64,000 bases of DNA from Allobosea robiniae (lineage in GTDB: Bacteria > Pseudomonadota > Alphaproteobacteria > Rhizobiales > Beijerinckiaceae): NCBI RefSeq assembly GCF_900102525.1, contig NZ_FNBZ01000003.1, positions 248,001-312,000 on the forward strand, given 5' to 3'. Every line of letters begins with the position of its first letter. Position 1 is the first letter of the stretch. The position numbers and the translations under genes are program-made. Under the pieces are notes generated by a model. It saw only the letters and a program-made list of their open reading frames with translations, was not told the DNA's origin and made no database searches. Below, piece by piece: positions 1 to 64,000 of the stretch.

Positions 1-548
1 TCCATGGCCTGCTGGATCAGGGCAATCTCGGCTGCCGATTTCAGCTGCCGGCAGGCGGCGGTGATCGGCTGCCCGCTGGTGAAGGAAAAGCGGTTGCCCG
101 CCTTGCGCAGGCCTTCAGCGATATAGAAGGGGGTCTGCGGATCGAGCGCCACCGAGCCGCTCTCGTAGCCCAGGCTGCGTATCGTATCGACGACCAGGGC
201 AGCAGGGTCCTCATGCTCTTCCCAGCAGCGCACGTCGTCGCCGAACAGCATGTATTCCCGCGTCTTGGGCTCCTCGAAAGCGGGGCTCAGGTAGACGACC
301 TCGCCTTCGGCGGGGACGATCGCCCCGTGCAAGCGTTCGGTCAGGGCAAGGTCGATGCCCGTGAAGTAACGCAGGCTGGTCGAGGTATCGAGATAGAGCG
401 CCTGATGCCCTCCGTCTCGCAGCAGCTTCTGGGCCTTTGCGATCCGTGCGCGATACTCGTCCAGCCCGATCGCAACGCTGCGGCTCGTCGGTGGACTGAG
501 CCTGGCGAGCTCTTCTTCGAAGGATGATCCGCCTACCCCGATCGTCAT
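1..548 (-). CDS. M24-family peptidase / creatinase-like protein, N-terminal part (runs off window)
   Basis: The leftward frame opens at an ATG at 548 and stays open to base 1, so only about 182 N-terminal residues are visible. They resemble the creatinase/aminopeptidase P N-terminal domain: an early segment DEYRARIAKAQKLL, then LRYFTGIDLALTERLHGAI, and a later LKSAAEIALIQQA, which typically precedes the metal-binding pita-bread domain. The catalytic domain lies outside the window, so metal ligands and substrate cannot be judged. It is the last visible gene of a leftward operon with an FAD oxidoreductase, an FMN oxidase-like protein and a polyamine-type importer. That setting suggests hydrolysis of an amide or guanidino-type compound rather than housekeeping Xaa-Pro cleavage, but this is inference. 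Confidence 0.8.
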   Translation of the reverse strand, partial: MTIGVGGSSFEEELARLSPPTSRSVAIGLDEYRARIAKAQKLLRDGGHQALYLDTSTSLRYFTGIDLALTERLHGAIVPAEGEVVYLSPAFEEPKTREYMLFGDDVRCWEEHEDPAALVVDTIRSLGYESGSVALDPQTPFYIAEGLRKAGNRFSFTSGQPITAACRQLKSAAEIALIQQAM

Positions 549-617
549 GACATACCTCTTTCAACGTGATTGCCTTCAAAGGCACAGGTGCTCAGCGGCC
601 AGTGAACTTGATCGATA

Positions 618-1760
618 CTAAGCGTCCGTGCGCTGTTCAGCATCGTCGGCGAAGCGTCCGAACGAAGCCTTCTGAATATAGAAGCGAGCCGGCCGCATCG
701 CGTTCAACTCCGGCACGATCTCCCGCTCAAGAAGCTCACGCGCGGCGAGCCGGCCCCACATCGGCCCCCAGCCGACCCCACCATGGGAAACGGCAAAGTA
801 GAAGCCGGGCAGCCAGGGCAGTTCGCCGATGACCGGGCCTCCGTGAGGAATGGCACGGATGCCGATGCGGCTGGCGGCGACGGCGGTGCCCGCCAGCGCG
901 GGTATGAGCTCCGCAACATCCTCCAGGATGCCCTGTGGGGATGGGCCGTTGGCACCGTGGACGCTGGTGAGGGCCTCTCCGCGCCAATGAATGGCCAACC
1001 CGCCTTCGGGATCCGGCCGGCTCATCCAGGTCGGTGCGCCGATGATCTGCCTGGGTAGGCCAGGGATGGCCTCGGTATAAACCACAAGGCCGGGAACGAG
1101 TTCGAGGGGCAGAGTCGCGCCGGCCAGTGCGGCGATGTGGCTGCCCCAACTGCCTGCGGCATTGATCACCGCGTCGGCAGCGATCTCGGAGCCGTCGCGA
1201 AGCAGGACGCCGGTAACCTTGCCAGCCTGCCGCAGGACCGCGCAGACCGGCTGGTCGGTCAGCACCGAGCCACCCAGTTTTCGGACATGATCGAGCAATG
1301 TCGCTACCATGGCGGGGGCATCGACCCAGCCGGAGCGCGCCTCGTAGACGACCTCGTCGTCGTCAGCGAACAGAACGCCGGGCGCCATGCCGCGCGCCTT
1401 GCCACCATCGAGCATCTTGAGGTCGAGCCCGCGCTCGCGGCAGATGGCGAGGTCGCGCGCGATCTTGGCCCGCTCCTCCGGCAGGCCCCAGGTCAAGGTG
1501 CCGGTCCAGTGCAGCCATCCCGGGCCGATTTCCTGTTGGAGCTGGTCGAAGGTGTCGTTGAGCTGGAGCCTGAGGCGAGCGCGGCCGGGATCCTCGTCCC
1601 AACTCGCCTGCGGAAAGGTCGACAGATAGGCGATCGAGGCAGCGCTTGTGCCGGATGCGGGACGCGCAGCGTCCACGACGACGACATCGGCTTTGCCGAC
1701 GGCCAGCCTGTAAGCGATGTTCGCGCCGATCGCCCCAGCGCCGATGACGATGATTTTCAT
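618..1760 (-). CDS. FAD-dependent amino acid/amine oxidoreductase (DAO family)
   Basis: A 380-residue protein begins with the dinucleotide-binding motif IVIGAGAIGANIAYRLA. It ends with a typical DAO-family C-terminal segment, SHGGVGWGPMWGRLAARELL, in which the second half of the FAD site is formed. The family (D-amino acid dehydrogenase, glycine/sarcosine oxidase, DadA) oxidises amines or D-amino acids to imines. The ATG at 1760 overlaps the stop of the upstream FMN enzyme by 4 bases (ATGA), indicating translational coupling. The frame stays open further upstream inside the neighbouring gene, but that extension is antisense-like filler and the GxGxxG motif fixes the true start. A secondary amine or D-amino acid substrate fits the operon; the exact substrate is unknown. 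Confidence 0.85.
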   Translation of the reverse strand: MKIIVIGAGAIGANIAYRLAVGKADVVVVDAARPASGTSAASIAYLSTFPQASWDEDPGRARLRLQLNDTFDQLQQEIGPGWLHWTGTLTWGLPEERAKIARDLAICRERGLDLKMLDGGKARGMAPGVLFADDDEVVYEARSGWVDAPAMVATLLDHVRKLGGSVLTDQPVCAVLRQAGKVTGVLLRDGSEIAADAVINAAGSWGSHIAALAGATLPLELVPGLVVYTEAIPGLPRQIIGAPTWMSRPDPEGGLAIHWRGEALTSVHGANGPSPQGILEDVAELIPALAGTAVAASRIGIRAIPHGGPVIGELPWLPGFYFAVSHGGVGWGPMWGRLAARELLEREIVPELNAMRPARFYIQKASFGRFADDAEQRTDA

Positions 1761-2854
1761 GGCGACCTGCTGAAAATTCGGGGAGACAGATCGGCGACGC
1801 TGGAGCAGCCGAGATGGCCGAGGGTCGTCCAGAATTCGCGTTTCACGAGTTCCAGCGTGCGTCGTACTCCGTACTCGCCATCTGCCGCCAGGCCGAACGC
1901 GACGAGGCGTCCCAGAGCGACGGCATTGGCACCCAGCGCTATGGCGGTGGCGATATCGCTGCCTCGACGCACTCCGGAGTCGAAGATGATCGGAACCTCG
2001 GCTCCGACCGCGGCGCGAATATGAGGCAATATCTCCAGTGTCGTCAGGGTGCGATCGATGGACCGGCCTCCGTAGTTGGAGACATAGAGCGCGACGGCTC
2101 CCGCATCGAGCGCCGCCTGCGCGTCGGCGACGCTCTGGACGCCCTTGACGATACAGGGAAGCGGGCTGCGGGCGATAACGTCGGCGGCTTGCTTCCAACC
2201 CCAGCGCGGCTCGGCAAAATCGAGCAACTCGACCAGATTTGCCGGATCGGACAGGCCTGGGCCGAAATTCGACGGCCCCTTCTCGCCGCGCGGGGAGAAG
2301 CGGTCCTCCATCATGCGTTCGCGCCATTGACGGATCGGCGAATAGGTGGCGCAGACATGGGTGTAGCCGGCCGCCCTGGCGCGGCCGATCATCTGCAGGA
2401 CGCCTTCCGGATCGCCGACGAAGGTCATCTGGAAAATCTTGGCCACGCCTGACGCCTGCGCCACCTCTTCCAGGTGAAACGAGGACGCCGCCGGCACCAT
2501 CTGCTTGATACCGGCGGCCTCGGCCGCCCGCCCGATGGCGCAATGGCCGTCGGGATGGAACACGGCTTCGCCGCCGAAAGGCGCGATCAGCGCCGGGAAG
2601 CTCAGGTCGTGCCCCAGCAGGTTCGTTCGCGTATCCGGGTTGGATATCCCGGCGAACAACGGCGTATCGAACCTGATCCGGTCGAAGACGCTGGTGTTCT
2701 CCTCGCGCGTGACCTCGTCGCCGGTTCCACAATTCAGATAATTCCAGTCGATCTCCGAAAGCTGCCGCCGCGCCTGCGCATGGATGCCGCGAAGCGTCGT
2801 GTACTTCTCATCGGTGCGGTAGCGGTCGTCCAGCCGCTGCTCGGGCTTGCTCAT
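1757..2854 (-). CDS. FMN-dependent alpha-hydroxyacid oxidase/dehydrogenase family protein with altered catalytic motif
   Basis: This 365-residue protein has the TIM-barrel layout of the lactate dehydrogenase/glycolate oxidase family. Visible are an N-terminal NYLNCGTGDEVT segment, an FMN-contact strand PLPCIVKGVQS, and the C-terminal phosphate-binding segment FDSGVRRGSDIATAIALGA. In classical members the catalytic histidine sits in SNHGGRQ. Here the motif reads SNYGGRS, with Tyr261 (codon at 2072-2074) in place of His. The protein keeps the fold and probably FMN, but ordinary 2-hydroxyacid oxidation would lack its base, so a different substrate or role is likely. It lies 16 bases after the isochorismatase-fold gene and overlaps the next gene by 4 bases, in the same operon. 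Confidence 0.85.
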   Translation of the reverse strand: MSKPEQRLDDRYRTDEKYTTLRGIHAQARRQLSEIDWNYLNCGTGDEVTREENTSVFDRIRFDTPLFAGISNPDTRTNLLGHDLSFPALIAPFGGEAVFHPDGHCAIGRAAEAAGIKQMVPAASSFHLEEVAQASGVAKIFQMTFVGDPEGVLQMIGRARAAGYTHVCATYSPIRQWRERMMEDRFSPRGEKGPSNFGPGLSDPANLVELLDFAEPRWGWKQAADVIARSPLPCIVKGVQSVADAQAALDAGAVALYVSNYGGRSIDRTLTTLEILPHIRAAVGAEVPIIFDSGVRRGSDIATAIALGANAVALGRLVAFGLAADGEYGVRRTLELVKREFWTTLGHLGCSSVADLSPRIFSRSP

Positions 2855-2870
2855 GATGGTGACTTTCGTC

Positions 2871-3458
2871 TCAGGCCTGCGCCTTGAAGGCGGCGATGAT
2901 CTCGTCGGTCGAGCGGACGCGGCCGATATAGGGGAAGACGTATTTGAGAGAGGCCTCGTGGGCCTCGGCAGTGCCGGCGGCCATGGCGTCGCGCACGAAG
3001 ATCACGTCGTAGCCGTGATCATAGGCATTCCGGCCGGTGCCCTCGACGCCGAAATTGGTCGAGATCCCGGCCAGCACGATCGTCTTGATCCCACGCCGCC
3101 GAAGCTGCAGGTCGAGGTCGGAGCCGTAGAAGGCGTTAAAGCTCTTCTTGTTCACGACCGGCTCGTTGATGCGCCTGTCCATCTCCGGGACGAGCTGATC
3201 CCAGTTCTCGATGCGGTGCGGGTAGCGGGGCCGCTTGACGTCGAGGTTGGGGCCCAGATTGTCCGACTCGTCGGGCAGGAAGGTCGTGCGCACGAAGACG
3301 GGCAGGGCACCCGCCGCCCGCGCAGGTTCGATCATCGACGCAATGCGGGCGACGACCTCGGTCGCGCTGTGCGGCGCGGCCGCGTGATGCGCGACGGAAG
3401 TCTGCATGTCGATGGAAACGAGGGCGGTGGTTTTTGCGTCGAACAGGGTGTCGGTCAT
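2871..3458 (-). CDS. Isochorismatase-fold (cysteine hydrolase family) protein lacking the usual cysteine
   Basis: A 195-residue alpha/beta protein of the isochorismatase superfamily, which includes nicotinamidases, N-carbamoylsarcosine amidases and isochorismatases. The first catalytic Asp is seen in VSIDMQTS (Asp17) and the Lys in NKKSFNAF (about Lys105). The nucleophile motif, normally TNxCVxxTAR, reads STNFGVEGTGR, so Gly137 replaces Cys. True isochorismatases such as PhzD also lack the Cys and hydrolyse a vinyl ether, so the protein may still be a hydrolase, but not a thiol amidase. The ATG at 3458 is chosen because the family starts a few residues before the first strand. It is co-directional with the downstream oxidases and the upstream importer. 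Confidence 0.85.
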   Translation of the reverse strand: MTDTLFDAKTTALVSIDMQTSVAHHAAAPHSATEVVARIASMIEPARAAGALPVFVRTTFLPDESDNLGPNLDVKRPRYPHRIENWDQLVPEMDRRINEPVVNKKSFNAFYGSDLDLQLRRRGIKTIVLAGISTNFGVEGTGRNAYDHGYDVIFVRDAMAAGTAEAHEASLKYVFPYIGRVRSTDEIIAAFKAQA

Positions 3459-3682
3459 GGATCGGCTCTTTCTGAATTGGGATGGCGGAGCACATCGCTG
3501 CCGCAGCATCGTCGGGCACAGGCTCGCAATCCCGCGCCGGCAGGCTTCGAAAATCCGGGTGGTAGGGGGCTTTGCTGCAGTGGTTCGGCGTCAATCGCGC
3601 CGGGTGGGAGGAGCGCGGCAATGGCTGTCGAGGCACGAGATCATGGCTCGAAACTCTGCTCGGTCGGGGGCACGGGCGGGGC

Positions 3683-4570
3683 TCATGCGCGTGCCTGGCG
3701 TCCGAGGATCAGCTTGTTGGCGAGAACGGTCATGACGAGCGTCGTCGTCATCAGGATCAAAGCGAGAGCCGAGGCGAAGGGCCAGTTGTTGTTCGCCGTA
3801 AACTCCCAGTAGAGCAGCGGCGCCATCATGTGGAAGCGCGGCCCGCCGATCAGCACCGGCGTCGCGAATGCGTTCATCGCGAGGATGAAGCAGAGCACTG
3901 CGGCGATCATCGTCCCCGGCAACGCCATGGGCCAGACGATCCGCCAGAAGGCGCGGGCCGGCGCGGCTCCGAGGCTCTCGGCGGCTTGCTCCAGGTTCTC
4001 GTCGATTCCCTCGACGACGCTCTGCAGCGTCAGGATCATGTAGGGCAGGTTGATGGAGATGATGCCGATGATGACGCCCGTGGTCGTCTGCATCAGCGTC
4101 ATCGTGCCCAGGCCCAAGCTGGTGGCGGCAAGGTTGATGACGCCGCCATGCGAGAACAGAACCATCCAGCCGATGGAACGGACGGTGCTGCTGACGAAGA
4201 GCGGCAGCACCATCAGCAGCATCACCGCGTTCTTCCACCGGCTCTGCCAGCGGGCCAGCCGATACGCGATTGGAAAGCCGAAGAGCAGACAGAACGCCGT
4301 CGAGCTCAACGCCACGACCACGGTGGTGATCATGACGTCGGTATAGTAGGCGTCGCCGAAGAAGCGCGTGTAGTTCTCCGCGGTCGCAGCCTCGACCATG
4401 AGCTTTGTCGGATCGAAGCGGTTGAAGCTCATGCGGAGCAGCAACAGCAGCGGCGCCACCAGCATCACTGCCACGACGGCCGTGGCCGGTGTCAGCAATG
4501 CGCTGGCGGCCGCGAGATGTCCCTTCTCGCGCCGGTCGGAAGGCAAGGGCGTGGCTGCGGCCAGGGTCAT
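3683..4570 (-). CDS. ABC transporter permease, spermidine/putrescine type (PotB-like)
   Basis: A 295-residue inner-membrane permease with about six predicted helices. The first is AVVAVMLVAPLLLLLRMSF after a short cytoplasmic tail. The EAA-type coupling loop is ESLGAAPARAFWRIVWPMALPG, the contact point for the ATPase. The ATG at 4570 overlaps the stop of the solute-binding protein by 4 bases. The gene order within the operon (permease, ATPase, binding protein, permease) gives a complete importer of the Pot family, whose members carry polyamines, opines, phosphonates or other cationic small molecules. The gap of 224 bases to the isochorismatase-fold gene could hold a secondary promoter, but no convincing one was seen. 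Confidence 0.88.
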   Translation of the reverse strand: MTLAAATPLPSDRREKGHLAAASALLTPATAVVAVMLVAPLLLLLRMSFNRFDPTKLMVEAATAENYTRFFGDAYYTDVMITTVVVALSSTAFCLLFGFPIAYRLARWQSRWKNAVMLLMVLPLFVSSTVRSIGWMVLFSHGGVINLAATSLGLGTMTLMQTTTGVIIGIISINLPYMILTLQSVVEGIDENLEQAAESLGAAPARAFWRIVWPMALPGTMIAAVLCFILAMNAFATPVLIGGPRFHMMAPLLYWEFTANNNWPFASALALILMTTTLVMTVLANKLILGRQARA

Positions 4571-5625
4571 CCCTTGTACTCGATGTTCTTCTTCCACCAG
4601 TCGCTCATTGCCGGAAGCTCGCGGGCGAGCTTGTCGAGATCTGGGGAGACCAGTTTCGGCGCATCCGGCGGCAGTTCCAGCCGCTTGGCCAGATTGGGAG
4701 GCAGGTTGGCGTTCGCTATCGAGGGCATGTAGCCCATGTTCTCGGCAAAGCCCTGCTGCGCCTTGGGCTGCAGCGCGGCCTCGATATAGGCGTAGGCCGC
4801 GTCCTTGTTTTGGGCATTCTTGGGGATGACCAAGCCAGAGACGTAGAGCATCGCGCCGCTCTTCGGCCAGGCCGACTCGATCCGGACACCGGCGTTCTGC
4901 CACATGATCGAGCGGGCCTGCCAGATGACCGCGATGGCGATCTCCTTGGACTTGAAGGCTTGGGTAAATGCTTCCGGCTGGGCATAGAGGCGCAGCCCGT
5001 TGGCGTTGACGTCCTTGAGATAGCTCTTTCCGGCCTCGTAATCGTCGAGCGAGCCGCCGCGATACAGGGCGCCGGCCATCAGGAACGCATAATAGTTGGC
5101 GATGATGGCGCCGACCTTGCCCTTGTATTTCGGGCTCAGAAGCGCATCGAGATCCGTCGGCGGCTCGTCAACCTGCTCGGGATCGTAAATGATGACCTGT
5201 GCGCTGACGATGTGGGGAACGATGTAGGGGTCTCGCGCCTCGGGGCGGATCGCATTCCAGCTCGGCAGCTTGGCCGGATCGATCGGCAACAGGGCATCGG
5301 CGTTGCGCAGGGCCTGTGCCTTTACGTTGTCGAAGCACTGAACATCCACCGCACCGCGCGGCAGGATGCGCTGGGCGATCGTCTTGGCCATGCGGGTATC
5401 GGAATCGCCGACATCCTGGACGACCCTGACGGCTTTGTCCGCCATAATCGGATCGACATTCTCCCGCAGCAGCCTGCCATAGTCGCCGCCCCAGGTCCCG
5501 ACCGTGACTGAGCCGCCCGATTGCGCGAAACTCTGGCCCGCGAACGGTACGGCGACCGCTCCTGCCGATGCGCCTGCGATGAAGTTTCGCCGGGAGATGC
5601 GATCGAACGTCGTATTCTTGATCAT
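4567..5625 (-). CDS. ABC transporter periplasmic substrate-binding protein, PotD-like, Tat-exported
   Basis: A 352-residue binding protein. Its N-terminus carries a twin-arginine signal, ISRRNFIAGASAGAVAVPF, ending near SFAQ, so it should fold before Tat export to the periplasm. The mature part starts with GGSVTVGTWGGDYG, typical of the PotD/family 1 solute-binding class for polyamine-like ligands, and ends with DWWKKNIEYKG. It lies between the ATPase gene (gap 42 bases) and the second permease (4-base overlap). The ligand is probably the substrate of the downstream oxidoreductases, an amine or amide. This is inferred from the neighbourhood only. Confidence 0.88.
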   Translation of the reverse strand: MIKNTTFDRISRRNFIAGASAGAVAVPFAGQSFAQSGGSVTVGTWGGDYGRLLRENVDPIMADKAVRVVQDVGDSDTRMAKTIAQRILPRGAVDVQCFDNVKAQALRNADALLPIDPAKLPSWNAIRPEARDPYIVPHIVSAQVIIYDPEQVDEPPTDLDALLSPKYKGKVGAIIANYYAFLMAGALYRGGSLDDYEAGKSYLKDVNANGLRLYAQPEAFTQAFKSKEIAIAVIWQARSIMWQNAGVRIESAWPKSGAMLYVSGLVIPKNAQNKDAAYAYIEAALQPKAQQGFAENMGYMPSIANANLPPNLAKRLELPPDAPKLVSPDLDKLARELPAMSDWWKKNIEYKG

Positions 5626-5667
5626 GGCAGTCCCCTGTAGTTGCTCGCGACGGTTGCTTTTTGAAGT

Positions 5668-6720
5668 TTACGAGGCTTCGAAGACGCGCTCCGCGCTGCC
5701 GTCCCAATCGATCGAGACTTCCGATCCCGGCGGCAGGCACAGGCGGTTGCCGGGCTCCGAAGCCTGGCGAACGACGATGCGCTTGTCGGGTGCGATCTGC
5801 ACCGCATGCTCCACGACCGCGCCGAGATAGACGCCGACCACGACCGTCCCCGTGAGCTTGCCCGCCTCCCGGCCCGCGCGCAGGGCCAGCCGTTCGGGAC
5901 GCAGCGCCATCGTCGCCGGGCCGGAGCGACGGTCGGACGAGAGGAGGAGCGGCTGTTCCCCTCCGAAGGCGAAGTTGCGCTGCCCGTCGACATGGCCTTC
6001 GATCAGGTTGCTGCGGCCGATGAAGCTCGCGACGAAGGCCGTTTCCGGTCGCTCGTAGAGATCTTCCTGATCGCCAGTCTGCTGGATGCGACCGTCCTTC
6101 ATCACGACGAGCCGATCGCCCATGGCCATGGCCTCGTCCTGATCATGGGTGACCATGATGGTGGTGAACCCATGCTCGCGCTGCAGGATGCGGATATCGC
6201 GAGCGACCTCCGACCTGAGGGAGGCGTCGAGGTTCGACAACGGCTCGTCGAGCAGGACGATGTCGGGGCGAATGGCGAGCGCCCGCGCCAGGGCCACGCG
6301 CTGCTGCTGCCCGCCGGACAATTGCCGCGGCAGGCGGTCTGCGAGCCCGTCCAGCTTGACCAGAGCGAGCATCTCGTCGACGCGCCTGGACGCTTCCGCC
6401 CGCCCGATGCCGCGCATCTCGAGGCCGAAACCGATATTGGCCGCTGCCGTGAGATGCGGGAACAGCGCGTAGTTCTGGAAGACGATGCCCATATTCCGCT
6501 TATGCGGCGGCAGATCGACGATGCTTCTGCCGGACACCTTGATGTCGCCGCGGCTCGCCGCGACGAAACCGGCGATCATCCGCAGCGTCGTGGTCTTGCC
6601 GCATCCGGACGGGCCCAGAAGCGCAACCATCTCGCCCGCCCGCACATTGAGCGAGAACTGATCGACGGCTGCCATCGTGCCGTAGAATTTCGAGACGTTT
6701 TCGATGTCGAGCGTGCTCAT
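5668..6720 (-). CDS. ABC transporter ATP-binding protein, PotA-like
   Basis: A 350-residue ATPase with all motifs intact: Walker A GPSGCGKTT near residue 38, signature LSGGQQQRVALARAL, and Walker B followed by the D-loop in LLDEPLSNLD. A switch His lies in VTHDQDEAMAMGD. The last 110 residues form a TOBE-type regulatory domain, including ALRPERLALRAG. It energises import by the two permeases on either side. The ATG at 6720 overlaps the end of the upstream permease gene by 4 bases. Confidence 0.9.
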   Translation of the reverse strand: MSTLDIENVSKFYGTMAAVDQFSLNVRAGEMVALLGPSGCGKTTTLRMIAGFVAASRGDIKVSGRSIVDLPPHKRNMGIVFQNYALFPHLTAAANIGFGLEMRGIGRAEASRRVDEMLALVKLDGLADRLPRQLSGGQQQRVALARALAIRPDIVLLDEPLSNLDASLRSEVARDIRILQREHGFTTIMVTHDQDEAMAMGDRLVVMKDGRIQQTGDQEDLYERPETAFVASFIGRSNLIEGHVDGQRNFAFGGEQPLLLSSDRRSGPATMALRPERLALRAGREAGKLTGTVVVGVYLGAVVEHAVQIAPDKRIVVRQASEPGNRLCLPPGSEVSIDWDGSAERVFEAS

Positions 6721-7565
6721 CGCGCAACCCGCCCGAGATTGGCGAAATTGCCGAGTGCGAACAGGATGGCGCCGATGCCGACGATCTGCAGGACGGAGAT
6801 CGCCGCGATCAGCGGATCCAGCCGATATTCCAGATATTGCAGGATCGCGATCGGCAAGGTCGACATGCCGGGGCTGACGAGAAACAAGCTGATCTCCAGA
6901 TTTTCGAAACTGATGATGAAGGCGAAGAAGCCGGAGGCGACGATGCCGTTGCGCATGGCGGGAAGCGTCACGCGCCAGATCACGCGGGGCGGCGAGGCTC
7001 CCAGGCTGGCGGCCGCCTCCTCGGTCACGCGATCATGGTTCGTCAGGCTGGCAAGGCAGATCCGGATGACCCATGGGATCGTGATCAGAACATGGGCCAG
7101 GACGAGCAGGGCCATGCTGCCGGCAAGAGGCAATTCCGTGCGCAACTCCACGGTGATCGCGAACACGTAGATCGCGAGGCCGATCGCGATTCCGGGAATG
7201 GTCAACGGCGCCAGAAGCAGCGTTCCGATCCCTTGCGTGCCTCTATTCCGGTAGCGCGACAGGGCTATGCCGGCTGGGACCCCGAACAGCAGGCTCAACC
7301 CGCCCGCCAGCAATGCAAGCTTCAGGCTGGTCAGAAGCGGAGAAATGAATTGAGGAATGCTCGATCCATACCACGCCAATGAATATCCCTGAGGAGGGAA
7401 GACAATGACCTTATCGTCGAAAAAACTGACGTAAACCGTCAAGATCAGGGGCGCGAAAACTGTAATTAGACCGGAAACAACCAGAGCCGTTGCTCCGGGT
7501 CGCGCCAACCATTCCAGTTTTTCTGTCAATCCGAGCGACGATGCGCTGGGCGCCGTATCCGACAT
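6717..7565 (-). CDS. ABC transporter permease, spermidine/putrescine type (PotC-like), first gene of the catabolic operon
   Basis: A 282-residue permease with about six hydrophobic helices, beginning near residue 20 with ALVVSGLITVFAPLIL. The coupling loop is EEAAASLGASPPRVIWRVTLPA. The start is placed at the ATG at 7565 because GGGGATAAAG lies just upstream as a ribosome binding site; a longer frame to 7607 lacks such support. It is the first gene of the leftward operon, facing a divergent LysR gene. The binding-site region lies within an inverted repeat (7567-7603), which could affect initiation. Confidence 0.88.
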   Translation of the reverse strand: MSDTAPSASSLGLTEKLEWLARPGATALVVSGLITVFAPLILTVYVSFFDDKVIVFPPQGYSLAWYGSSIPQFISPLLTSLKLALLAGGLSLLFGVPAGIALSRYRNRGTQGIGTLLLAPLTIPGIAIGLAIYVFAITVELRTELPLAGSMALLVLAHVLITIPWVIRICLASLTNHDRVTEEAAASLGASPPRVIWRVTLPAMRNGIVASGFFAFIISFENLEISLFLVSPGMSTLPIAILQYLEYRLDPLIAAISVLQIVGIGAILFALGNFANLGRVAR

Positions 7566-7566
7566 C

Positions 7567-7603
7567 TTTATCCCCTGTTGGGCTATAGCGTGGACGGGAT
7601 AAA
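7567..7603 (-). promoter_or_regulatory. Inverted repeat covering the ribosome binding site of the leftward operon
   Basis: The 8-base arms TTTATCCC (7567-7574) and GGGATAAA (7596-7603) are perfect complements separated by 21 bases. In the leftward transcript the second arm to be made contains GGGATAAAG, the apparent Shine-Dalgarno of the permease gene at 7565. Pairing could therefore mask initiation. The complementarity is direct observation; a regulatory role is inference. Confidence 0.35.
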
Positions 7604-7610
7604 ACATCGC

Positions 7611-7629
7611 GTCAAATTATTTGTTTGAC
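7611..7629. promoter_or_regulatory. Candidate LysR-type operator
   Basis: The interrupted palindrome GTCAAA-N7-TTTGAC contains the T-N11-A spacing expected of LysR-type boxes. It sits in the 128-base region between the divergent LysR gene and the polyamine-type operon. This is the classic position for an autoregulating LysR activator. No binding evidence is available from sequence alone. Confidence 0.45.
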
Positions 7630-7693
7630 CGAGTTGATAACGAGTGGGAATGATTTTGCTCGGAGATCGGGTCTCCAAAGGGGCAACTGCTCG

Positions 7694-8599
7694 ATGTCGA
7701 TGAACCCCCGCCAGCTTCAGGCCTTCTCCGCGGTCATGCGCGCCGGCGGCATCTCTCGTGCGAGCCGGGTGCTGCACCTGTCACAGCCGGCTGTGAGCAA
7801 GCTCATCGCGGGGCTGGAGGGCGATGTCGGCTTTCCCTTGTTCAGGCGTGACAAGAAGCGGCTTTCGCCGACGGCCGAGGCTCATATCTTCCTGGCGGAG
7901 GTGGATGCGATCCTCAACGGCATGGAGCGGCTGCGTCGCGTATCCGCGGACCTCAAGAACACCCGCCGCGGTCATCTCACCATCGGGACTATCGCCACAT
8001 TCGGACTTACGCTGCTGCCGGAGATCATTGCGAGCTTTCAGAAGACCAGCCCCGAGACCAGCGTGCATCTGCATGTGCAGACCTCGCCGAAGCTTCTCGA
8101 TCTCGCTCACACCCAGCAACTGGATATCGCGATCAGCATGCTGGCCTCCGACAGCCCTGCCGTTCAGACCGAGACGCTCATGCAGTGCCGGGCCGTCTGC
8201 GTCCTGCCATCAGGACACCGGCTCGCCGGCAAGGATGTGATCGTCCCCCGGGATCTCGAAGGCGAGGCCTTTATCTCGCTTGGAGAGACCGATCGGGTGC
8301 GACAGCTGGTGGATCGCGCTTTCGAGCAGGAAAACATCGCGCGGAAGATGGTGACGAGTACCCAGTTCGGGATGGCGGCCTGTGAATTCGTGCGATGCAG
8401 CAATGCGGTGACGGTCGTGGCGCCGATGACGGCTCGGGCCTCCGTCAATCGTGATCTGGTGATCAAACCCTTCAGGCCCGAGGTGGTACTGGACATCAAA
8501 CTGCTGCGTCCGCGGATGAAGCCTCCTTCCTCCGTTCGCGAGAGTTTCTTGAGCCATCTCCGAGACTGCCTGGAACGATGGAATCTTTCGCACCCTTGA
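7694..8599 (+). CDS. LysR-family transcriptional regulator
   Basis: A 301-residue protein with an N-terminal winged helix-turn-helix, FSAVMRAGGISRASRVLHLSQPAVSKLI, at about residues 9-36. A periplasmic-binding-protein-like effector domain follows from about residue 90. The start is set at the ATG at 7694, about 11 bases after AGGGG; an in-frame ATG at 7700 is possible. It is divergent from the polyamine-type catabolic operon, so it probably activates that operon in response to the imported compound or an intermediate. A weak CACCC/GGGTG hairpin overlaps the stop codon (8591-8606). Confidence 0.88.
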   Translation: MSMNPRQLQAFSAVMRAGGISRASRVLHLSQPAVSKLIAGLEGDVGFPLFRRDKKRLSPTAEAHIFLAEVDAILNGMERLRRVSADLKNTRRGHLTIGTIATFGLTLLPEIIASFQKTSPETSVHLHVQTSPKLLDLAHTQQLDIAISMLASDSPAVQTETLMQCRAVCVLPSGHRLAGKDVIVPRDLEGEAFISLGETDRVRQLVDRAFEQENIARKMVTSTQFGMAACEFVRCSNAVTVVAPMTARASVNRDLVIKPFRPEVVLDIKLLRPRMKPPSSVRESFLSHLRDCLERWNLSHP

Positions 8600-8967
8600 A
8601 TGGGTGTTGAAGGAGATTCAGAAGAACCTCGGGCGCAGATGGGCAGGTTCACGCCGCTCAGCCGACAGACATCGAGAGACGACCATGAGCGGACGTAGCC
8701 AGCTCTGGAGGGCGCCGCTGCAGGGGGGCGGCCGCTGGCAGTACGATGAGAATGTTCAGATCCTTTACGACGCCTGGGCCGGCATAAAGCCGGATGGTCA
8801 AGGCCGCAGGGGGGCACCGTCAGCGGCGCCATGGGTATCCAACTCAAGACACAGCGTCTCACGGGCGTTTCGAACAACTTCCAGTCTGTCGCGCTGGATT
8901 CGGCAAAACTTAGTAGCTTCATATGCCTGTTGATGCCTTAGACACGCCGTCTACGGATGGAGGGAGC
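8600..8967. other. Intergenic stretch without convincing gene
   Basis: About 370 bases separate two LysR genes. Short frames exist on both strands, but none has family resemblance, a good ribosome binding site or the codon bias of its neighbours. The only feature seen is GGAGGG at 8959-8964, just before a GTG codon at 8968. Confidence 0.5.
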
Positions 8968-9873
8968 GTGAAACATCGGCATCTTGAGGTGTTCAGGGCT
9001 GTCATGCGCGCCGGGAGCATCACCGGCGCCGCGCATTTGCTCGGACTGACCCAGCCAGGAGCCAGCAAGCTCATCGCACAGGGAGAGGAGTTGTGCGGCT
9101 TCCCCCTGTTCAGCCGCGTCCAGAACCGCCTGGTTCCGACCGAACGGGCCGTTCGCCTGTTCGAGGAAGCGGAACGGCTGTTCGTCGGCATGGAAGAAAT
9201 CAATCGCCTGGTGGGGCGTCTGCGCAGCGACGGCCCTCCACGTACCGTCGTCGCCGCCATCCCGATGATCGCCCAGGAGATTCTGCCGTTCGCCGCAGCC
9301 GACTGGCTCGCGGGTGTCGATGCCCAGCTCTTCGTCACGACGCGCGATGCCGGCGGCGTTCTCGCCATGGTGACCTCCCGCAATGCCGATGTCGGCTTCG
9401 CCATGAGCTTTCGCCGGACGCCGGGCGTGCGAAGCCAGCTCATCGCGCGAAGCCGCGTTATGTGCGCCATATCCACCGAGCATCCGCTCGCAGCGAAGGC
9501 GATCATCAACCCAACGGATCTGCAGGGAGAACGCTTCATTTCGATCTCGCGGCATGAAGGGCAGCAGCAGAAGATCGACCAGGTGCTGGCGGCGGCATCC
9601 GTGAAGCCGAAGGAAGTGGCCGAGATGCCGCTGATCATCGGCGCGGCAGCTATGGCGCGGGCTGGCATCGGCATCACATTTGCCGACTGCTTTTCCGCGC
9701 GGCCATGGCTCGGACAAGGCCTCGTGCTGCGCCCGTTCGAGCCGGAAATCCGGTTCGAGTACCATGCGATCTGGATCGATGGGGCACCGCAAGGGCGCAA
9801 CGTCCAGACGCTTATTGCCGCGATGCGGGCGACCATGCGCGCTCAGTTGCAGAGCTTCGGCAGCGGCGCCTAG
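8968..9873 (+). CDS. LysR-family transcriptional regulator
   Basis: A LysR regulator with helix-turn-helix FRAVMRAGSITGAAHLLGLTQPGASKLI right at its N-terminus and a C-terminal effector domain. The GTG at 8968 is preferred because GGAGGG ends four bases upstream and the family normally starts two to five residues before the first helix. An in-frame ATG at 8923 would add 15 residues but has no ribosome binding site. It is 63 residues into the family pattern similar to the LysR gene upstream (both read VMRAG at the helix-turn-helix), suggesting they are distant paralogues. Its target may be the amino acid ABC operon that starts at 10255, where an inverted repeat is seen. Confidence 0.85.
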   Translation: MKHRHLEVFRAVMRAGSITGAAHLLGLTQPGASKLIAQGEELCGFPLFSRVQNRLVPTERAVRLFEEAERLFVGMEEINRLVGRLRSDGPPRTVVAAIPMIAQEILPFAAADWLAGVDAQLFVTTRDAGGVLAMVTSRNADVGFAMSFRRTPGVRSQLIARSRVMCAISTEHPLAAKAIINPTDLQGERFISISRHEGQQQKIDQVLAAASVKPKEVAEMPLIIGAAAMARAGIGITFADCFSARPWLGQGLVLRPFEPEIRFEYHAIWIDGAPQGRNVQTLIAAMRATMRAQLQSFGSGA

Positions 9874-10254
9874 CTGCGCAGCGCTCAAGGCCGCACCCCG
9901 CGATCTTTGGGCGGTGCAGCGATCCTCGACCATAACCAGAGGCCATGATCCATAACCAACGTCGCGATGGACAAGTGCGCCACGCTTGACCGAATATCAT
10001 GGCTCTCGAAATCGAAATTCGGCGATTTCATCGAGATCTTGAGGTCAAATTCTCGAACAAGTTAAAGGTTTATCCGGGGCATGAAACGGAAATACCTTGA
10101 TGTGCGCGAGTTGACGACTTCGCGATCGCCTTGGCATGCCTTGCGGCCAGGGTGAACGAAGCAACGCTGCCGGGCGCGTCACTGCGGTGACGCGATGCAC
10201 CGTACACTATTCTATCGACCGCCAAAGGCGGCGCAAAAATCGGGGATTGATGGA
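9874..10254. other. Intergenic region upstream of the amino acid importer operon
   Basis: About 380 bases without a convincing gene. Two copies of CCATAACCA lie 20 bases apart (9930-9938 and 9950-9958), a TTGACC hexamer is at 9986-9991, and an inverted repeat is at 10008-10029. The stretch is less GC-rich than the flanking genes, as expected for a promoter region. Confidence 0.5.
10008..10029. promoter_or_regulatory. Candidate operator, inverted repeat
   Basis: GAAATCG and CGATTTC are perfect 7-base inverted arms separated by 8 bases. They lie downstream of a TTGACC hexamer at 9986-9991 and upstream of the amino acid importer operon. One of the two neighbouring LysR proteins could bind here; this is inference from position and symmetry. 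Confidence 0.35.
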
Positions 10255-11049
10255 ATGTTCGGGTTCATCACGAAACTTGCCGTCGCGACCACCATGGCCA
10301 TCTCGACGCTGGCCCTTCCAGCCGCCGCTCAGGATGGCGGCAAGGACATGGCTCGCATCCTCTCGCAGAAGGTCGTGCGCGTCGGCGCGGTCGAGGCGTT
10401 TCCGTCCTATCGGCAGGACCTGGCGAGCAGCAAATGGGAAGGCATCTTTCCCGAGACGGTCGAGGCTCTGTTCGGAGCCATCGGCGTCAAAGTCGAGTAT
10501 GTGCCGACCGAATGGGGCACCGCTGCTGCCGGGCTGCAGTCCGGCCGGTTCGATCTGATCGGCGGCTATTCGGCCACGCCGGAGCGTGCGCTCGCCGTCG
10601 GCTTTACCATCCCGGTCGCGCGCGTCGGCGTCGGGCTCGCGGCGGCGACGGCCGAGAAACAGGCTGCGGCCGCGAATTGGGCCGACCTGAACAAGCCGGA
10701 GGTGCGGATCTCGCTGGCCGACGGTTCGGCGACGATGCGCATGGTCCAGCGCCTGATCCCCAAGGCGACCTATGTCGCCGTGAAGACGGAAGATGCCGCG
10801 ATCCTCGAACTCGAAAGCGGTCGGGTCGACTATTTCGCCAGCACGGAGTCGAGCCTCTCGCGCTATGGCCAGGCCCGCAAGAATGTGCATGTCGGCTATC
10901 CCAAGCCCGAGATCGGCCAGAACTCGACATTCGCCCTGCGCAAGGGCGAGCACGATTTCCAGGAATGGCTCAACGTCTCGCTCGGCGCGCTGATCGCTGA
11001 CGGCACGATCCCCGGCATCCGCGCCAAGTTCCTCAACCCCTCGAAATGA
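10255..11049 (+). CDS. Polar amino acid ABC transporter substrate-binding protein (family 3)
   Basis: A 264-residue periplasmic protein with a Sec signal peptide: KLAVATTMAISTLALPAAAQ, cleavage near residue 24. The mature part has family 3 binding-protein features, for example VRVGAVEAFPSYRQD near the start and FDLIGGYSATPERALAVGF, where the ligand-gating loop lies. It is followed 43 bases later by its ATPase. The ATG at 10255 gives a well-formed signal peptide; an upstream in-frame ATG at 10195 would bury it. The downstream FAD dehydrogenase and RidA point to an amino acid, possibly a D-isomer, as ligand. Confidence 0.88.
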   Translation: MFGFITKLAVATTMAISTLALPAAAQDGGKDMARILSQKVVRVGAVEAFPSYRQDLASSKWEGIFPETVEALFGAIGVKVEYVPTEWGTAAAGLQSGRFDLIGGYSATPERALAVGFTIPVARVGVGLAAATAEKQAAAANWADLNKPEVRISLADGSATMRMVQRLIPKATYVAVKTEDAAILELESGRVDYFASTESSLSRYGQARKNVHVGYPKPEIGQNSTFALRKGEHDFQEWLNVSLGALIADGTIPGIRAKFLNPSK

Positions 11050-11092
11050 GGTTGCTCCCGGCCGTCCGGGACAGTGAAGAGGAGATCGGTCT

Positions 11093-11854
11093 TTGACGCT
11101 GCTGGCGATCCGCGACGTTCACAAGTCCTATGGCGCGCTCGAGGTTCTCAAGGGCATCGACCTGACCGTGGAGGCCGGTGAGATCGTTGGCTTCATCGGG
11201 GCCAGCGGCTCGGGCAAGTCGACGCTTCTGCGCTGCATCAACCACATGGAGGCGCCGACGCGGGGCGAGGTTCTGCTCGAGGGCGAGACCGTCGGCGTGA
11301 AGAAGGTCGGCGACAGGCATGTGCCGCGCTCCTCGGCCGAACTCAGTCAGCAGCGCCGCAAGATGGCGATGGTGTTTCAGCACTTCAATCTCTGGCCGCA
11401 CAAGACGGCGCTGGAGAATGTGATGGAGGGACCTGTCGTCGTCCAGAAGATCGAGCGCGAGAAGGCCAGGGCAAAGGCTCTTGCCGCACTCGCCCGCGTC
11501 GGCCTCGCGGACAAGGCGGATTCCTATCCGAGCCGCCTGTCGGGCGGTCAGCAGCAGCGCGTCGGCATCGCCCGCGCGCTGGCATTGGAGCCGCAGATCA
11601 TCCTGTTCGACGAGCCGACATCGGCGCTCGATCCGGAACTCGTCAACGAGGTCCTCGCCGTGATCCAGGGGCTCGCCAACGACGGCATGACGTTGATCAT
11701 CGTGACGCACGAGATGCGCTTCGCCCGCGATGTCTGCGACCGTGTCGTCTTTCTCGACAAGGGCAGGATCGCGGATATCGGGCCCCCCTCGCACATCTTC
11801 GGTGCGACAGCGAATGCCCGAACGCAAGAATTCGTCCGCAACTACTACGGCTGA
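11093..11854 (+). CDS. Amino acid ABC transporter ATP-binding protein (GlnQ/HisP-like)
   Basis: A 253-residue ATPase with Walker A GASGSGKST, signature LSGGQQQRVGIARAL, Walker B FDEPTSALDPEL and switch His in VTHEMRFARD. These are all standard for the polar amino acid importer group. Translation starts at TTG 11093, preceded by AAGAGGAG at good spacing. It serves the single permease encoded 46 bases downstream. Confidence 0.9.
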   Translation: MTLLAIRDVHKSYGALEVLKGIDLTVEAGEIVGFIGASGSGKSTLLRCINHMEAPTRGEVLLEGETVGVKKVGDRHVPRSSAELSQQRRKMAMVFQHFNLWPHKTALENVMEGPVVVQKIEREKARAKALAALARVGLADKADSYPSRLSGGQQQRVGIARALALEPQIILFDEPTSALDPELVNEVLAVIQGLANDGMTLIIVTHEMRFARDVCDRVVFLDKGRIADIGPPSHIFGATANARTQEFVRNYYG

Positions 11855-11900
11855 ACGCGACGCCGGCGGCTTTGCCGCGGCCGCAAGACGGGCGGGACAG

Positions 11901-12572
11901 ATGGAATACGACTGGAACTTCGCGATCGTCTGGGACTACCGAGCCGTCCTGCTGAGGGGGTTGCTCTACACCGTCATGCTCGCTGCGATCACGATCGTCA
12001 CCAGCATGATCCTGGGCCTCGTCCTGGCGCTGCTGCGCGGCAGCAAGGTCCCGTTCGTCTATCCGGTGATCTCGACCATGATCTCGGTCGTCCGGGCGGT
12101 GCCCGTGCTCGTTCTGCTGGTCTGGATGTACTACTGCCTGCCGATCATCACCGGGTTGAAGCTCGAGGGCTTCACCACCGTGGTGATTGCGCTGTCCATC
12201 TACAGTTCGGCCTTCTTCGCCGAGATTTTCCGCGGCGGCATCCAGTCGATCGACCGTGGCCATATCGAAGCTGCGCAATCGGTCGGCATGACCCGCGGAC
12301 AGGTCTTTCAGCGGATCGTCGCGCCGCTCGCTTTCCAACGGATTTTCCCGCCGCTGGTGAACCAGTGCATCCTGGTGCTCAAGAACACGACGCTGGCCGG
12401 TTACGTCGCCGTCCCCGAGCTCCTCTATTTAGGCCAGCAGATCAGCGTGCGGACCTTCAGGCCGCTCGAGCTGCTGACCGTCGTCGCCGTGCTGTTCGTC
12501 GTAACGATCGTACCGCTCACCCTGGCCGCCGAATACTTCGAGAAGAAGTACCGCGAGAAATACTTCAGGTAG
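11901..12572 (+). CDS. Amino acid ABC transporter permease (HisM/GlnP type)
   Basis: A 223-residue inner-membrane permease of the His/Glu/Gln class. Hydrophobic helices begin at LLYTVMLAAITIVTSMILGL, and the coupling loop is EAAQSVGMTRGQVFQRIVAPLA. The C-terminus EYFEKKYREKYFR is typical of the family. The ATG at 11901 gives the usual length; the frame is open farther upstream only inside the ATPase gene. Only one permease is encoded, so the transporter would be a homodimer in the membrane. The next gene starts 5 bases after the stop. Confidence 0.88.
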   Translation: MEYDWNFAIVWDYRAVLLRGLLYTVMLAAITIVTSMILGLVLALLRGSKVPFVYPVISTMISVVRAVPVLVLLVWMYYCLPIITGLKLEGFTTVVIALSIYSSAFFAEIFRGGIQSIDRGHIEAAQSVGMTRGQVFQRIVAPLAFQRIFPPLVNQCILVLKNTTLAGYVAVPELLYLGQQISVRTFRPLELLTVVAVLFVVTIVPLTLAAEYFEKKYREKYFR

Positions 12573-12577
12573 GATCC

Positions 12578-13819
12578 ATGCAACTTCGTGACGAAACGGT
12601 CGTCGTCGGCGCAGGCGTCGTCGGCATGGCCATCGCTGTGCGGCTGGCACGCGCCGGAACCCAGGTGGTCGTGCTCGATCCGCTGCCGCCCGGAGGGCGG
12701 GCCTCCTTCGGCAATGCCGGAATCATCAGCCCCGCCACCGTGATGCCGATGTCCGGACCCGGCGTCCTGCGCAAGGTGCCGGGCTGGATGAGCGATCCGC
12801 TCGGGCCGCTCTTCGTGTCCCCCCGGCATTTCCCACGCGCGCTGCCGTGGCTGCTGCGCTACATCATGGCCGGACGGCCGGCGCGGGTGCGCGGCATTGC
12901 CGCCGCGATGCACTATCTGCACCGCGACTGCGTGGCGGATTGGGAGCATCTGCTCGGTTCGGAATTCGTGGCCCGCAACATGCGCTTCCATGGCGGGCTG
13001 CAGCTCTGGTCGGGCCCGGGCAACGCCAAGGCGGCGGCGCTCGGCGCCGAGATCCGCAAGCGCTATGGCATCGAAGCAGAGGCGCTGTCCGGAGACAGGC
13101 TGCGCGAACTCGTGCCCGACGTCACGCCGGCGATGAAGACAGGCCTGCTGGTGCGTGGCGGCGGCTATACGCTCGACCCGGCCGAAATCTCCGCGCATCT
13201 CGTCGAAGAATTCATGCGCCTGGGCGGCCGGATCGTCCAACGCTCGGTCGAGCGTATCCATCGGGAGGCGCCGGGTCGCATCTTACTCGCCACCAACCTT
13301 CATCCCATCGAATGCCGGCGCGTCGTCGTTGCAGCCGGCATCTGGTCGGGCAGGCTCCTGGCCCCGCTCGGGATTCGCATCCCGCTCGAGGCGGAGCGCG
13401 GCTATCATGCGACCTTGCCGAACCACAATGTGCGGCTCGAGCATTCGATCGGCTTCAAGGATCGCGGCTTCTCCGTCACGCCGATGCGCCAGGGGTTGCG
13501 CGTCGCCGGCACGGTCGAGTTCTCGGGGCTCGACACCCCGCCGGACATGCGGCGCGCGCAAAAGCTGGTGAAGCACGCCGCCGAGCTGTTTCCGGGCATC
13601 AAGCACGACGAGCCGCTGCTCTGGTCGGGCTTCCGCCCGTCGCTGCCGGACAGCCTGCCCGTGATCGGCCCGGCCACCGCCGATGGCGATGTCGTGATGG
13701 CTTTCGGGCACAGCCATTACGGCATGAGCGGCGCCCCCGGCACGGCGCGCGTCGTCGACGACATCCTCCATGGCAGGCACCGCGAGGAGCATGCCATGTT
13801 CAGCCATCACCGTTTCTGA
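12578..13819 (+). CDS. FAD-dependent D-amino acid dehydrogenase-like oxidoreductase (DadA family)
   Basis: A 413-residue flavoprotein beginning with VVVGAGVVGMAIAVRLA, the FAD-binding Rossmann motif. SFGNAGIISP near residue 45 is characteristic of the DadA branch. The C-terminal GHSHYGMSGAPGTARVVDDI contacts the flavin. DadA proteins deaminate D-amino acids at the membrane, passing electrons to quinone, and release 2-imino acids. The start ATG at 12578 follows the permease stop by 5 bases. The next gene is a RidA-type imine deaminase, which fits removal of the reactive product. Confidence 0.88.
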   Translation: MQLRDETVVVGAGVVGMAIAVRLARAGTQVVVLDPLPPGGRASFGNAGIISPATVMPMSGPGVLRKVPGWMSDPLGPLFVSPRHFPRALPWLLRYIMAGRPARVRGIAAAMHYLHRDCVADWEHLLGSEFVARNMRFHGGLQLWSGPGNAKAAALGAEIRKRYGIEAEALSGDRLRELVPDVTPAMKTGLLVRGGGYTLDPAEISAHLVEEFMRLGGRIVQRSVERIHREAPGRILLATNLHPIECRRVVVAAGIWSGRLLAPLGIRIPLEAERGYHATLPNHNVRLEHSIGFKDRGFSVTPMRQGLRVAGTVEFSGLDTPPDMRRAQKLVKHAAELFPGIKHDEPLLWSGFRPSLPDSLPVIGPATADGDVVMAFGHSHYGMSGAPGTARVVDDILHGRHREEHAMFSHHRF

Positions 13820-13832
13820 CAGGAGCACTCCC

Positions 13833-14192
13833 ATGGAAATCCAGCGCAAGCTGATCGAGAAGCGCTACAGCAAGATCTCGATCTACAATGGCGTCGCCTA
13901 TTTCGCCGCCACCCCGGACCGTCCCTTCGATACCTCGGAAAGCGTCGTCACGCAGGCGCGCCAGATATTCGCACGCGTCGAGGAGCGGCTCGCGGAAGTC
14001 GGCTCGACCAAGGCCGACCTCCTGTTCGTCACCATCATTTTGTCGGACAAGCGCTATCTCGCTGAATTCAACGAGCTCTGGGACGCATGGGTGAGCGACA
14101 TCACCCCGCCCTCGCGCGCCTGCTTCTTCGCCGAACTGACCAATCCGGACATGAAGGTCGAGTTCGTCATGCAGGCGCGAGCACGACAGTAA
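13833..14192 (+). CDS. RidA/YjgF-family protein
   Basis: A 119-residue protein of the RidA family, which hydrolyses reactive enamines and imines formed by amino acid oxidation and PLP enzymes. YNGVAYFAATPDRPFDTSESV corresponds to the N-terminal strand pair, and SRACFFAELTNPDMKVEFVMQA to the C-terminal half with the conserved Arg (SRA). The start ATG at 13833 is preceded by AGGAG at 13821-13825. It sits 13 bases after the DadA-like gene and is the last gene of the operon, consistent with detoxifying that enzyme's imine product. Confidence 0.88.
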   Translation: MEIQRKLIEKRYSKISIYNGVAYFAATPDRPFDTSESVVTQARQIFARVEERLAEVGSTKADLLFVTIILSDKRYLAEFNELWDAWVSDITPPSRACFFAELTNPDMKVEFVMQARARQ

Positions 14193-14362
14193 CCAATCGC
14201 GGCGCCGGGAGCAGACTCCGGCTCCTTGTCCGAAAGCGGACATCGAGTGGCGTCACGATGCAAAGAGCCCATCCGGCCAGGCATCCAGATGCAGCGACGA
14301 CGGGACGGAACATTGGCGTTGCGGCCTCCCGGGGGCGCTGCGGCAAGGGCCGGATGTTTGAC

Positions 14363-15829
14363 TTACGTCATCCACACCGGAGAGACGTTCGTATCGAGTG
14401 GAGCGATAGGCCGGCGAATGCGGCGGTAGGGTATTGCGGCGGCATCGGGCGGATAGGGGCCGCCGCAATTCACGAAAATCACATCGGCGGCGATCGGCGC
14501 GAAGGCTGTGTGAAAATGGCTTGCGGATTTCACCACGACGATCTTTTTCTTCGAGAGTTCTATCCCGAGCAATTCGAAGACAGCGGGGTGGAACGTCTGG
14601 GCGCGTTTGCTTGCCAGCACCACATCCAGTTTGCCGAGCCGTACCGAGGCCGCGGCCCCCAGCGAGACCCGGCTCTCTTGAAACGGAATGACAAGATCGC
14701 GTGTGGTCGCGACGACCTCGATTTCAGCATCGACGGGCATGCCCGAACTCGGCGCCGCCTTGCCACCGAAGCGCAGATGTAGGCGCGCACCGGACCCCGC
14801 CGCCAGGCAGAACGAGACAGCGACCGGATCCCACAGAGCCCCGACCGCGGCATCGATGTTCGTGCGCTCGCGCAGCGCGTGAACAAGGAACGTGCTGTCG
14901 CCAGCCACGCCGCCACCGGGATTGTCCCAGCGGTCGGCAAGCACGACAGGCTGACCGGCCACAGCGAGGGCCATGTCGATCGCCTCGGCCGGATCGGGCA
15001 TATACGGCATGCGGTTGGCGCCGAAAGCAACGATACGGGCACCAAATTCGGCCGCCACGGATCGGCCCATTTCCGGCGCATCGTCACTGATCACGACGAC
15101 CTTGGTGCCGACGTCGTGGACGTCCGCCGCCGGAAACCCGTGCACGACGGAGATGCTCAGCACGCCGTCCCTGCCTTCACGGGCGATCATGTCGTCGACA
15201 AGGGACCTGCCAGGTTCGCGGCTGGTCAGAAAGTTCGCGATGGCGCGGCAGTCGAGGACACTCACAACTGGCGTGATTTCCTTGCGGGCGGCGCGCAAGG
15301 AAAGATCCACCATATCTTGCGCGCGCTCGTAGAAATCGCTGTGCGGCACCTCCTTGAAGGTGACCAGGATCGTGACCGCGTCGATCATCGCCTGTGTGAG
15401 ATGGCAATGGGGATCGAGTTCGACCCCGATCACCGCATCCCCTCCTGCGATGGCGCGGGCCTGAGCAAGCAGATCGCCCTCGCAATCGTCGTAACCCTCG
15501 GCGATCATCGCGCCATGCAGGCCGAGAAGCACCACGTCGACGGGCATCGCGGCGCGCAGCTGGTCCAGGATTTCGTCCCGCAACCCCTCATAGGCCTCCC
15601 GGGAAACCAGGCCCGCAGGCTCGGCCCAGGCGGCCGTCCCCTCGATCAAGGTGAACCCCTGCTCACTGGCGCGTTTGCGGGCCGCGACAAGGGGGGCGGA
15701 ACAGAGAGTGGGCGTCTCGGGGTGCTCACCCGGCGGGGCGTAGAACGCATCTTCGAAGGCGCCGCGGTCGATGCGAATTGGCGAGAAGGTGTTCGTTTCA
15801 GTCGCCAGCGAAGCGACAAAGACCCTCAT
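14363..15829 (-). CDS. M81-family metallopeptidase (MlrC-like)
   Basis: A 488-residue protein with the M81/MlrC N-terminal pattern RVFVASLATETNTFSPI and GLHGAMIAEGYDDCEGDLL. Metal-binding candidates lie in GVELDPHCHLT. The C-terminal domain includes LADRWDNPGGGVAGDSTFLV, with conserved Asp and Asn. MlrC opens linear microcystin in Sphingomonas, but most M81 proteins sit in amino acid or peptide catabolic loci and their substrates are unknown. The ATG at 15829 overlaps the RpiR regulator stop by 4 bases, so the two are co-translated. It faces the RidA gene convergently across 170 bases. Confidence 0.85.
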   Translation of the reverse strand: MRVFVASLATETNTFSPIRIDRGAFEDAFYAPPGEHPETPTLCSAPLVAARKRASEQGFTLIEGTAAWAEPAGLVSREAYEGLRDEILDQLRAAMPVDVVLLGLHGAMIAEGYDDCEGDLLAQARAIAGGDAVIGVELDPHCHLTQAMIDAVTILVTFKEVPHSDFYERAQDMVDLSLRAARKEITPVVSVLDCRAIANFLTSREPGRSLVDDMIAREGRDGVLSISVVHGFPAADVHDVGTKVVVISDDAPEMGRSVAAEFGARIVAFGANRMPYMPDPAEAIDMALAVAGQPVVLADRWDNPGGGVAGDSTFLVHALRERTNIDAAVGALWDPVAVSFCLAAGSGARLHLRFGGKAAPSSGMPVDAEIEVVATTRDLVIPFQESRVSLGAAASVRLGKLDVVLASKRAQTFHPAVFELLGIELSKKKIVVVKSASHFHTAFAPIAADVIFVNCGGPYPPDAAAIPYRRIRRPIAPLDTNVSPVWMT

Positions 15830-16746
15830 GACTTGCTCTTTCTGCGGCCTGACGGCGCCGCCAGCGGAATGCGCAGATCGGCGAGGCTGTTCTTCGCCTC
15901 GCGCAGGCGCTCGAAAAGCGCCGGCCCGCCACGGAGAGCCATTGCTGTCGCGATGATGTCGATCAGCACGGCATGGGCCACGCGCGACGTCATCGGCGTG
16001 TAGATTTCGGTGTTCTCATGCGCGTCGATCTCGAGGACGATGTCAGCCGCAGCCGACAGCGCGGTATTTGGCCGGGTGATGGCGATGACCGTGGCGCCGC
16101 ATTGGCGCGCCTTCAGCGCCATCGCCTCGATGTCGCGCACCATGCCGGTATGGGAAAAGCAGAGCGCCACGTTGCCCTTGCGCAGCGTGGCGGCGGCAAG
16201 GCGCTGCAAGTGCGTGTCGTCATACGCCACGACCGGGATGCCGAAGCGCATCAGCTTGTGCTGGGCTTCCATGGCCAGGATGCGTGCCGCTCCGGCACCG
16301 TAGCAATCGATGCGGGTCGCGTCGGCGAGGATGTCGACGACCCGCGCAAGCACCGCCTGGTCGATGGAACGTCGCAGCATCGTCAACGCGTAGATCGAGG
16401 AATCGACAAGCTTGTCGACGATCTGGTCGAGCGGGTCGCTGGAGGTGACTTCGCTGTGAACATAAGGCGTCCCGGCGACGATGCTCTGTCCGGTGCGCAG
16501 CTTGAGTTCAGGATAGCTGGCCAACCCCATCGTACGCACGAACCGAAGCACGGTCGGCTGGCTGACACCCACCTCTTCGGCCAATGTCGCGATCGACATA
16601 TGGATGACCTTGTCCGGCGCATCGAGCACAAACTCTGCCACTCGGCGCTCGGATGGCGAAAGCTCGGCCCTGCGGGCGGTCAATATGTCGAGGAAGCGGT
16701 CGTCGCCTCCCGCGTGACCATTTCCCGGCGCTTCACCTGTCATCAT
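15826..16746 (-). CDS. MurR/RpiR-family transcriptional regulator with SIS domain
   Basis: A 306-residue regulator. The N-terminal RpiR helix-turn-helix, IATLAEEVGVSQPTVLRFVRTMG, spans about residues 54-76. The SIS sugar-phosphate-type domain starts near residue 125 and includes DCYGAGAARILAMEAQHKLMRFG and NVALCFSHTGMVRDIEAMAL. Many RpiR proteins sense sugar phosphates, though in amino acid loci the ligand may differ. It overlaps the M81 gene by 4 bases and probably controls it. The degraded RidA gene ends 14 bases inside its start region. Confidence 0.88.
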   Translation of the reverse strand: MMTGEAPGNGHAGGDDRFLDILTARRAELSPSERRVAEFVLDAPDKVIHMSIATLAEEVGVSQPTVLRFVRTMGLASYPELKLRTGQSIVAGTPYVHSEVTSSDPLDQIVDKLVDSSIYALTMLRRSIDQAVLARVVDILADATRIDCYGAGAARILAMEAQHKLMRFGIPVVAYDDTHLQRLAAATLRKGNVALCFSHTGMVRDIEAMALKARQCGATVIAITRPNTALSAAADIVLEIDAHENTEIYTPMTSRVAHAVLIDIIATAMALRGGPALFERLREAKNSLADLRIPLAAPSGRRKSKS

Positions 16747-17215
16747 GCCCTTCCCCTACTCGAGCGCGAAAGCCTTCCACCTTGATGCAGGCTCCCAGCG
16801 GGAGGGTCTCGACACCAATGGTGGTGCGGCTATGCCGGCCGAACGCGCCCATGACTTCCACTATCATATCGGATGCACCACTCATCGCAGTCCCGGGCGC
16901 GACGAAGTCCGGATCGGCGTTGACGAAGTCGCCCGACGAACGCATGTCGCGATCCGGTCGGGCAACCCCAGCACCAGCCTTCCATGGGCGAGGGGCAGCA
17001 GCCGGCAGAGGCGCGTAGCAGCATACCCGTCTGCTTCCGTAATTTTACTCCCTGGATTGTCTCTATGGCTTCGGGGAGCTTCCCGTCCGGGACCACGCAG
17101 AGCTGCCCGGAGCCGTACAGCAACGTTGCGATGACACTGTCAGATGCATAATTTCCTTTTAATTCAAAAGTATCCTGTGCCTTGATGCAGCCCGATCAAA
17201 CGAATTTCGATGCGA
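16733..17215 (-). pseudogene. RidA-family protein, frameshifted remnant
   Basis: Leftward translation gives four consecutive pieces of one RidA-like protein in different frames. RIEIRLIGLHQG (17214-17179) is followed by KGNYASDSVIATLLYGSGQL and VVPDGKLPEAIETIQGVK (17159-17043). Then come ITEADGYAATRLCRLL and LPDRIATCVRR (17043-16933), and GDFVNADPDFVAPGTAMSG plus GRHSRTTIGVETLPLGAC up to the stop (16933-16733). The order and spacing match the RidA subgroup of about 150 residues, including SGQL and SRTTIGVETLPLG. At least three frame changes and one in-frame TGA separate the pieces, so no functional product is expected. It once formed an operon with the RpiR regulator and the M81 peptidase. 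A single sequencing error would not explain several shifts. Confidence 0.75.
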
Positions 17216-17363
17216 GAGACGCTGATCAAAACGCCCGTCTCCACGCCATGGTCGTCATGGTGGCGGCCCATCATCTGACGGCCTCAGCCCTTCCTACACC
17301 GGTTCCGGACGCGTTGACGAGACCATTTCCGTAATTTATCTACATCGCGCTCGGCGAGCGCCG

Positions 17364-18428
17364 ATGCCCTTGCAGGACGCCGCGATGCTCGTACCTTGCC
17401 CGTCTGCTGTTTCGATCGATCCGGTATCCGGCCGCCCGCGCCTCGCCATGGCTCGCCTGCCGACGCCTTTCGAACCGGCGCCCCGGCTGGCCAAGCATCT
17501 CGGCGTCGCCTCCGTTCACATCAAGCGCGAGGACATGGCCGGCTATGCGCTCGGCGGCAACAAGCTTCGTCAGCTCGACTTCATCCTCGCCGAGGCGATC
17601 GCAGCCGGAGCCGACATGCTGATTGCGACGGCCGGCAGCCAGTCCAACTTCTGCCGGTCGCTGGCCGGGGCAGCCGCCAAGCTGGGCCTCGGTTGCCACC
17701 TGCATGTGCGCGCCAAAATGGGCACGGAGCTTGTTGGCAATCTGCTCCTGGACGACATCTTCGGGGCGGAGGTCACCTTCACCCAGGAGACCGACCCATG
17801 GCACCCCGCCATCAAGGATGAAATCGAGGCGATCGCCGATCGTTACCGCAAGCAGGACCGGTCGCCCTTCGTCGTGCAGCTTACGGGCGTGAGTGCCAAT
17901 GTCGGTGTCGCAGGCTGGATGTCGGGTGCCGCTGAGCTCCGCGAGGATTTCAAGGCGATCGGGCGGATCCCCGACAGCGTCGTCGCGGTTTGCGGTTCCG
18001 GGCTGACGGCCGCCGGGCTGGCGCTCGGCTTCAAGCATCTCGGCGTTCCAACCAGGGTCATGGGCGTCAGCGCCCAGCAACCGGAGGCGCGACTGCGCAA
18101 GTGGATCGTCGAGACCGCCAACATTGCCGCCGCGTGGATGGGCATCGAGACGCGTCTCTCGGGGCAGGATTTCGACATCGTCGACGGAGAGATCGGCCCA
18201 GGCTACGGCATTCCCTCCGACGCGAGTGTCGCCGCAGTCAGGACCGCTGGCCGGCTCGAAGGGCTGGTGCTCGATCCCGTCTATACAGGCAAAGGCATGG
18301 CCGCCCTGATCGGTGCAGCTGAGAAGGGTCTGCTCGGCAAGGCGTCCTCCATCGCCTTCCTGCACTCCGGTGGCACGCCGGGGCTGTTCACGCACGCATC
18401 CGCCTTTGAACGGGCGGCCCACCAATGA
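17364..18428 (+). CDS. PLP-dependent D-cysteine desulfhydrase / ACC deaminase family protein
   Basis: A 354-residue fold-type II PLP enzyme. The Schiff-base lysine lies in YALGGNKLRQLDF (Lys67), the phosphate/substrate loop in TAGSQSNFCRSLAG, and the glycine-rich C-terminal loop in FLHSGGTPGLF. Relatives degrade D-cysteine, 1-aminocyclopropane-1-carboxylate or other D-amino acids to 2-oxo acids and ammonia. The downstream ATG overlaps its stop by 4 bases, coupling it to an aspartoacylase-like hydrolase. This suggests a two-step pathway in which an acyl- or amide-blocked amino acid is first hydrolysed. The substrate is not determined by sequence. An ATG seven codons downstream is an alternative start. 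Confidence 0.85.
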   Translation: MPLQDAAMLVPCPSAVSIDPVSGRPRLAMARLPTPFEPAPRLAKHLGVASVHIKREDMAGYALGGNKLRQLDFILAEAIAAGADMLIATAGSQSNFCRSLAGAAAKLGLGCHLHVRAKMGTELVGNLLLDDIFGAEVTFTQETDPWHPAIKDEIEAIADRYRKQDRSPFVVQLTGVSANVGVAGWMSGAAELREDFKAIGRIPDSVVAVCGSGLTAAGLALGFKHLGVPTRVMGVSAQQPEARLRKWIVETANIAAAWMGIETRLSGQDFDIVDGEIGPGYGIPSDASVAAVRTAGRLEGLVLDPVYTGKGMAALIGAAEKGLLGKASSIAFLHSGGTPGLFTHASAFERAAHQ

Positions 18429-19459
18429 AACGCGGCGTCTCGGGAGCAGGCGGCCCCGCCCGGCTGGAGGTCGAACTCGATCGGCCGGGGCGCCACGTCG
18501 GCGCCCTCTTCGTTCCGCACTCGCACGACCGCTCCGCCTATGGTCGTATCACGCTTCCGGTGATCGTGGTCAAAGGCGGCGACGGGCCGACATTGCTGTG
18601 TACCGCCGGGCTGCATGGCGACGAATACGAAGGACAGTTTGCGCTGTCGCGTCTGGCCCGGACACTCGATCCGGATCGGCTGCGCGGGCGTGTCATCTTG
18701 CTGCCGGTGGCCAATCCCGCCGCATCGGCGGCGGCCACGCGCACGTCCCCCATCGACCGCGTCAATCTGGCTCGCTGTTTTCCGGGCCGGCCGGACGGCC
18801 TGCCTACGGAACAGATCGCGGATGGCATCTTCCGGCTGCTGCTGCACTTGGCAGATTGCGTGGTCGACCTGCATAGCGGCGGTGGGACGCTCGACTATCT
18901 GCCATGCGCTTTTGGGCGCCTGCCCGCGGACAGTGCCCTGGCAAGGCGTGTGCTGGATCTCATGCTGGCCTTCGGCGCGCCCCATGCGATGGTGATGCGT
19001 CACCCCGAAGCCAGCGCGACGCTGGTCTCCGCGGCGCTGGAGCAAGGCATCCCCGCCATGGCGACGGAGCTGGGCGGCGGCGGATGCGTAACCCCCCGGA
19101 CCGTCGAGATTGCGCGGGTCGGCATCGAGAACGTTCTCGCTCATCTCGGCATGATCGATGCTGTCGCAACACCGTGCGCGAAGGCACGCCTGCTGGCCAT
19201 CGAGCCGCGAGGGTTCCTGCGTGCGCCGGGGCGTGGGGCCTTCGAGCCTGTCCATGCTTTGGGCGAGACGGTGCGAACTGGCGAAACGGCCGGGTGGCTG
19301 TGGGATTTCGAGCGCGCCGACCGCGCGCCCGAGCCGTTGCTGATACCGGACGATGGCGTGGTCGTATGCCGCCGCGTGCCGCCTATGTGCTCCGCCGCCG
19401 ACGTGCTTCTTCATCTTGGCCGGGATACGACCCGCGCCGACCTGCTCGGCGTTGCCTAA
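18425..19459 (+). CDS. Succinylglutamate desuccinylase/aspartoacylase family zinc hydrolase
   Basis: A 344-residue zinc carboxypeptidase-like protein. Metal ligands are expected at His64 and Glu67 in AGLHGDEYEG and at the His of VVDLHSGGG. TELGGGGCVTPRTVEIA matches the conserved C-terminal catalytic region. Family members remove acyl groups from N-acyl amino acids or related amides (AstE, aspartoacylase, DoeB). Here it is translationally coupled (ATGA) to a D-cysteine-desulfhydrase-like PLP enzyme. DoeB-like members take part in ectoine breakdown, but the other ectoine genes are absent, so that assignment is not made. A strong hairpin terminator follows. Confidence 0.85.
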   Translation: MKRGVSGAGGPARLEVELDRPGRHVGALFVPHSHDRSAYGRITLPVIVVKGGDGPTLLCTAGLHGDEYEGQFALSRLARTLDPDRLRGRVILLPVANPAASAAATRTSPIDRVNLARCFPGRPDGLPTEQIADGIFRLLLHLADCVVDLHSGGGTLDYLPCAFGRLPADSALARRVLDLMLAFGAPHAMVMRHPEASATLVSAALEQGIPAMATELGGGGCVTPRTVEIARVGIENVLAHLGMIDAVATPCAKARLLAIEPRGFLRAPGRGAFEPVHALGETVRTGETAGWLWDFERADRAPEPLLIPDDGVVVCRRVPPMCSAADVLLHLGRDTTRADLLGVA

Positions 19460-19466
19460 GTGGGAG

Positions 19467-19494
19467 GGAAGGGGAGGCCTTGGCCTCCCCTTCC
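19467..19494. terminator. Bidirectional terminator hairpin between convergent genes
   Basis: Perfect 13-base arms GGAAGGGGAGGCC and GGCCTCCCCTTCC are separated by TT. They lie between the convergent stop codons at 19459 and 19498. There is no T-tract, so it may act as an mRNA end or need Rho, but position and strength support a terminator for both genes. Confidence 0.75.
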
Positions 19495-19497
19495 GCT

Positions 19498-20781
19498 TCA
19501 TTTCAGAAGTGTCTGTACGCGAACGGTCAGATCATCCATCGCCCGCTGCGGCGTCTTCATGCCCAGTACCGCAGCTTCGGCTTCTTCCTTGAAGAAGTCG
19601 GCGGCGCGTGCCGCTTCGTTGAAGGCAGGCAGCGGCACGCGCGAAACGGCGAGGACCCGCCGCTCGTCCTGCGCATAGGGCAGCGCTTCGATGATGCGTG
19701 GGTCATCATAGGTCGAGTTGCGGACCGGCCCGTTTCCGTTGAGGGCTGCTCCCAGCGCCGCCTGTGGAGAAGACATCCACTTAACGAACTTCCAGGCCAG
19801 GTCCTTGTTTTGGGAATTCTTCGGGATCGCCATGCTCCAGAACTCGACCTTGGCAGGCGCGACATCGTACTTTCCCAGCAATGCCTTCGCGACCGGGAAG
19901 AACGTCGTCTTGATCTTGCCGGCGGCCTGCGACTTCTTGGGGTCGTTGTAGAGCCCGTTGCGGCTCATCGAGCTCATGGCCATCGCGGCGCGGCCGGTCT
20001 GCATCCAGGTGTTCGCGTCCTCCGCCTTCATGCCGGTGAGATTGCGCGGCACGGCGCCCGCCTCGAAGAGCTGCCGAATGGCGGTCAGCGCCTTTACCAT
20101 CGGCTCGGAGTTGGCGACGACCTTCATGTCGGGGGTGATGAAGTCGGCGTCCCAGGCGCGGGCAAAGGCGATCACCTCGGGATAGGCGACACCGGGCAGG
20201 ATGAAGCCCACGGCCGGCGTGCCGTCGGGCCGCTTCCTGGTGCACTTCTTGGCTATGTCGATGAATTCCTCGATCGACTTGGGCGGGCCGGAAACCCCGC
20301 ATTCGGCGAAGATTTCCTCGTTGTAGTGCAGCCCGGTCGAAGCATGGCGGAACGGCACGGCAAAAAGCTGCCCGTCGAAGGTCACCGCCTTCACAAGGCC
20401 GGGAAAGATGTCGTCGAATTTCTCGATCGGGTCGCTCTTCATGTAGGCGTCGAGCGGTTCGAACAAGGTCGTGACGCGCGGCGTCGCATAGGTGTTGAGC
20501 AGGAAGGCGACATCGATCGTCGACTGATCGAGCGAGGCTTCGCGAAACACGCGATCGTGCAGCGGCCCGGTCTCGAACGTGGCCCAATTGATGCCGACAC
20601 CGTTAGCCGCCGTGAAACCTGCCGTGACATCGCCGCCGGCGGTGCCATTGGACACATTCTGCAGGACGCGATGGGCAAACACATTCAGTTGCTTGCCCTG
20701 CGCGAACGCCTGACCCGCCGCATAAGGCACGGCATAGGCGGCCGCCGCCCCGGCGAAGAAATGCCGTCTCGTCAAACGCAT
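19498..20781 (-). CDS. ABC transporter extracellular solute-binding protein (family 1), Tat-exported, orphan
   Basis: A 427-residue binding protein. It has a twin-arginine signal (RLTRRHFFAGAAAAYAVPY) ending near AFAQ, then a sugar/polyol-class family 1 fold including GLHYNEEIFAECGVSG and RAAMAMSSMSRNGLYND. Such proteins usually bind sugars, glycerol phosphates or related compounds. No permease or ATPase gene is adjacent, which is unusual. Either they are encoded elsewhere, or the protein delivers its ligand to another importer. Three copies of the hexamer TGCGTC or its complement lie just upstream (20812-20842) as a candidate regulatory site. Confidence 0.85.
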   Translation of the reverse strand: MRLTRRHFFAGAAAAYAVPYAAGQAFAQGKQLNVFAHRVLQNVSNGTAGGDVTAGFTAANGVGINWATFETGPLHDRVFREASLDQSTIDVAFLLNTYATPRVTTLFEPLDAYMKSDPIEKFDDIFPGLVKAVTFDGQLFAVPFRHASTGLHYNEEIFAECGVSGPPKSIEEFIDIAKKCTRKRPDGTPAVGFILPGVAYPEVIAFARAWDADFITPDMKVVANSEPMVKALTAIRQLFEAGAVPRNLTGMKAEDANTWMQTGRAAMAMSSMSRNGLYNDPKKSQAAGKIKTTFFPVAKALLGKYDVAPAKVEFWSMAIPKNSQNKDLAWKFVKWMSSPQAALGAALNGNGPVRNSTYDDPRIIEALPYAQDERRVLAVSRVPLPAFNEAARAADFFKEEAEAAVLGMKTPQRAMDDLTVRVQTLLK

Positions 20782-20811
20782 TTGTCCCCTCCCTTGTTTG
20801 TTCGAATTTCG

Positions 20812-20842
20812 CTGCGTCTAGAGTCGTTGCGTCAAGACGCAG
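20812..20842. promoter_or_regulatory. TGCGTC repeats upstream of the orphan solute-binding protein gene
   Basis: TGCGTC occurs at 20813-20818 and 20828-20833, and its complement GACGCA at 20836-20841. This gives both a direct repeat spaced 15 bases and a tight inverted repeat with a 2-base centre. The site lies about 30 to 60 bases upstream of the solute-binding protein start. A repressor or activator site is plausible, but no regulator can be assigned. Confidence 0.35.
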
Positions 20843-21231
20843 GGCGCGAAACCCTCTTTCGTCCCATGTAGAATAATTACAGAATTTGGCGCAGCACAAT
20901 CGCATAGTCACGATGGCAGGTCGAATTTTTTATATTTACTACATAGGCCGCTTCTGCCTCCACCGGGGTAGGCGCTGCGCCATCCAAGAGCGGTACGCGG
21001 TAGCGAGCTTCTCGAAAGTGATGAGCAGATGGTGCCAGCATTCTGCCGTTGGAGCCATGAATGTCGACAGGAAGCTCGCACGGCGCCCACGGCGGCAGCT
21101 CGGGCTTATATGAGAGCAGCTCCGTTATATCATCGCGCTCCGCCGAATGGCGGATCATGCGCGCTAATGCGGCCGCGCTGCGCTACAAGCAGACGTTGCG
21201 CGCCCGCCAGATAATGGGCCTTGTCGAGCCC
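20843..21231. other. Intergenic stretch without recognised gene
   Basis: About 390 bases between the orphan binding-protein gene and the LacI gene. A leftward frame of 93 codons (21158-20877) is open, but it has no recognised similarity, no clear ribosome binding site, and extends into an AT-rich promoter-like tract near 20925. It is not called as a gene. Confidence 0.45.
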
Positions 21232-22266
21232 TCACCTCAAGCTGGAAACAGAGCCTCTTTCGGCAATGCGGAAACGCTCGAGCCGAACATTTTCCATCTC
21301 GGATCCATTCTCAATGGCATCAATGAGTTCGTTCGCAGCCAGGCGCCCCAGCTCCTCGAACGGGAACTGCACGGCTGAAATGGCTGGCACGTGCATCAGC
21401 GCGAGCGGGCTGTCGAGAAGCGAAATGACGGAAAGCTCGTCCGGCACCTCCAGCCCGATCGATCGCGCTCCCGCTATCATCCCTGAGGCAATCGTCGTGT
21501 TCGCGGCGCAGACCGCGGATGGCGGGGCCGCGCTGGCCACGTAGATCCGCTTGAAGACCTCTGCCGCCTCGGCCCAGCCATAGTTGCACTCGCCGATGAG
21601 CTGTTCATCAGGCACGAGCCCGCAGCGACGAAGCCCCTTCGTGAAACCCTCCAGGCGCTTCTGTCCGGCATATTGGTGCAAGGGTCCCGATATGAAGGCC
21701 AGGCGCCGATGCCCGAGCATGACAAGGTGCTCGACCACCTGTGCGGTCGCCTCGACATAGTCGACGATGATCGAACCCTGATGACCTTCGAGTTCGCGAT
21801 TCACCAGGAGATGCTTGATCGAACGGCGGCGCAACTCGTCGACCAGGCCGGGATCGCTGATGGTCGTGACGAGAACGCCGTCGACGCCCTTGCCCTCCAC
21901 GAGCCGGCGATAAAGCGCCGTGTCGGGCTGGTCCTTGTCGGCGAGCGAGATGAAGAGCGAATACCTTCGCTCGATCGCGGCCTTCTGCGCGCTGCGTATG
22001 ATCGTGCCGAAAGCCGGATTGTCGATTTCGGGCACGACGATACCAAGCGCGTAGGTTCGCTTGAGACGCAACGCGCGCGCCCGGGTGTCGGGCCGATAGC
22101 CGAGCTTCGCCGCGGCATCGAGCACGCGCTGCCGTGTTTCCTCGCGGATCGTCAGCGTGGCTTCGCCGCTCATGACCCGGGAAGCCGTCGACCTGGCCAC
22201 GCCCGCCGCAGCCGCAACATCATCAAGGCGCGGAACGAGAACACCCTTCCGAAACTGCTCCGGCAC
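21232..22266 (-). CDS. LacI-family transcriptional regulator
   Basis: A 344-residue repressor. The helix-turn-helix and hinge occupy RLDDVAAAAGVARSTASRVM followed by TRQRVLDAAAKLGYRPD, residues about 13-58. The remaining sequence is a periplasmic-binding-protein-like ligand domain starting with YALGIVVPEIDNPAF. It is divergent from the amidohydrolase/dipeptide importer/HutD operon. The 157-base gap contains a TTGACA hexamer and a perfect 16-base palindrome with a central CG (22384-22399), as expected for a LacI-family operator. The likely target is therefore that operon, and possibly its own gene. Confidence 0.9.
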   Translation of the reverse strand: MPEQFRKGVLVPRLDDVAAAAGVARSTASRVMSGEATLTIREETRQRVLDAAAKLGYRPDTRARALRLKRTYALGIVVPEIDNPAFGTIIRSAQKAAIERRYSLFISLADKDQPDTALYRRLVEGKGVDGVLVTTISDPGLVDELRRRSIKHLLVNRELEGHQGSIIVDYVEATAQVVEHLVMLGHRRLAFISGPLHQYAGQKRLEGFTKGLRRCGLVPDEQLIGECNYGWAEAAEVFKRIYVASAAPPSAVCAANTTIASGMIAGARSIGLEVPDELSVISLLDSPLALMHVPAISAVQFPFEELGRLAANELIDAIENGSEMENVRLERFRIAERGSVSSLR

Positions 22267-22352
22267 GCGTTTTCCTCGCCCGTTGCCCCTAGTCCGCTCT
22301 ATCGCAGATGCGAGACGTCAACTCAGGGTGAGCAAGCATGGAAGCCATGCGC

Positions 22353-22380
22353 TTGACAATCGGCAGGCCGGCTTCATAGG
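22353..22380 (+). promoter_or_regulatory. Predicted sigma-70-type promoter of the amidohydrolase/importer operon
   Basis: TTGACA at 22353-22358 is followed after 16 bases by CATAGG at 22375-22380, a weak -10 element. Transcription would start near 22387, inside the palindromic operator, so a bound repressor would block initiation. The -35 match is exact; the -10 match is poor. Confidence 0.4.
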
Positions 22381-22383
22381 GTT

Positions 22384-22399
22384 AGGAAATCGATTTCCT
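22384..22399. promoter_or_regulatory. LacI-type operator palindrome
   Basis: AGGAAATCGATTTCCT is a perfect 16-base palindrome with a central CG, the hallmark of LacI/PurR-family operators. It overlaps the predicted start of transcription of the operon beginning at 22424 and lies in the gap shared with the LacI gene. Confidence 0.7.
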
Positions 22400-22423
22400 T
22401 TTCACTTACCGCCGAGTTATCCC

Positions 22424-23278
22424 ATGCTTCTCGTACCTGGCGTTATGCTCCGGACCGACCCGGCCGGCGTCGCTTCACCCGTGGTTTTCGACGTGCCGAG
22501 AAGCGGAACCTGGTACCCTTGCGATTTCCGCCCGGACGCAAGCTTCCAGGATGTGCATCGCTCGGTATCGATGTACCTGCACGAGCTCTACAGCGTCGTT
22601 CCGACGGCCGGGGCGACGTTGCTCTATGCGCTATTTCCCAACGCCTATATCGACGCGAACCGCCACGAGACCGATGTCGATCCGGAGCTCCTCAGCGACG
22701 AATGGGCAGGCCCCGGGATCCTGAATCCGACGGTCAAATCCAAGCTCGGCATCGGCCTGATCCACAGCGCCGCCGGTAACAATTCTCTCTATGACGGCAA
22801 GCTTACGGCGGCGGACGTCCGCAACCGCATCGAGAACTACTTCCTGCCCTATCATGACGAGCTCGCCCGGATCATCTCCGAGCAGCGGAAGGCTTCGCCG
22901 GCCAGCTACCACATCAGTTGCCACAGCATGGCTTCCATCGGCGGCCGGTCCACGCTCGATGCAGGCTCGCCGCGATCGGACATCGATATCGGCGACCTGA
23001 ACGGCAAGAGCTGCTCCCCGGAGCTTTCCAAGCTGGTCGAGGAAACCTTCAAGCGGCACGGCTATCGCGTGACCTCCAATTTCCACTACGCCGGCGCCGA
23101 ATGCGTGACGCGTCATGGCGATCCGGAGAGCGGCCGCCACAGCCTGCAGATCGAGGTCAACCGCAAGCTGTACATGGACGAGGAAAGCCTCACCAGGAAT
23201 GCGGGCTTTTCAGAGCTTCAGAAGGCTATCGCCGACCTCGCCGGCGCATTGAAGGAATTCGCCGCTCATCGCGGCTGA
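22424..23278 (+). CDS. N-formylglutamate amidohydrolase family protein
   Basis: A 284-residue protein with the family motifs in order: FDVPRSGTWYPCDF near the N-terminus, AYIDANRHETDVD (conserved Asn-Arg), SCHSMAS with the metal-binding His, and EVNRKLYMDE near the C-terminus. The family removes formate from N-formyl-L-glutamate, the last step of one histidine-degradation route, though relatives act on other N-formyl or N-acyl amino acids. The start is set at 22424, just downstream of the operator; ATG 22445 is an alternative. Neither has a clear ribosome binding site. No hutH, hutU or hutI is nearby, so a scavenging role for formylated compounds is more likely than histidine breakdown. Confidence 0.85.
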   Translation: MLLVPGVMLRTDPAGVASPVVFDVPRSGTWYPCDFRPDASFQDVHRSVSMYLHELYSVVPTAGATLLYALFPNAYIDANRHETDVDPELLSDEWAGPGILNPTVKSKLGIGLIHSAAGNNSLYDGKLTAADVRNRIENYFLPYHDELARIISEQRKASPASYHISCHSMASIGGRSTLDAGSPRSDIDIGDLNGKSCSPELSKLVEETFKRHGYRVTSNFHYAGAECVTRHGDPESGRHSLQIEVNRKLYMDEESLTRNAGFSELQKAIADLAGALKEFAAHRG

Positions 23279-23308
23279 GACATTCCAAAAAAAGAAATGG
23301 GGACGAAC

Positions 23309-24802
23309 ATGAATAAGCTACTTGCTGCAACTCTGGCGATTCCTTGCCTGGTGTTGTCCCCATCGGCCGATGCGCAGGTCAAGGACAGCCTCGTCGCGAC
23401 GCTGAACAGCAACGTCAACAGCCTCTACCCGGGCCGCGGCACGACGGCAGAGGAGTACAATGTCGGCGTCCTCCTCTTCAACGGCCTGGTCCGCATCTCC
23501 GAGGACCTCAAGCTCGAACCGGAGCTGGCGACCTCCTGGACCGCCAATGCCGACGCGACGGAGTGGACCTTCAAGCTCCGTGACGGCGTGAAATTCCACA
23601 ATGGCAAGCCCTTCTCTGCCGAGGATGTGATCCACACCTTCGCGCTGCTTGCGGATCCGCAACTGGCCTCCCGCGCACGCTCGACCGCCGAGATGGTCAA
23701 GACGATCGAGACGCCCGATCCGCTCACGGTGAAATTCGTGCTGCATCAGCCTTACGGCTCCTGGCCGGAAATGCTGATCGAGCGCCATCTCAAGATCGTG
23801 CCCAAGGGCGTTTCGATGGACGACATGCTCGTCAAGCCGATCGGCACCGGCCCGTTCAAATTCGAGTCCTATACGCCCGGCGACAAGCTCGTCGCGGTCA
23901 AGAACGCCGACTATTGGGAGGATGGCCTGCCGAAGTTGAAGCAGGTCACGCTCCGCATCATGCCGGAGGACGCCGCCAAGATCGCGGCGCTGAACGCCGG
24001 CGACATCGACATTCTCTGGAACGTGCCGCTTGAGGCCATCAAGGAGTTGTCGGCGTCGCAGGCGATCAAGGTCGATCCCGTGCCGACCGGCACCTGGGAC
24101 GGCATCGTCATGAAGAACGACCTGAAGCCGTTCACGGATGTGCGCGTCCGGCAGGCGGTGCTGAAGTCGCTGGACAAGGCGCAACTGGTCCAGTTCGCGC
24201 TGTTCGGCCAGGGTGCGCCCACGCACACGCCGATTCCACCCAACCACCCCTTCTTCGACGCATCGCTGCCGCTGAAGCCCGACGTCGCCGGCGCCCGGAA
24301 GCTTCTTGCCGAGGCCGGATATCCCCGCGGCTTCGAGATCACGCTCAACGTGCCTGTCGGGCGGCCGACCCGCGAGCGCGCAGCCGTCGCGATCCAGCAG
24401 ATGCTGAAGCCGGCGGGCATCAATGTGAAGCTCGAGCGGGTGCCGTACAGCCGCTGGGGCGCAACCGTCGCGGGCAAGGCCCCCTTCTACATGGACGGCT
24501 ATCTGTCGCGGCCGACGATCGATACCGCCACCTATCCCTGGTACCACTCCAGTGGCTCCTGGAATAAGCAGATGTGGAACTTCAAGAGCGAACGGATCGA
24601 TGCCGTGCTCGACAAGGGCCGGCTGGCAACGTCGGAAGACGAGCGCAAGGAACAATACAAGCTGTTCCAGAAATACGCTGTCGAGGATGTGCCGGGTGCC
24701 GTGATGTACGTCATCAACTTCGCCACCGCCTATCGCAACAACCTCCAGGGCTACAGGACTCATCCGTATTCCTGGATGGATTTGCGCCGCGCTCATTTCT
24801 AA
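23309..24802 (+). CDS. Dipeptide/oligopeptide-type ABC transporter substrate-binding protein (family 5)
   Basis: A 497-residue periplasmic protein with signal peptide KLLAATLAIPCLVLSPSADAQ. Typical family 5 features follow: LEPELATSWTANADATEWTF, FRDGVKFHNGKPF-like LRDGVKFHNGKPFSAEDV, and NADYWEDGLPKL. It captures the ligand for the permeases that follow (gap 26 bases). The ATG at 23309 is preferred over 23297 because GGGGACG precedes it and the signal peptide is then compact. The neighbouring amidohydrolase suggests N-formylated or N-acylated peptides or amino acids as ligand; this is inferred. Confidence 0.88.
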   Translation: MNKLLAATLAIPCLVLSPSADAQVKDSLVATLNSNVNSLYPGRGTTAEEYNVGVLLFNGLVRISEDLKLEPELATSWTANADATEWTFKLRDGVKFHNGKPFSAEDVIHTFALLADPQLASRARSTAEMVKTIETPDPLTVKFVLHQPYGSWPEMLIERHLKIVPKGVSMDDMLVKPIGTGPFKFESYTPGDKLVAVKNADYWEDGLPKLKQVTLRIMPEDAAKIAALNAGDIDILWNVPLEAIKELSASQAIKVDPVPTGTWDGIVMKNDLKPFTDVRVRQAVLKSLDKAQLVQFALFGQGAPTHTPIPPNHPFFDASLPLKPDVAGARKLLAEAGYPRGFEITLNVPVGRPTRERAAVAIQQMLKPAGINVKLERVPYSRWGATVAGKAPFYMDGYLSRPTIDTATYPWYHSSGSWNKQMWNFKSERIDAVLDKGRLATSEDERKEQYKLFQKYAVEDVPGAVMYVINFATAYRNNLQGYRTHPYSWMDLRRAHF

Positions 24803-24828
24803 GACGCATCCCGGCGAGGTAGGTCAGC

Positions 24829-25788
24829 ATGGCCGGCTACGTTCTCAAGCGACTGCTGTCCATCGCCCTGACGATGGCGGTCATGTCCGTCCTCATCTTC
24901 TGGATCACGCAGGTCATGCCGGGCAACGTCGCCTACATGATCCTGGGTGATTTTGCCTCGCCCCAGGACGTGGCGACGCTGGAGGCCAAGCTCGGCCTGA
25001 ACGACCCGGCTTACGTCCAGTATCTGCGCTGGGCGACGGGATTGCTTCAGGGCGACCTCGGCCGGTCGCTGGTGATGGATCGTCCGATCGCACCCGTCCT
25101 CTGGGATGCGGTCGGCAAGTCGGCGATCCTCGCAGGCATCTCGATTGGCCTGGTCGCGCTTCTCGGCATCTCGCTGGGCGTCTATGCCGGCGTCCGGCAC
25201 GGCCGGATCTCGGATCACATCGTCTCCGTCGCGACCTATATCAACATCGCCATCCCGGAATTTCTCTGGGCGATCGTCATCGTCATGCTGTTCGCCGGCT
25301 ACCTCAACTGGTTCCCGGCCACGGGGTACAGCGACCTGTCGAGCGGCTTCGCTTCCTGGGCCCGCCATCTGATCCTGCCGGTATTCACGCTGGTCACCGG
25401 CCTGATCGCGCACATCTCGCGGCTCACGCGCTCGAGCATGATCGACACGATGCAGACCCAGTATGTCCGCGCGGCCCGCGCCCGCGGACTGCCGGAGAAG
25501 CTGGTCATCCGGCGCCACGCCCTGCCTAACGCCCTTCTCCCGACGATCACCATCCTGGCGATCGACGTCGGCATCATGATGGGCGGCATCGTCGTGGTCG
25601 AGACGATCTTCTCCTATCCCGGTCTCGGGCGGCTTCTCATGTTCGCGATCCAGAACATGGACGTGCCGCTCCTGCAGGCCTGCATGATGGTGATCACCTT
25701 CGTCTACGCGGCGGCGAACCTGATCGCCGACCTGCTCTACGCATTCCTGAACCCCAAGGTCCGATATGGCCGAAGCAGCAGCGAATAG
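24829..25788 (+). CDS. Dipeptide-type ABC transporter permease (DppB-like)
   Basis: A 319-residue permease. The first helix, LLSIALTMAVMSVLIFWITQVMPG, is followed by the long periplasmic segment and YVQYLRWATGLLQGDLGRSL, which are typical of DppB. The coupling loop is YVRAARARGLPEKLVIRRHALPNALLP. It overlaps the next gene by 23 bases, so the two subunits are co-translated. Confidence 0.9.
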   Translation: MAGYVLKRLLSIALTMAVMSVLIFWITQVMPGNVAYMILGDFASPQDVATLEAKLGLNDPAYVQYLRWATGLLQGDLGRSLVMDRPIAPVLWDAVGKSAILAGISIGLVALLGISLGVYAGVRHGRISDHIVSVATYINIAIPEFLWAIVIVMLFAGYLNWFPATGYSDLSSGFASWARHLILPVFTLVTGLIAHISRLTRSSMIDTMQTQYVRAARARGLPEKLVIRRHALPNALLPTITILAIDVGIMMGGIVVVETIFSYPGLGRLLMFAIQNMDVPLLQACMMVITFVYAAANLIADLLYAFLNPKVRYGRSSSE

Positions 25789-26623
25789 TCGGCCCCAGCA
25801 CCGGCGCGCGCCCCTTCCAGCATCGCTGATCTGGGGCGGCGTTCTCCTGACCGTGATCCTCGCTCTCGCGATCGCAGGCCCCTCCCTCTCGCCCTACGAC
25901 CTCGACGCGCTCCAGCTCGACATGCGGCTGATGCCGCCGAGCGCCGTCCATTGGCTTGGAACCGATGAATTCGGCCGGGACGTGCTCAGCCGCGTGCTCA
26001 ACGGTGCCCAAAGTTCCCTGTTGATGGGCTTCGGCGCGACCGCGGTCAGCCTCCTCTTCGGTGTCCCGCTCGGGCTGGTCGCCGGCTATTATCGCGGCTG
26101 GGCCGACGAGGCCATCATGCGCGCCGTCGACGTCATGATCTCCCTACCGCCGATCATTCTCGGACTTCTCATCCTGTCGGTCACGTCGCCGAGTCTCTGG
26201 AAGACCGTGCTGGCCGTCGGCTTCGTCTACATCCCGATCATCACACGGCTCACCCGGGGTATCACCCTCGAGGTCGCGAGCGAGGAGTATATCCAGGCTG
26301 CCCGCGCGCGGGTCGAGGGCGGCTGGTACATCCTCTTCCACGAAATCCTGCCGAATGCCTGGCCCCCGATCATCGTCGAGTCCGCGCTCAGGGTTACCTT
26401 CGCGATGCTGCTGGCGGCGGCCCTGAGCTTCCTCGGCCTCGGGGTGCAGCCGCCGGCCTCCGACTGGGGCCTGATGATCGCCGAGGCCCGGCCGTTCATC
26501 AATTCTGCCCCCTGGATCGCATGTTCGGCTGGCGCGGCCCTCTGTGTGACCGTGATCGCGATCAACCTCGTCGGCGACGGCCTTCGCGAAGCGCTCGATC
26601 CCCGGCTGGCGCGGAGGCGGTGA
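25766..26623 (+). CDS. Dipeptide-type ABC transporter permease (DppC-like)
   Basis: A 285-residue permease. An N-terminal helix (LIWGGVLLTVILALAIAGP) precedes WLGTDEFGRDVLSRVLNGAQ, the DppC-specific motif. The coupling loop is EEYIQAARARVEGGWYILFHEILPN. Its stop overlaps the start of the ATPase gene (TGATG). Together with DppB it forms the membrane channel. Confidence 0.9.
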   Translation: MAEAAANSRPQHRRAPLPASLIWGGVLLTVILALAIAGPSLSPYDLDALQLDMRLMPPSAVHWLGTDEFGRDVLSRVLNGAQSSLLMGFGATAVSLLFGVPLGLVAGYYRGWADEAIMRAVDVMISLPPIILGLLILSVTSPSLWKTVLAVGFVYIPIITRLTRGITLEVASEEYIQAARARVEGGWYILFHEILPNAWPPIIVESALRVTFAMLLAAALSFLGLGVQPPASDWGLMIAEARPFINSAPWIACSAGAALCVTVIAINLVGDGLREALDPRLARRR

Positions 26624-28503
26624 TGACTGACCATGTCCTGAAGGTCGAAGACCTTTCCGTCAGCTTTCCTCAGTCCGGCGGCCGGGCGCGCATTCTGCAC
26701 AATGTCGACTTCGCCCTGGAGCGGGGAACGGTGCTCGGCATCGTCGGGGAGTCCGGTTCCGGCAAGAGCACGGCCGCGCTGGCTGTTCTCGGCCTGCTGG
26801 ACAACGGCGGCAGCATCGATAGCGGCCGCGTCGTCATCGATGGCGAGGATCTCTACGCCAAAAGCGCCGAGGAGCGTCGCCAGTTGCGCGGCGGCAAGAT
26901 CAGCATCGTCTTCCAGGATCCCTTCACCACGCTCAACCCGGCCATCAGGGTTGGCCGGCAGATCGCCGAGCCCCTGGTGATGCATCGTGGAATGACCGAG
27001 GCGGAAGCCCGGGCTGAGACGCTTCGGTTGCTGAAGGAAGTGGGGATTCCTGACCCCGAACGGATGGCTGCGAGCTATCCGCACCAGCTATCGGGCGGAA
27101 TGAAGCAGCGTGCATTGATCGCGAGCGCGCTCGCCTGCGATCCCGATGTGCTCATCCTCGACGAGCCCACAACCGCCCTGGACGTGACCATCGAGGCGCA
27201 GATCCTCGATCTCCTCGACAGCCTGCGCATCACGCGCTCGTTGTCGATGCTGTTCATCAGCCACAATCTGGGGGTCGTCTCCCGGATCTGCGACGAGATC
27301 TGCGTGCTCTATGCCGGCCGCGTCGTCGAATATGGCAAGAGCGCTTCCATCCTGACGGAGCCGCGGCACCCCTACACGAAGGGGCTTCTCGCATCGCTTC
27401 CCAAGATGTCGCGCGAGCGCCACCGGCTCCAGCCGATCCCCGGCCGCCTGCCGGACGTCAGGAAACCATTGAGCGGTTGTGTCTTCGCGCCCCGGTGTCA
27501 CTTCGCCGAGCCGCGCTGCCAGACCACGCCCCCTGCGATCACACCTATCGGCGAGGATGTGGCGGCAGCCTGCTGGCGCGCGAGTGAGCTCGCAAGAACG
27601 CCATGGCGCATCGAGAGTAGCGAGACGATCCCGCGTCGCGTCGACGCCGGCGACGGGAAGCCGATCGTCGTGGCACGCGATGTCGAGCGCACGTTCGAGG
27701 CCGGCGGCGCCATGGACGGGATATCGTTTTCGCTCGACGGCTGGGTACCGAGGGTCAGCTTCGGCCGGAAGGTGGTCCGGGCGGTCGACAAGGTCTCGCT
27801 CACCATCCATGAAGGCGAGATCGTCGGGCTCGTCGGCGAAAGCGGCTCCGGCAAGACGACGCTCGGGCGCTGCCTGATCGACCTGATCTCGCCCACCTCG
27901 GGTGAAGTCGCGATCGATGGGGCCCAGCTGTTGAATGCCAGCCGCTCCGAGAAGCGCGACCTGCTCAAGCGGGCGCAGATCATCTTCCAGAATCCGGATT
28001 CCTCGCTGAACCCACGCAAGTCGATCGGAGAAACGCTCGAACGACCTCTGGAGCTTGTCGGGCTCGGTCGCGAGGAACGCCAAAGGCGCGTCGCGGAGCT
28101 GCTCGACCTCGTTCGCCTGGATGCCAGCTACGCCGAACGCTACCCGCACCAGATGAGCGGCGGCGAGAAGCAGCGCGTCGGCATTGCCAGGGCCCTATCC
28201 ACGAATCCCCGCTTCATCGTCTGCGACGAAGCGGTTTCGGCGCTCGACGTCTCCGTGCAGGCCTCGATCCTCAATCTGCTTCTCGACCTGCGAGAGCAGT
28301 TCAAGCTGGCCTATCTCTTCATCACGCACGACCTCTCGGTCGTTTCCTACATCGCGGATCGGATCTGCGTGATGCGCAATGGGACGATCGTCGAGGTAGG
28401 CAGCACCGAGGCCATCATCGACAGGCCGCAGCACCCCTACACCAAGGCGTTGCTGGCGGCCGTGCCCAAGGTTCCCGAGCTGCGCGCGAACCTGGACCGT
28501 TAG
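26623..28503 (+). CDS. Fused dipeptide-type ABC transporter ATPases (DppD-DppF)
   Basis: A 626-residue protein carrying two complete ATPase domains. The first has Walker [25 protein letters not shown] and [10 protein letters not shown]. It ends in the oligopeptide-specific Cys region GCVFAPRCHFAEPRCQTTPP, which may hold an iron-sulfur cluster in relatives. The second, from about residue 350, has GESGSGKTTLGR, MSGGEKQRVGIARAL and CDEAVSALD. All catalytic residues appear intact. Fusion of the D and F subunits is frequent in this order. The ATG at 26623 overlaps the permease stop. Confidence 0.9.
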   Translation: MTDHVLKVEDLSVSFPQSGGRARILHNVDFALERGTVLGIVGESGSGKSTAALAVLGLLDNGGSIDSGRVVIDGEDLYAKSAEERRQLRGGKISIVFQDPFTTLNPAIRVGRQIAEPLVMHRGMTEAEARAETLRLLKEVGIPDPERMAASYPHQLSGGMKQRALIASALACDPDVLILDEPTTALDVTIEAQILDLLDSLRITRSLSMLFISHNLGVVSRICDEICVLYAGRVVEYGKSASILTEPRHPYTKGLLASLPKMSRERHRLQPIPGRLPDVRKPLSGCVFAPRCHFAEPRCQTTPPAITPIGEDVAAACWRASELARTPWRIESSETIPRRVDAGDGKPIVVARDVERTFEAGGAMDGISFSLDGWVPRVSFGRKVVRAVDKVSLTIHEGEIVGLVGESGSGKTTLGRCLIDLISPTSGEVAIDGAQLLNASRSEKRDLLKRAQIIFQNPDSSLNPRKSIGETLERPLELVGLGREERQRRVAELLDLVRLDASYAERYPHQMSGGEKQRVGIARALSTNPRFIVCDEAVSALDVSVQASILNLLLDLREQFKLAYLFITHDLSVVSYIADRICVMRNGTIVEVGSTEAIIDRPQHPYTKALLAAVPKVPELRANLDR

Positions 28504-28516
28504 GGATCGGATTGCC

Positions 28517-29113
28517 ATGACCAACAGCGCGATCAGCTATCGCTACCTGCCGCGGGCCGCCTGCACGGTCGAGCCCTGGAAGAACGGGCTGGGCTCGACG
28601 GACATCATCGCCGAGGAGCGGATCGGCAACGTAGCGGGAGAGGGCTGGGAGGGGCTGGTCTGGCGTCTCGCCGCAACCGAGATACCGACTGCTTTGCCGT
28701 TCTCCGACCATAGCGGCTACGAACGCCACCAGGTCGTAATCGAAGGCGAAGGCCTTTATCTCGATACGCCTTCCGGCACCATCGACCTATCGACGCCGCT
28801 GAAACCCGTTCGATACGGTGGCGAACTCAAGATCATCAGCCGACCGGAAAAAGGGGCCGTCAAAGTCTTGAATTTGATGCTCGATCGAAGCTTGGCGACA
28901 GGAGAAATGGCAGTCCTCACGGCTGAGGCTGATAGCGAGTTTCCGGCAGGAACGCATCTCGTATCGGCCGTCGCGGGTAATGCTCGTGCGCTGGTTCAAG
29001 GCGTTGAAATCGACATTGTGGAAGGCGATACCGTCGCCCTTGAGATTGAATCAGCTGTATCGATAGTCATCAGATCGGGCTCTGCTGTGGTCTCCTCAAT
29101 TTATCGGACATGA
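28517..29113 (+). CDS. HutD-family (Ves) protein
   Basis: A 198-residue bicupin-type protein with the HutD signature EPWKNGLGSTDIIAEE near the N-terminus, WRLAATEIPTALPFSDHSGYERHQVVIEGEG, and a C-terminal small-residue-rich barrel. HutD is often encoded with histidine-utilisation genes and has been proposed to bind formylglutamate or regulate hut flux; its biochemical role is not settled. Its place 14 bases after the ATPase gene, in an operon that opens with a formylglutamate amidohydrolase, supports a shared ligand. Codon use becomes less GC-biased toward its 3' end. Confidence 0.85.
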   Translation: MTNSAISYRYLPRAACTVEPWKNGLGSTDIIAEERIGNVAGEGWEGLVWRLAATEIPTALPFSDHSGYERHQVVIEGEGLYLDTPSGTIDLSTPLKPVRYGGELKIISRPEKGAVKVLNLMLDRSLATGEMAVLTAEADSEFPAGTHLVSAVAGNARALVQGVEIDIVEGDTVALEIESAVSIVIRSGSAVVSSIYRT

Positions 29114-29225
29114 AGATCGGCGCCTGCGTTTCACGTTCATGAGGGCGGGTGTCGTCTGCTGATGCTGCACTTCGGGATAGCTGAAATTGAACTTCTAAAA
29201 ATAGACAGCCCGAAACCGGACACCG

Positions 29226-30779
29226 TTACTCTGGCAGTCCGGCCAGGAGCAATGCCTCACCGAGAGCCTCTGCAAGCGCGGGAGCGCAGTTCACCCCCGC
29301 GAACTGGCGGCTGAAGCGAAACGTCGGATGGAGTTCGAGCACCCGTGCCGCTGCGCATTTGGCGTCTTCCAGCCGGCCGAGCTTGGCCAGCGCCGCCGCC
29401 AGTTGCACATAGGTGATGCTGTGGCCCGGATTGGCATGTACGGATTTGTAGGCAGCGCTGCAGGCTTCCTTGTAGCGACCGCGCAGCAAATGGCTCATCG
29501 CCTGCGCATCAAAGGCGGCGAAGGCCCATGGATCGAACGGACTGAGCCGCATGCCTCGCTCGCTCCAGACGATGGCCTGTTCCGCTTCCCCGCCCCATCC
29601 GAGCATCACGCTGCCCAGGATATAGGTGAGTGCCGATGACGAGCTGATCGCGAGCGCGGCTTCGAACGCGGTGAAAGCGGCCCCACGATCATGACCGTCC
29701 ATGCCGATCGAAAACCCGGCGAGGGTCAGCGCGGTCGCATCATCCTGGCCATGGATGAGCGCAAGACGGGCATGGTGGATCGAGGCAGCGCGGCTGGCTT
29801 CCTGCCAGCCGGCGCGCAGGAAGAGACAATGGTGGCACATCGCGGCGTTGCCGTACGCCAAGGCATAACCAGGATCGAGCTGGATTGCTCGTTCGAGCAG
29901 GCCAAGAGCGCTGATCACCCGCTCGGGCATGCCTGAATCGACATCGGGCTGAGCTCGCAACACAAGATCATAGGCATCGAGGCTGTCGGGACGTTTGCGC
30001 TTGACCCGATCCATTTCGGCGCGCCGGATGCTCGGCGCGATCGCCCCCACGGCCGACAGCGCAATCTCATCCTGAAGCTCAAAGATATCGTCGGAGGCAC
30101 GGTCGTAGCGCTCGGCCCAGACATGGGCACCGGTCGAGGCGTCAATCATCTGAACGTTGACGCGGATGTTGCTGCCGCTCTTGCGCACGCTGCCTTCGAG
30201 CACATAGCGCACGCCAAGCTCCCGGCCAATTTGCTTCACGTCGAGCACACGCTCTCTGTAGGGGGCCGTCGAGTGGCGCGCGATGACGAACAGTCCCTTG
30301 ATGCGCGCCAGGCCGGTGACGATGTCGTCGACCATCCCCTCGGCAACGTAGTCCTGCGCCCGGTCGCCGTTCAAACTGGAGAAAGGCAACACCGCGATCG
30401 AGGGCCTGTCCGGCAACGCCAGCTGAGTTGATGCGGCAGCCGCGGTTGCTGCGTCTGGATCATCGATAGCGACAGCGGGTCCGATATAGCGATAGCCGCG
30501 TCGGGGAAGGGTCTCGATCCAAGAGGCGCTGCCACCCCGCTCGTCGAGCATACGCCGTATCGCGGCGATCTGAACCGTAAGGTTGCTGTCCTCGATCGCC
30601 TGCGCAGGCCAAGCCTTCTCGAACAGGGCCTCCTTGGCCACCGGCTTGCCCTCGCGTTCCACCAGCAGCGCGAGCAGTGCTATCGCGCGCCGGCCGAGCG
30701 CAACCGGCTCAGCGCCGCGGAACAGGATTCCAGCACTGGCGTCGAGGCGGTATGGGCCGAATGCGAAGATTCTCGCCAT
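29226..30779 (-). CDS. Winged-helix (CadC/OmpR-type) regulator with TPR repeats
   Basis: A 517-residue soluble regulator. Residues 1-95 form a trans_reg_C winged helix, including EDSNLTVQIAAIRRMLDE and LPRRGYRYIGP. A middle domain of about 160 residues begins SIAVLPFSSLNGDRAQDYVAEGMVDDI, a pattern shared with many adenylate cyclase/TPR proteins. TPR-like repeats follow to the C-terminus. No membrane helix is seen, so it is probably a cytoplasmic ligand or protein sensor. It is divergent from the cupin gene 30905-31366, the most likely target; the gap is 125 bases. Confidence 0.85.
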   Translation of the reverse strand: MARIFAFGPYRLDASAGILFRGAEPVALGRRAIALLALLVEREGKPVAKEALFEKAWPAQAIEDSNLTVQIAAIRRMLDERGGSASWIETLPRRGYRYIGPAVAIDDPDAATAAAASTQLALPDRPSIAVLPFSSLNGDRAQDYVAEGMVDDIVTGLARIKGLFVIARHSTAPYRERVLDVKQIGRELGVRYVLEGSVRKSGSNIRVNVQMIDASTGAHVWAERYDRASDDIFELQDEIALSAVGAIAPSIRRAEMDRVKRKRPDSLDAYDLVLRAQPDVDSGMPERVISALGLLERAIQLDPGYALAYGNAAMCHHCLFLRAGWQEASRAASIHHARLALIHGQDDATALTLAGFSIGMDGHDRGAAFTAFEAALAISSSSALTYILGSVMLGWGGEAEQAIVWSERGMRLSPFDPWAFAAFDAQAMSHLLRGRYKEACSAAYKSVHANPGHSITYVQLAAALAKLGRLEDAKCAAARVLELHPTFRFSRQFAGVNCAPALAEALGEALLLAGLPE

Positions 30780-30904
30780 GAGCGAAGATGGGACCGGTTG
30801 CGAATTTTTCGCAATGATTTCGGAACGGTTTCACGACTCGCCGATATGACGAGGAGATATTGCGCGGTGCCTGCACATTAGAACCCCAGCCGATGGAGGA
30901 TCAT

Positions 30905-31366
30905 ATGAGCGCTGCACCGGTCATTCGTAGGCCCGAGCAGAACAACGGCGTCATGCTGCGAGGCTATCCGATGACATTCCTCGTCACTGGTGAGGATACG
31001 AGGCACACGAGCATGTTCGATTGGACGATTCCGCCGGGGTTCGCTACCGGCCTGCATGTCCACCGCGTCCAGGAAGAAACATTCTACCTCCTCGACGGCG
31101 AATGCGCCTGGCATGTCGGCGATGAAGTCATCCATGCGCGGCCCGGCACCTTCCTCTTCATCCCGCCAGGCGTGCCGCACAACATCACCAATGTCAGCGT
31201 GAGCCCGGCGCGCGTGCTGATGACCGTTTCGCCGCCAGGCCATGAACGCTATTTCGAGGAGCTCGCGCAACTTGCAGCACGCGGGGCTCCCGATCCAAAC
31301 GTTCTCGCCGATCTGCGGGGCCGCTATGACACGGATCAGCTCTCGACTTTAACCACGCGGTCCTAG
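30905..31366 (+). CDS. Cupin-domain protein
   Basis: A 153-residue single-domain cupin. Motif 1 reads PPGFATGLHVHRVQEETFYLLDGE, with His, His and Glu as metal ligands. Motif 2 reads GTFLFIPPGVPHNITN, with the final His. It therefore looks metal-competent and may be a quercetinase/dioxygenase-like or ligand-binding protein; the substrate is unknown. The start ATG at 30905 has GGAGGATC at ideal spacing. The divergent winged-helix/TPR regulator probably controls it. Confidence 0.85.
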   Translation: MSAAPVIRRPEQNNGVMLRGYPMTFLVTGEDTRHTSMFDWTIPPGFATGLHVHRVQEETFYLLDGECAWHVGDEVIHARPGTFLFIPPGVPHNITNVSVSPARVLMTVSPPGHERYFEELAQLAARGAPDPNVLADLRGRYDTDQLSTLTTRS

Positions 31367-31531
31367 ATCGCGGCTCGGTTGCACAGCGCCGAAAGCTGAC
31401 GCTGGCAATCTGCCACGGAGCGGATATTCAGCTGGACGTGAAGGTGGGAGAGCCTTCGCATCGTGCCCGCTTTCAGCTGGAGATTGCCTCGTGCATTCGG
31501 CCCAGGTCGCGGAGAGCGAATGGGCGGCAGA

Positions 31532-32023
31532 TCAGATCTGATCGAGCCCGCGGTAGCGCGCGAAGATGTTCTGCCGGCCGGCTGAGAAGATGACGACCTC
31601 GTAACTGTCGGGCGCCTGCCCGTGCACCTCCATGCCGGGCGAACCGACGGGCATGCCCGCGACGGCAAGGCCGGTCGCCTTCGGGCGTTCGGCCAGCAGG
31701 CGCTTGATCGCTTCGGCCGGGACATGACCCTCGACGACATAGCCGCCGATCTCCGCGGTATGGCAGGAGGCGAGAGCATCGGGCACGCCGAGCCGGGTCT
31801 TGAGCGGCGCAACATCCGCGACCTCGATCACCTCGACCGGAAAGCCGGCGGTCCTCACATGCGCGACCCAGTTGCCGCAGCAACCGCAATTCGGGTCGCG
31901 CGTCACGGTCATCTTCGGCAATGCCTCGGCAGCGACCGCGGGGAGCCACAGCATGAGGCCGGCGGTTGTCGGCGCGAGGCCGAGCATCAGCGCGCGGCGG
32001 GATGGCAGAAATGCGTTGGTCAT
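31532..32023 (-). CDS. DUF411 metal-binding protein
   Basis: A 163-residue exported protein with N-terminal SRRALMLGLAPTTAGLMLWLPAVAA, a possible Tat or Sec signal. The DUF411 motifs are DPNCGCCGNWVAHVRTAGF near residue 42, then ASCHTAEIGGYVVEGHVPAEAI and GMPVGSPGME. The family is found in copper and silver resistance loci, and the Cys-x-Cys-Cys motif probably binds metal. It lies downstream of a hairpin terminator from the main copper operon and may be transcribed by readthrough or from its own start in the 160-base gap. Confidence 0.88.
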   Translation of the reverse strand: MTNAFLPSRRALMLGLAPTTAGLMLWLPAVAAEALPKMTVTRDPNCGCCGNWVAHVRTAGFPVEVIEVADVAPLKTRLGVPDALASCHTAEIGGYVVEGHVPAEAIKRLLAERPKATGLAVAGMPVGSPGMEVHGQAPDSYEVVIFSAGRQNIFARYRGLDQI

Positions 32024-32150
32024 GACGATCTCTCTTCTTCGACGTCCAATTCTACCACTGCGGCCTCATTCGTGACGCCTGCGCTCTCGATCGCGGCACC
32101 CGTGTCATCGAGCATCCTTTGGCGTCGCCCCGTTCGCAGCCGCAGGCGAG

Positions 32151-32177
32151 GAGGACCGGCCGCGAAGGCCGGCCCTC
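32151..32177 (-). terminator. Hairpin terminator after the HMA protein gene
   Basis: The arms GAGG-A-CCGGCC and GGCCGG-C-CCTC pair around a GCGAA loop, eight bases beyond the leftward stop at 32185. The stem is GC-rich with single-base bulges. No T-tract follows, so Rho-dependent or partial termination is possible. Confidence 0.55.
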
Positions 32178-32184
32178 ATTGGCG

Positions 32185-32451
32185 TCAGCTGACCGGCTCC
32201 GGGCTCGGCGTGTAGCCGGCTGCGATGACGGCGGCCTTGATCGCGGCATAGTCGTCCGAGCCCAGCACGCTCACGCGCTTGGAGCCGGGGTCGGCAGTCG
32301 CGGCGGTTCCCGGCAATCTGGTCTCGATCGCAGCCTTGATCGTACCGGCGCAGTGGCCGCAGGTCATATCCTCGACCTGAAAGGTTACGGCGTCGCCGGT
32401 CGGCGCGGCCGCCTCGGTTGCGGGCTTCGCGTGCTGTTGGCAGGAGCACAT
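32185..32451 (-). CDS. Heavy-metal-associated (HMA) domain protein, CopZ-like
   Basis: An 88-residue protein whose HMA fold carries the metal site MTCGHCAGTIKAAIE, with the canonical Cys-x-x-Cys, followed by the usual beta-alpha-beta pattern up to IAAGYTPSPEP. An extra N-terminal MCSCQQHA adds two Cys and a His, giving a possible second copper site. The ATG at 32451 is preferred because AAGGATG precedes it; an upstream in-frame ATG would add a basic tail of no apparent role. It is probably a cytoplasmic copper chaperone of the copper operon. Confidence 0.85.
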   Translation of the reverse strand: MCSCQQHAKPATEAAAPTGDAVTFQVEDMTCGHCAGTIKAAIETRLPGTAATADPGSKRVSVLGSDDYAAIKAAVIAAGYTPSPEPVS

Positions 32452-32526
32452 GTCTGCATCATCCTTTCGATGTGGCGATGGCCGGAGCGTGCTCTTTCCC
32501 ATCGTGGGAAGGTCAAGCGGCTTTTG

Positions 32527-32820
32527 CTAGCCACCGCGATCTTTGGCCGAGGGGCTTGGGCTGCACCGGCCCCTGCTGCAGACGATGACGAGAATCTTGT
32601 GCGAAGTGCCAAGGCAATTCGCCCGGTAGGCGATGAGATCGCGCTGCTGCAGAACAGTCTCGATCTGCGGCTCGATGCAGCCGTTGTCGAGCAGGGTTCG
32701 TTGCAGATCGGCATCGGAGGCGAGGGCCGCGGAGCTTGTCACGGCGACCCCCGCGGCGATCGAAACGACCCTGCGAAGGCGGGCGCGTCGAGACCGCCCG
32801 CCGCGCTTGGGTGTCGTCAC
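32527..32820 (-). CDS. Small secreted hypothetical protein in the copper operon
   Basis: A 97-residue protein with an arginine-rich N-terminus and a hydrophobic stretch VVSIAAGVAVTSSAALASD, fitting a signal peptide. The mature part has three cysteines (NGCIEP, ANCLG, VCSRGRC). I do not recognise the family. Its ATG overlaps the upstream CusF-like gene by 4 bases, which supports it being real and co-expressed. A metal- or disulfide-related periplasmic role is plausible but unproven. Confidence 0.6.
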   Translation of the reverse strand: MTTPKRGGRSRRARLRRVVSIAAGVAVTSSAALASDADLQRTLLDNGCIEPQIETVLQQRDLIAYRANCLGTSHKILVIVCSRGRCSPSPSAKDRGG

Positions 32821-33095
32821 TTCGCTTTCTGGAGCTTGGTCACCGTAAGCTGGCCGTTGACGCGGTCGGCGTCGAACTTGACCTTGGTGCCGGCCTTCAG
32901 CCCCTTGAGCATGGCCGGGTCGCCCGCCCGGAACACCATGGTCATGCTGTCCATGTCGAGATTCTTGATCGGGCCGTGGTTGATGGTGAGCTTGCCCTGG
33001 GCCTCGTCGATCTTGGTGACGGTGCCGCTGACCGACTGGGCGGCGGCCGGCAGCGCGGCGACGAGGAAGGCGAGGATGGCGGCGGTTTTCAGCAT
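32817..33095 (-). CDS. CusF-like periplasmic copper-binding protein
   Basis: A 92-residue protein with signal peptide LKTAAILAFLVAALPAAAQ. The small OB-fold domain contains SGTVTKIDEAQGKLTINHGPI and LDMDSMTMVFRAGDPAML, whose Met and His residues are the usual Cu(I) ligands of CusF. The ATG at 33095 is preceded by AAGGAG. In the CusCFBA system CusF hands copper to an efflux pump. Here no RND pump is present, so it more likely serves the multicopper oxidase. Confidence 0.85.
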   Translation of the reverse strand: MLKTAAILAFLVAALPAAAQSVSGTVTKIDEAQGKLTINHGPIKNLDMDSMTMVFRAGDPAMLKGLKAGTKVKFDADRVNGQLTVTKLQKAK

Positions 33096-33121
33096 GGGAT
33101 GCTCCTTTTGGCAGAGGCTGT

Positions 33122-33604
33122 TCACTTGACGATGATCTTGCCGGTCATGCCGGCTTCGCGGTGGCCGGGGATCAGGCAGGAGAAGTCGAACTCGCCCGCC
33201 TTGGTGAAGGCCCAGACGATCTCGCCGGTCTTCTTCGGCGCGAGCCGCTTGGCGTTCGGATCGTCATGTTCCATGTCGGGGTTCTTCTGCATTTCGACGG
33301 CGTGCTTGAGGTTCTCCGCCAGCGTCGCCAGCACGAGTTCGTGGTCGAGCTCGCCATTGTTGCGGAGCTGGAAGCGGATCTGCTCGCCGCGGCGGATTTC
33401 GATCCGATCCGGGATGAAGGACATCTTGCCGTCCCGCTCGGCCATCACGACCTGGACGATGCGGGCCGGCTTCTTCGGATCGCCGGCCTTGCCATAGGCG
33501 GTCTCGTCGCCACGGCCGTGCCCGGCGCCGCCGGGGCCGGCCATCGCTGCGCCGGCCGAGAGGAAGACCGCGATTGCGGCGAGCTTGAAGGCTGCTGAGA
33601 TCAT
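33122..33604 (-). CDS. Cupredoxin-domain copper protein
   Basis: A 160-residue exported protein with signal peptide ISAAFKLAAIAVFLSAGAAMA. It is followed by a plastocyanin-like fold. Blue-copper ligand candidates are the His in NNGELDHELVLA and the Cys, His and Met in FSCLIPGHREAGMTG. A Met/His/Asp-rich loop (HAVEMQKNPDMEHDDPNAKR) resembles copper-loading segments. It lies 27 bases upstream of the CusF-like gene and probably shuttles electrons or copper with the multicopper oxidase. Confidence 0.85.
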   Translation of the reverse strand: MISAAFKLAAIAVFLSAGAAMAGPGGAGHGRGDETAYGKAGDPKKPARIVQVVMAERDGKMSFIPDRIEIRRGEQIRFQLRNNGELDHELVLATLAENLKHAVEMQKNPDMEHDDPNAKRLAPKKTGEIVWAFTKAGEFDFSCLIPGHREAGMTGKIIVK

Positions 33605-33632
33605 GAGGCTCTCCTGATCGGGGAACGGCGTG

Positions 33633-35069
33633 TCAGTGGTTGGAATGCGGGTTCTTGGTCGTGGGGCGGGGCTTGCCGTCCGGTCCGAGGCTCGGCTTGC
33701 GCGGGTCCTTTGCCCGCCATTCGGCGGCCTTGATGCCGCTGTCGGGCGGGGTCGCGCGCGGCGCTTCGCCGAGCTTCGCGCCCTTGAGTTCGTAGGCGAC
33801 GGTTCCCTCGGGATGCTTGAACCAGCCGGGGTCCTTGTAGTCGGTCTTCGCCAGCCCCTCGCGGACCTTCACGACCGAGAACATGCCGCCCATCTCGACC
33901 GGGCCGAACTGGGCGAAGCCGGTCATCATCGGCAGGGTGTTGTCGGGCAGAGGCATCTCCATCGCGCCCATCTCGCCCATGCCGTTCGAGCCCATCGGCA
34001 TGTAGCCCGGCGCGATCCTGGCGATGCGCTTGGCGAGGTCCTTCTTGCTGACGCCGATATAGTTTTTCACCGAATGCCCCATCGCATTCATCGTGTGGTG
34101 CGACTTGTGGCAGTGGATCGCCCAGTCGCCCGGCTCGTCGGCGACGAAATCGAAGGCGCGCATCTGGCCGACGGCGACGTCGATCGAGACCTCGTCCCAG
34201 GCTGCCGCCGGATCGACCCAACCGCCATCGGTGCAGGAGACCTTGAACTCGTAGCCGTGCATGTGGACCGGGTGGTTGGTCATGGTCAGGTTGCCGAAGC
34301 GGATACGGACCTTGTCGTTCAGGCCGACGACGAAGGGGTCGATGCCCGGGAACACGCGGCTGTTCCAGCACCACATGTTGAACTCGGTCATCTCCGCGAC
34401 GCGCGGGACATAGGAGCCGGGCTCGATGTCGAAGGCGTTGAGCAGGAAGACGAAATCGCGGTCGACGCGGCGGAAGGCCGGGTCCTTGGGGTGGACGACG
34501 AAGAAGCCCATCATGCCCATCGCCATCTGGACCATCTCGTCCGAATGCGGGTGGTACATGAAGGTGCCGGAGCGCCGGAGCAGGAACTCGTAGACGAAGG
34601 TCTTGCCCGAGGGGATATGCGGCTGCGTCAGCCCGCCGACGCCGTCCATGCCGTTGGGCAGGCGCTGGCCGTGCCAGTGCACGGCGGTGCTCTCCGGCAG
34701 CTTGTTGGTGACGTAGATGCGGACCTTGTCGCCCTCGACCGCCTCGATCGTCGGCCCCGGCGACTGGCCGTTATAGCCCCAGAGATAGGCCTTCATGCCG
34801 GGCGCCAGCTCGCGCACCACCGGCTCGGCGACGAGATGGAACTCCTTCCAGTCGCCGTTCATCTTCCAGGGCAGGGACCAGCCGTTGAGCGTCGCGACCG
34901 GCTGGTAGTCCGGCCCCGTGGTCGGCACGAGCGGTGCCTGCGTCGTCGCCTCCGCCATGGTCGGCGCCTCCGGCACGGCGGCGAAGGCGGCGCGGCCCGA
35001 GACCGCTGCGGCGCCGGCCAGAACCAGCCCGGACGAGCCGATGAAGCCTCTGCGGGAAAGGGATGTCAT
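33633..35069 (-). CDS. Periplasmic multicopper oxidase (CopA/CueO-like), Tat-exported
   Basis: A 478-residue oxidase with a twin-arginine signal, SLSRRGFIGSSGLVLAGAAA. All four copper-binding motifs are visible: HWHGQRLPNGMDG, HPHSDEMVQMAMG, HPVHMHGYEFKVSC, and HCHKSHHTMNAM. The last has the type 1 Cys, His and Met in the pattern HCHxxxHxxxxM. The enzyme oxidises Cu(I) or other substrates and reduces oxygen to water. The ATG at 35069 is chosen with GGAG upstream; a TTG at 35078 is in frame. The gap of 14 bases to the TolC-like gene supports one operon. Confidence 0.9.
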   Translation of the reverse strand: MTSLSRRGFIGSSGLVLAGAAAVSGRAAFAAVPEAPTMAEATTQAPLVPTTGPDYQPVATLNGWSLPWKMNGDWKEFHLVAEPVVRELAPGMKAYLWGYNGQSPGPTIEAVEGDKVRIYVTNKLPESTAVHWHGQRLPNGMDGVGGLTQPHIPSGKTFVYEFLLRRSGTFMYHPHSDEMVQMAMGMMGFFVVHPKDPAFRRVDRDFVFLLNAFDIEPGSYVPRVAEMTEFNMWCWNSRVFPGIDPFVVGLNDKVRIRFGNLTMTNHPVHMHGYEFKVSCTDGGWVDPAAAWDEVSIDVAVGQMRAFDFVADEPGDWAIHCHKSHHTMNAMGHSVKNYIGVSKKDLAKRIARIAPGYMPMGSNGMGEMGAMEMPLPDNTLPMMTGFAQFGPVEMGGMFSVVKVREGLAKTDYKDPGWFKHPEGTVAYELKGAKLGEAPRATPPDSGIKAAEWRAKDPRKPSLGPDGKPRPTTKNPHSNH

Positions 35070-35083
35070 GTCCGTCAACTCCT

Positions 35084-36607
35084 TCAGTGGCCTGCGCCGC
35101 CGGCATCGCCGCCGCCAGCCGCCGCGACGGTGGCCGAGCCGCCCGCGCTGCCGCCGCCGATCAGCGCGTGCTTGAAATCGGTATGGGCGATCCAGAAATC
35201 GCGGCGGGCATTGATCGCGGCGACGTTCGAGAGGATGCGGCTGCGGGCATCCGCGATCAGGTCGGTCACGTCGTTGAGCATGCCGCTATATTGCAGCAGC
35301 GACTGCTCCTGAATGATCTTGCGCAGCGGCAGGACATTGGTCTGGTACTGGCGCGTGATGTCGTAATGGGCGCGGTAGGCGGTATAGGCCTCGCGCGCTT
35401 CCGAGCGGATATTGACCGCCTTCTCGGCCAGCTTGTTGGCGGCCTGCATATAGGTCTGCTCGGCGAGCGCGACCTTCGACTGGCCGAAATCGTAGATCGG
35501 GATGTCGATCTCGAGCTCCAGCGTCCGGCTGCGGCTGGCTTCGCGTTCGACATGGCCGTGGTCGTTGACGCTGCGGCTGCGGTCGTAGGTGCGCCGCCCG
35601 AGCAGGTCGATATCGTTGACGAAGCGCGTCGCCTGGGTGAGGCCCAGCGACTTGGCGAGCGTGTCGAGCTCGGCCCGTGCGATCCGGAGGTCGACGCGTT
35701 TGCGCAGAGCCTCGGCCTCGATCGCCTTGACCGATTGCAGGCGCGGCAAGGGCGGCAGGCTGCCGACCCGGAACTTCAGGTCGTCGCCCCAGAGGCCGAG
35801 CTGGCGGACGAGGCGCTCGCGTTCCTGCCGCTGCTGCTGGCGGGCCTGGGCGAGCTGAACGGTGAGTTCCGCCTCGAAGGCGAATTCGCGGGCTTGGTCG
35901 ATCTTGTTGACGCCACCGGATTCGCCGAGCCGCTTGAGCAGCTCGGATGCCGCATCAGTGGAGCTTTTCGCCTCCTGGTAGAACGCGACCTGCGCATTGG
36001 CGGCGGCCGCGCGATAGTATTGGCGGCGCGTGTCGGCGGCGAGCTTCAGCACCGCCTCGGCCGTCCGCATCTGCGCGGTCTGGAAGCGGTCGCGGGCGAT
36101 CTCGGCCCGTGCCGGCAGGGTCGCCAGCGCCAGCAGGCTGCCGACGATCTGACGCTCGATCTCGACCTCGAAGCGGCCGGAAAGCTTGGAGATGCCGAAG
36201 CGCGGATTGGGCGGCAGGCTCGCCGCGACCATCTGCGCCTCGGCCATGCCGAGTTCGTTGAAGGCAGCCTGCAAACCGCGATTGTTGAGCAGCGCGACCT
36301 GTACCGCCGCATCGGCCGTCAACGGCTTGCGCAGGAGCTGGTCGACGCGATCCTTGGCGGTGAGCGCAGCCTGATCGTCACCGATCTTGGCCACATCCTT
36401 GCCGATATCGGCATAGGTCGCGGTCTGGATCGCGCCCATGCCGCCATCGGCCGAAAAGCTCGCGCAGCCGCCGAGCAGAGCGGTGGCGCCGGCAAGCAGG
36501 GTCCAGCGCAGCAGGCGGCGGGCTTTCGAAACGGGAGAAGCGGTCAAGGCCGGTCCTTGGGTATGGATGCGCGAGGGCGTGGCGGCAGGGCTGCTCGGCT
36601 TCGTCAT
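35084..36607 (-). CDS. TolC-family outer-membrane protein
   Basis: A 507-residue protein with a lipoprotein-type signal (ATALLGGCASFSAD) followed by two long alpha-helical repeats typical of the TolC/OEP family. These include AAVQVALLNNRGLQAAFNELG, in the first repeat, and LELEIDIPIYDFGQSKVALAEQ, in the second. It would form an outer-membrane channel. No RND pump or membrane-fusion gene lies next to it, so its inner-membrane partner is elsewhere or it acts in copper tolerance without one. The C-terminus is Gly/Ala-rich. The ATG at 36607 overlaps the small lipoprotein gene by 4 bases. Confidence 0.85.
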   Translation of the reverse strand: MTKPSSPAATPSRIHTQGPALTASPVSKARRLLRWTLLAGATALLGGCASFSADGGMGAIQTATYADIGKDVAKIGDDQAALTAKDRVDQLLRKPLTADAAVQVALLNNRGLQAAFNELGMAEAQMVAASLPPNPRFGISKLSGRFEVEIERQIVGSLLALATLPARAEIARDRFQTAQMRTAEAVLKLAADTRRQYYRAAAANAQVAFYQEAKSSTDAASELLKRLGESGGVNKIDQAREFAFEAELTVQLAQARQQQRQERERLVRQLGLWGDDLKFRVGSLPPLPRLQSVKAIEAEALRKRVDLRIARAELDTLAKSLGLTQATRFVNDIDLLGRRTYDRSRSVNDHGHVEREASRSRTLELEIDIPIYDFGQSKVALAEQTYMQAANKLAEKAVNIRSEAREAYTAYRAHYDITRQYQTNVLPLRKIIQEQSLLQYSGMLNDVTDLIADARSRILSNVAAINARRDFWIAHTDFKHALIGGGSAGGSATVAAAGGGDAGGAGH

Positions 36608-36822
36608 GATTTCGGCCCGACCCGGCGGTTGAGCTCGCGCCAGTCCCTGGGCTCGGCAGGGCGATAGGTGGCGGCGCCTGCGGTTACGCTGCCATAGGTG
36701 ACGGCGGGAACGCGGGCATTCGGATCGGCCGGCCGGGCCAGATGGTCTGGAACGGCGGCGACCGAGCAGGCACCGAGTGCCAGACCGATCGCCCCCAGGA
36801 ACGGCAGCTTCACCAATCTCAC
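36604..36822 (-). CDS. Small lipoprotein, first gene of the copper operon
   Basis: A 72-residue protein with lipobox LGACS after a short hydrophobic signal, KLPFLGAIGLALGAC. The mature part is Pro/Arg-rich and ends RDWRELNRRVGPKS. I do not know its function, but small lipoproteins of this kind recur upstream of TolC/multicopper-oxidase pairs. It is coupled to the TolC-like gene by a 4-base overlap. Confidence 0.7.
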   Translation of the reverse strand: MRLVKLPFLGAIGLALGACSVAAVPDHLARPADPNARVPAVTYGSVTAGAATYRPAEPRDWRELNRRVGPKS

Positions 36823-36882
36823 GACTCACGGCTCCCCTGTTGCGGTGGAGCAGGGGTAGCAACGCCGATCCGCGGGCGTCCG

Positions 36883-36899
36883 TTACAAATTGTTTCAAA
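36883..36899. promoter_or_regulatory. Candidate OmpR-type direct repeat in the divergent copper promoter
   Basis: TTACAAA (36883-36889) and TTTCAAA (36893-36899) are near-identical heptamers with a 10-base period, the geometry of OmpR-family response-regulator sites. They lie between the leftward copper operon (start 36822) and the response-regulator gene (start 36980). The match to a particular consensus is not tested. Confidence 0.35.
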
Positions 36900-36979
36900 G
36901 CGATGCGGGCAGCCAGGCCGCTCACGCGCTATGGTCGGCTCGCACAGAGAAGGAGAGCCGGCGCTCGCGCGGCGTGGTG

Positions 36980-37768
36980 ATGTCAGGGAACGCGGAACAC
37001 GAGACGGATCAGGCGCCTGCCGCGCCGACCAACGACGATCACGGCCATATCCTGGTGGTGGATGATGATCCGCAGATCAGGCTTCTCGTCGCGCGCTTCC
37101 TGCAGCGGCACGGCTATCAGGTGACCGGCGCGCCGGATGGCCGGGCCATGATGGAAGCGCTGGCGCACAGCGCCATCGACCTCATCGTCCTCGACCTGAT
37201 GCTGCCCGGCCGCTCGGGCGTCGAGCTCTGCCGCGACGTGCGCGCGACCTCGCATGTCCCGATCGTGATGCTGACCGCGCGCAGCGAGGAGAGCGATCGC
37301 ATCACCGGCCTCGAAGGTGGGGCGGACGATTATGTCACCAAGCCGTTCAGTCCGCGCGAGTTGCTGGCGCGCATCCGGGCCTTGCTGCGCCGGGCGCGGG
37401 CGGGGCAGGGCGCGGTCGTCTCGCAGGCGAGCACGCTGGTGACCTTCGACGGCTGGCGCATGGATCTCCGGCGCCGGGAATTGCAATCGCCGGCTGGGAC
37501 CTTGATCGATCTCTCGACCGGTGAGTTCGACCTGCTCGTCGCCTTCGTCGAACATGCCAATCGCGTGCTGTCGCGCGAGGCGCTGATGCAATTCGCCAAG
37601 GCCCGGATGAGCGACGATCCGTTCGACCGGACGATCGACGTCCAGATCAGCCGCCTGCGCCGCAAGCTCGAGGCCGATGCCAGCGGCAGTCAACTGATCA
37701 AGACGGTGCGGGGCGCGGGCTACCTGTTCGCCTCGACGATCGGGTACCACGAAGGACAGAGCGCTTGA
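36980..37768 (+). CDS. OmpR/PhoB-family response regulator
   Basis: A 262-residue response regulator. The receiver domain begins ILVVDDDPQIRLLVARFL, has the phospho-acceptor in LIVLDLMLPGRSG and the switch Lys in VTKPFSPRELLARIRALLRR. The C-terminal winged helix includes FDRTIDVQISRLRRKLE and VRGAGYLFAS. An unusual 30-residue acidic, Ala-rich tail precedes the receiver domain. The start ATG at 36980 has only a weak binding site; GTG codons lie just before it. Its stop overlaps the kinase start. It is divergent from the copper operon, so a copper-sensing role is likely. Confidence 0.88.
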   Translation: MSGNAEHETDQAPAAPTNDDHGHILVVDDDPQIRLLVARFLQRHGYQVTGAPDGRAMMEALAHSAIDLIVLDLMLPGRSGVELCRDVRATSHVPIVMLTARSEESDRITGLEGGADDYVTKPFSPRELLARIRALLRRARAGQGAVVSQASTLVTFDGWRMDLRRRELQSPAGTLIDLSTGEFDLLVAFVEHANRVLSREALMQFAKARMSDDPFDRTIDVQISRLRRKLEADASGSQLIKTVRGAGYLFASTIGYHEGQSA

Positions 37769-39177
37769 CGAGGCTGCTTGGACGATTTTGGCCCGACACG
37801 GTGGCAAGCCGCGCGATCCTGATCCTGTTCGCGGCGCTGCTCGCCTTCCATCTGCTCGGCTACTGGGCCTTCCGCGTCGGTGTGGAAAGCTTCGCCTCGG
37901 CCGGGCGGGATGGCAGCCTCGCCGAGCGCATCGTCTCGATCAAGCGCGCCATCGCCAGCATTCCCGACGGGGCGGAGCGCGACCGCGTCGCGCATGACCT
38001 GTCGAGCGCGAGCCTCGAAGTGCATTGGAGCAAAGTCAGCCTCGTCCTCGGGACCGTGCCGGCGACCGAGCGGACGCGCCTGATGGAAGCGCACTTGCAG
38101 CAGTTCGCGCCCGATCTCGCGGCAGAGTCCTTCCGCGTCGGCGTGGCGGATGATGGCGGAGCCGCAACCGACCGGCATCTGATGCTGGTCTCGATCCGGC
38201 TCGACGACGGCAGCTGGGTCAATTTCTCGTCGTCCGCGCTCGGTGCCGCGCAGCATCTCGACTGGAACCTGACCGCGATCATGATCTGCTTCGCCGTCGG
38301 GATCGTCGTGGTCGCGCTGCTGCTGCTGCGCTGGGCGACACGGCCGCTGCGCGACCTCGCGCTGGCGGCGGAGCGCTTCAGCCTCGACCAGGTGCCGCAG
38401 CCCTTGCCGGAGGGCGGCCCAGCCGAGGTCCGCCGTGCCGCGCGCGCCTTCAACACCATGCGCGAGCGCATCCAGCGTCTCGTCACTGAGCGCATGCAGG
38501 CGATGGCCGCGGTGTCGCACGATCTGCGCACGCCGATCACCCGCCTCCGTTTGCGCTCCGAATTGCTCGACGACGACGCGACGCGGCGCCTGATCGATGC
38601 CGATCTCGGCGAGATGGAGGAGATGATCGATTCGACGCTGGACTATCTGCGCGGCGGCGTGTCGAGCGAGGCGCTCCGGCCGATCGATCTCGCCTCGGTC
38701 GTCGAGACCATCGTCGACGAGCATCTCGACCAGGGGCATAGCGTCAGCCTGTCGGGGCTGAACGCGGCGCCGATTCTCGGGCGTCTCCTGCCGCTGAAGC
38801 GGGCGTTCTCGAACGTCATCGGCAATGCGGTCAAATACGGGGGGGCGGCCACGATCAGCATCGCCGAAGCGGGGAGCCTTGTCGTGATCACGGTCGAAGA
38901 CGAGGGGCCGGGGATCCCGGCGGCCGACAGGGAGCGCGTCTTCCTTCCCTTTGTGCGGCTGGAAGAATCGCGCGGCCGCGAGACCGGGGGCTCCGGGCTC
39001 GGCCTCACCATCGCCCAGGCCGTCGTCAGGTCGCATGAGGGGAGCGTGGTGCTGGAGAACCGGGTGGAAGGCGGCCTTCGCGTCACGGTCTCGTTGCCCA
39101 GGCTCGATCATCCGACCCGGGACCGTTCCCGTCGGCCCGATGCGCTCATCAAAAATGGGCAAATCGTCCGTGGCTGA
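37765..39177 (+). CDS. Sensor histidine kinase
   Basis: A 470-residue membrane kinase starting at TTG 37765, which overlaps the regulator stop. An N-terminal helix (ILILFAALLAFHLLGYWAF), a periplasmic sensor of about 130 residues and a second helix (IMICFAVGIVVVALLLL) precede a HAMP domain. Phosphorylation is expected at the His of AAVSHDLRTPITRL. The ATP-binding domain shows FSNVIGNAVKYG, VEDEGPGIP and GGSGLGLTIAQAVV. The sensor domain has no clear copper ligand pattern, so the stimulus is inferred from the neighbouring operon. Confidence 0.88.
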   Translation: MTRLLGRFWPDTVASRAILILFAALLAFHLLGYWAFRVGVESFASAGRDGSLAERIVSIKRAIASIPDGAERDRVAHDLSSASLEVHWSKVSLVLGTVPATERTRLMEAHLQQFAPDLAAESFRVGVADDGGAATDRHLMLVSIRLDDGSWVNFSSSALGAAQHLDWNLTAIMICFAVGIVVVALLLLRWATRPLRDLALAAERFSLDQVPQPLPEGGPAEVRRAARAFNTMRERIQRLVTERMQAMAAVSHDLRTPITRLRLRSELLDDDATRRLIDADLGEMEEMIDSTLDYLRGGVSSEALRPIDLASVVETIVDEHLDQGHSVSLSGLNAAPILGRLLPLKRAFSNVIGNAVKYGGAATISIAEAGSLVVITVEDEGPGIPAADRERVFLPFVRLEESRGRETGGSGLGLTIAQAVVRSHEGSVVLENRVEGGLRVTVSLPRLDHPTRDRSRRPDALIKNGQIVRG

Positions 39178-39255
39178 GACAATTATTCTGGAATGGCCCG
39201 CCGCCGCCGACGCACGCTCGGGACAATGACGCCGGATTGCCTGAAAGCAGGCCTT

Positions 39256-39340
39256 TGGTGCCCCTGGCCGGGATCGAACCAGCACTCCTTGCGGAACTCG
39301 ATTTTGAGTCGAGCGCGTCTACCAATTCCGCCACAGGGGC
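39256..39340 (-). tRNA. tRNA-Leu, anticodon CAA
   Basis: The leftward sequence folds as a class II tRNA. The acceptor strand GCCCCTG pairs with the 3' CAGGGGC, followed by A-CCA (CCA encoded at 39256-39258). The D-arm contains GGCGGAATTGGTAGACGC. The anticodon stem CTCGA/TCGAG encloses CTCAAAA, giving anticodon CAA (39304-39306). A variable arm follows, and the T-loop is GGTTCGATCC. It reads UUG codons. No integrase or partial tRNA copy is seen nearby. Confidence 0.95.
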
Positions 39341-39356
39341 CCTTGCAGGCGGGCGG

Positions 39357-39384
39357 ACTATAGCGATCGACCGATGCCGGTCAA
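39357..39384 (-). promoter_or_regulatory. Promoter of tRNA-Leu
   Basis: On the leftward strand TTGACC (39384-39379) is followed after 16 bases by TATAGT (39362-39357). This would place the transcription start about 10 bases before the tRNA 5' end, as usual for tRNA genes. Confidence 0.65.
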
Positions 39385-39454
39385 TCGGCGGAAGCGTCAT
39401 TCCCGCAGGTTTCGTCGGATGATCTTCAGGGCGTTTCATCGTCGAGGCGGCATT

Positions 39455-39489
39455 GCCGAGGCGATGGCTCGACAAGCCATCGCCTCGGC
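39455..39489. repeat. Long perfect hairpin
   Basis: Arms of 15 bases, GCCGAGGCGATGGCT and AGCCATCGCCTCGGC, pair perfectly around CGACA. No T-tract flanks it on either strand. It lies between the tRNA promoter and the YqaA-like gene. It may be a transcript end, a processing site, or a copy of a palindromic repeat. Confidence 0.6.
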
Positions 39490-39537
39490 TTATGGAAGCC
39501 GTTGCGTCACCGGCTGCCTCATGCTCTAGAGCGCGCC

Positions 39538-40149
39538 ATGCTCAAGCGCCTCTACGAATGGACGATGTCGCTCGCCGCCCGGCCGCGGGCAGAGCTCTGG
39601 CTGGCGGCCGTCGCCTTCGTCGAAAGCTCCTTCTTCCTGATCCCCGCGGATGTCCTGTTCGTGCCGATGGCGCTCGCCCGGCCGCAGCGGGCCTATCGGC
39701 TGGCCTTCATCGCGACGCTGTTCTCGGTGCTCGGCGGCATCGCCGGCTATGCGATCGGCTATTATGCCTTCGAAGCGCTGGCGAAGCCGGTCCTGGCCTT
39801 CTACGGCAAGCTCGGCGCCTTCGAGACGCTCAAGGCCTGTGCCGGGCCGGATACGACACTGATCCTGCTGACGACCTCCGGCCTTGCCCATCTGCCCCCG
39901 ATCAAGGTGGTGACGATCCTGGCCGGCGCCGTCCATATCGGACTGACCTTCTTCGTCATCTCCTGCGTGCTGGCGCGCGGCGCGCGCTTCTTCGCACTCG
40001 CCTTCCTGCTGCGGCGCTACGGCGACACCATCCGCCACTTCATCGAACGTCGCCTGAAAGTGATCGCCGTTGCCGGCGCTGCCGTGCTGATCCTGCTTTA
40101 TTTCGGCCTCAAGCTCGTCGCAGGGTCCGGCCAGCTTCTCTCCTGCTGA
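39538..40149 (+). CDS. YqaA-family (DedA/SNARE-associated) membrane protein
   Basis: A 203-residue membrane protein. The motif SSFFLIPADVLFVPMALARP near residue 30 marks the YqaA branch of the DedA superfamily. It is followed by several hydrophobic helices (FIATLFSVLGGIAGYAIGYY; VVTILAGAVHIGLTFFVISC) and a C-terminal helix. DedA proteins act in lipid and membrane homeostasis; the exact reaction of this branch is not settled. It lies 9 bases before dsbB. The start ATG at 39538 removes a non-conserved upstream extension. Confidence 0.8.
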   Translation: MLKRLYEWTMSLAARPRAELWLAAVAFVESSFFLIPADVLFVPMALARPQRAYRLAFIATLFSVLGGIAGYAIGYYAFEALAKPVLAFYGKLGAFETLKACAGPDTTLILLTTSGLAHLPPIKVVTILAGAVHIGLTFFVISCVLARGARFFALAFLLRRYGDTIRHFIERRLKVIAVAGAAVLILLYFGLKLVAGSGQLLSC

Positions 40150-40158
40150 GCCCCCGCC

Positions 40159-40707
40159 ATGACCGCCTCCCCAGCCGCCGCTGCTTCGAGCCGCCTGCCG
40201 AACTCGCGACAACTGATCGCCCTCATCGGCATCGTGAGCCTGGCGCTGATCGCAGGAGCCTGGTTCTTCGAACTCGCCCTGCATTTGAGGCCCTGCAAGC
40301 TCTGCCTGGAGCAGCGCATGCCGCATTACGCCGCCATCGGGCTGGCGCTCGCCGGGCTGGTGCTGGCGCGTTCGCCACGCCTGCAATGGCTCGTCCTGCT
40401 CGGGCTGGCCGGGCTGATGGCGTGGAGCACGGGGCTCGGCATCTATCATGCCGGCGTCGAATGGGGCTGGTTCATGGGGCCGAACGACTGCGGCGGCGCG
40501 GCAGCGGCTGCGACCGGCATGCAGGATTTCATGAAGCAGTTGCAGACGACGCGCATCGTCTCCTGCTCGGAGGCAGCCTGGCGCTTCCTCGGGCTGTCGC
40601 TCGCCGGCTGGAATGCGTTGGCATCGGCTGGGCTCTTCCTGCTCGCGGTGCTCGGGCTGCTGCGCGGGCGGACGGCTGTCACGCATCCGGGAACCGGGCT
40701 CGTTTAG
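40159..40707 (+). CDS. dsbB: Disulfide bond formation protein B
   Basis: A 182-residue protein with four predicted helices. The first periplasmic loop has the redox pair in LRPCKLCLEQRMP. The second holds further cysteines in GPNDCGGAAA and RIVSCSEAAW, matching the DsbB electron path from DsbA to quinone. GWNALASAGLFLLAVLGLLRG is the last helix. The size is normal for the family. It follows the YqaA-like gene by 9 bases and may share its promoter. Confidence 0.88.
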   Translation: MTASPAAAASSRLPNSRQLIALIGIVSLALIAGAWFFELALHLRPCKLCLEQRMPHYAAIGLALAGLVLARSPRLQWLVLLGLAGLMAWSTGLGIYHAGVEWGWFMGPNDCGGAAAAATGMQDFMKQLQTTRIVSCSEAAWRFLGLSLAGWNALASAGLFLLAVLGLLRGRTAVTHPGTGLV

Positions 40708-40915
40708 CCACTCTGGCGGTCGCCTCCTGGTTCGATCGGCGCCGGGCTCCTCATCGCCCCGGCTTCTCGGGGGTGGCGTCCCGGACAGAGCCCGTGCGGT
40801 TCAATCGCGAAGACGACGACCATGGTGAGATTGCACGCGGCTGTTGGCAGCCATAGATTTTCGCGAGAAAGCGGATCTGACCCCTTAAGAACCCGCAACC
40901 GGATTGGTCCGTTCG

Positions 40916-41800
40916 ATGAACAAGCACATCCTGACTGTTACCTGCGTATCGAGAAGAGGGGTCGTTGCCGCAATCGCGGGCTATCTGGCCGGCATGGGTT
41001 GCAATATCTCGGACAGCGCGCAGTTCGACGATAGCGACACGGGCCGCTTCTTCATGAGGGTCGGCTTCGTCAGCGAGGAAGCGAAGCCGCTATCGGCGAT
41101 CGCGGAAGGCTTCGCAGATGTCGCCAGGCCCTTCGACATGACGTTCGACTTCCGCGACGAGAGCGAAAAGGCGAAGGTCGTCCTGATGGTCTCGCGCTTC
41201 GGGCACTGCCTGAACGACCTGCTCTACAGGTGGCGGATCGGCGCGCTGCCCATCGATATCGTCGCCGTGATCTCAAACCACATGGACTATCAGAAGGTCG
41301 TCGTGAACCACGACATCCCGTTCCATTGCATCAGGGTGACCAAGGAGAACAAGACGGCTGCGGAGGCGCGCCAGATGGAGATCATCAATGAGAGCGGCGC
41401 CGAGCTCGTCGTGCTCGCGCGATACATGCAGGTCCTGTCCGATGAAATGTGCAGGCAGATGTCGGGGCGGATCATCAATATCCACCACTCGTTCCTTCCA
41501 AGCTTCAAGGGAGCGAACCCCTACAAGCAGGCCTTCGAGCGTGGTGTGAAACTGATCGGCGCCACGTCCCACTATGTTACGGCCGATCTCGACGAAGGGC
41601 CGATCATCGAGCAGGACATCGTGCGCGTGACGCATGCGCAGAGTCCGGAGGATTACGTGAGCCTGGGAAGGGATGTCGAGAGCCAGGTGCTGGCGCGGGC
41701 GATCCACGCCCATATTCACCGCCGCGTCTTCCTGAATGACGGGAAGACCGTGGTGTTTCCTGCCTCGCCGGGGTCGTACGCCTCCGAGCGGATGGGGTGA
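40916..41800 (+). CDS. purU: Formyltetrahydrofolate deformylase
   Basis: A 294-residue protein with an N-terminal ACT domain (TVTCVSRRGVVAAIAGYLAGMG) and a formyltransferase-fold catalytic domain. The latter contains NIHHSFLPSFKGANPYKQA and GATSHYVTADLDEGPIIEQ, with the conserved Asn, His and Asp. It hydrolyses 10-formyl-THF to formate and THF, balancing one-carbon pools. The ATG at 40916 follows the pattern of the family; the TTG at 40904 is in frame but less likely. It stands alone, with about 200 bases of non-coding DNA before it. Confidence 0.92.
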   Translation: MNKHILTVTCVSRRGVVAAIAGYLAGMGCNISDSAQFDDSDTGRFFMRVGFVSEEAKPLSAIAEGFADVARPFDMTFDFRDESEKAKVVLMVSRFGHCLNDLLYRWRIGALPIDIVAVISNHMDYQKVVVNHDIPFHCIRVTKENKTAAEARQMEIINESGAELVVLARYMQVLSDEMCRQMSGRIINIHHSFLPSFKGANPYKQAFERGVKLIGATSHYVTADLDEGPIIEQDIVRVTHAQSPEDYVSLGRDVESQVLARAIHAHIHRRVFLNDGKTVVFPASPGSYASERMG

Positions 41801-41954
41801 CCCGAACCATTCGGCTGAAGCCACTGTAGAACGGCAGCCAGCCGGTTGCAGCCGTTCTTCGTGTGGGCACGCTGGTTCTACGCAAAAAACACGCTGTCAT
41901 TCCGGGGGAGGCCCGAATGGCGGCGTGTTTCGTGGGAATGAAGCGAGCGCTTGA

Positions 41955-42060
41955 AGCAATTCCGCAATTCTTCGAATCGCGGAATTGCTCCAGGTCCTTG
42001 TCTTATCGGATTTTCTTCACGCGAACCGGTGCCCACTTCGCTCGAAAATGCTCTCAGGGC
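41955..42060. repeat. Rhizobiales-type intergenic palindromic repeat
   Basis: Two adjacent inverted-repeat units. The first pairs AGCAATTCCGC (41955-41965) with GCGGAATTGCT (41979-41989), and its centre is itself nearly palindromic. The second spans about 42010-42053, with ATTTTC/GAAAAT and GCGAA/TTCGC arms around CACCGGTTCGCG-like DNA. Elements with this sequence logic are scattered in intergenic DNA of Hyphomicrobiales. It lies downstream of purU and next to the HNH gene stop, where it may also act as a transcript end. Confidence 0.6.
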
Positions 42061-42626
42061 TCCAGTTCCGAATCCCAGTAGAGGTAATCGAGCCAGCTTT
42101 CGTGCAGGTAATTCGGCGGGAAGAGCTTACCGTTGCGATGGAGGTCGTTGACCGTCGGCGCAAAGGGCTTCTGGGCCGGGAACATCTCGACTGCGGCCGG
42201 CATCTTGTCGCCCTTGCGCAGGTTGCAGGGCGAGCAGGCGGCGACGACGTTTTCCCAGGTGGTCAGGCCGCCCTTCGAGCGCGGGACGACATGGTCGAAG
42301 GTCAATTCGTCGCGCGTATTGCAATACTGGCAGGCGAAGCGGTCGCGCAGGAAGACGTTGAAGCGGGTGAAGGCCGGGGTCCGAGAGGGCTTGATATAGC
42401 TCTTGAGCGAGACCACCGAGGGCAGCCGCATGTCGAAGCTCGGGCTGCGGACGACGGTGTCGTATTCGGAGACGATGTTGACGCGGTCCATGAAGACCGC
42501 CTTGATCGCGTCCTGCCAGCTCCACAGCGACAGGGGATAGTAGCTGAGCGGCCGGAAATCGGCGTTCAGCACCAAAGCCGGACAGCCGTCCGGCGATGCC
42601 ATCGGATGCATCACATGCGCCGTCAA
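42054..42626 (-). CDS. HNH endonuclease
   Basis: A 190-residue protein with a C-terminal HNH domain. It shows FACQYCNTRDELTFDHVVPRSKGG, with the zinc Cys pair and catalytic His, and WENVVAACSPCNLRKGDK, with the second Cys pair and Asn. An N-terminal domain (ALVLNADFRPLSYYPLSLWS) is shared by chromosomal HNH proteins of Alphaproteobacteria, whose role may be in DNA repair. It is not linked to a phage or restriction locus here. The TTG at 42626 has GGAGG upstream; ATG codons at 42611 and 42602 are alternatives. Confidence 0.85.
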   Translation of the reverse strand: MTAHVMHPMASPDGCPALVLNADFRPLSYYPLSLWSWQDAIKAVFMDRVNIVSEYDTVVRSPSFDMRLPSVVSLKSYIKPSRTPAFTRFNVFLRDRFACQYCNTRDELTFDHVVPRSKGGLTTWENVVAACSPCNLRKGDKMPAAVEMFPAQKPFAPTVNDLHRNGKLFPPNYLHESWLDYLYWDSELEP

Positions 42627-42833
42627 ACCCGTCGCACCTCCGCTTCATCGAGCGAGACGAATCCCGCCCAAGGATCAATGTAAGCGCGAGACGACAGGAA
42701 TGTGAAGGAACTTATTGCGCCTGCGTTGCGGCGCCCGGCATGAGGTGCGGCACATAATCGCCCGACTTCGCCGGTAGTCGCCGGACAGGCCCTGTGGGGT
42801 CGATTCGTGGACGAAACACCGGAGGGTCCGCCC

Positions 42834-43340
42834 GTGAAGGCCAAGCTTGCCGCGTTCCTTGCCCTGATGATCCTGATTGCGCCGGCTTCCGCCGCGGAGA
42901 TCCGGGTCGAAGGCGCGCAGATGTCGCGCGATTTCGCCTGCGAGGACGGGCAGGATGTTTCGATCTCCGGCGCCGGACACAAGGTCGTGCTCACCGGCCG
43001 CTGCGGTGCGGTGAACGTGCACGGCGCGGATCACATCGTGTCGTTCGAGACGGCCCGGGAGATCGCCGTCAGCGGCATCGCCAATACGGTCGAGGGCGGC
43101 ACGACCGGGGGGCTCGTCGTCGAAACGGCCAAGAATAAGGTCAAGGCGACCGTGAAGGCGGCGGAGACGGCGAAGATCGACGTCTCGGGCGCCGATCAGA
43201 AGCTCGAGTTGACGCTTGCGGGCCCCACGCAGATCGAGGTGCAGGGCGCCAAGAACGCTGTCGAATGGCGCGCCGAGGCTGGGATCAAGGCGCCATCGGT
43301 TTCGGCCGGGGGCGTCGAGAATCGGATCAGCCGCCGCTGA
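42834..43340 (+). CDS. DUF3060-type exported protein
   Basis: A 168-residue protein with signal peptide KLAAFLALMILIAPASAAE. Repeated short strands follow, of the type CEDGQDVSISGAGHKVVLTG and ADHIVSFETAREIAVSG, as in DUF3060 proteins. This pattern suggests a small beta-helix or beta-sheet repeat exposed in the periplasm. The role is unknown. GTG 42834 is preferred since GGAGGG lies 7 bases upstream and the signal peptide then has a normal n-region. Confidence 0.75.
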   Translation: MKAKLAAFLALMILIAPASAAEIRVEGAQMSRDFACEDGQDVSISGAGHKVVLTGRCGAVNVHGADHIVSFETAREIAVSGIANTVEGGTTGGLVVETAKNKVKATVKAAETAKIDVSGADQKLELTLAGPTQIEVQGAKNAVEWRAEAGIKAPSVSAGGVENRISRR

Positions 43341-43351
43341 GGCGGCGGCTG
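43328..43351 (+). terminator. Hairpin overlapping the DUF3060 gene stop
   Basis: CAGCCGCCGC and GCGGCGGCTG form a perfect 10-base stem, with the TGA stop codon inside the 4-base loop. It lies between convergent genes and probably ends transcription, although no T-tract follows. Confidence 0.55.
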
Positions 43352-43370
43352 CGAAGCAGAATCGATCCGC

Positions 43371-44255
43371 TCAACGGGTCGGGACGGGCTTCTCGCCGCG
43401 ATAGTCGTAGAAGCCGCGCTTGGTCTTGCGGCCGAGCCAGCCGGCCTCGACATATTTCACCAGCAATGGGCAGGGGCGGTATTTCGAGTCGGCCAGCCCG
43501 TCATGGAGCACCTGCATCACCGAAAGGCAGGTATCGAGGCCGATGAAATCGGCGAGCTGGAGCGGGCCCATCGGGTGGTTGGCGCCGAGCCGCATGGCGG
43601 TGTCGATCGCGTCGACCGAGCCGACACCCTCATAGAGCGTGTAGACGGCCTCGTTGATCATCGGCAGCAGGATGCGGTTGACGATGAAGGCCGGGAAATC
43701 CTCGGAGACCGAGACGGTCTTGTGCAGGCTGCCAACGAGGTTCTTGGCGCGCTCGAAGGTGCCGTCATCGGTAGCGATGCCACGGATCAGCTCGACGAGC
43801 TGCATCAACGGCACCGGATTCATGAAATGAATGCCGATGAAGTGCTCCGGGCGATCGGTCGCTGCGGCAAGGCGGGTGATCGAGATCGAGGAGGTGTTGG
43901 AGGCCAGGATCGCGTCCGGGCGCAGATGCGGGCAGACTGCCGTGAAGATCTTGCGCTTGACCTCCTCGTTCTCGGTCGCGGCCTCGATCACGAGGTCGCA
44001 ATCGCCGAGATCGGCGAGGCCGACGGCGGGCTGGATGCGGGCGATGGCCGCACGGCGCTCATCCTCCGCCAGCGCACCCTTCGAGACCTGCCGGGCCATG
44101 TTGCCGTCGATCGTGGCGAGCGCGGCGTTGATGCGCTCCTCGGCGATGTCGTGCAGCTTGATGTCGAAGCCGGCGGCCGCCGCGACATGGGCGATGCCGT
44201 TGCCCATCTGGCCTGCCCCGATAATGCCGATCGTCTTGATCGCGTGGTCCGACAT
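43371..44255 (-). CDS. 3-hydroxybutyryl-CoA / 3-hydroxyacyl-CoA dehydrogenase
   Basis: A 294-residue NAD-dependent enzyme. The Rossmann motif is GIIGAGQMGNGIAHVAAAAG near the N-terminus. The catalytic region has FIGIHFMNPVPLMQLVELI, with the conserved His. The C-terminal dimerisation domain ends RKTKRGFYDYRGEKPV. It interconverts 3-hydroxybutyryl-CoA and acetoacetyl-CoA and needs electron flow through ETF, whose genes are just upstream in the same direction (etfB, etfA). Confidence 0.9.
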   Translation of the reverse strand: MSDHAIKTIGIIGAGQMGNGIAHVAAAAGFDIKLHDIAEERINAALATIDGNMARQVSKGALAEDERRAAIARIQPAVGLADLGDCDLVIEAATENEEVKRKIFTAVCPHLRPDAILASNTSSISITRLAAATDRPEHFIGIHFMNPVPLMQLVELIRGIATDDGTFERAKNLVGSLHKTVSVSEDFPAFIVNRILLPMINEAVYTLYEGVGSVDAIDTAMRLGANHPMGPLQLADFIGLDTCLSVMQVLHDGLADSKYRPCPLLVKYVEAGWLGRKTKRGFYDYRGEKPVPTR

Positions 44256-44299
44256 GGTTTGATCCCGGATGAAACGTTCAGGCTCCCGCAGGAGCGGAA

Positions 44300-44321
44300 C
44301 GGGCCGCCCTGAGGCGGCCCG
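44300..44321 (-). terminator. Hairpin between etfA and the 3-hydroxyacyl-CoA dehydrogenase gene
   Basis: CGGGCCGCC and GGCGGCCCG form a 9-base perfect stem with a CTGA loop, starting 18 bases beyond the etfA stop. It may terminate or attenuate transcription, or stabilise the etf mRNA end. Confidence 0.5.
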
Positions 44322-44338
44322 GAAGGGCGGTGCCGGCC

Positions 44339-45283
44339 TTACTTGCCGGCTTTGGCGAGCTCGGCGTCGAGCTCTGGCAGGATCGTGAAGAGGTCGCCGA
44401 CGAGGCCGTAATCGGCGATCTGGAAGATCGGGGCTTCCTCGTCCTTGTTGATGGCGACGATGACCTTCGAGTCCTTCATGCCGGCGAGATGCTGGATCGC
44501 GCCGGAAATGCCGACCGCGATATAGAGCTCGGGCGCGACCACCTTGCCGGTCTGGCCGACCTGCCAGTCGTTCGGGGCGTAGCCGGCATCGACCGCGGCG
44601 CGCGAGGCGCCCATCGCAGCACCGAGCTTGTCGGCGACGGGCTCGATCACCTTGCCGAAATTCTCGGCCGAGGCCAGCGCGCGGCCGCCGGAGATGATGA
44701 TCTTGGCCGAGGCCAGCTCCGGACGGTCGGACTTGGCGACCTCCTCGCCCTTGAAGGACGAGTTGCCGGGGTTCTCGGCCGCCGCGACGGCCTCGACCGC
44801 GGCCGAGCCGCCTTCGCCCGCCGCCGCGAAGGAGGCGGTGCGGATGGTCAGCAGCTTCTTGGCGTCGGTCGACTGCACGGTCTGGATCGCGTTGCCGGCA
44901 TAGACCGGGCGCTCGAAGGTGTCGGGCGAGACGATGCCGCTGACATCGGAGACCTGCATCACGTCGAGCAGGGCTGCGACCCGCGGCAGCACGTTCTTGC
45001 CGGTGGTGGTCGAGGGCGCGACGATGGCGTCGTAGCCGTCCGCGAGCTTGACGATCAGCGCGGCAAGCGGCTCGGCCAGCGCATGGCCGTAAGCCGCGTC
45101 ATCGGCGAGCAGCACCTTCTCGACGCCGGCAAGCTTGGCGGCGGCATCGGCCGCGCCCTTCGAACCCTGACCCGCGACGAGGATATGGACGGGGCCGCCG
45201 AGCTTGGCGGCAGCCGTCAGTGCCTTGGCGGTGGCGTCCTTGATCGAGGCGTTGTCGTGTTCGGCGATCAGCAGCGTGGTCAT
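44339..45283 (-). CDS. etfA: Electron transfer flavoprotein subunit alpha
   Basis: A 314-residue subunit. The N-terminal domain starts [18 protein letters not shown]. The FAD-binding C-terminal region contains [20 protein letters not shown] and [19 protein letters not shown], which hold the FAD in ETF. It accepts electrons from acyl-CoA dehydrogenases and passes them to ETF-quinone oxidoreductase. The ATG at 45283 shares its first base with the stop of etfB (TGATG), so translation is coupled. Confidence 0.93.
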
Positions 45284-46029
45284 CAGATCACCCCGGCGGT
45301 CTTGAGCTTGGAGACGAGTTCGGCGGCGTTGGCCACCTTGACGCCGGCGGAACGGCCAGCGGGCTCGACCGTCTTCAGAACTTTCAGGCGTGGGCTCACA
45401 TCGACGCCGAGCGCTTCGGCCGAGGTCTCGTCGAGCGGCTTCTTCTTCGCCTTCATGATGTTGGGCAGCGAGGCATAGCGCGGCTCGTTGAGACGCAGGT
45501 CCGTGGTGACGATCGCCGGGAGCTTGAGCGAAACGGTCTGCAGGCCGCCATCGACCTCGCGGGTGACGTCGACCGAATCTGCGGAAAGCTCGACCTTGGA
45601 CGCAAACGTGCCCTGGCCCCAGCCGAGGAGGGCTGCGAGCATCTGGCCGGTCTGGTTGCAATCGTCGTCGATCGCCTGCTTGCCGAGGATGACGAGACCG
45701 GGGCCTTCCTGCTCGACCACCTTCTTCAGGAGCTTGGCGACGGCGAGCGGCTCGACGATGCCGTCGACCTTCACGAGGATGCCGCGGTCGGCGCCCATGG
45801 CGAGGCCGGTGCGGATCGTCTCGGCCGCCTGCGCCGGGCCGATCGAGACCACGATCACCTCGGTCGCCTTGCCGGCTTCCTTCAGGCGCAGCGCCTCCTC
45901 GACGGCGATCTCGTCGAACGGGTTCATCGACATCTTCACGTTCGCCAGTTCGACGCCCGAACCGTCCGCTTTCACGCGGATCTTCACGTTGTAGTCAACC
46001 ACCCGCTTCACGGGCACCAAGATCTTCAT
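45283..46029 (-). CDS. etfB: Electron transfer flavoprotein subunit beta
   Basis: A 248-residue subunit. It begins [19 protein letters not shown] and shows the ETF beta signature [19 protein letters not shown] near residue 30. Further on comes [20 protein letters not shown]. It forms the AMP/FAD-binding partner of EtfA. The ATG at 46029 gives the usual length. A promoter with TTGACA and 17-base spacing lies about 100 bases upstream. Confidence 0.93.
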
Positions 46030-46124
46030 CGCCAGATCACCGTTCAGAAGAGATGAGCCTCGCACCGCACTGCACCTGACGGCAGGACAGCGGCATCGCG
46101 GCCCTCGGCTGGAATGCGCTGGGA

Positions 46125-46153
46125 CCGTAGCGACGCCCGTTTGCGCTTGTCAA
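46125..46153 (-). promoter_or_regulatory. Predicted promoter of etfBA
   Basis: On the leftward strand TTGACA (46153-46148) is followed after 17 bases by CTACGG (46130-46125), which partly fits the CTATAT -10 element of rhizobial housekeeping promoters. It lies about 100 bases before etfB. Confidence 0.45.
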
Positions 46154-46193
46154 CGCCCGTCCAGGCACGGCTCGGGGGCAAAACAGCGCGGCT

Positions 46194-46892
46194 TCAGCCA
46201 CGGGCGGGCTTGCGCCCGAACAGCGCGATGCTGCGGTGCACGAAGAGCGGGGTCAGGGCGGCGCCCGTCGCCAGCCCGCCAAGGTGCGCCCACCAGCCGA
46301 CATTGCCGTCGGCACCGAGCAGGGCGGCGGCGGCCTGCAGCAGGACCCAGCCGCCGAGCGCGTAGAGCGCGGGGATGTGGATCGGAATCCAGTTGAAGGC
46401 GAGCCCCCAGATCCGGACCTGCGGATAGATCATCAGATAGGAGGCGATGACGCCGGAGATGGCGCCGGAGGCGCCGATCAGGGGCTGCTCCGACCCGGGA
46501 TACATGCCGGCATGGAAGAGGGAACCGCCGAGCCCGCAGAGGAAGAAGAAGGCGAGGAAGCGCAGATGCCCCATCGCATCCTCGACATTGTCGCCGAAGA
46601 CCCAGAGGAACAGCATGTTGCCGACGAGATGGGCGACATTGGCGTGCAGCAGCACATTGGTGAACAGGGTCGCCCAGGCCGGGACATGGGCAAGGCCTTC
46701 CGGCAATTGCGCCGTGCCGAACAGCACCGAGGGAATCATGCCGAAACCGGCCATGATCGCGAGCTCGGCTTCCTGGCTCGGCCAGAGCTGCAAGGCGATC
46801 TGCAGGGCGATGCAGGCGCCGATCAGCCCGTAGGTGATATAGGGCGTGCGCATGAAGCGCAGCGGTACACCGTCATGCAGAGGGACGAACAT
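46194..46892 (-). CDS. Rhomboid-family intramembrane serine protease
   Basis: A 232-residue, six-helix membrane protein. The active site is the Ser of IGASGAISGVIA (Ser142) and the His of WWAHLGGLATGA (His203). HLVGNMLFLWVFG carries the oxyanion-associated Asn. Both catalytic residues are present, so it should be an active protease. Substrates are unknown. It lies 6 bases after the cobalamin adenosyltransferase gene. Confidence 0.9.
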   Translation of the reverse strand: MFVPLHDGVPLRFMRTPYITYGLIGACIALQIALQLWPSQEAELAIMAGFGMIPSVLFGTAQLPEGLAHVPAWATLFTNVLLHANVAHLVGNMLFLWVFGDNVEDAMGHLRFLAFFFLCGLGGSLFHAGMYPGSEQPLIGASGAISGVIASYLMIYPQVRIWGLAFNWIPIHIPALYALGGWVLLQAAAALLGADGNVGWWAHLGGLATGAALTPLFVHRSIALFGRKPARG

Positions 46893-46898
46893 GGTGGC

Positions 46899-47480
46899 TC
46901 AGCGGTTCTGGCCGGGCACCCAGAGCACGTCGCCGGCTGCCTTGGCATTGAGGTAGCGGGAGGCGACGAACAGGAAGTCCGAGAGGCGGTTGATGTATTT
47001 GAGCGCGGGCGCGGCAACCGTCTCGCCTTCGGTCACGGCAAGCTCGGTCATCAGGCGCTCGGCCCTTCGGCTGACGGTACGGGCGAGATGGAGATGGGTT
47101 GCGGCCGGGGTTCCGCCGGGCAGGACGAAGGAGCGCAAGGGAGCGAGATCGGCGTTCAGTTCGTCGATCTCGGCCTCGATCCGGTCGACCTGGGCCTGGA
47201 CGATGCGCAGCGGCTCGAAGGCCAGGGGCTTGTCGGTCTCGGGTGTCGAGAGGTCGGCGCCGAGATCGAAGAGATCGTTGCTGATGCGGCCGAGCATGGC
47301 GTCGACCAGGGCGTCTTCCGTCGCCGCATGGAGGCGGGCGAGGCCCACACAGGCATTGGTCTCGTCGACGGTGCCATAGGCGGCGACGCGCAGGTCGGAT
47401 TTCGGCCGGCGCGGGCCGCTCGTCAGTCCGGTCGTGCCGTTGTCGCCGGTGCGCGTGTAGATGCGGTTGAGCTTGACCAT
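46899..47480 (-). CDS. Cob(I)yrinic acid a,c-diamide adenosyltransferase, PduO type
   Basis: A 193-residue ATP:cob(I)alamin adenosyltransferase. The N-terminal phosphate-binding motif is IYTRTGDNGTTGL, and the helical core shows FVLPGG and RTVSRRAERLMTEL, with the conserved Arg and Glu. It makes adenosylcobalamin, the cofactor of methylmalonyl-CoA mutase. The ATG at 47480 is used; upstream extension has no family match. It is co-directional with the rhomboid and etf genes. Confidence 0.92.
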   Translation of the reverse strand: MVKLNRIYTRTGDNGTTGLTSGPRRPKSDLRVAAYGTVDETNACVGLARLHAATEDALVDAMLGRISNDLFDLGADLSTPETDKPLAFEPLRIVQAQVDRIEAEIDELNADLAPLRSFVLPGGTPAATHLHLARTVSRRAERLMTELAVTEGETVAAPALKYINRLSDFLFVASRYLNAKAAGDVLWVPGQNR

Positions 47481-47538
47481 GCCATGCTTATAGCGTGGCT
47501 GCGGCGGGACGGAAGCGCGTTTGCGGCGTAGCCGGGCT

Positions 47539-48135
47539 TCAGAAGGTGTAGCCCAGCCTTGCGCCGATATTGGCGGGGCCACGGCTGGTCGTGCCAGGCT
47601 TGTCGGAGCAGCCGACCGTGCTGAAATGCTCGAGCGTGGTGACGAGGCTCCAGCGGTCCGAGAGCCGGAAGCCGAGGGCGGCAGCTTCGCGCGTGCCGGT
47701 ATTGCAGCCGAGCGCGAGGCGATTCTCGGGGACGACCAGGCCGGTCTTGCCGTCGTTCAAGGCGGCACCGAGGCTCGCCTCGACGAAGATGTCGCGGGTC
47801 ACGTCGAAGGTCCAGGTCGCCCCGGCATAGGCATAGCGCGTACCGTTGAGGTTGACGCTCGCGCCGATGTTGAAGCGGGGGATGAAGGTCGCCGCGATGC
47901 GATCGCTCAGGGGAAGGAGGCGTGGCGACAGGAGGTCGGCGCTCAGGTTCGGCAGGCCGCTCTCCCGGCCACCGGGATTGGCAAGGCCGGCGCCGATGCG
48001 GGCTTCCCAGGCAGGGGTGGGCGCTTCGGTGGCGGGGGCGTAGCTGGAGACAGAGCCGGAGAGGGACCGGGTCTGCGCGGAAGCAGCAGAGGCGGCCAGG
48101 CAAACGGCAAGTGACAGCAACGCGACGCGGACCAT
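47539..48135 (-). CDS. PagL-like acyloxyacyl hydrolase / outer-membrane beta-barrel protein
   Basis: A 198-residue exported protein with signal peptide VRVALLSLAVCLAASAASAQ. Amphipathic strands follow, and it ends IGARLGYTF with the C-terminal Phe of outer-membrane barrels. The motif TTLEHFSTVG has the His and Ser at the spacing of the PagL catalytic pair (H-x-S), so lipid A 3-O-deacylation is possible. The rest of the similarity is weak, and it could be a plain barrel. The start at 48135 gives a good signal peptide. Confidence 0.7.
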   Translation of the reverse strand: MVRVALLSLAVCLAASAASAQTRSLSGSVSSYAPATEAPTPAWEARIGAGLANPGGRESGLPNLSADLLSPRLLPLSDRIAATFIPRFNIGASVNLNGTRYAYAGATWTFDVTRDIFVEASLGAALNDGKTGLVVPENRLALGCNTGTREAAALGFRLSDRWSLVTTLEHFSTVGCSDKPGTTSRGPANIGARLGYTF

Positions 48136-48291
48136 GGGCCTTCGGCAATTGAACGTGTGAGCAGGCGTTAGTGAAGCACACATACTCGTGTTCGGAATGT
48201 GGCGAGGCCCGGATGCTCAGGCTCTCGTCCACAGCGGGTTAAGAGATTCAATTCAATTATTTCAAAGGCTTGCGCGCAGTGACGCAGGCGT

Positions 48292-48480
48292 TCAGCCGTT
48301 GCGCCACCACAAGACGATGACGATCAGCACGATGGCGACGAACTGCAGGACGACCCGCAGCCGCATCAACCGCTGCGAGGTATTGGCGCTGCCGCCGCGC
48401 AGCATGTTGATGAGTCCGAGCAGGAGCACGATGGCGACGGCGCCGACCGCGACGGACACGAGAGTGTTCGAAAACGTCAT
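48292..48480 (-). CDS. HIG1-domain small membrane protein
   Basis: A 62-residue protein with two hydrophobic helices. The first is TLVSVAVGAVAIVLLLGLI. The loop NMLRGGSANTSQRLMRLRVVLQ is typical of HIG1 domains, and a second helix ends VLWWRNG. HIG1 proteins associate with cytochrome oxidase in eukaryotes. In Alphaproteobacteria a homologue is commonly encoded upstream of the cobalamin adenosyltransferase, as here. Confidence 0.8.
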   Translation of the reverse strand: MTFSNTLVSVAVGAVAIVLLLGLINMLRGGSANTSQRLMRLRVVLQFVAIVLIVIVLWWRNG

Positions 48481-48552
48481 GGGGATTGGCTTAGGACCAT
48501 GCGAGGAACTTGACCAGCGCCATGATGCGGCTGACGTGGCCTGAGCCGTGGG

Positions 48553-49833
48553 TCAGCTCGTCGCAGCCGTCTGCGCCAGGGCGCGGCTGCGGACGGGCAG
48601 GGAGAGATCGCCGGCAAGCGCGCGGCTGATCGCGGGCAGGCCGTCGAGAAGATCGGGCATGAAGGCCTGTGACGGGGGCGGACGCTGCGGCAGCGCATGG
48701 AGCGCGGCTGCCATCACGCGCGGATCGCGCTCGCCCTCGCCGGTCTGGGAGGGGTCGTAGAGGACGTCGACCAGCTTGAGCTCGTCGGCGCGGCCGGCCC
48801 GGATCGCCTGTTCGAGGCGCGGACGGACGCGGGGCACGATCAGGGCCGGCTTATCGAAGGAGAGGATCTCGCAGAAGGTGTTGTAGCCGCCCATGGCGAC
48901 GACGCAGTGGGCCCGGTTCATCAGCAGTTCCAGGCGCGGCTCGAAGCCGAGCCCTTCGAGCTTGGGATTGCGGGCGATGCGCTCCGCGAATTCCTTGCGC
49001 TTCTCCCGCGACATGAACGGTCCGAAGACGATGAGGGCGGGGAGCGCGATCGTCGGATCGGCCTCATAGGCCGAGATCACCCAGTCGATGACGCCGGCGC
49101 CGTCGCCTCCGCCGCCCGGCGTGACCAGGATGAAGGGCTGCTTGGTGATGCGCGGGTAGCGGTTCGGCGGCATCGGGCTCGGCACCGCGCGCTTGAGATA
49201 GCCCAAGTAACGGAGCTTGTCGGCGAAGCGGTGCTGGCCCGGCAGGCCGGTCAGGGGCTGGTAGACGTTCTCCAGCCCGTAGACGAAGATGTCGTCATAG
49301 ACGGTGTCCAGCGCTTCCAGCGCGCCGTTGCGGCTCCATTCCTCCAGGACGGCGGCGGGCTCGTCGAGCACGTCGCGCAGGCCGAGCACGATGCGTGCGC
49401 CGCGCCGGCGCAGGATGTCGAGCGAGGGCTTCAGTTCGCCGCGCAGGCCGACCGGCTCCTTGTCGACGATGACGACGTCGGGATCGAAGGACAGGACCGT
49501 CTGCTTGATGATGTCGGCCCGCAAACGGATCGTATCGCCGAGGTCGAGATTGAGATGGTGCGGCTCGTAGCTGCCGTCGCTCTGCTTCTCGACGCCGGGA
49601 ATGCGGACATAATCGACGCCGTCGCCGAACTGGAAGCTCGAGATGACGGACGAGCCGGAGACGATGATCACCGAGATATGCGGAAAGCTGGCGATCAGCG
49701 CATTGGCGATGGCGCGGCAGCGGCGGATATGGCCGAGCCCGAAGGTGTCGTGGCTGTAGATCAGGACGCGCGGCGCATGGGGACTGCGCGGCGCACGTTC
49801 GGCACCGGCGAGATCGACGACGTTTGAAGGCAT
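48553..49833 (-). CDS. GT-B-fold glycosyltransferase, MurG-like
   Basis: A 426-residue protein with the nucleotide-sugar fold of GT-B enzymes. The acceptor-side motif is LIYSHDTFGLGHIRRCRAIANAL near residue 25. The C-terminal donor domain contains VTPGGGGDGAGVIDWVISAY and VAMGGYNTFCEILSFDKPALIVPR, resembling the MurG/UGT region that binds the sugar nucleotide. It is the last gene of an operon with a deacetylase, a second glycosyltransferase and an ABC importer. The sugar and acceptor are unknown. Confidence 0.85.
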   Translation of the reverse strand: MPSNVVDLAGAERAPRSPHAPRVLIYSHDTFGLGHIRRCRAIANALIASFPHISVIIVSGSSVISSFQFGDGVDYVRIPGVEKQSDGSYEPHHLNLDLGDTIRLRADIIKQTVLSFDPDVVIVDKEPVGLRGELKPSLDILRRRGARIVLGLRDVLDEPAAVLEEWSRNGALEALDTVYDDIFVYGLENVYQPLTGLPGQHRFADKLRYLGYLKRAVPSPMPPNRYPRITKQPFILVTPGGGGDGAGVIDWVISAYEADPTIALPALIVFGPFMSREKRKEFAERIARNPKLEGLGFEPRLELLMNRAHCVVAMGGYNTFCEILSFDKPALIVPRVRPRLEQAIRAGRADELKLVDVLYDPSQTGEGERDPRVMAAALHALPQRPPPSQAFMPDLLDGLPAISRALAGDLSLPVRSRALAQTAATS

Positions 49834-49981
49834 CGGAACGTCGCCCCCCGGAAAGGCCAGACGACCTCTTGGCGAGGACGAACGCAGTTGGAACTATGGA
49901 GCGATTATAACCGGTCGTCGGGGACGATCCAAGCCCGTCCAGCACCTGTTCCGTTGGGATATCCAACGGCAGCAGATCACG

Positions 49982-50779
49982 TCATCGTAAGCCGGTGACG
50001 CCGCTCGCAGCGTCTTCGGGTGGTGTGACGAACTGGCCGGGATCGATCGTGCGGACCGCCGGGTGAACGGCGGTCGCGGCCAGAATGTCGGACAAGACTG
50101 ACCAGGCGGTCTCGTCGTGGTCGCGATGGTGCAGCAGCAGGCCCAGCTCGATGTCGCCGGCCTCGTTCCGCCGCCACTGTGCCAGTAGAGCGACGAGTTC
50201 GCCCAGGATGTCCGCGGCCGGGCGCCCGACGCGGCCGCCATGCCAGTCCATGACGTCGACATGGGTGTTGAGCAGGCGCGGCCCACCGTCCGACCCCAGG
50301 CGATAGCCGCGGAAGCAGGAGAGACCGGCAAAGCCGAGCGCGCCGAGGCGCGCGGCATGGTTTTGGGCGATGCGGTTCCAGGGTGGCACGAAGACCGGCA
50401 GGACGGCGTCGCCGAGGAGGTCGCGCAGGCGCTGGCGGCCCAACGCGATGTCGGCATCGATATCGGCAGCCTCGCGATCGGCGCCGAACTCTGATTTTTT
50501 GCTGCCGGCAGGTGCGTGGTTCAGGTGGGAAGCGCCATGCTGGCAGGGCCGCAGCAGCGGCATGCCGCGTAGCGTCGGTGCCAGTGCAGGCTCGGCCAGC
50601 AGGGGGATGACCGCGAGCAGGATCGGCGTCGAGAAGCGCTCGGCGAGATCCGAGAGGCGGTCGAGTGCCGGGCTTGGCGCCACGGTGTCGTCGTCGCGCA
50701 ACCAGAGGCCGATCTTTCGTTCGGATGCGCTCCAGTGGTCGAGTTCGAGGGCGAGCGCCTGCCAGGGGGAGACATTCAC
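49982..50779 (-). CDS. Polysaccharide deacetylase-like protein
   Basis: A 265-residue protein with the deacetylase (CE4-like) barrel. The metal/catalytic Asp pair may be in KIGLWLRDDDTVAPS, followed by a His-containing QHGASHLNHAP. FVPPWNRIAQNHAARLGALG fits the second half of the active site. It would remove acetyl groups from amino sugars. No signal peptide is seen, so it may act in the cytoplasm on precursors. It overlaps the upstream glycosyltransferase by 4 bases. Confidence 0.8.
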   Translation of the reverse strand: MNVSPWQALALELDHWSASERKIGLWLRDDDTVAPSPALDRLSDLAERFSTPILLAVIPLLAEPALAPTLRGMPLLRPCQHGASHLNHAPAGSKKSEFGADREAADIDADIALGRQRLRDLLGDAVLPVFVPPWNRIAQNHAARLGALGFAGLSCFRGYRLGSDGGPRLLNTHVDVMDWHGGRVGRPAADILGELVALLAQWRRNEAGDIELGLLLHHRDHDETAWSVLSDILAATAVHPAVRTIDPGQFVTPPEDAASGVTGLR

Positions 50780-51915
50780 GGCGCAGTTCTCTCCGTTGGG
50801 GATGGCAGCTTGGCGCGGCGGTTCCGCATGGCGAGCGCCAGACCTTCCGCCAGCCTTTCAGCGGCGCGTTTCGTCGTGCGTTCGGCCGATATGAAACGGC
50901 GCGCGGCAGCCCCCATGGCTTCGCGCTGTGCTCCGTCGCGCAGCAGGCTGATCAGGGCAACGGCCAGGGCTTCCTCGTTAAATTCGGGGGCGAGCAGGGC
51001 AGTCTCGCCGACCAAGACCGTCTCGCCGACGCCGCCGCTGTCGAAGGCGACGACTGGCAATCCTGCCGCCTGGGCCTCGAGATAGACCAGCCCATAAGCC
51101 TCGCCGATGCCGGGCCAGATGAAGATATCGTGCCGGGCGAGCTCGGCCTGCGCGGCCTCGCGGTCGAGCTGGCCGTGCCAGGTGATGCGGCGAGCGGGGA
51201 CACCGGCAAAGGCGGCTTTGACCTCGGCACGGCGGGGTCCGTCGCCGATGATGCTCAGCGTCCAGTCTTCGCCCCGGCAGCGGTCGAGGACGCGGGCGAG
51301 GGTGAGGTAGCTCTGCAGCTTGGCGCCCTCTCGCATCATTGCAATGGTGACGAGGCGTGGCGGGCCCGACGAAATGGCGGGTCGGGGCTGCTCGGGAGGG
51401 GTCGCGACGAAGGGGGGCAGGGCGAGCAGGGACGTACCCGCGTTCCGCCAGGGTTCGAGCCCCTGCCGGTCGCGGTCGGTGAAGTAGAAATGGACGTCGC
51501 CGGCGGCCAGCCCCTGCCGGACAGCCGCCGTATGCGCGGCCCATTCGCCGGTGGCGCGCCGGGCGGAATCGCTGGATTCGGCGGTGACATAAGGGATGTC
51601 GAGCGCTGTCGCGATATCCGGCCCGAGGAGGTCCGGCGAGCGATAGTAGTTGTGATAGGTGAACCAGAGATCGGGGCGTGGCCGGCCGGCTTGGTATCCG
51701 GCGAGCAGGGCATCGCGCAGGCGGGCCGCGTCGGTGACGACGCTGATAAAGCGCGCCGGGTCCGGTTCGCGAAAATAGGTCTTTGGCGCTGCGACAGGCT
51801 CGACGACATGGCCGAGGCTTTCGAGCGCGGCGACGAGCTGGCGGGCCATGCGGCGGTCGCCGGAGACGCCGCCGTCACCGACCGGATTGAGCGGGGTGTG
51901 GAACGCGATGCGCAA
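50776..51915 (-). CDS. Glycosyltransferase family 4 protein
   Basis: A 379-residue GT-B enzyme. The N-terminal domain has TPLNPVGDGGVSGDRRMARQLV, and the donor-binding domain shows IGEAYGLVYLEAQAAGLPVV and the E-x7-E motif typical of GT4. The start is uncertain: no ATG lies before the conserved region. TTG 51915 is used, while a CTG overlapping the permease stop is possible. It is followed by the deacetylase with a 4-base overlap. The gene links the ABC importer to the rest of the glycan operon. Confidence 0.82.
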   Translation of the reverse strand: MRIAFHTPLNPVGDGGVSGDRRMARQLVAALESLGHVVEPVAAPKTYFREPDPARFISVVTDAARLRDALLAGYQAGRPRPDLWFTYHNYYRSPDLLGPDIATALDIPYVTAESSDSARRATGEWAAHTAAVRQGLAAGDVHFYFTDRDRQGLEPWRNAGTSLLALPPFVATPPEQPRPAISSGPPRLVTIAMMREGAKLQSYLTLARVLDRCRGEDWTLSIIGDGPRRAEVKAAFAGVPARRITWHGQLDREAAQAELARHDIFIWPGIGEAYGLVYLEAQAAGLPVVAFDSGGVGETVLVGETALLAPEFNEEALAVALISLLRDGAQREAMGAAARRFISAERTTKRAAERLAEGLALAMRNRRAKLPSPTERTAP

Positions 51916-51941
51916 GATCGTCTTCGGGGTCGGTGATGCTG

Positions 51942-53129
51942 TCAGCGGTAGGGGTCGGCTGCGTCGCGCAGGCCGTCGCCGAGGAAGTTGAAGGCGAGGA
52001 TGATCACGATCACGGGCACGACCGGATAGAGCAGCCAGGGATAGAGCGCCACAACATTGATGTTCTGGGCCTCGTTGAGCATCACGCCCCAGCTGGTGAT
52101 CGGAGGCCTGAGGCCGAGGCCGAGGAAGGAGAGGGCGGTTTCGCCCAGAATGGTCTTGGGGATGGTGATCGTCGCCGAGGCGATGAGATGGCTCATGAAG
52201 CCGGGCACCAGATGGAGCGCGATGATGCGGCGCGGCTTCGCGCCCATGAGCTGGGCTGCGACGACATAATCCTCCTCGCGCAGCGAGAGTAGCTTCGAGC
52301 GCACCGAGCGGGCGAGCCCGGTCCAGTCCATCAGGCCGAGGATCACCGTGATGCCGAAATAGACCAGCAGCGGGCTCCAGGTCGGCGGCAGGATCGAGGC
52401 CAGCGCCAGCCAGAGCGGGATATGCGGCAGCGACTGCACGATCTCGATGATGCGCTGGACGACCAGATCGATCCGGCCGCCATAATAGCCGGCGATGCCG
52501 CCGATGATGACGCCGAGCACGAAGGAGACGGAGACGCCGAGCAGGCCGATCGAGAGCGAGATGCGCCCGCCATAGAGGATGCGCGAGAGCATGTCGCGGC
52601 CGAGCCGGTCGGAGCCGAGCAGGAAGAAGGTGCCGCCCTCGGGCGGGCAGACGAGGTGCCGGTTGCCGGGGATCAGCCCCCAGAAATCGTAGTCGTCGCC
52701 CTTGCAGAAAAAGCGCAGCTTCTGCGGGCGCGTGCTGTCGACCTCGTATTCGCGCTTCAGGTTCTCCATGTTGAGGCGCATCGCATAGGGGTAGACGAAG
52801 GGGCCGATGAAGCTGCCTTCGTGGAAGAGGTGGATGCTCTGGCTGGGCGCGCGGATGAAGTCCGTGTTGCGCGTCGTATAGTGATAGGGCGCGAGGAACT
52901 CGGCGAAGGCCGCCATGGCGTAGATCACGAAGATCACCACGGCGGAGATGACCGCGAGCTTGTGCTTGCGGAACTTCCACCACATCAGTTGCCATTGCGA
53001 GGCGAGGTAGACCCGCTCCTGCTCCGGCGTCATCGCCTCGGTAGCATAGGGTTCGAACGGCGCCGTCGAGACCTCGTGCGGCAGGGCCGCGCCGTCCGGC
53101 GGAAGATGGTTGAGCGTCGTCGCCTTCAC
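51942..53129 (-). CDS. Oligopeptide/oligosaccharide-type ABC transporter permease (DppC/YejE-like)
   Basis: A 395-residue permease, longer than DppC because of a periplasmic insert of about 100 residues between the first helix (HKLAVISAVVIFVIYAMAAF) and LLGSDRLGRDMLSRILYGGR. The coupling loop is VVAAQLMGAKPRRIIALHLVPG. This insert is shared with AgpC/YejE-type importers, whose ligands include alpha-galactosides or peptides. It overlaps the DppB-like permease by 4 bases. Confidence 0.88.
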   Translation of the reverse strand: MKATTLNHLPPDGAALPHEVSTAPFEPYATEAMTPEQERVYLASQWQLMWWKFRKHKLAVISAVVIFVIYAMAAFAEFLAPYHYTTRNTDFIRAPSQSIHLFHEGSFIGPFVYPYAMRLNMENLKREYEVDSTRPQKLRFFCKGDDYDFWGLIPGNRHLVCPPEGGTFFLLGSDRLGRDMLSRILYGGRISLSIGLLGVSVSFVLGVIIGGIAGYYGGRIDLVVQRIIEIVQSLPHIPLWLALASILPPTWSPLLVYFGITVILGLMDWTGLARSVRSKLLSLREEDYVVAAQLMGAKPRRIIALHLVPGFMSHLIASATITIPKTILGETALSFLGLGLRPPITSWGVMLNEAQNINVVALYPWLLYPVVPVIVIILAFNFLGDGLRDAADPYR

Positions 53130-54127
53130 TTGGTCGCGGCTCCCTGGAGGCGGATGCGCGGATCCAGGATGGCGAGCGCGATATCCGAGATCAGCACGCC
53201 GATCACGGTCAGGAAGGAGAGGAACATCAGGAAGGAGCCGGCGAGATACATGTCCTGGCTCTGCAGGGCGCGGATCAGGAGGGGGCCGGTGGTCTGCAGC
53301 GAGAGCACGATCGCGACGACCTCGGCGCCCGAGACGATCGAGGGCAGGATGTCGCCGATATCCGAGATGAAGAAGTTGAGCGACATCCGTAAGGGGTATT
53401 TCCGCAGCGCCTTGCCGGGCGGCAGGCCCTTGGCGCGGGCGGTGACGTAATACTGCTTCTGCAACTCGTCGAGCAGGTTGGCGCGCAGGGCCCGGATCAT
53501 GCCGGCGGTGCCGCCGGCGCCGATGATGATGACGGGAATCCAGAGATGCTCCAGCACCGATTTGAGCTTGGCCCAGCTCATCGGCTGGTTGAGATAGGAG
53601 GGATCGACGAGGCCGCCGATCGAGGTGCCGAACCAGATATTGGCGAAATACATGAAGACCAGCGCCAGCAGGAAATGCGGCACGGCAAGCCCGACGAGGC
53701 CGAGGAAGGTGAGGCCGTAATCGCCCCAGCTGTACTGGTGCGTCGCCGAGTAGATGCCGATCGGGAAGGCGACGATCCAGGTGAAGATGATGGTGGCGAA
53801 GGACACGATCATGGTCAGCAGCAGGCGGTCGCCGACGATCTCGCGCACCGGGCGCTGGTATTCGAAGGAATAGCCCATGTCGCCCTGGATGAGGCCGGCG
53901 ACCCAGCGGACGTAACGTTCCAGCGGGGGCTTGTCGAAGCCATACTCCTTCTTCAGGAACTCGATGCGGCTCATGTCCGCCTTCTCGCCCTGGGCCTGCA
54001 TCTCGGCGGCGAGCGTCTCGAAATAATCGCCTTCAGGCAGGTTGATGACGGTGAAGATCAGCGCGCTGGTGACGATCAGCGTCGGGATCATGAGCAGGAT
54101 GCGCTTGAGGATGTAGCGGATCAGCAC
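53126..54127 (-). CDS. Oligopeptide/oligosaccharide-type ABC transporter permease (DppB/YejB-like)
   Basis: A 333-residue permease. The first helix is RILLMIPTLIVTSALIFTVI. A periplasmic part and YVRWVAGLIQGDMGYSFEY follow, with the usual six-helix core. The coupling loop is YYVTARAKGLPPGKALRKYPL. The gene overlaps the YejE-like one and lies 3 bases after the binding-protein gene, so all are one transcription unit. Confidence 0.88.
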   Translation of the reverse strand: MLIRYILKRILLMIPTLIVTSALIFTVINLPEGDYFETLAAEMQAQGEKADMSRIEFLKKEYGFDKPPLERYVRWVAGLIQGDMGYSFEYQRPVREIVGDRLLLTMIVSFATIIFTWIVAFPIGIYSATHQYSWGDYGLTFLGLVGLAVPHFLLALVFMYFANIWFGTSIGGLVDPSYLNQPMSWAKLKSVLEHLWIPVIIIGAGGTAGMIRALRANLLDELQKQYYVTARAKGLPPGKALRKYPLRMSLNFFISDIGDILPSIVSGAEVVAIVLSLQTTGPLLIRALQSQDMYLAGSFLMFLSFLTVIGVLISDIALAILDPRIRLQGAATK

Positions 54128-54130
54128 GCG

Positions 54131-56086
54131 TCAGGCCTTGGTCTCGGCTCGGTCGAACCAGAAGGTGTCGGGCATGTAGCGGCCGATGAAGGCACCGGGC
54201 TCGAAGCTATAGAGGCCTTTCTCGGGCACGTTGCGCAGGTCCCTGGAGACGACGATCGGCTGCAGCGTGCTGTTGATCACGCCGATGCTGAAGAGCTGCT
54301 CGGCATTGATCGCCAGCATCTTGTGCCAGATGGCGCGGCGCTGGTCGCGGGTCGAGCTGACGCGCCATTCCTCGTAGAGCCGCACGAGTTCGTTGACCTC
54401 CGCCAGGGCCGGCCGTTCGCCTTCGCGGCCGCTGTTCTCGACGAACTGGCCCCAGCGCGGCCACTGGAACTGGGCGGAGGAGGTCGGCGCCAAGGCATCC
54501 GGCTCCATGTCCGAGGTGACCAGTGCATTGTCCATGCCGGCCCAGGCCGACATCACCGTCTGGCCGGCGAGGATGCGGCGGCGGAAGACGTCGCGCTGGG
54601 TCGAGCGGGGATAGATCTTCATGCCGACATCGAAGAAATCCTGCTTGAGCAGGTCGAGGATGTCGGTTTCCTCGGTGTTCTCGCCGGCGGTCTCGATGGT
54701 GAACTCCAGCCGGCGCCCGTCCGGGAGCAGGCGGATGCCGTCGTCGTCGCGTTTGGTCAGGCCGATCTCGTCGAGCAGGCGGTTGGCGAGCGCGGGGTCG
54801 TGCTGGGTCCAGAGCGCGGCGAGCTTGGCGTCGTAGAGCGGGCTTTCGGGCAGGGCGGTGTTGCCGCTCTCGCGCGCCAGTCCGAAGAAGATGACCTTGT
54901 TGACGTCCTTGCGGTTGATCGCGACCGAGATCGCCCGGCGATAGCGGACATCGCGGTTGAGGTCGCGCCAGACCGGATCGATGGCGTTCAGGTTGGGGAG
55001 CAGGGCGAAATAGGCGCCTTCCGCGCGCTTCCACAGCCTGACGTCGAAATTCATCCGCTTTGAGGCTTCCTTCAGGAAGGTGTAGTTGTCGAAGCGGATA
55101 TAGCGGGCCTGGAGGTCGGACTCGCCGGCCGCGGCCTTGGCCGGGATGAGCGAGCTTGTGCCGATCGTCAGCGTCACCTGGTCGGTATAGGGGAGCTGGC
55201 GACCGTTCCTGTCGATGCGGTGGAAATAGGGATTGCGCTCGAAGACGAACTGCTCGGCCGGCAGGGGCGTGGTATTGCGCCAGGGCTCCAGCGTCGGCAG
55301 CTTCGGGTTCTCTGGCCGGTACATGCGCGAGAGCCGCTCGTGCAGCGCGCCCCAGTCGCGGACATGGTGCTCCTTCACCCGTTTGGCCAGTTCGTGCTTC
55401 GGCGCGTGGCGCTCGTGGAACTGCTTGAGATAGCCGGAGGCCATGAAGATGTAGGTCGGCTGCGCGCCCGCCAGCGCCGGCAGGAAGATCGGGTTCGGCG
55501 TCTTCCAGCTGTAGCGGACTTCCGTCTCGCTCAGGATCTCGAAGCGCGGCGGTTCATTGGCCGAGAACAGGGCCTGGGGCGGGCCGCCCGGCGAAAGCCG
55601 CTTGTTGTTGGCGATATCCTCCCACCAGTAGCGGAAATCCTCGGTGGTGAAGGGCGAGCCATCCGACCAGCGATGGCCCTGGCGCAGCTTGAGGGTGAAG
55701 ATGCGGCCATCCTCGACCTCGCAGCTCTCGAGCAGGTCCGGCACAAGCTCCAGATCGTCGTCATAGACCATCAGGCGGGTGTAGCCGTAGAGCGTCATCA
55801 TGCGGATGTCGCGCTGGTCGCCCATCAGCATGCGGATATTGCCGCCATGGCGGCCGGGCTCACGGCCGAGCGCCGCCAGATCGATGATGCGTGGATTGGC
55901 CGGCAGGCGCGCGGCGACCGGTGGCAGGGTGCCGGCTGCGACCTGGTCCGCGAAGAACGGGCTGTCGATCGCAGTGCCCGAGAACGGCGCGGCCTGCGCG
56001 AGGCGCGGCAGGGCGGCTCCCGCGAGAGCGGCGGAGCCGAGCAGCAATGCGGTGCGGCGGGTCGGGTGCGGGGCACGGCGCGTCAT
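54131..56086 (-). CDS. Large ABC transporter substrate-binding protein (family 5)
   Basis: A 651-residue periplasmic protein with a Tat-like N-terminus (RRAPHPTRRTALLLGSAALAG). It is larger than typical family 5 binding proteins (about 500 residues), matching the YejA/AgpA subgroup. Family features include CEVEDGRIFTLKLRQGHRWSDGSPF and VFERNPYFHRIDRNGRQLP. It provides the ligand to the two permeases and the fused ATPase. The genes for glycan enzymes in the same operon make an oligosaccharide ligand plausible; peptides cannot be excluded. Confidence 0.88.
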   Translation of the reverse strand: MTRRAPHPTRRTALLLGSAALAGAALPRLAQAAPFSGTAIDSPFFADQVAAGTLPPVAARLPANPRIIDLAALGREPGRHGGNIRMLMGDQRDIRMMTLYGYTRLMVYDDDLELVPDLLESCEVEDGRIFTLKLRQGHRWSDGSPFTTEDFRYWWEDIANNKRLSPGGPPQALFSANEPPRFEILSETEVRYSWKTPNPIFLPALAGAQPTYIFMASGYLKQFHERHAPKHELAKRVKEHHVRDWGALHERLSRMYRPENPKLPTLEPWRNTTPLPAEQFVFERNPYFHRIDRNGRQLPYTDQVTLTIGTSSLIPAKAAAGESDLQARYIRFDNYTFLKEASKRMNFDVRLWKRAEGAYFALLPNLNAIDPVWRDLNRDVRYRRAISVAINRKDVNKVIFFGLARESGNTALPESPLYDAKLAALWTQHDPALANRLLDEIGLTKRDDDGIRLLPDGRRLEFTIETAGENTEETDILDLLKQDFFDVGMKIYPRSTQRDVFRRRILAGQTVMSAWAGMDNALVTSDMEPDALAPTSSAQFQWPRWGQFVENSGREGERPALAEVNELVRLYEEWRVSSTRDQRRAIWHKMLAINAEQLFSIGVINSTLQPIVVSRDLRNVPEKGLYSFEPGAFIGRYMPDTFWFDRAETKA

Positions 56087-57960
56087 GGCACCAGCTCCCG
56101 CATATCGGCATTCGGCCGCGCGAGTACGAAATGGCCATCGCCGAGCGGCAGATGCGTCAGGGCGCCCTCGTCGGGCCCTGCCTTGAAGGCCTTGTCCCAA
56201 TGGCTGTCGTCGGAGGCGCCGCCGGGCGCGGCCAGCTTGAAGTCGAGCCTGCGGTCGAGATCGGCGAAGGGCACGGAGCGCAGCAGCGCCCTCGTGTAAG
56301 GATGGGCGGGGCGGTCGAAGAGCGCGTGGCGCGGCGCCAGCTCGACGATCCGGCCATTGGCCATCACCGCGATCCGGTCCGCCATGTAGTTCACCACGGC
56401 GAGATTATGCGAGATGAACAGGAAGGTCAGGCCGCGCTCGGCCTGAAGGTCCTTGAGCAGGTTGAGGATCTGCGCCTGCACGGAGACGTCGAGCGCCGAG
56501 ACCGGTTCGTCGCAGATGATCAGGTCCGGGTCGAGCGCGAGCGCCCGCGCAATGCCGATGCGCTGGCGCTGACCGCCGGAGAAGGAATGCGGATAGCGGT
56601 TGAGGAACCGCATATCGAGCCCGACATCCTGCATCAGGGTCCGCACCCGTTCGTCCTGCCCGGCCTGATCGCCGCGGCCATGGATGACCAGCGGCTCGCG
56701 CAGGATGTTCATCACGGTCATGCGCGGTGACAGCGACGAGACCGGGTCCTGGAAGATCATCTGGACGCGCGGGCGGAACTTGCGGAGGTCCTCGCCCTCG
56801 AGGCCGAGCACGTCGACCCGCTCGCGCCCATCGTCGAAGATCACTTCGCCGGAATCGGGCGTGACGGCGCGCATGATGATCTTGCTGACCGTGGTCTTGC
56901 CGCAGCCGCTCTCGCCGACGAGGCCGAGGCATTCGCCACGCCTGATGTCGAAGCCGACATCGTTGACGGCCTTGACGCTGGTCTGGTTGCCCTTGCCGAA
57001 GAAGCTGCGCGAGCCCGTGACATAGGTCTTGTGCAGGCCGCGGACGCTGAGGAGGGGGGCGGCGTCTGCCGCGGGTTTCGGTGGCGGCGCGGCGACGGCC
57101 GGGCGCGGGCGCGCCTCGCGCAGCGCGACCAGCCGCTCGCCGTCCTGCATGTCGAAATGCGGGGAGGCGTCGAGCAGCGCCTTGAGATAGGGGTGGCGGG
57201 GGCGGCGAAAGATATCCTCGACCGTGCCGCGCTCCATGATCTCGCCATGGAAGATCACCACCACCTCGTCGGCCATGTTGGCGACGACGCCGAGGTCGTG
57301 GGTGATGAGCAGGATCGCCATGCCCATCTCGGCCTGGAGATCGCGCATCAGGTCCAGCACCTGGGCCTGGATGGTGACGTCGAGAGCCGTGGTCGGCTCG
57401 TCGGCGATCAGCAGGGCCGGCTGGCAGATCAGCGCCATGGCGAGCATGGCGCGCTGGCGCAGCCCGCCCGAGAGCTCGAAGGAGTAGAGGCCGAAGGCGC
57501 GCTTCGGGTTCTTGAAGCCGACACGCTTCAGCATCGCTTCGATCAGTTCACGCGCCTCGGGCTTCGGCATCGGCCGGTGCAGGAGCAGCGCCTCCTCGAT
57601 CTGGTTGCCGATGGTATGGACCGGCGAGAGCGAGGACATCGGCTCCTGGAAGATCATGCCGATCCGCCCGCCGCGCAGCGCCCGGATGCCCTTGCCTTCG
57701 GCGGGCAGCGTCGCGATGTCGACGACGGTCTCGGGGGCCTGCGGGTCGCGGAACAGGATCTCGCCGCCGGTGATCCCGCCGGCGCGTGGCAGGAGACCCA
57801 TGATGGCCTGGGAGATCACCGATTTGCCGGAGCCGGATTCGCCGACCAGCGCGACGGTCTTGCCGGCGGGGACGCGCAGGCTGACGCCCTTCACAACGTC
57901 ACGGGCCAGGCCGTGGATCGTGAAGCCGATACGCAAGTCGCTGATGCGCAGGATATCCAT
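56083..57960 (-). CDS. Fused ABC transporter ATPases (YejF-like)
   Basis: A 625-residue protein with two ATPase domains. The first has Walker [25 protein letters not shown] and [10 protein letters not shown]. The second (from about residue 315) has [27 protein letters not shown] and [11 protein letters not shown] linker rich in Pro and Ala ([18 protein letters not shown]) joins them. All motifs look intact. It starts 26 bases after the polysaccharide-lyase-like gene and overlaps the binding-protein gene by 4 bases. Confidence 0.9.
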
Positions 57961-57986
57961 AGTCCGAAACGATGTGCCCCTGGGGC

Positions 57987-59036
57987 CTAGGGCCCTTCAC
58001 CTTTCCTGACGTCACTAGACGTCGAAAGCGGCAACTTGCCAATCGCTTTCGACGCTTGCGGTTCCGGCGGGCATTGCCCGATGCGGATGACATCGCTGCA
58101 ACGGGGCCCGCGCCGGAAATCGTCGTAGCTGATGCTCCAGGGCAGCGGGGCCGGGGCGCGATAAGGGCCCATCTTGAAATACTGGTTGTCGTCGAGCCCT
58201 GGGCCGCTATGCCCGATATGGCCCTCGACGGTCACGATATGGACGCCGTCGGCAAGGATTTCGACATGGCCTTCGCCATCGGGGCCAGGTTGGGAACGGA
58301 CGACGAAATCGATCCAGCCCTTCTGCGCGGAGGGCAGGTCTGCATGCGGCGTCACCCGGATTCCGGGCGCGCAGGCGTCGAAATAACGCGGGTAATTCTC
58401 TGTGGTCGTGCCGCTCTCCATCGCGACGAGCGCGCGGGTCTGCTGTGCATCGGGGCGGCTCAGCACGAGCGCCTCGCCAGGAAGGCAGCCGTGAGGGCGC
58501 TCGCTGCCGCCGATCGGATAGGAGGGAATCAGGTCGGTCTCGACGGTGATGCCGAGGCGGCCGCGATAAAGGCGCAGCGCCAGGAAGGGCGAATAGTCGC
58601 CGACGGCCTCGGGCAGGATCTCGCGCTTCCACTGGGCGATCACATATCTGCGATCGTCCTGGGCGAGCGGATCGTTGAGGCGCAGCGCAAAGCCGTACCA
58701 GACCGCGCTGCGGAAGGGGACGAGCACCTCCGGGCGCTCCCAGACCTCGGCCCGCTCGCTGCAGCCGATGGCGCGCGGAAGACAGGACGGCGTCGCGATC
58801 AGGGTCAGGGCGCCCGCGCCGCTATAGGGCGCGGCATCCCCGAAAATCGCGCGGCCAGAGCGCTGCTCGGGATTGTCCTTGTAAAATAGCCCGCCTTCGG
58901 GGGCGAAACCGCCCTGTTCGAAGCCGTCGTGCAGGATGCGCTGGGCGGGGTCGGCTCGGGCCGAGACGGCGAATAGGCCGACGAGACCGATCGCGGCCGC
59001 GCAGCACAGCATTCCCGACGCAACTGTCCTTTTCAC
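57987..59036 (-). CDS. Heparin lyase I-like / polysaccharide lyase family exported protein
   Basis: A 349-residue exported protein with signal peptide KRTVASGMLCCAAAIGLVGLF ending near SARA. A beta-jelly-roll pattern follows, with SAVWYGFALRLNDPL, YVIAQWKREI and GWIDFVVRSQPGPDGEGHVEI, typical of heparin lyase I/glucuronan lyase-type folds. Several cysteines suggest disulfides. It may cleave or bind acidic polysaccharides in the periplasm or outside. GTG 59036 gives a good signal peptide; the in-frame ATG at 59066 adds only ten residues. It is the probable first gene of the glycan operon. Confidence 0.75.
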   Translation of the reverse strand: MKRTVASGMLCCAAAIGLVGLFAVSARADPAQRILHDGFEQGGFAPEGGLFYKDNPEQRSGRAIFGDAAPYSGAGALTLIATPSCLPRAIGCSERAEVWERPEVLVPFRSAVWYGFALRLNDPLAQDDRRYVIAQWKREILPEAVGDYSPFLALRLYRGRLGITVETDLIPSYPIGGSERPHGCLPGEALVLSRPDAQQTRALVAMESGTTTENYPRYFDACAPGIRVTPHADLPSAQKGWIDFVVRSQPGPDGEGHVEILADGVHIVTVEGHIGHSGPGLDDNQYFKMGPYRAPAPLPWSISYDDFRRGPRCSDVIRIGQCPPEPQASKAIGKLPLSTSSDVRKGEGP

Positions 59037-59196
59037 GCTACCCCCGACGATGGATGCCACCTCCACCCTGCTATGCCGCTACGGCCGCAGCGTGGCGCGC
59101 ATTGCACTCGGCCGCAACCTCACCACATATGGTCGCTTCGGGCCCGCCGGACCCGTTCGAGCTTGCGCCGCGAGCGCTTCGGTACAGGGTTGCCCC

Positions 59197-61953
59197 TTGG
59201 AGTCCAATCTCTTCCGTTACATCTGGCAGAAGAGCCGGGCCGAGCAGGTCGTCGTCCTGCTGATCATCCTTGTCTCGATTCCCTTCAACTGGGCTTCGTT
59301 CGACGTGCCCAAGCGCATCGTCAACGATGCGATCCAGGGCGGCGCCTTCAAGGACGGCAAGACCACCGCGACGCTGATGGACTTTACCCTGCACCTGCCG
59401 TCCTGGCTGGGTGGGGCGAGCTACAGGCTGTCGGAGGGCATCCAGGTCGGCCAGTATGGCCTGCTCGTCGGCCTCAGCACCTATTTCCTGCTGCTGGTCC
59501 TGATCAACGGCGCCTTCAAATACGTCATCAATGTGCGCAAGGGCATCCTCGGTGAGCGCATGCTCAGGCGCATGCGCTACGACCTGTTCAGCCAGCTGAT
59601 GCGCTTCCGGCCGGAGGAGATCCGCGCGGTCAAGCCGGCCGAGATCGCCAGCATGATCAAGGACGAGGTCGAGCCCGTCGGCGGCTTCGTCGGCGATGCC
59701 TTCATCCAGCCTGTCTTCCTGCTCAGCCAGGCGCTGACGGCGCTGATCTTCATCATGGCGCAGAGCTTCTGGCTGGGCTCGATCGCGCTGCTGATCGTGC
59801 TGGTACAGGCGATCATCATCCCGATTCTCAGGCGCGAGCAGCTCAGGCTCGGCCGCGAGCGCCAGATCGCCTCGCGCCAGCTCGCGGGCCGCATCGGCGA
59901 GATCGTCGATGCCGGGCCGATGATCCAGGGCCATGGCGCGACGGCCTATGTCCAGTCCGACATCGCCGGGCGGCTCGGGCGGCTCTTCGACATCCGCTAT
60001 GCGCTCTACAAGCGGAAATTCGCGGTCAAGTTCCTCAATAACCTGCTGGCCCAGATCACGCCGTTCTTCTTCTACGCGATCGGCGGCTTCTTCGCGCTGC
60101 AGGGGCGGCTCGATATCGGCCAGCTGGTCGCGGTGATCGCCGCCTATCGCGACCTGCCGCCGCCGATCAAGGAGCTGATCGACTGGGACCAGCAGCGCAA
60201 CGACGTGACGATCAAGTACGATCAGGTGATCTCGCAGTTCAACAGCGACGAGACGCTCGTCCTCGACGAGGAGAACGGGGTCGCGGCCCTGCCGGAAAAG
60301 GGCGAGATCCGGCTCGAATCCGTGCAGATGCTCGACAATCGCGGCCAGCCGCTCCTGACGCCCCTCTCGTTCAGCCTGGCGCGGCCGGGCCTGGTGGCGG
60401 TTATCGGCCCGCCGGGCGGCGGCAAGGACGTGCTCGGCCGGATCCTCGGCCGGCAGGCGACGAGCTATACCGGCCGCGTGCTGATCGACGGCGAACCGCT
60501 GGCGGGAATGTCGGTCGAGCGGGCGAGCCACATCATCGGCTATTCCGGCGACGAACCCGAGCTCATCGCCGGCTCGATGCGCGACAACATCCTGCTGCCG
60601 CTGCGGCGCCGGCGCCCGGACCTCAAGGCCGGCGGCGCGGTCTCCGCACCGGAGCACCGCCGCTTCGTCGAGGCGATCCGCTCGGGCAACTCGCCCTTCC
60701 CGTTCGAGGCCGACTGGACCGACTATGCCGGGGTCGGCGTCACCGACACCGCCGAACTCGCGGCGCGCATCCACGAACTGCTCGACGTCTTCGGCTGCAC
60801 GCAGGAGGTCTACGAGCTCGGGCTCGGCGGCAAGGTGATGCGCCCGGTCAGCGAGCAGGCGATCGAGCGCATCATCGCGGCCCGGCGCGTGGTCGCGGCC
60901 GAGCTGACACGGATCAAGCAGGGCGACCTGATCGAGCCCTTCGTGCTCGACCGCTACAACCGCAACGCCCCGATCGTCGAGAACCTGATCTTCGGCACGC
61001 GGACCAGCACGCGCTTCGACAGCACGACCCTGCTGTTCGAGCCCTATGCCCAGTCGATCCTGAAGGCGGAGGCGCTGGTCGAGCCGCTGGCCGAGATGGG
61101 CGCGCGCATCGTCGCGACCGTGGTCGAAATCTTCGCCGGCCTGCCGCAGGGCCATGCGCTGTTCGAGCGCTATTCCTTCGGCGCGAATTTCGAGTTCGAG
61201 CGCCTGAACGAGCTCGCAGCGCTGCTGGCCAAGCACGACATGCGCAACCCGCTCGACCAGGAGACCGAGCGCGATCTCGTCGCGCTGGCGCTCGGCTATA
61301 TCGAGCCCAAGCACAGGCTGAACCTGATCGATGCGCGCCTCGAGCGGCGCATCCTGCGGGCGCGGGAAAGCTTCCGCAAGCATCTGCCGGCCGATGCGGT
61401 CGAGGACGTCGATTTCTACGACCCCGACAAGGTGATGGTCGGCGCCAGCGTGCGCGACAACCTGATGTTCGGGCGCATCGGCTACGGCGTGCCCGATGCC
61501 GCCCGCAAGGTCGGCGAGATCGTGCTGCAGGCGCTCGCCCGCTCAGGGCTGGGCGAGGCGCTCTACCGGCTCGGCCTCGATACCGAGAGCGGCATCCGCG
61601 GGCGTTTCCTGCCGGTCCGGCTGCGACAGGCCGTGCCGTTGGTCCAGGCGCTGGTCAAGGCGCCGCAGATCGCGGTGCTCGACATATCCTCTCTGCTCGC
61701 GATTTCGGACGAGCCGCGGGAGATCGTCGCCCGGCTGCACAGCTATTGCGCGGGCATGACGCTGTTTCTTCTGGTCGGAGATGCTAACCTTGCGGGAGAG
61801 GTCCCGCTGCGGGTGCTGTTCCACGGAGCGACGGGCACGGTCGAGGCGCTGGGCAGGCCCGATGCGGCCAATGATCGGGCGTCGCGCCTCGAAAGCACCG
61901 GGCGCGAGGACACTGGGCGCGAGAACACTGGGCGAATGGAGGCGCGATCATGA
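59197..61953 (+). CDS. ABC-exporter-like membrane protein with degenerate, expanded nucleotide-binding domain
   Basis: About 918 residues from TTG 59197; the frame is open to an ATG at 59050. The N-terminal third is an exporter-type membrane domain with helices such as VVVLLIILVSIPFNWASF and YGLLVGLSTYFLLLVLI. The ATPase domain starts with VAVIGPPGGGKDVL near residue 404, where the Walker A Ser/Thr is Asp. About 420 residues separate this from IAVLDISSLLA (near residue 829), where the catalytic Glu after the Walker B Asp is missing. The usual LSGGQ is replaced by VRLRQAVPLV, and no switch His is seen. ATP hydrolysis is therefore doubtful. A normal ATPase domain needs only about 120 residues between these motifs, so there is an insert of roughly 300. 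It is coupled by 4 bases to the next gene. Confidence 0.82.
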   Translation: MESNLFRYIWQKSRAEQVVVLLIILVSIPFNWASFDVPKRIVNDAIQGGAFKDGKTTATLMDFTLHLPSWLGGASYRLSEGIQVGQYGLLVGLSTYFLLLVLINGAFKYVINVRKGILGERMLRRMRYDLFSQLMRFRPEEIRAVKPAEIASMIKDEVEPVGGFVGDAFIQPVFLLSQALTALIFIMAQSFWLGSIALLIVLVQAIIIPILRREQLRLGRERQIASRQLAGRIGEIVDAGPMIQGHGATAYVQSDIAGRLGRLFDIRYALYKRKFAVKFLNNLLAQITPFFFYAIGGFFALQGRLDIGQLVAVIAAYRDLPPPIKELIDWDQQRNDVTIKYDQVISQFNSDETLVLDEENGVAALPEKGEIRLESVQMLDNRGQPLLTPLSFSLARPGLVAVIGPPGGGKDVLGRILGRQATSYTGRVLIDGEPLAGMSVERASHIIGYSGDEPELIAGSMRDNILLPLRRRRPDLKAGGAVSAPEHRRFVEAIRSGNSPFPFEADWTDYAGVGVTDTAELAARIHELLDVFGCTQEVYELGLGGKVMRPVSEQAIERIIAARRVVAAELTRIKQGDLIEPFVLDRYNRNAPIVENLIFGTRTSTRFDSTTLLFEPYAQSILKAEALVEPLAEMGARIVATVVEIFAGLPQGHALFERYSFGANFEFERLNELAALLAKHDMRNPLDQETERDLVALALGYIEPKHRLNLIDARLERRILRARESFRKHLPADAVEDVDFYDPDKVMVGASVRDNLMFGRIGYGVPDAARKVGEIVLQALARSGLGEALYRLGLDTESGIRGRFLPVRLRQAVPLVQALVKAPQIAVLDISSLLAISDEPREIVARLHSYCAGMTLFLLVGDANLAGEVPLRVLFHGATGTVEALGRPDAANDRASRLESTGREDTGRENTGRMEARS

Positions 61954-62399
61954 GTCTGGAAACCGATATCGGCTGCCTGCGTTGCCTGCCGCTGTTCCAG
62001 GACATGCCGGCATCGCGGCTCAAGCTCGTCGCGCTGATGGGCGAGCGGCTGCAATTCGAGCCCGGTGCTGTCCTGATCAGCCCGCAGGAGAAGCTCGAGG
62101 GCGTCTACGTCATCCTGGAAGGCGAGGTCGAAATCCTGCAACCAAGCGAGAGCGGCGAGGAGCGGCGCTTCGTCAAGGACACCGGCAGCATCACCGGCGA
62201 CGTGTCCCTGCTGAGCGGCCAGCCCTTCATCGCCACCATCAGCGCGAAGTCGCGGGTGCTGGCGCTGCGGATTCCGAAGGACCTGTTCTTCGAACTGCTC
62301 CAGACGGTGCCGGAATTCAGCCTCGCCGTCTGCCGGGATCTGGCCGGCCGGGTCCACAGGCTTGCCTCCGTCCTGCTGCGCGAGCACGAAACCGTTTGA
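61950..62399 (+). CDS. Stand-alone cyclic-nucleotide-binding-fold protein
   Basis: A 149-residue protein consisting of one cNMP-binding beta-roll and C-terminal helices, with no DNA-binding domain. LFQDMPASRLKLVALMG and GVYVILEGEVEILQ match the fold. The phosphate-binding cassette, normally with Gly-Glu and an Arg in PRTA, reads GDVSLLSGQPFIATI, so Glu is Asp and the Arg is Ile. Classical cAMP binding is thus unlikely, though another ligand is possible. It overlaps the ABC-like gene by 4 bases and precedes the cyclase by 16 bases. Confidence 0.82.
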   Translation: MSLETDIGCLRCLPLFQDMPASRLKLVALMGERLQFEPGAVLISPQEKLEGVYVILEGEVEILQPSESGEERRFVKDTGSITGDVSLLSGQPFIATISAKSRVLALRIPKDLFFELLQTVPEFSLAVCRDLAGRVHRLASVLLREHETV

Positions 62400-62415
62400 C
62401 GAGGTCCATCATCGC

Positions 62416-64000
62416 ATGAACCGGCCGCAAGCCGCAGGCACGAACCGCACGGGCGCAACCCGCGGCGGCATGGGTGCGAGCATGGACCAGGTCTCGTCCT
62501 GGAGTCGGGACATCCGGTTCGTCTCCGGGTTGATCCTGCTTGTTTTCGCCACGACCCATTTCCTGAACCATGCCGTCGGCATCCTCGGTGTCGGCGCCAT
62601 GGAGAAGGTCCAGGACTGGCGCTATGGCTTCTGGCATTCCTGGGCCGGGACGGCCGCGCTCTATGGCGCGCTGATCGTCCACCCGGTCTTCGCGCTGCTC
62701 AGGGTGGTGCAGCGGCGCACCTTCAAGATGCCTCTGCGCGAAATGCTGCAGATCGCGCTCGGCCTCGCCATTCCGCTGCTGCTGGTCGACCACATCATCA
62801 GCACGCGGGTGATGGGCATCTATTTCGGCGTCGACGAGAGCTACCGCTCGGTCCTGCGCCGGCTCTGGCCGGGGCTGGCGCTGACGCAGTCGCTGCTGCT
62901 GCTGCTGGTCTGGACGCATGGCATCATCGGCATCCATTTCATGCTGCGCGCCCGCGACAGCTATCGCCACTGGCGCGACCCGTTCCTGCTGGCGGCGATC
63001 CTGATCCCGCTCCTGGCCATCATCGGCTTCTCCGTCGGAGCGCGGGAGGCCGAGCAGATGGCGATGCCGGCCGAGCTGGTCAGCGACGCGCAAGCCGCGA
63101 TGTTCGCCCGCGACGTGATGTGGGGCAAAGGCGCCTTCTACGGCCTTGTCGCTTCCTTCCTGTTGTTCATCGGCATTCGCGAGATCAGGGTCCGGACGAC
63201 GCGCCAGATCACGGTGCGCTTCGTCGGCCACGGCACGCGCCGGCTGGCGCCGGGGCCGACCGTGCTCGAGATGTTCCGGCGCTTCGGCATTCCCCATGCC
63301 GCGCTCTGCGGCGGGCGGGCGCGCTGCGCCACCTGCCGCGTGCTGGTGATGGACGGCAACGACAAGCTGCCGAAGCCGGGCCCGAACGAGGCCAAGCTGC
63401 TGCGGCGGATCTCGGCGCCGGAAGGCGTCCGGCTCGCCTGCCAGATCAGGCCGCGCGACGATCTTCAGGTGCAGATCCTGCTGGCGTCGCGATTGAATGC
63501 CGGCGCGGCGCGCCCGTTCGAGATCGACGATGCCGCGGGCAAGCGCGGCCTGACCGTGGTGGTGGCCGATCTCAGGGCGTTCTCCGCTCTCTCCGAACGG
63601 CAATTGCCGCGCGAGCTGATCGGCCTGCTCAACCGTTTCTTCGACGAGATGGGGCAGGCGATCACGGCGCATGAGGGGCGCATCGACGCCTTCTATGGCG
63701 ACGGCTTCATGGCGGTGTTCGGTCTCGAAGGCCCGCCGGCACGCGGGGCACAGGCCGCGATCGCGGCTGCCGGCGACATCGTGCGCGCGGTCGATGCGCT
63801 CAACCGGGAATACGGCGCGGCGCTTCCGCTTCCGCTCCGGATCGGCATCGGCATCCATACCGGTGACGCGATCACGGGCGCGGTCGAGAACGAAAACCTC
63901 GGACGGCGCGAGATCACGGTTGGCGAGACCGTCATGGTCGCGAGCCAGCTCGAATCGGCGACGCGGCGCGTGCTGGCCGATATCGTCGTCTCCGAGGACA
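62416..64000 (+). CDS. Membrane class III adenylate/guanylate cyclase with 2Fe-2S ferredoxin domain (partial)
   Basis: At least 528 residues, running off the window. Residues 35-255 hold about six helices carrying many His: THFLNHAVG (48, 52), FWHSW (74), VDHII (126), WTHGIIGIHF (168, 174). They could bind heme as in cytochrome b-like anchors. Residues 265-355 are a plant/adrenodoxin-type ferredoxin with Cys298, Cys304, Cys307 and Cys342. From about residue 378 a class III cyclase domain follows, with metal Asp385 (VVADLRAFS) and Asp429 (FYGDGFMAVF). The adenine-selecting Lys before FYGDG is Ala, and the usual VNxAxR reads VMVASQ. Catalysis may be altered or lost. The gene is co-directional with the cNMP-fold protein. 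Confidence 0.85.
   Translation, partial: MNRPQAAGTNRTGATRGGMGASMDQVSSWSRDIRFVSGLILLVFATTHFLNHAVGILGVGAMEKVQDWRYGFWHSWAGTAALYGALIVHPVFALLRVVQRRTFKMPLREMLQIALGLAIPLLLVDHIISTRVMGIYFGVDESYRSVLRRLWPGLALTQSLLLLLVWTHGIIGIHFMLRARDSYRHWRDPFLLAAILIPLLAIIGFSVGAREAEQMAMPAELVSDAQAAMFARDVMWGKGAFYGLVASFLLFIGIREIRVRTTRQITVRFVGHGTRRLAPGPTVLEMFRRFGIPHAALCGGRARCATCRVLVMDGNDKLPKPGPNEAKLLRRISAPEGVRLACQIRPRDDLQVQILLASRLNAGAARPFEIDDAAGKRGLTVVVADLRAFSALSERQLPRELIGLLNRFFDEMGQAITAHEGRIDAFYGDGFMAVFGLEGPPARGAQAAIAAAGDIVRAVDALNREYGAALPLPLRIGIGIHTGDAITGAVENENLGRREITVGETVMVASQLESATRRVLADIVVSED

Follow-up and report, generated by a model that had tools for sequence, protein, structure and literature searches.

Our best explanation of the three-gene unit at the end of the analysed DNA (the window, 64,000 nucleotides of Allobosea robiniae) is that an envelope-glycan ABC module gained a CyaC-like redox cyclase whose nucleotide chemistry was later lost, and that in Bosea the unit may now act as a contact relay. 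This reading is given a probability of roughly 45%. Judged by comparison with related loci, the trio arose from an older ABC-cNMP module and its degenerate condition is derived, not original.

Organization of the locus

The unit spans positions 59197–64224, its end lying past the window. The unit, its parts and the neighboring genes are as follows.

51942..57960, minus strand: dipeptide-type ABC importer (two permeases, SBP_bac_5, dual ATPase)
57987..59066, minus strand: gene of the polysaccharide lyase family (PF14099), upstream of the unit and divergent from it
59197..61953, plus strand: gene 1, ABC exporter-like protein, 918 aa, with a type IV exporter membrane domain and a degenerate, enlarged nucleotide-binding domain (NBD)
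59197..60246, plus strand: ABC membrane domain, residues 1–350 (Pfam ABC_membrane), under the strongest constraint of all parts (dN/dS median 0.16)
60406..60429, plus strand: Walker A place, residues 404–411, GPPGGGKD, with Asp replacing Ser/Thr
60514..60840, plus strand: helical subdomain copy 1, residues 440–548 (HHalign)
60853..61200, plus strand: helical subdomain copy 2, residues 553–668 (HHalign)
61294..61632, plus strand: helical subdomain copy 3, residues 700–812, with FLPVRLRQ at its end (HHalign)
61669..61692, plus strand: Walker B place, residues 825–832, IAVLDISS, Asp kept, Ile in the place of the catalytic Glu
61950..62399, plus strand: gene 2, stand-alone cNMP-fold protein, 149 aa
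62196..62228, plus strand: phosphate-binding cassette place, residues 83–93, GDVSLLSGQPF, Glu to Asp and Arg to Phe
62416..64000 in the window (to 64224), plus strand: gene 3, CyaC-like 6TM-[2Fe-2S]-class III cyclase-fold protein, 602 aa
62506..63186, plus strand: membrane anchor, residues 31–257, with invariant H48, H89, H126 and H168
63211..63486, plus strand: [2Fe-2S] ferredoxin domain (Pfam Fer2) with C298, C304, C307 and C342
63550..64000, plus strand: class III cyclase domain retaining D385 and D429, with A425 in place of Lys, M507 in place of Asn and Q511 in place of Arg

The preliminary description had the genes translationally coupled or 16 bases apart, and this spacing holds: gene 1 begins with TTG, the start of gene 2 overlaps the ABC stop by 4 bp, and gene 3 follows after a 16-bp gap. 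The residues that it listed as lost are likewise absent, namely the Walker A Ser/Thr, signature and catalytic Glu of the ABC domain (seen as GPPGGGKD, FLPVRLRQ and D829 followed by Ile), the cassette Arg of the cNMP fold (Phe), and the Lys and Asn/Arg of the cyclase (A425, M507 and Q511). The Walker A, signature, Walker B, cNMP cassette and cyclase site residues are read here by their canonical roles. The cassette Glu, absent from that list, is also lost, having become Asp. Both metal Asp residues of the cyclase, on which the preliminary description was silent, are present.

The upstream PF14099 gene is found in 16 of the 48 loci L003–L050 (the A. robiniae locus counted), and a dipeptide-type importer also neighbors the module in certain other families.

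The three proteins

The ABC protein carries a type IV membrane domain (PF00664, 48.7 bits against a cut-off of 28), and Pfam additionally matches positions 1–80 of the 137 in ABC_tran. None of the features of an active ATPase (Walker A GK[ST], LSGGQ and the catalytic Glu) is present. FLPVRLRQ stands where the signature LSGGQ is expected, and the Walker B Asp is followed by Ile, not Glu. The ATP site is degenerate throughout the family, the Walker A K-S/T being retained in 3 of 188 loci. HHalign indicates that the helical subdomain of the NBD is triplicated; the fourth control, membrane part A against B, gave a probability of 49, with 11 columns common by construction. The set of ABC sequences (A1) comprised 39 of 48, leaving out the broken or cut loci L041, L017 and L020 and six near-duplicates. 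Foldseek aligned the structure model (pLDDT 81, pTM 0.72) to ABC exporters, with a large rmsd. The Pfam scan of the protein gave no match to a C39 peptidase, and among 188 locus architectures no second half-transporter of the ABC family lies within 4.5 kb downstream, except at L041, where the ABC frame is broken. A match of the L043 ABC protein to PADLOC mad3 covers residues 801–878 only and was taken as generic ABC similarity.

The second protein is a bare cNMP fold (PF00027, 58.8 bits against a cut-off of 27.5), in whose 149 aa Pfam finds no TIR or other added domain. The cassette Glu and Arg are both kept in 0 of 36 Bosea-clade loci, compared with 138 of 147 elsewhere. In the Bosea clade the Glu is replaced by Asp in 36/36 and the Arg by Phe or Tyr in 33/36. 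The A. robiniae genome encodes another stand-alone cNMP domain (L175), which has a canonical cassette.

The third protein is matched by the Pfam models Fer2 and Guanylate_cyc. Its four anchor His are conserved in 54 of the 54 anchors compared, and the four [2Fe-2S] Cys in 54, 54, 54 and 53 of them (one gap in one row). Because of this retention, the redox sensing envisaged in the preliminary description is plausible. The anchor matched the sdhC_b558 model below the cut-off in 15 of 20 members, and its profile gave no match to PDB sequences up to an E-value of 10. The structure model of the cyclase is weak overall (pLDDT 68, pTM 0.48); the 50 Foldseek matches listed are class III cyclases. Every Bosea-clade cyclase that can be read at the site (34 of 36, L017 being cut by the contig and L020 having a broken frame) carries substitutions at all three of Lys, Asn and Arg. 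The metal Asp pair is kept in the 42 readable degenerate anchored cyclases (34 from the Bosea clade and 8 others).

Conservation and gene pairing

The three-gene order recurs in 36/36 Bosea-clade loci, including three with broken or cut frames; the broken frames, in L020 and L041, are both in MAGs. Median pairwise dN/dS per domain lies between 0.16 and 0.41 in 33 of these 36 loci (without L017, L020 and L041, and using only pairs with dS of 0.1–1.2), indicating purifying selection. Medians are 0.17 for Fer2 and 0.20 for the cyclase domain, and constraint is weakest in the cNMP protein (0.41).

The ABC protein is widespread, with representatives in 130 of the 385 genomes sampled from across the Alphaproteobacteria. 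Within the order, 80 of the 103 full-length places were surveyed, five fragmentary places having been left out beforehand; the cNMP gene lies no more than 209 bp downstream of the ABC gene in 67 of the 80, its domain is fused to the ABC C-terminus in 7, and 6 have neither arrangement. In the class (60 of roughly 135 places) the cNMP gene is next to the ABC gene in 55/60 and fused in 3/60, giving ten fusions in 140 sampled loci. A GT4 homologue adjoins the ABC gene in 50 of the 80 loci from the order and in 46 of 59 from the class, and in 45 of these 46 it is upstream and divergent. A second conserved frame is common to the 80 gaps compared. In 33 Bosea or named loci the GT4 gene is instead found downstream, in the same orientation. 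The sequences of L046 and L048 stop no more than about 150 bp from the cNMP gene, too early to judge a following gene. These surveys show the ABC and cNMP-fold proteins to be a conserved pair, adjacent or fused, across the Alphaproteobacteria, often beside two glycosyltransferases.

The family includes a member on pSymB of Sinorhizobium meliloti, whose locus tags may be SMb20706-20711; a literature search with these tags yielded nothing usable. The S. meliloti annotation was taken from the gene table of CP140883. No description of the ABC-cNMP family was found among the listed titles and abstract openings of the open-licence literature searched.

Some of the Hyphomicrobiales add a class III cyclase to the pair, which in some loci is CyaC-like. 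The best 30 CyaC-like loci of the order include 9 degenerate ones, 8 of which are inside the module; at the ninth (L268) the contig ends 486 bp upstream. Of the canonical loci among these 30, 14 have no ABC match within 1.5 kb and 7 do. The flag for a nearby ABC gene also fires on ordinary ABC ATPases, and the CyaC-like places were therefore checked against the module loci.

Age and order of the losses

The losses of the cyclase Lys and Asn fall on one branch that is wider than Bosea, on which the metal Asp, His and Cys stay; the cassette Glu and Arg were lost in Bosea. In the cyclase tree, read without a root, 24 degenerate and 10 canonical anchored cyclases form the two sides of one branch (support 100/99), and the anchor and Fer2 columns alone separate 19 degenerate from the 10 canonical sequences (99/97). 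The first tree included 16 and the second 11 of the 36 Bosea-clade cyclases, with L017, L020 and L041 excluded. Since the degenerate cyclases go back to a single evolutionary event, the association of the loss with membership of the module counts as one data point.

The cyclase site is intact in ten relatives that share the gene order (L042, L065, L066, L068, L074, L078, L080, L082, L084 and L088). All ten have the cNMP Arg and eight also the Glu, which is Asp in L065 and L066. Outside Bosea, the cNMP Arg is unchanged in the degenerate-cyclase loci L039, L064, L067, L069, L086 and L087.

The preliminary description had proposed looking for the same gene order and for conservation of the degenerate residues, and both were found in the Bosea clade; the trio is therefore not the product of decay in one strain. 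Its proposal of a conserved degenerate trio stands as regards the conserved unit, but the three losses differ in age and did not arise together. Intact homologues in relatives, which it had named as evidence against such a trio, exist for two of the three genes, the cyclase and the cNMP protein, while the ABC protein is degenerate almost everywhere. None of the observations relates to copper, for which it had suggested a phenotype test.

Possible function

These observations suggest that the unit descends from a cAMP-type signalling circuit, and the retention of the metal-binding, putative heme-binding and iron-binding residues suggests that its sensor is now coupled straight to a membrane transporter. 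The ABC protein may move or gate a glycan or glycolipid made by the neighboring glycosyltransferases, glycan export being suggested by the gene neighborhood alone. It would not be driven by a normal ATP site, and its state could instead be set by the cNMP-fold partner. In the ancestral state, quinone or redox state would have changed cyclase output, and cAMP would have informed the cNMP-fold partner. In Bosea, a redox change in the putative heme/[2Fe-2S] part may move the metal-bound cyclase domain, which would contact the cNMP-fold or ABC protein directly, a physical link replacing the diffusible one. Signalling in the Bosea unit is probably by contact now. This is argued for Bosea only, since relatives in the degenerate clade outside it keep the cNMP Arg. 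The A. robiniae genome has one match to PF00211 and none to PF01295, the two cyclase models searched. Many Bosea may well make cAMP, as 34 of 61 Bosea genomes have at least two PF00211 matches.

A stronger form of the contact relay is put forward only tentatively. It would be a messenger-less circuit in which synthase, receptor and effector lost their nucleotide chemistry in turn while staying a co-conserved unit. A putative heme/iron-sulfur pseudo-cyclase would pass redox state through contact to the cNMP-fold subunit, and this subunit would gate an ABC exporter-like protein that works independently of ATP and has the helical subdomain of its NBD tripled.

The retained metal Asp could equally mark a living enzyme with another substrate. 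The cyclase might then act on another nucleotide or carry out another metal-dependent phosphotransfer, with the cNMP fold retuned to the product. Retention of the Asp pair in all 42 readable degenerate cyclases fits such changed chemistry, as do the replacement residues of the cassette, whose own conservation makes it look like a functional pocket. There is also a precedent in HetC, whose cNMP fold on an ABC protein binds ppGpp, not cAMP (PMC10986499). However, in Bosea the place of the Asn is taken by M, A or T and that of the Lys by A or S, which suggests an emptied pocket and not a new one, and the unchanged cNMP Arg in the six degenerate-cyclase loci outside Bosea also speaks against retuning; we regard this alternative as rather unlikely, though worth serious thought. 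Relaxed selection, with Bosea having lost cAMP signalling and the trio drifting, is improbable. The losses followed one another progressively, frames are broken in two MAGs, the trio cyclase was not found at an E-value of 1e-60 in 7 of 61 Bosea genomes, and the cNMP protein shows the weakest constraint of the parts, but dN/dS is near 0.2 in the cyclase and Fer2 domains, the His, Cys and metal Asp are retained, and gene order is kept in every Bosea-clade locus.

The trio protein could also be the metal Asp half of a split cyclase, the residues retained being the right ones, with another subunit supplying Lys, Asn and Arg. The metal Asp half of a split cyclase resembles mammalian C1. This is very unlikely, as the A. 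robiniae genome (99.99% complete) has one class III domain at an E-value of 0.001 and the trio cyclase is the only PF00211 match in 19 of 61 Bosea genomes. A partner was sought in the A. robiniae genome, which has a single PF00211 match. Even less credible is a Pycsar-like anti-phage system. PADLOC PycC models match the cyclase (best 1.9e-14) and PycTIR matches the cNMP protein (2.5e-11), but the latter match spans only positions 34–149 of 288, the cNMP part, and a higher score goes to the canonical relative L042 (9.8e-25), as generic class III similarity predicts. The ABC-cNMP pair is, moreover, shared by many families and repeatedly found among glycosyltransferase genes. The bare 149-aa fold, with no added domain by Pfam, does not provide an effector with a TIR or membrane-killing domain, and the Pycsar reading was rejected.

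The loci compared include living representatives of three stages (cyclase and receptor both intact, only the cyclase degenerate, and both degenerate) in the way that a second-messenger circuit may become a hard-wired protein complex, with sister lineages as ready controls. The comparison also brings to light a widespread alphaproteobacterial ABC-cNMP family.

Comparison with known systems

A 2019 paper on CyaC reportedly describes a [2Fe-2S] cluster and a tetra-histidine signature. Like CyaC of S. meliloti (SMc01818), compared by its described features, the Bosea protein has four invariant His, a four-Cys Fer2 domain and a class III domain. Unlike CyaC, a cAMP-producing enzyme whose gene comes after one of the TetR family, it lacks the Lys, Asn and Arg and follows the ABC-cNMP pair. 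The membrane domain and NBD core of the ABC protein are like those of the type IV (ABCB-like) exporters BmrA, MsbA and BmrCD. However, it lacks their Walker A Ser/Thr, signature and catalytic Glu, has three helical subdomains, and in nearly every locus sampled has a cNMP-fold partner beside it or fused to it. A class III cyclase and a cNMP-fold protein also occur together in Pycsar (PycC with PycTIR or PycTM), in contrast to which the Bosea unit has an ABC partner, no killer domain found, and a degenerate cyclase site. HetC of Nostoc PCC 7120 (PMC10986499) differs in its C39 peptidase, N-terminal cNMP fold and required ATPase residue. The ABC protein of the present family has no match to a peptidase, its cNMP fold is a separate protein or lies at the C-terminus, and its ATP site is degenerate. 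As in the Bosea unit, a cNMP fold is associated there with an ABC exporter-type protein, and in HetC it is needed for function.

The trio and its setting

The window lies at G000:C18:248001-312000 within a 5.28-Mb genome whose closest named relatives are Bosea. The preliminary description reported a degenerate three-gene unit and read it as a membrane signalling set that either uses a different nucleotide or ligand or is a redox-sensing pseudo-enzyme relay. The layout is as given there, except that the third gene ends at 64224, 224 bases beyond the window:

59197-61953, + strand: ABC exporter-like gene
61950-62399, + strand: cNMP-fold gene
62416-64224, + strand: CyaC-like cyclase gene

The first gene encodes 918 aa with an ABC exporter membrane domain and a nucleotide-binding domain (NBD), for which Pfam covers only positions 1-80 of 137. 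The second encodes a 149-aa cNMP fold with nothing added, and the 602-aa product of the third has a membrane anchor followed by a [2Fe-2S] ferredoxin domain (Fer2) and a class III cyclase domain. The observation is confirmed; whether each canonical residue is kept or lost was computed, and the residues are assigned their usual roles. The interpretation is supported in part. To judge from sequence, the Bosea trio is a derived form of an ABC-cNMP module that is widespread, occurs with or without the cyclase, and is described in none of the titles and abstract beginnings listed by searches of open-licence papers. At L020, L041 and in genome G339, all draft or metagenome assemblies, a trio gene has a broken frame, reflecting either assembly error or real decay.

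The ABC protein

In the NBD an additional segment of ~250-300 residues (an estimate) separates the Q-loop from Walker B. Profile-to-profile comparison of three parts of the family alignment shows that the helical region of the NBD is repeated there. Copy 2 (553-668) matches copy 3 (700-812) with E 6.8e-19 and probability 99, copy 1 (440-548) matches copy 3 with E 1.9e-10 and probability 97, and copies 1 and 2 match with E 8.1e-7 and probability 92; three control comparisons with membrane segments gave probabilities <1. We know of no described NBD with such a repeated helical region.

Outside the Bosea clade (36 loci: L003-L036, L041 and L050), the signature Gln is retained in 137 of 152 loci, and the Walker B Asp is replaced by Asn in 83. 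Because Walker A Lys and Ser/Thr are retained in only 3/188 loci (L123, L233, L242) and the signature is lost in all 35 readable loci of the clade, loss of the ATP site is old and family-wide, and deepest in Bosea. The ABC protein of L242 carries LSGAQ and LVLDEAT motifs and may still be an ATPase.

Distribution of the ABC-cNMP pair

Searches with the extra segment as query found ABC relatives in 130/385 genomes of the class (E <=1e-30) and, at a looser cut-off of 1e-10, in 135/297 genomes of the order, where short matches at ~1e-11 to 1e-13 resemble ordinary exporters. The family also occurs on 262 plasmid records, mostly of Rhizobium and Sinorhizobium and at <60% identity, including S. meliloti pSymB. 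A cNMP gene lies <=209 bp downstream of the ABC gene in 67 of 80 order neighbourhoods, the domain is fused to the ABC C-terminus in seven, and it is neither near nor fused in six (L112, L118, L119, L120, L122, L124). Among 60 class neighbourhoods it is the next gene in 55, fused in three, second in the list at L247 and absent solely at L227; at loci L003-L050 it is present in 48/48. The fusions argue for physical contact between the two proteins.

Gene neighbourhood

Several features flank the trio:

Window 50776-52995, - strand: long open reading frame carrying a GT4 glycosyltransferase domain and overlapping the permease frame 51942-53129; its true start probably lies further in
Window 51942-57960, - strand: dipeptide-type ABC importer (SBP_bac_5, two permeases, dual ATPase)
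Window 57987-59066, - strand: polysaccharide lyase-family gene (PF14099), upstream and divergent, with 130 bp between its start and the ABC start codon
L003:7301-10364 (coordinates of locus L003), + strand: methyltransferase-like gene and two glycosyltransferases

The importer accompanies the module in the window, S. meliloti and Azospirillum, and in Phyllobacterium, where its ATPase is not in view. Much of the importer and methyltransferase/glycosyltransferase set recurs around the pair in Rhizobium, Phyllobacterium and Sinorhizobium, and partly in Azospirillum. The PF14099 gene is found at 16/48 loci L003-L050, own locus included. A GT4 homologue of L003:7960-9207 adjoins the ABC gene in 46/59 class loci (45 of the 46 divergent and upstream, median distance 1454 bp) and in 50/80 order loci (36 upstream divergent, 13 upstream and co-directional, one downstream); in 33 Bosea/named loci it lies downstream instead. 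In a set of 80 gaps (900-2200 bp), BLAST links every one of the 14 best-linked frames to 79 other gaps, and this conserved frame reads like a GT28-type transferase. These neighbours would place the ABC protein in envelope glycan traffic.

An MBL-fold gene (PF12706) separates the cNMP gene from a cyclase lacking the CyaC-like anchor in some Hyphomicrobiales loci, and in others is alone in following the cNMP gene. The four-gene form is seen at L110, L113, L125, L079 and others. As a guess, the MBL-fold protein is a cyclic-nucleotide phosphodiesterase, which would make this form a complete circuit.

The cNMP protein and selection

The cassette retains both Glu and Arg at 138/147 loci outside the Bosea clade and at 0/36 inside, where Asp takes the Glu place in 36/36 and Phe or Tyr the Arg place in 33/36. 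The Arg is retained in the degenerate-cyclase relatives L039, L064, L067, L069, L086 and L087, with Glu absent in L086; the cassette loss, in Bosea, is taken as the latest of the losses. Pairwise Nei-Gojobori counts over 33 Bosea-clade loci (pairs not independent) gave median dN/dS values of 0.16 for the ABC membrane domain, 0.32-0.37 for NBD parts, 0.41 for cNMP, 0.31 for the anchor, 0.17 for Fer2 and 0.20 for the cyclase.

The source genome has 11 cNMP domains, one of which has a canonical cassette (GELALF...PRQVT in L175, a second stand-alone cNMP-fold protein at G000:C11:3481-3729).

The cyclase

CyaC-like proteins occur in 89/297 order genomes (any match at 1e-40, partial matches counted). 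The 30 best-scoring loci, a ranking that favours Bosea-like ones, comprise 9 cyclases with a degenerate site and 21 with full Lys/Asn/Arg. Eight of the nine lie inside the module; the ninth, L268, starts 486 bp from a contig end, so its membership cannot be judged. Of the intact-site cyclases, seven adjoin the ABC gene; for the other 14, no ABC match falls within 1.5 kb, the ABC gene in those genomes being on another contig, far off or not listed. Three proteins apparently consist of anchor and ferredoxin part (model positions ~14-350) with no cyclase domain (G150:C70:60781-61788, G198:C1:2364926-2365960, G087:C3:102942-103982), and their genomes also hold a degenerate cyclase.

A branch with support 100/99 sets the 24 degenerate sequences apart in an unrooted tree of 34 cyclases, all of them anchored and in the module, and with the cyclase domain removed 19 degenerate and 10 intact proteins still separate (99/97). 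The same loci group together in the ABC tree, joined by L048, which is cut off by its contig end shortly after the cNMP gene. A single loss of the cyclase site would be the simplest reading, because the intact set is the functional, wider-spread state. Both metal Asp are kept in 87/90 cyclase rows; of the remaining three, two are fragments of the L020 frame, which is broken, and one is the truncated L111. H48, H89, H126 and H168 of the anchor are invariant in 54/54, and the four Cys of the [2Fe-2S] domain are kept in the 54 rows compared, one gap excepted.

The trio cyclase is the single PF00211 match in the source genome, which has no PF01295 match. Among 61 Bosea genomes PF00211 is matched in 57 (at least two matches in 34) and the trio cyclase is present in 54. 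Comparison of the two tables makes it the sole match in 19/61, with G327 (single match elsewhere) and G321, G329 and G336 (no trio cyclase) left out, and with site residues read individually for the source genome only.

Proposed circuit

In Bosea the sensor and partner would be as before, with the nucleotide step gone and signalling now probably, and most simply, by direct contact. The strongest rival is a changed ligand, because the new cNMP residues are themselves conserved and the metal Asp of the cyclase are retained. The Bosea circuit would derive from an ancestral one in which respiratory redox state acted through heme/[2Fe-2S] on cAMP, and cAMP through the cNMP partner on the ABC protein. 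That ancestral circuit is drawn by analogy with CyaC (PMC10463352).
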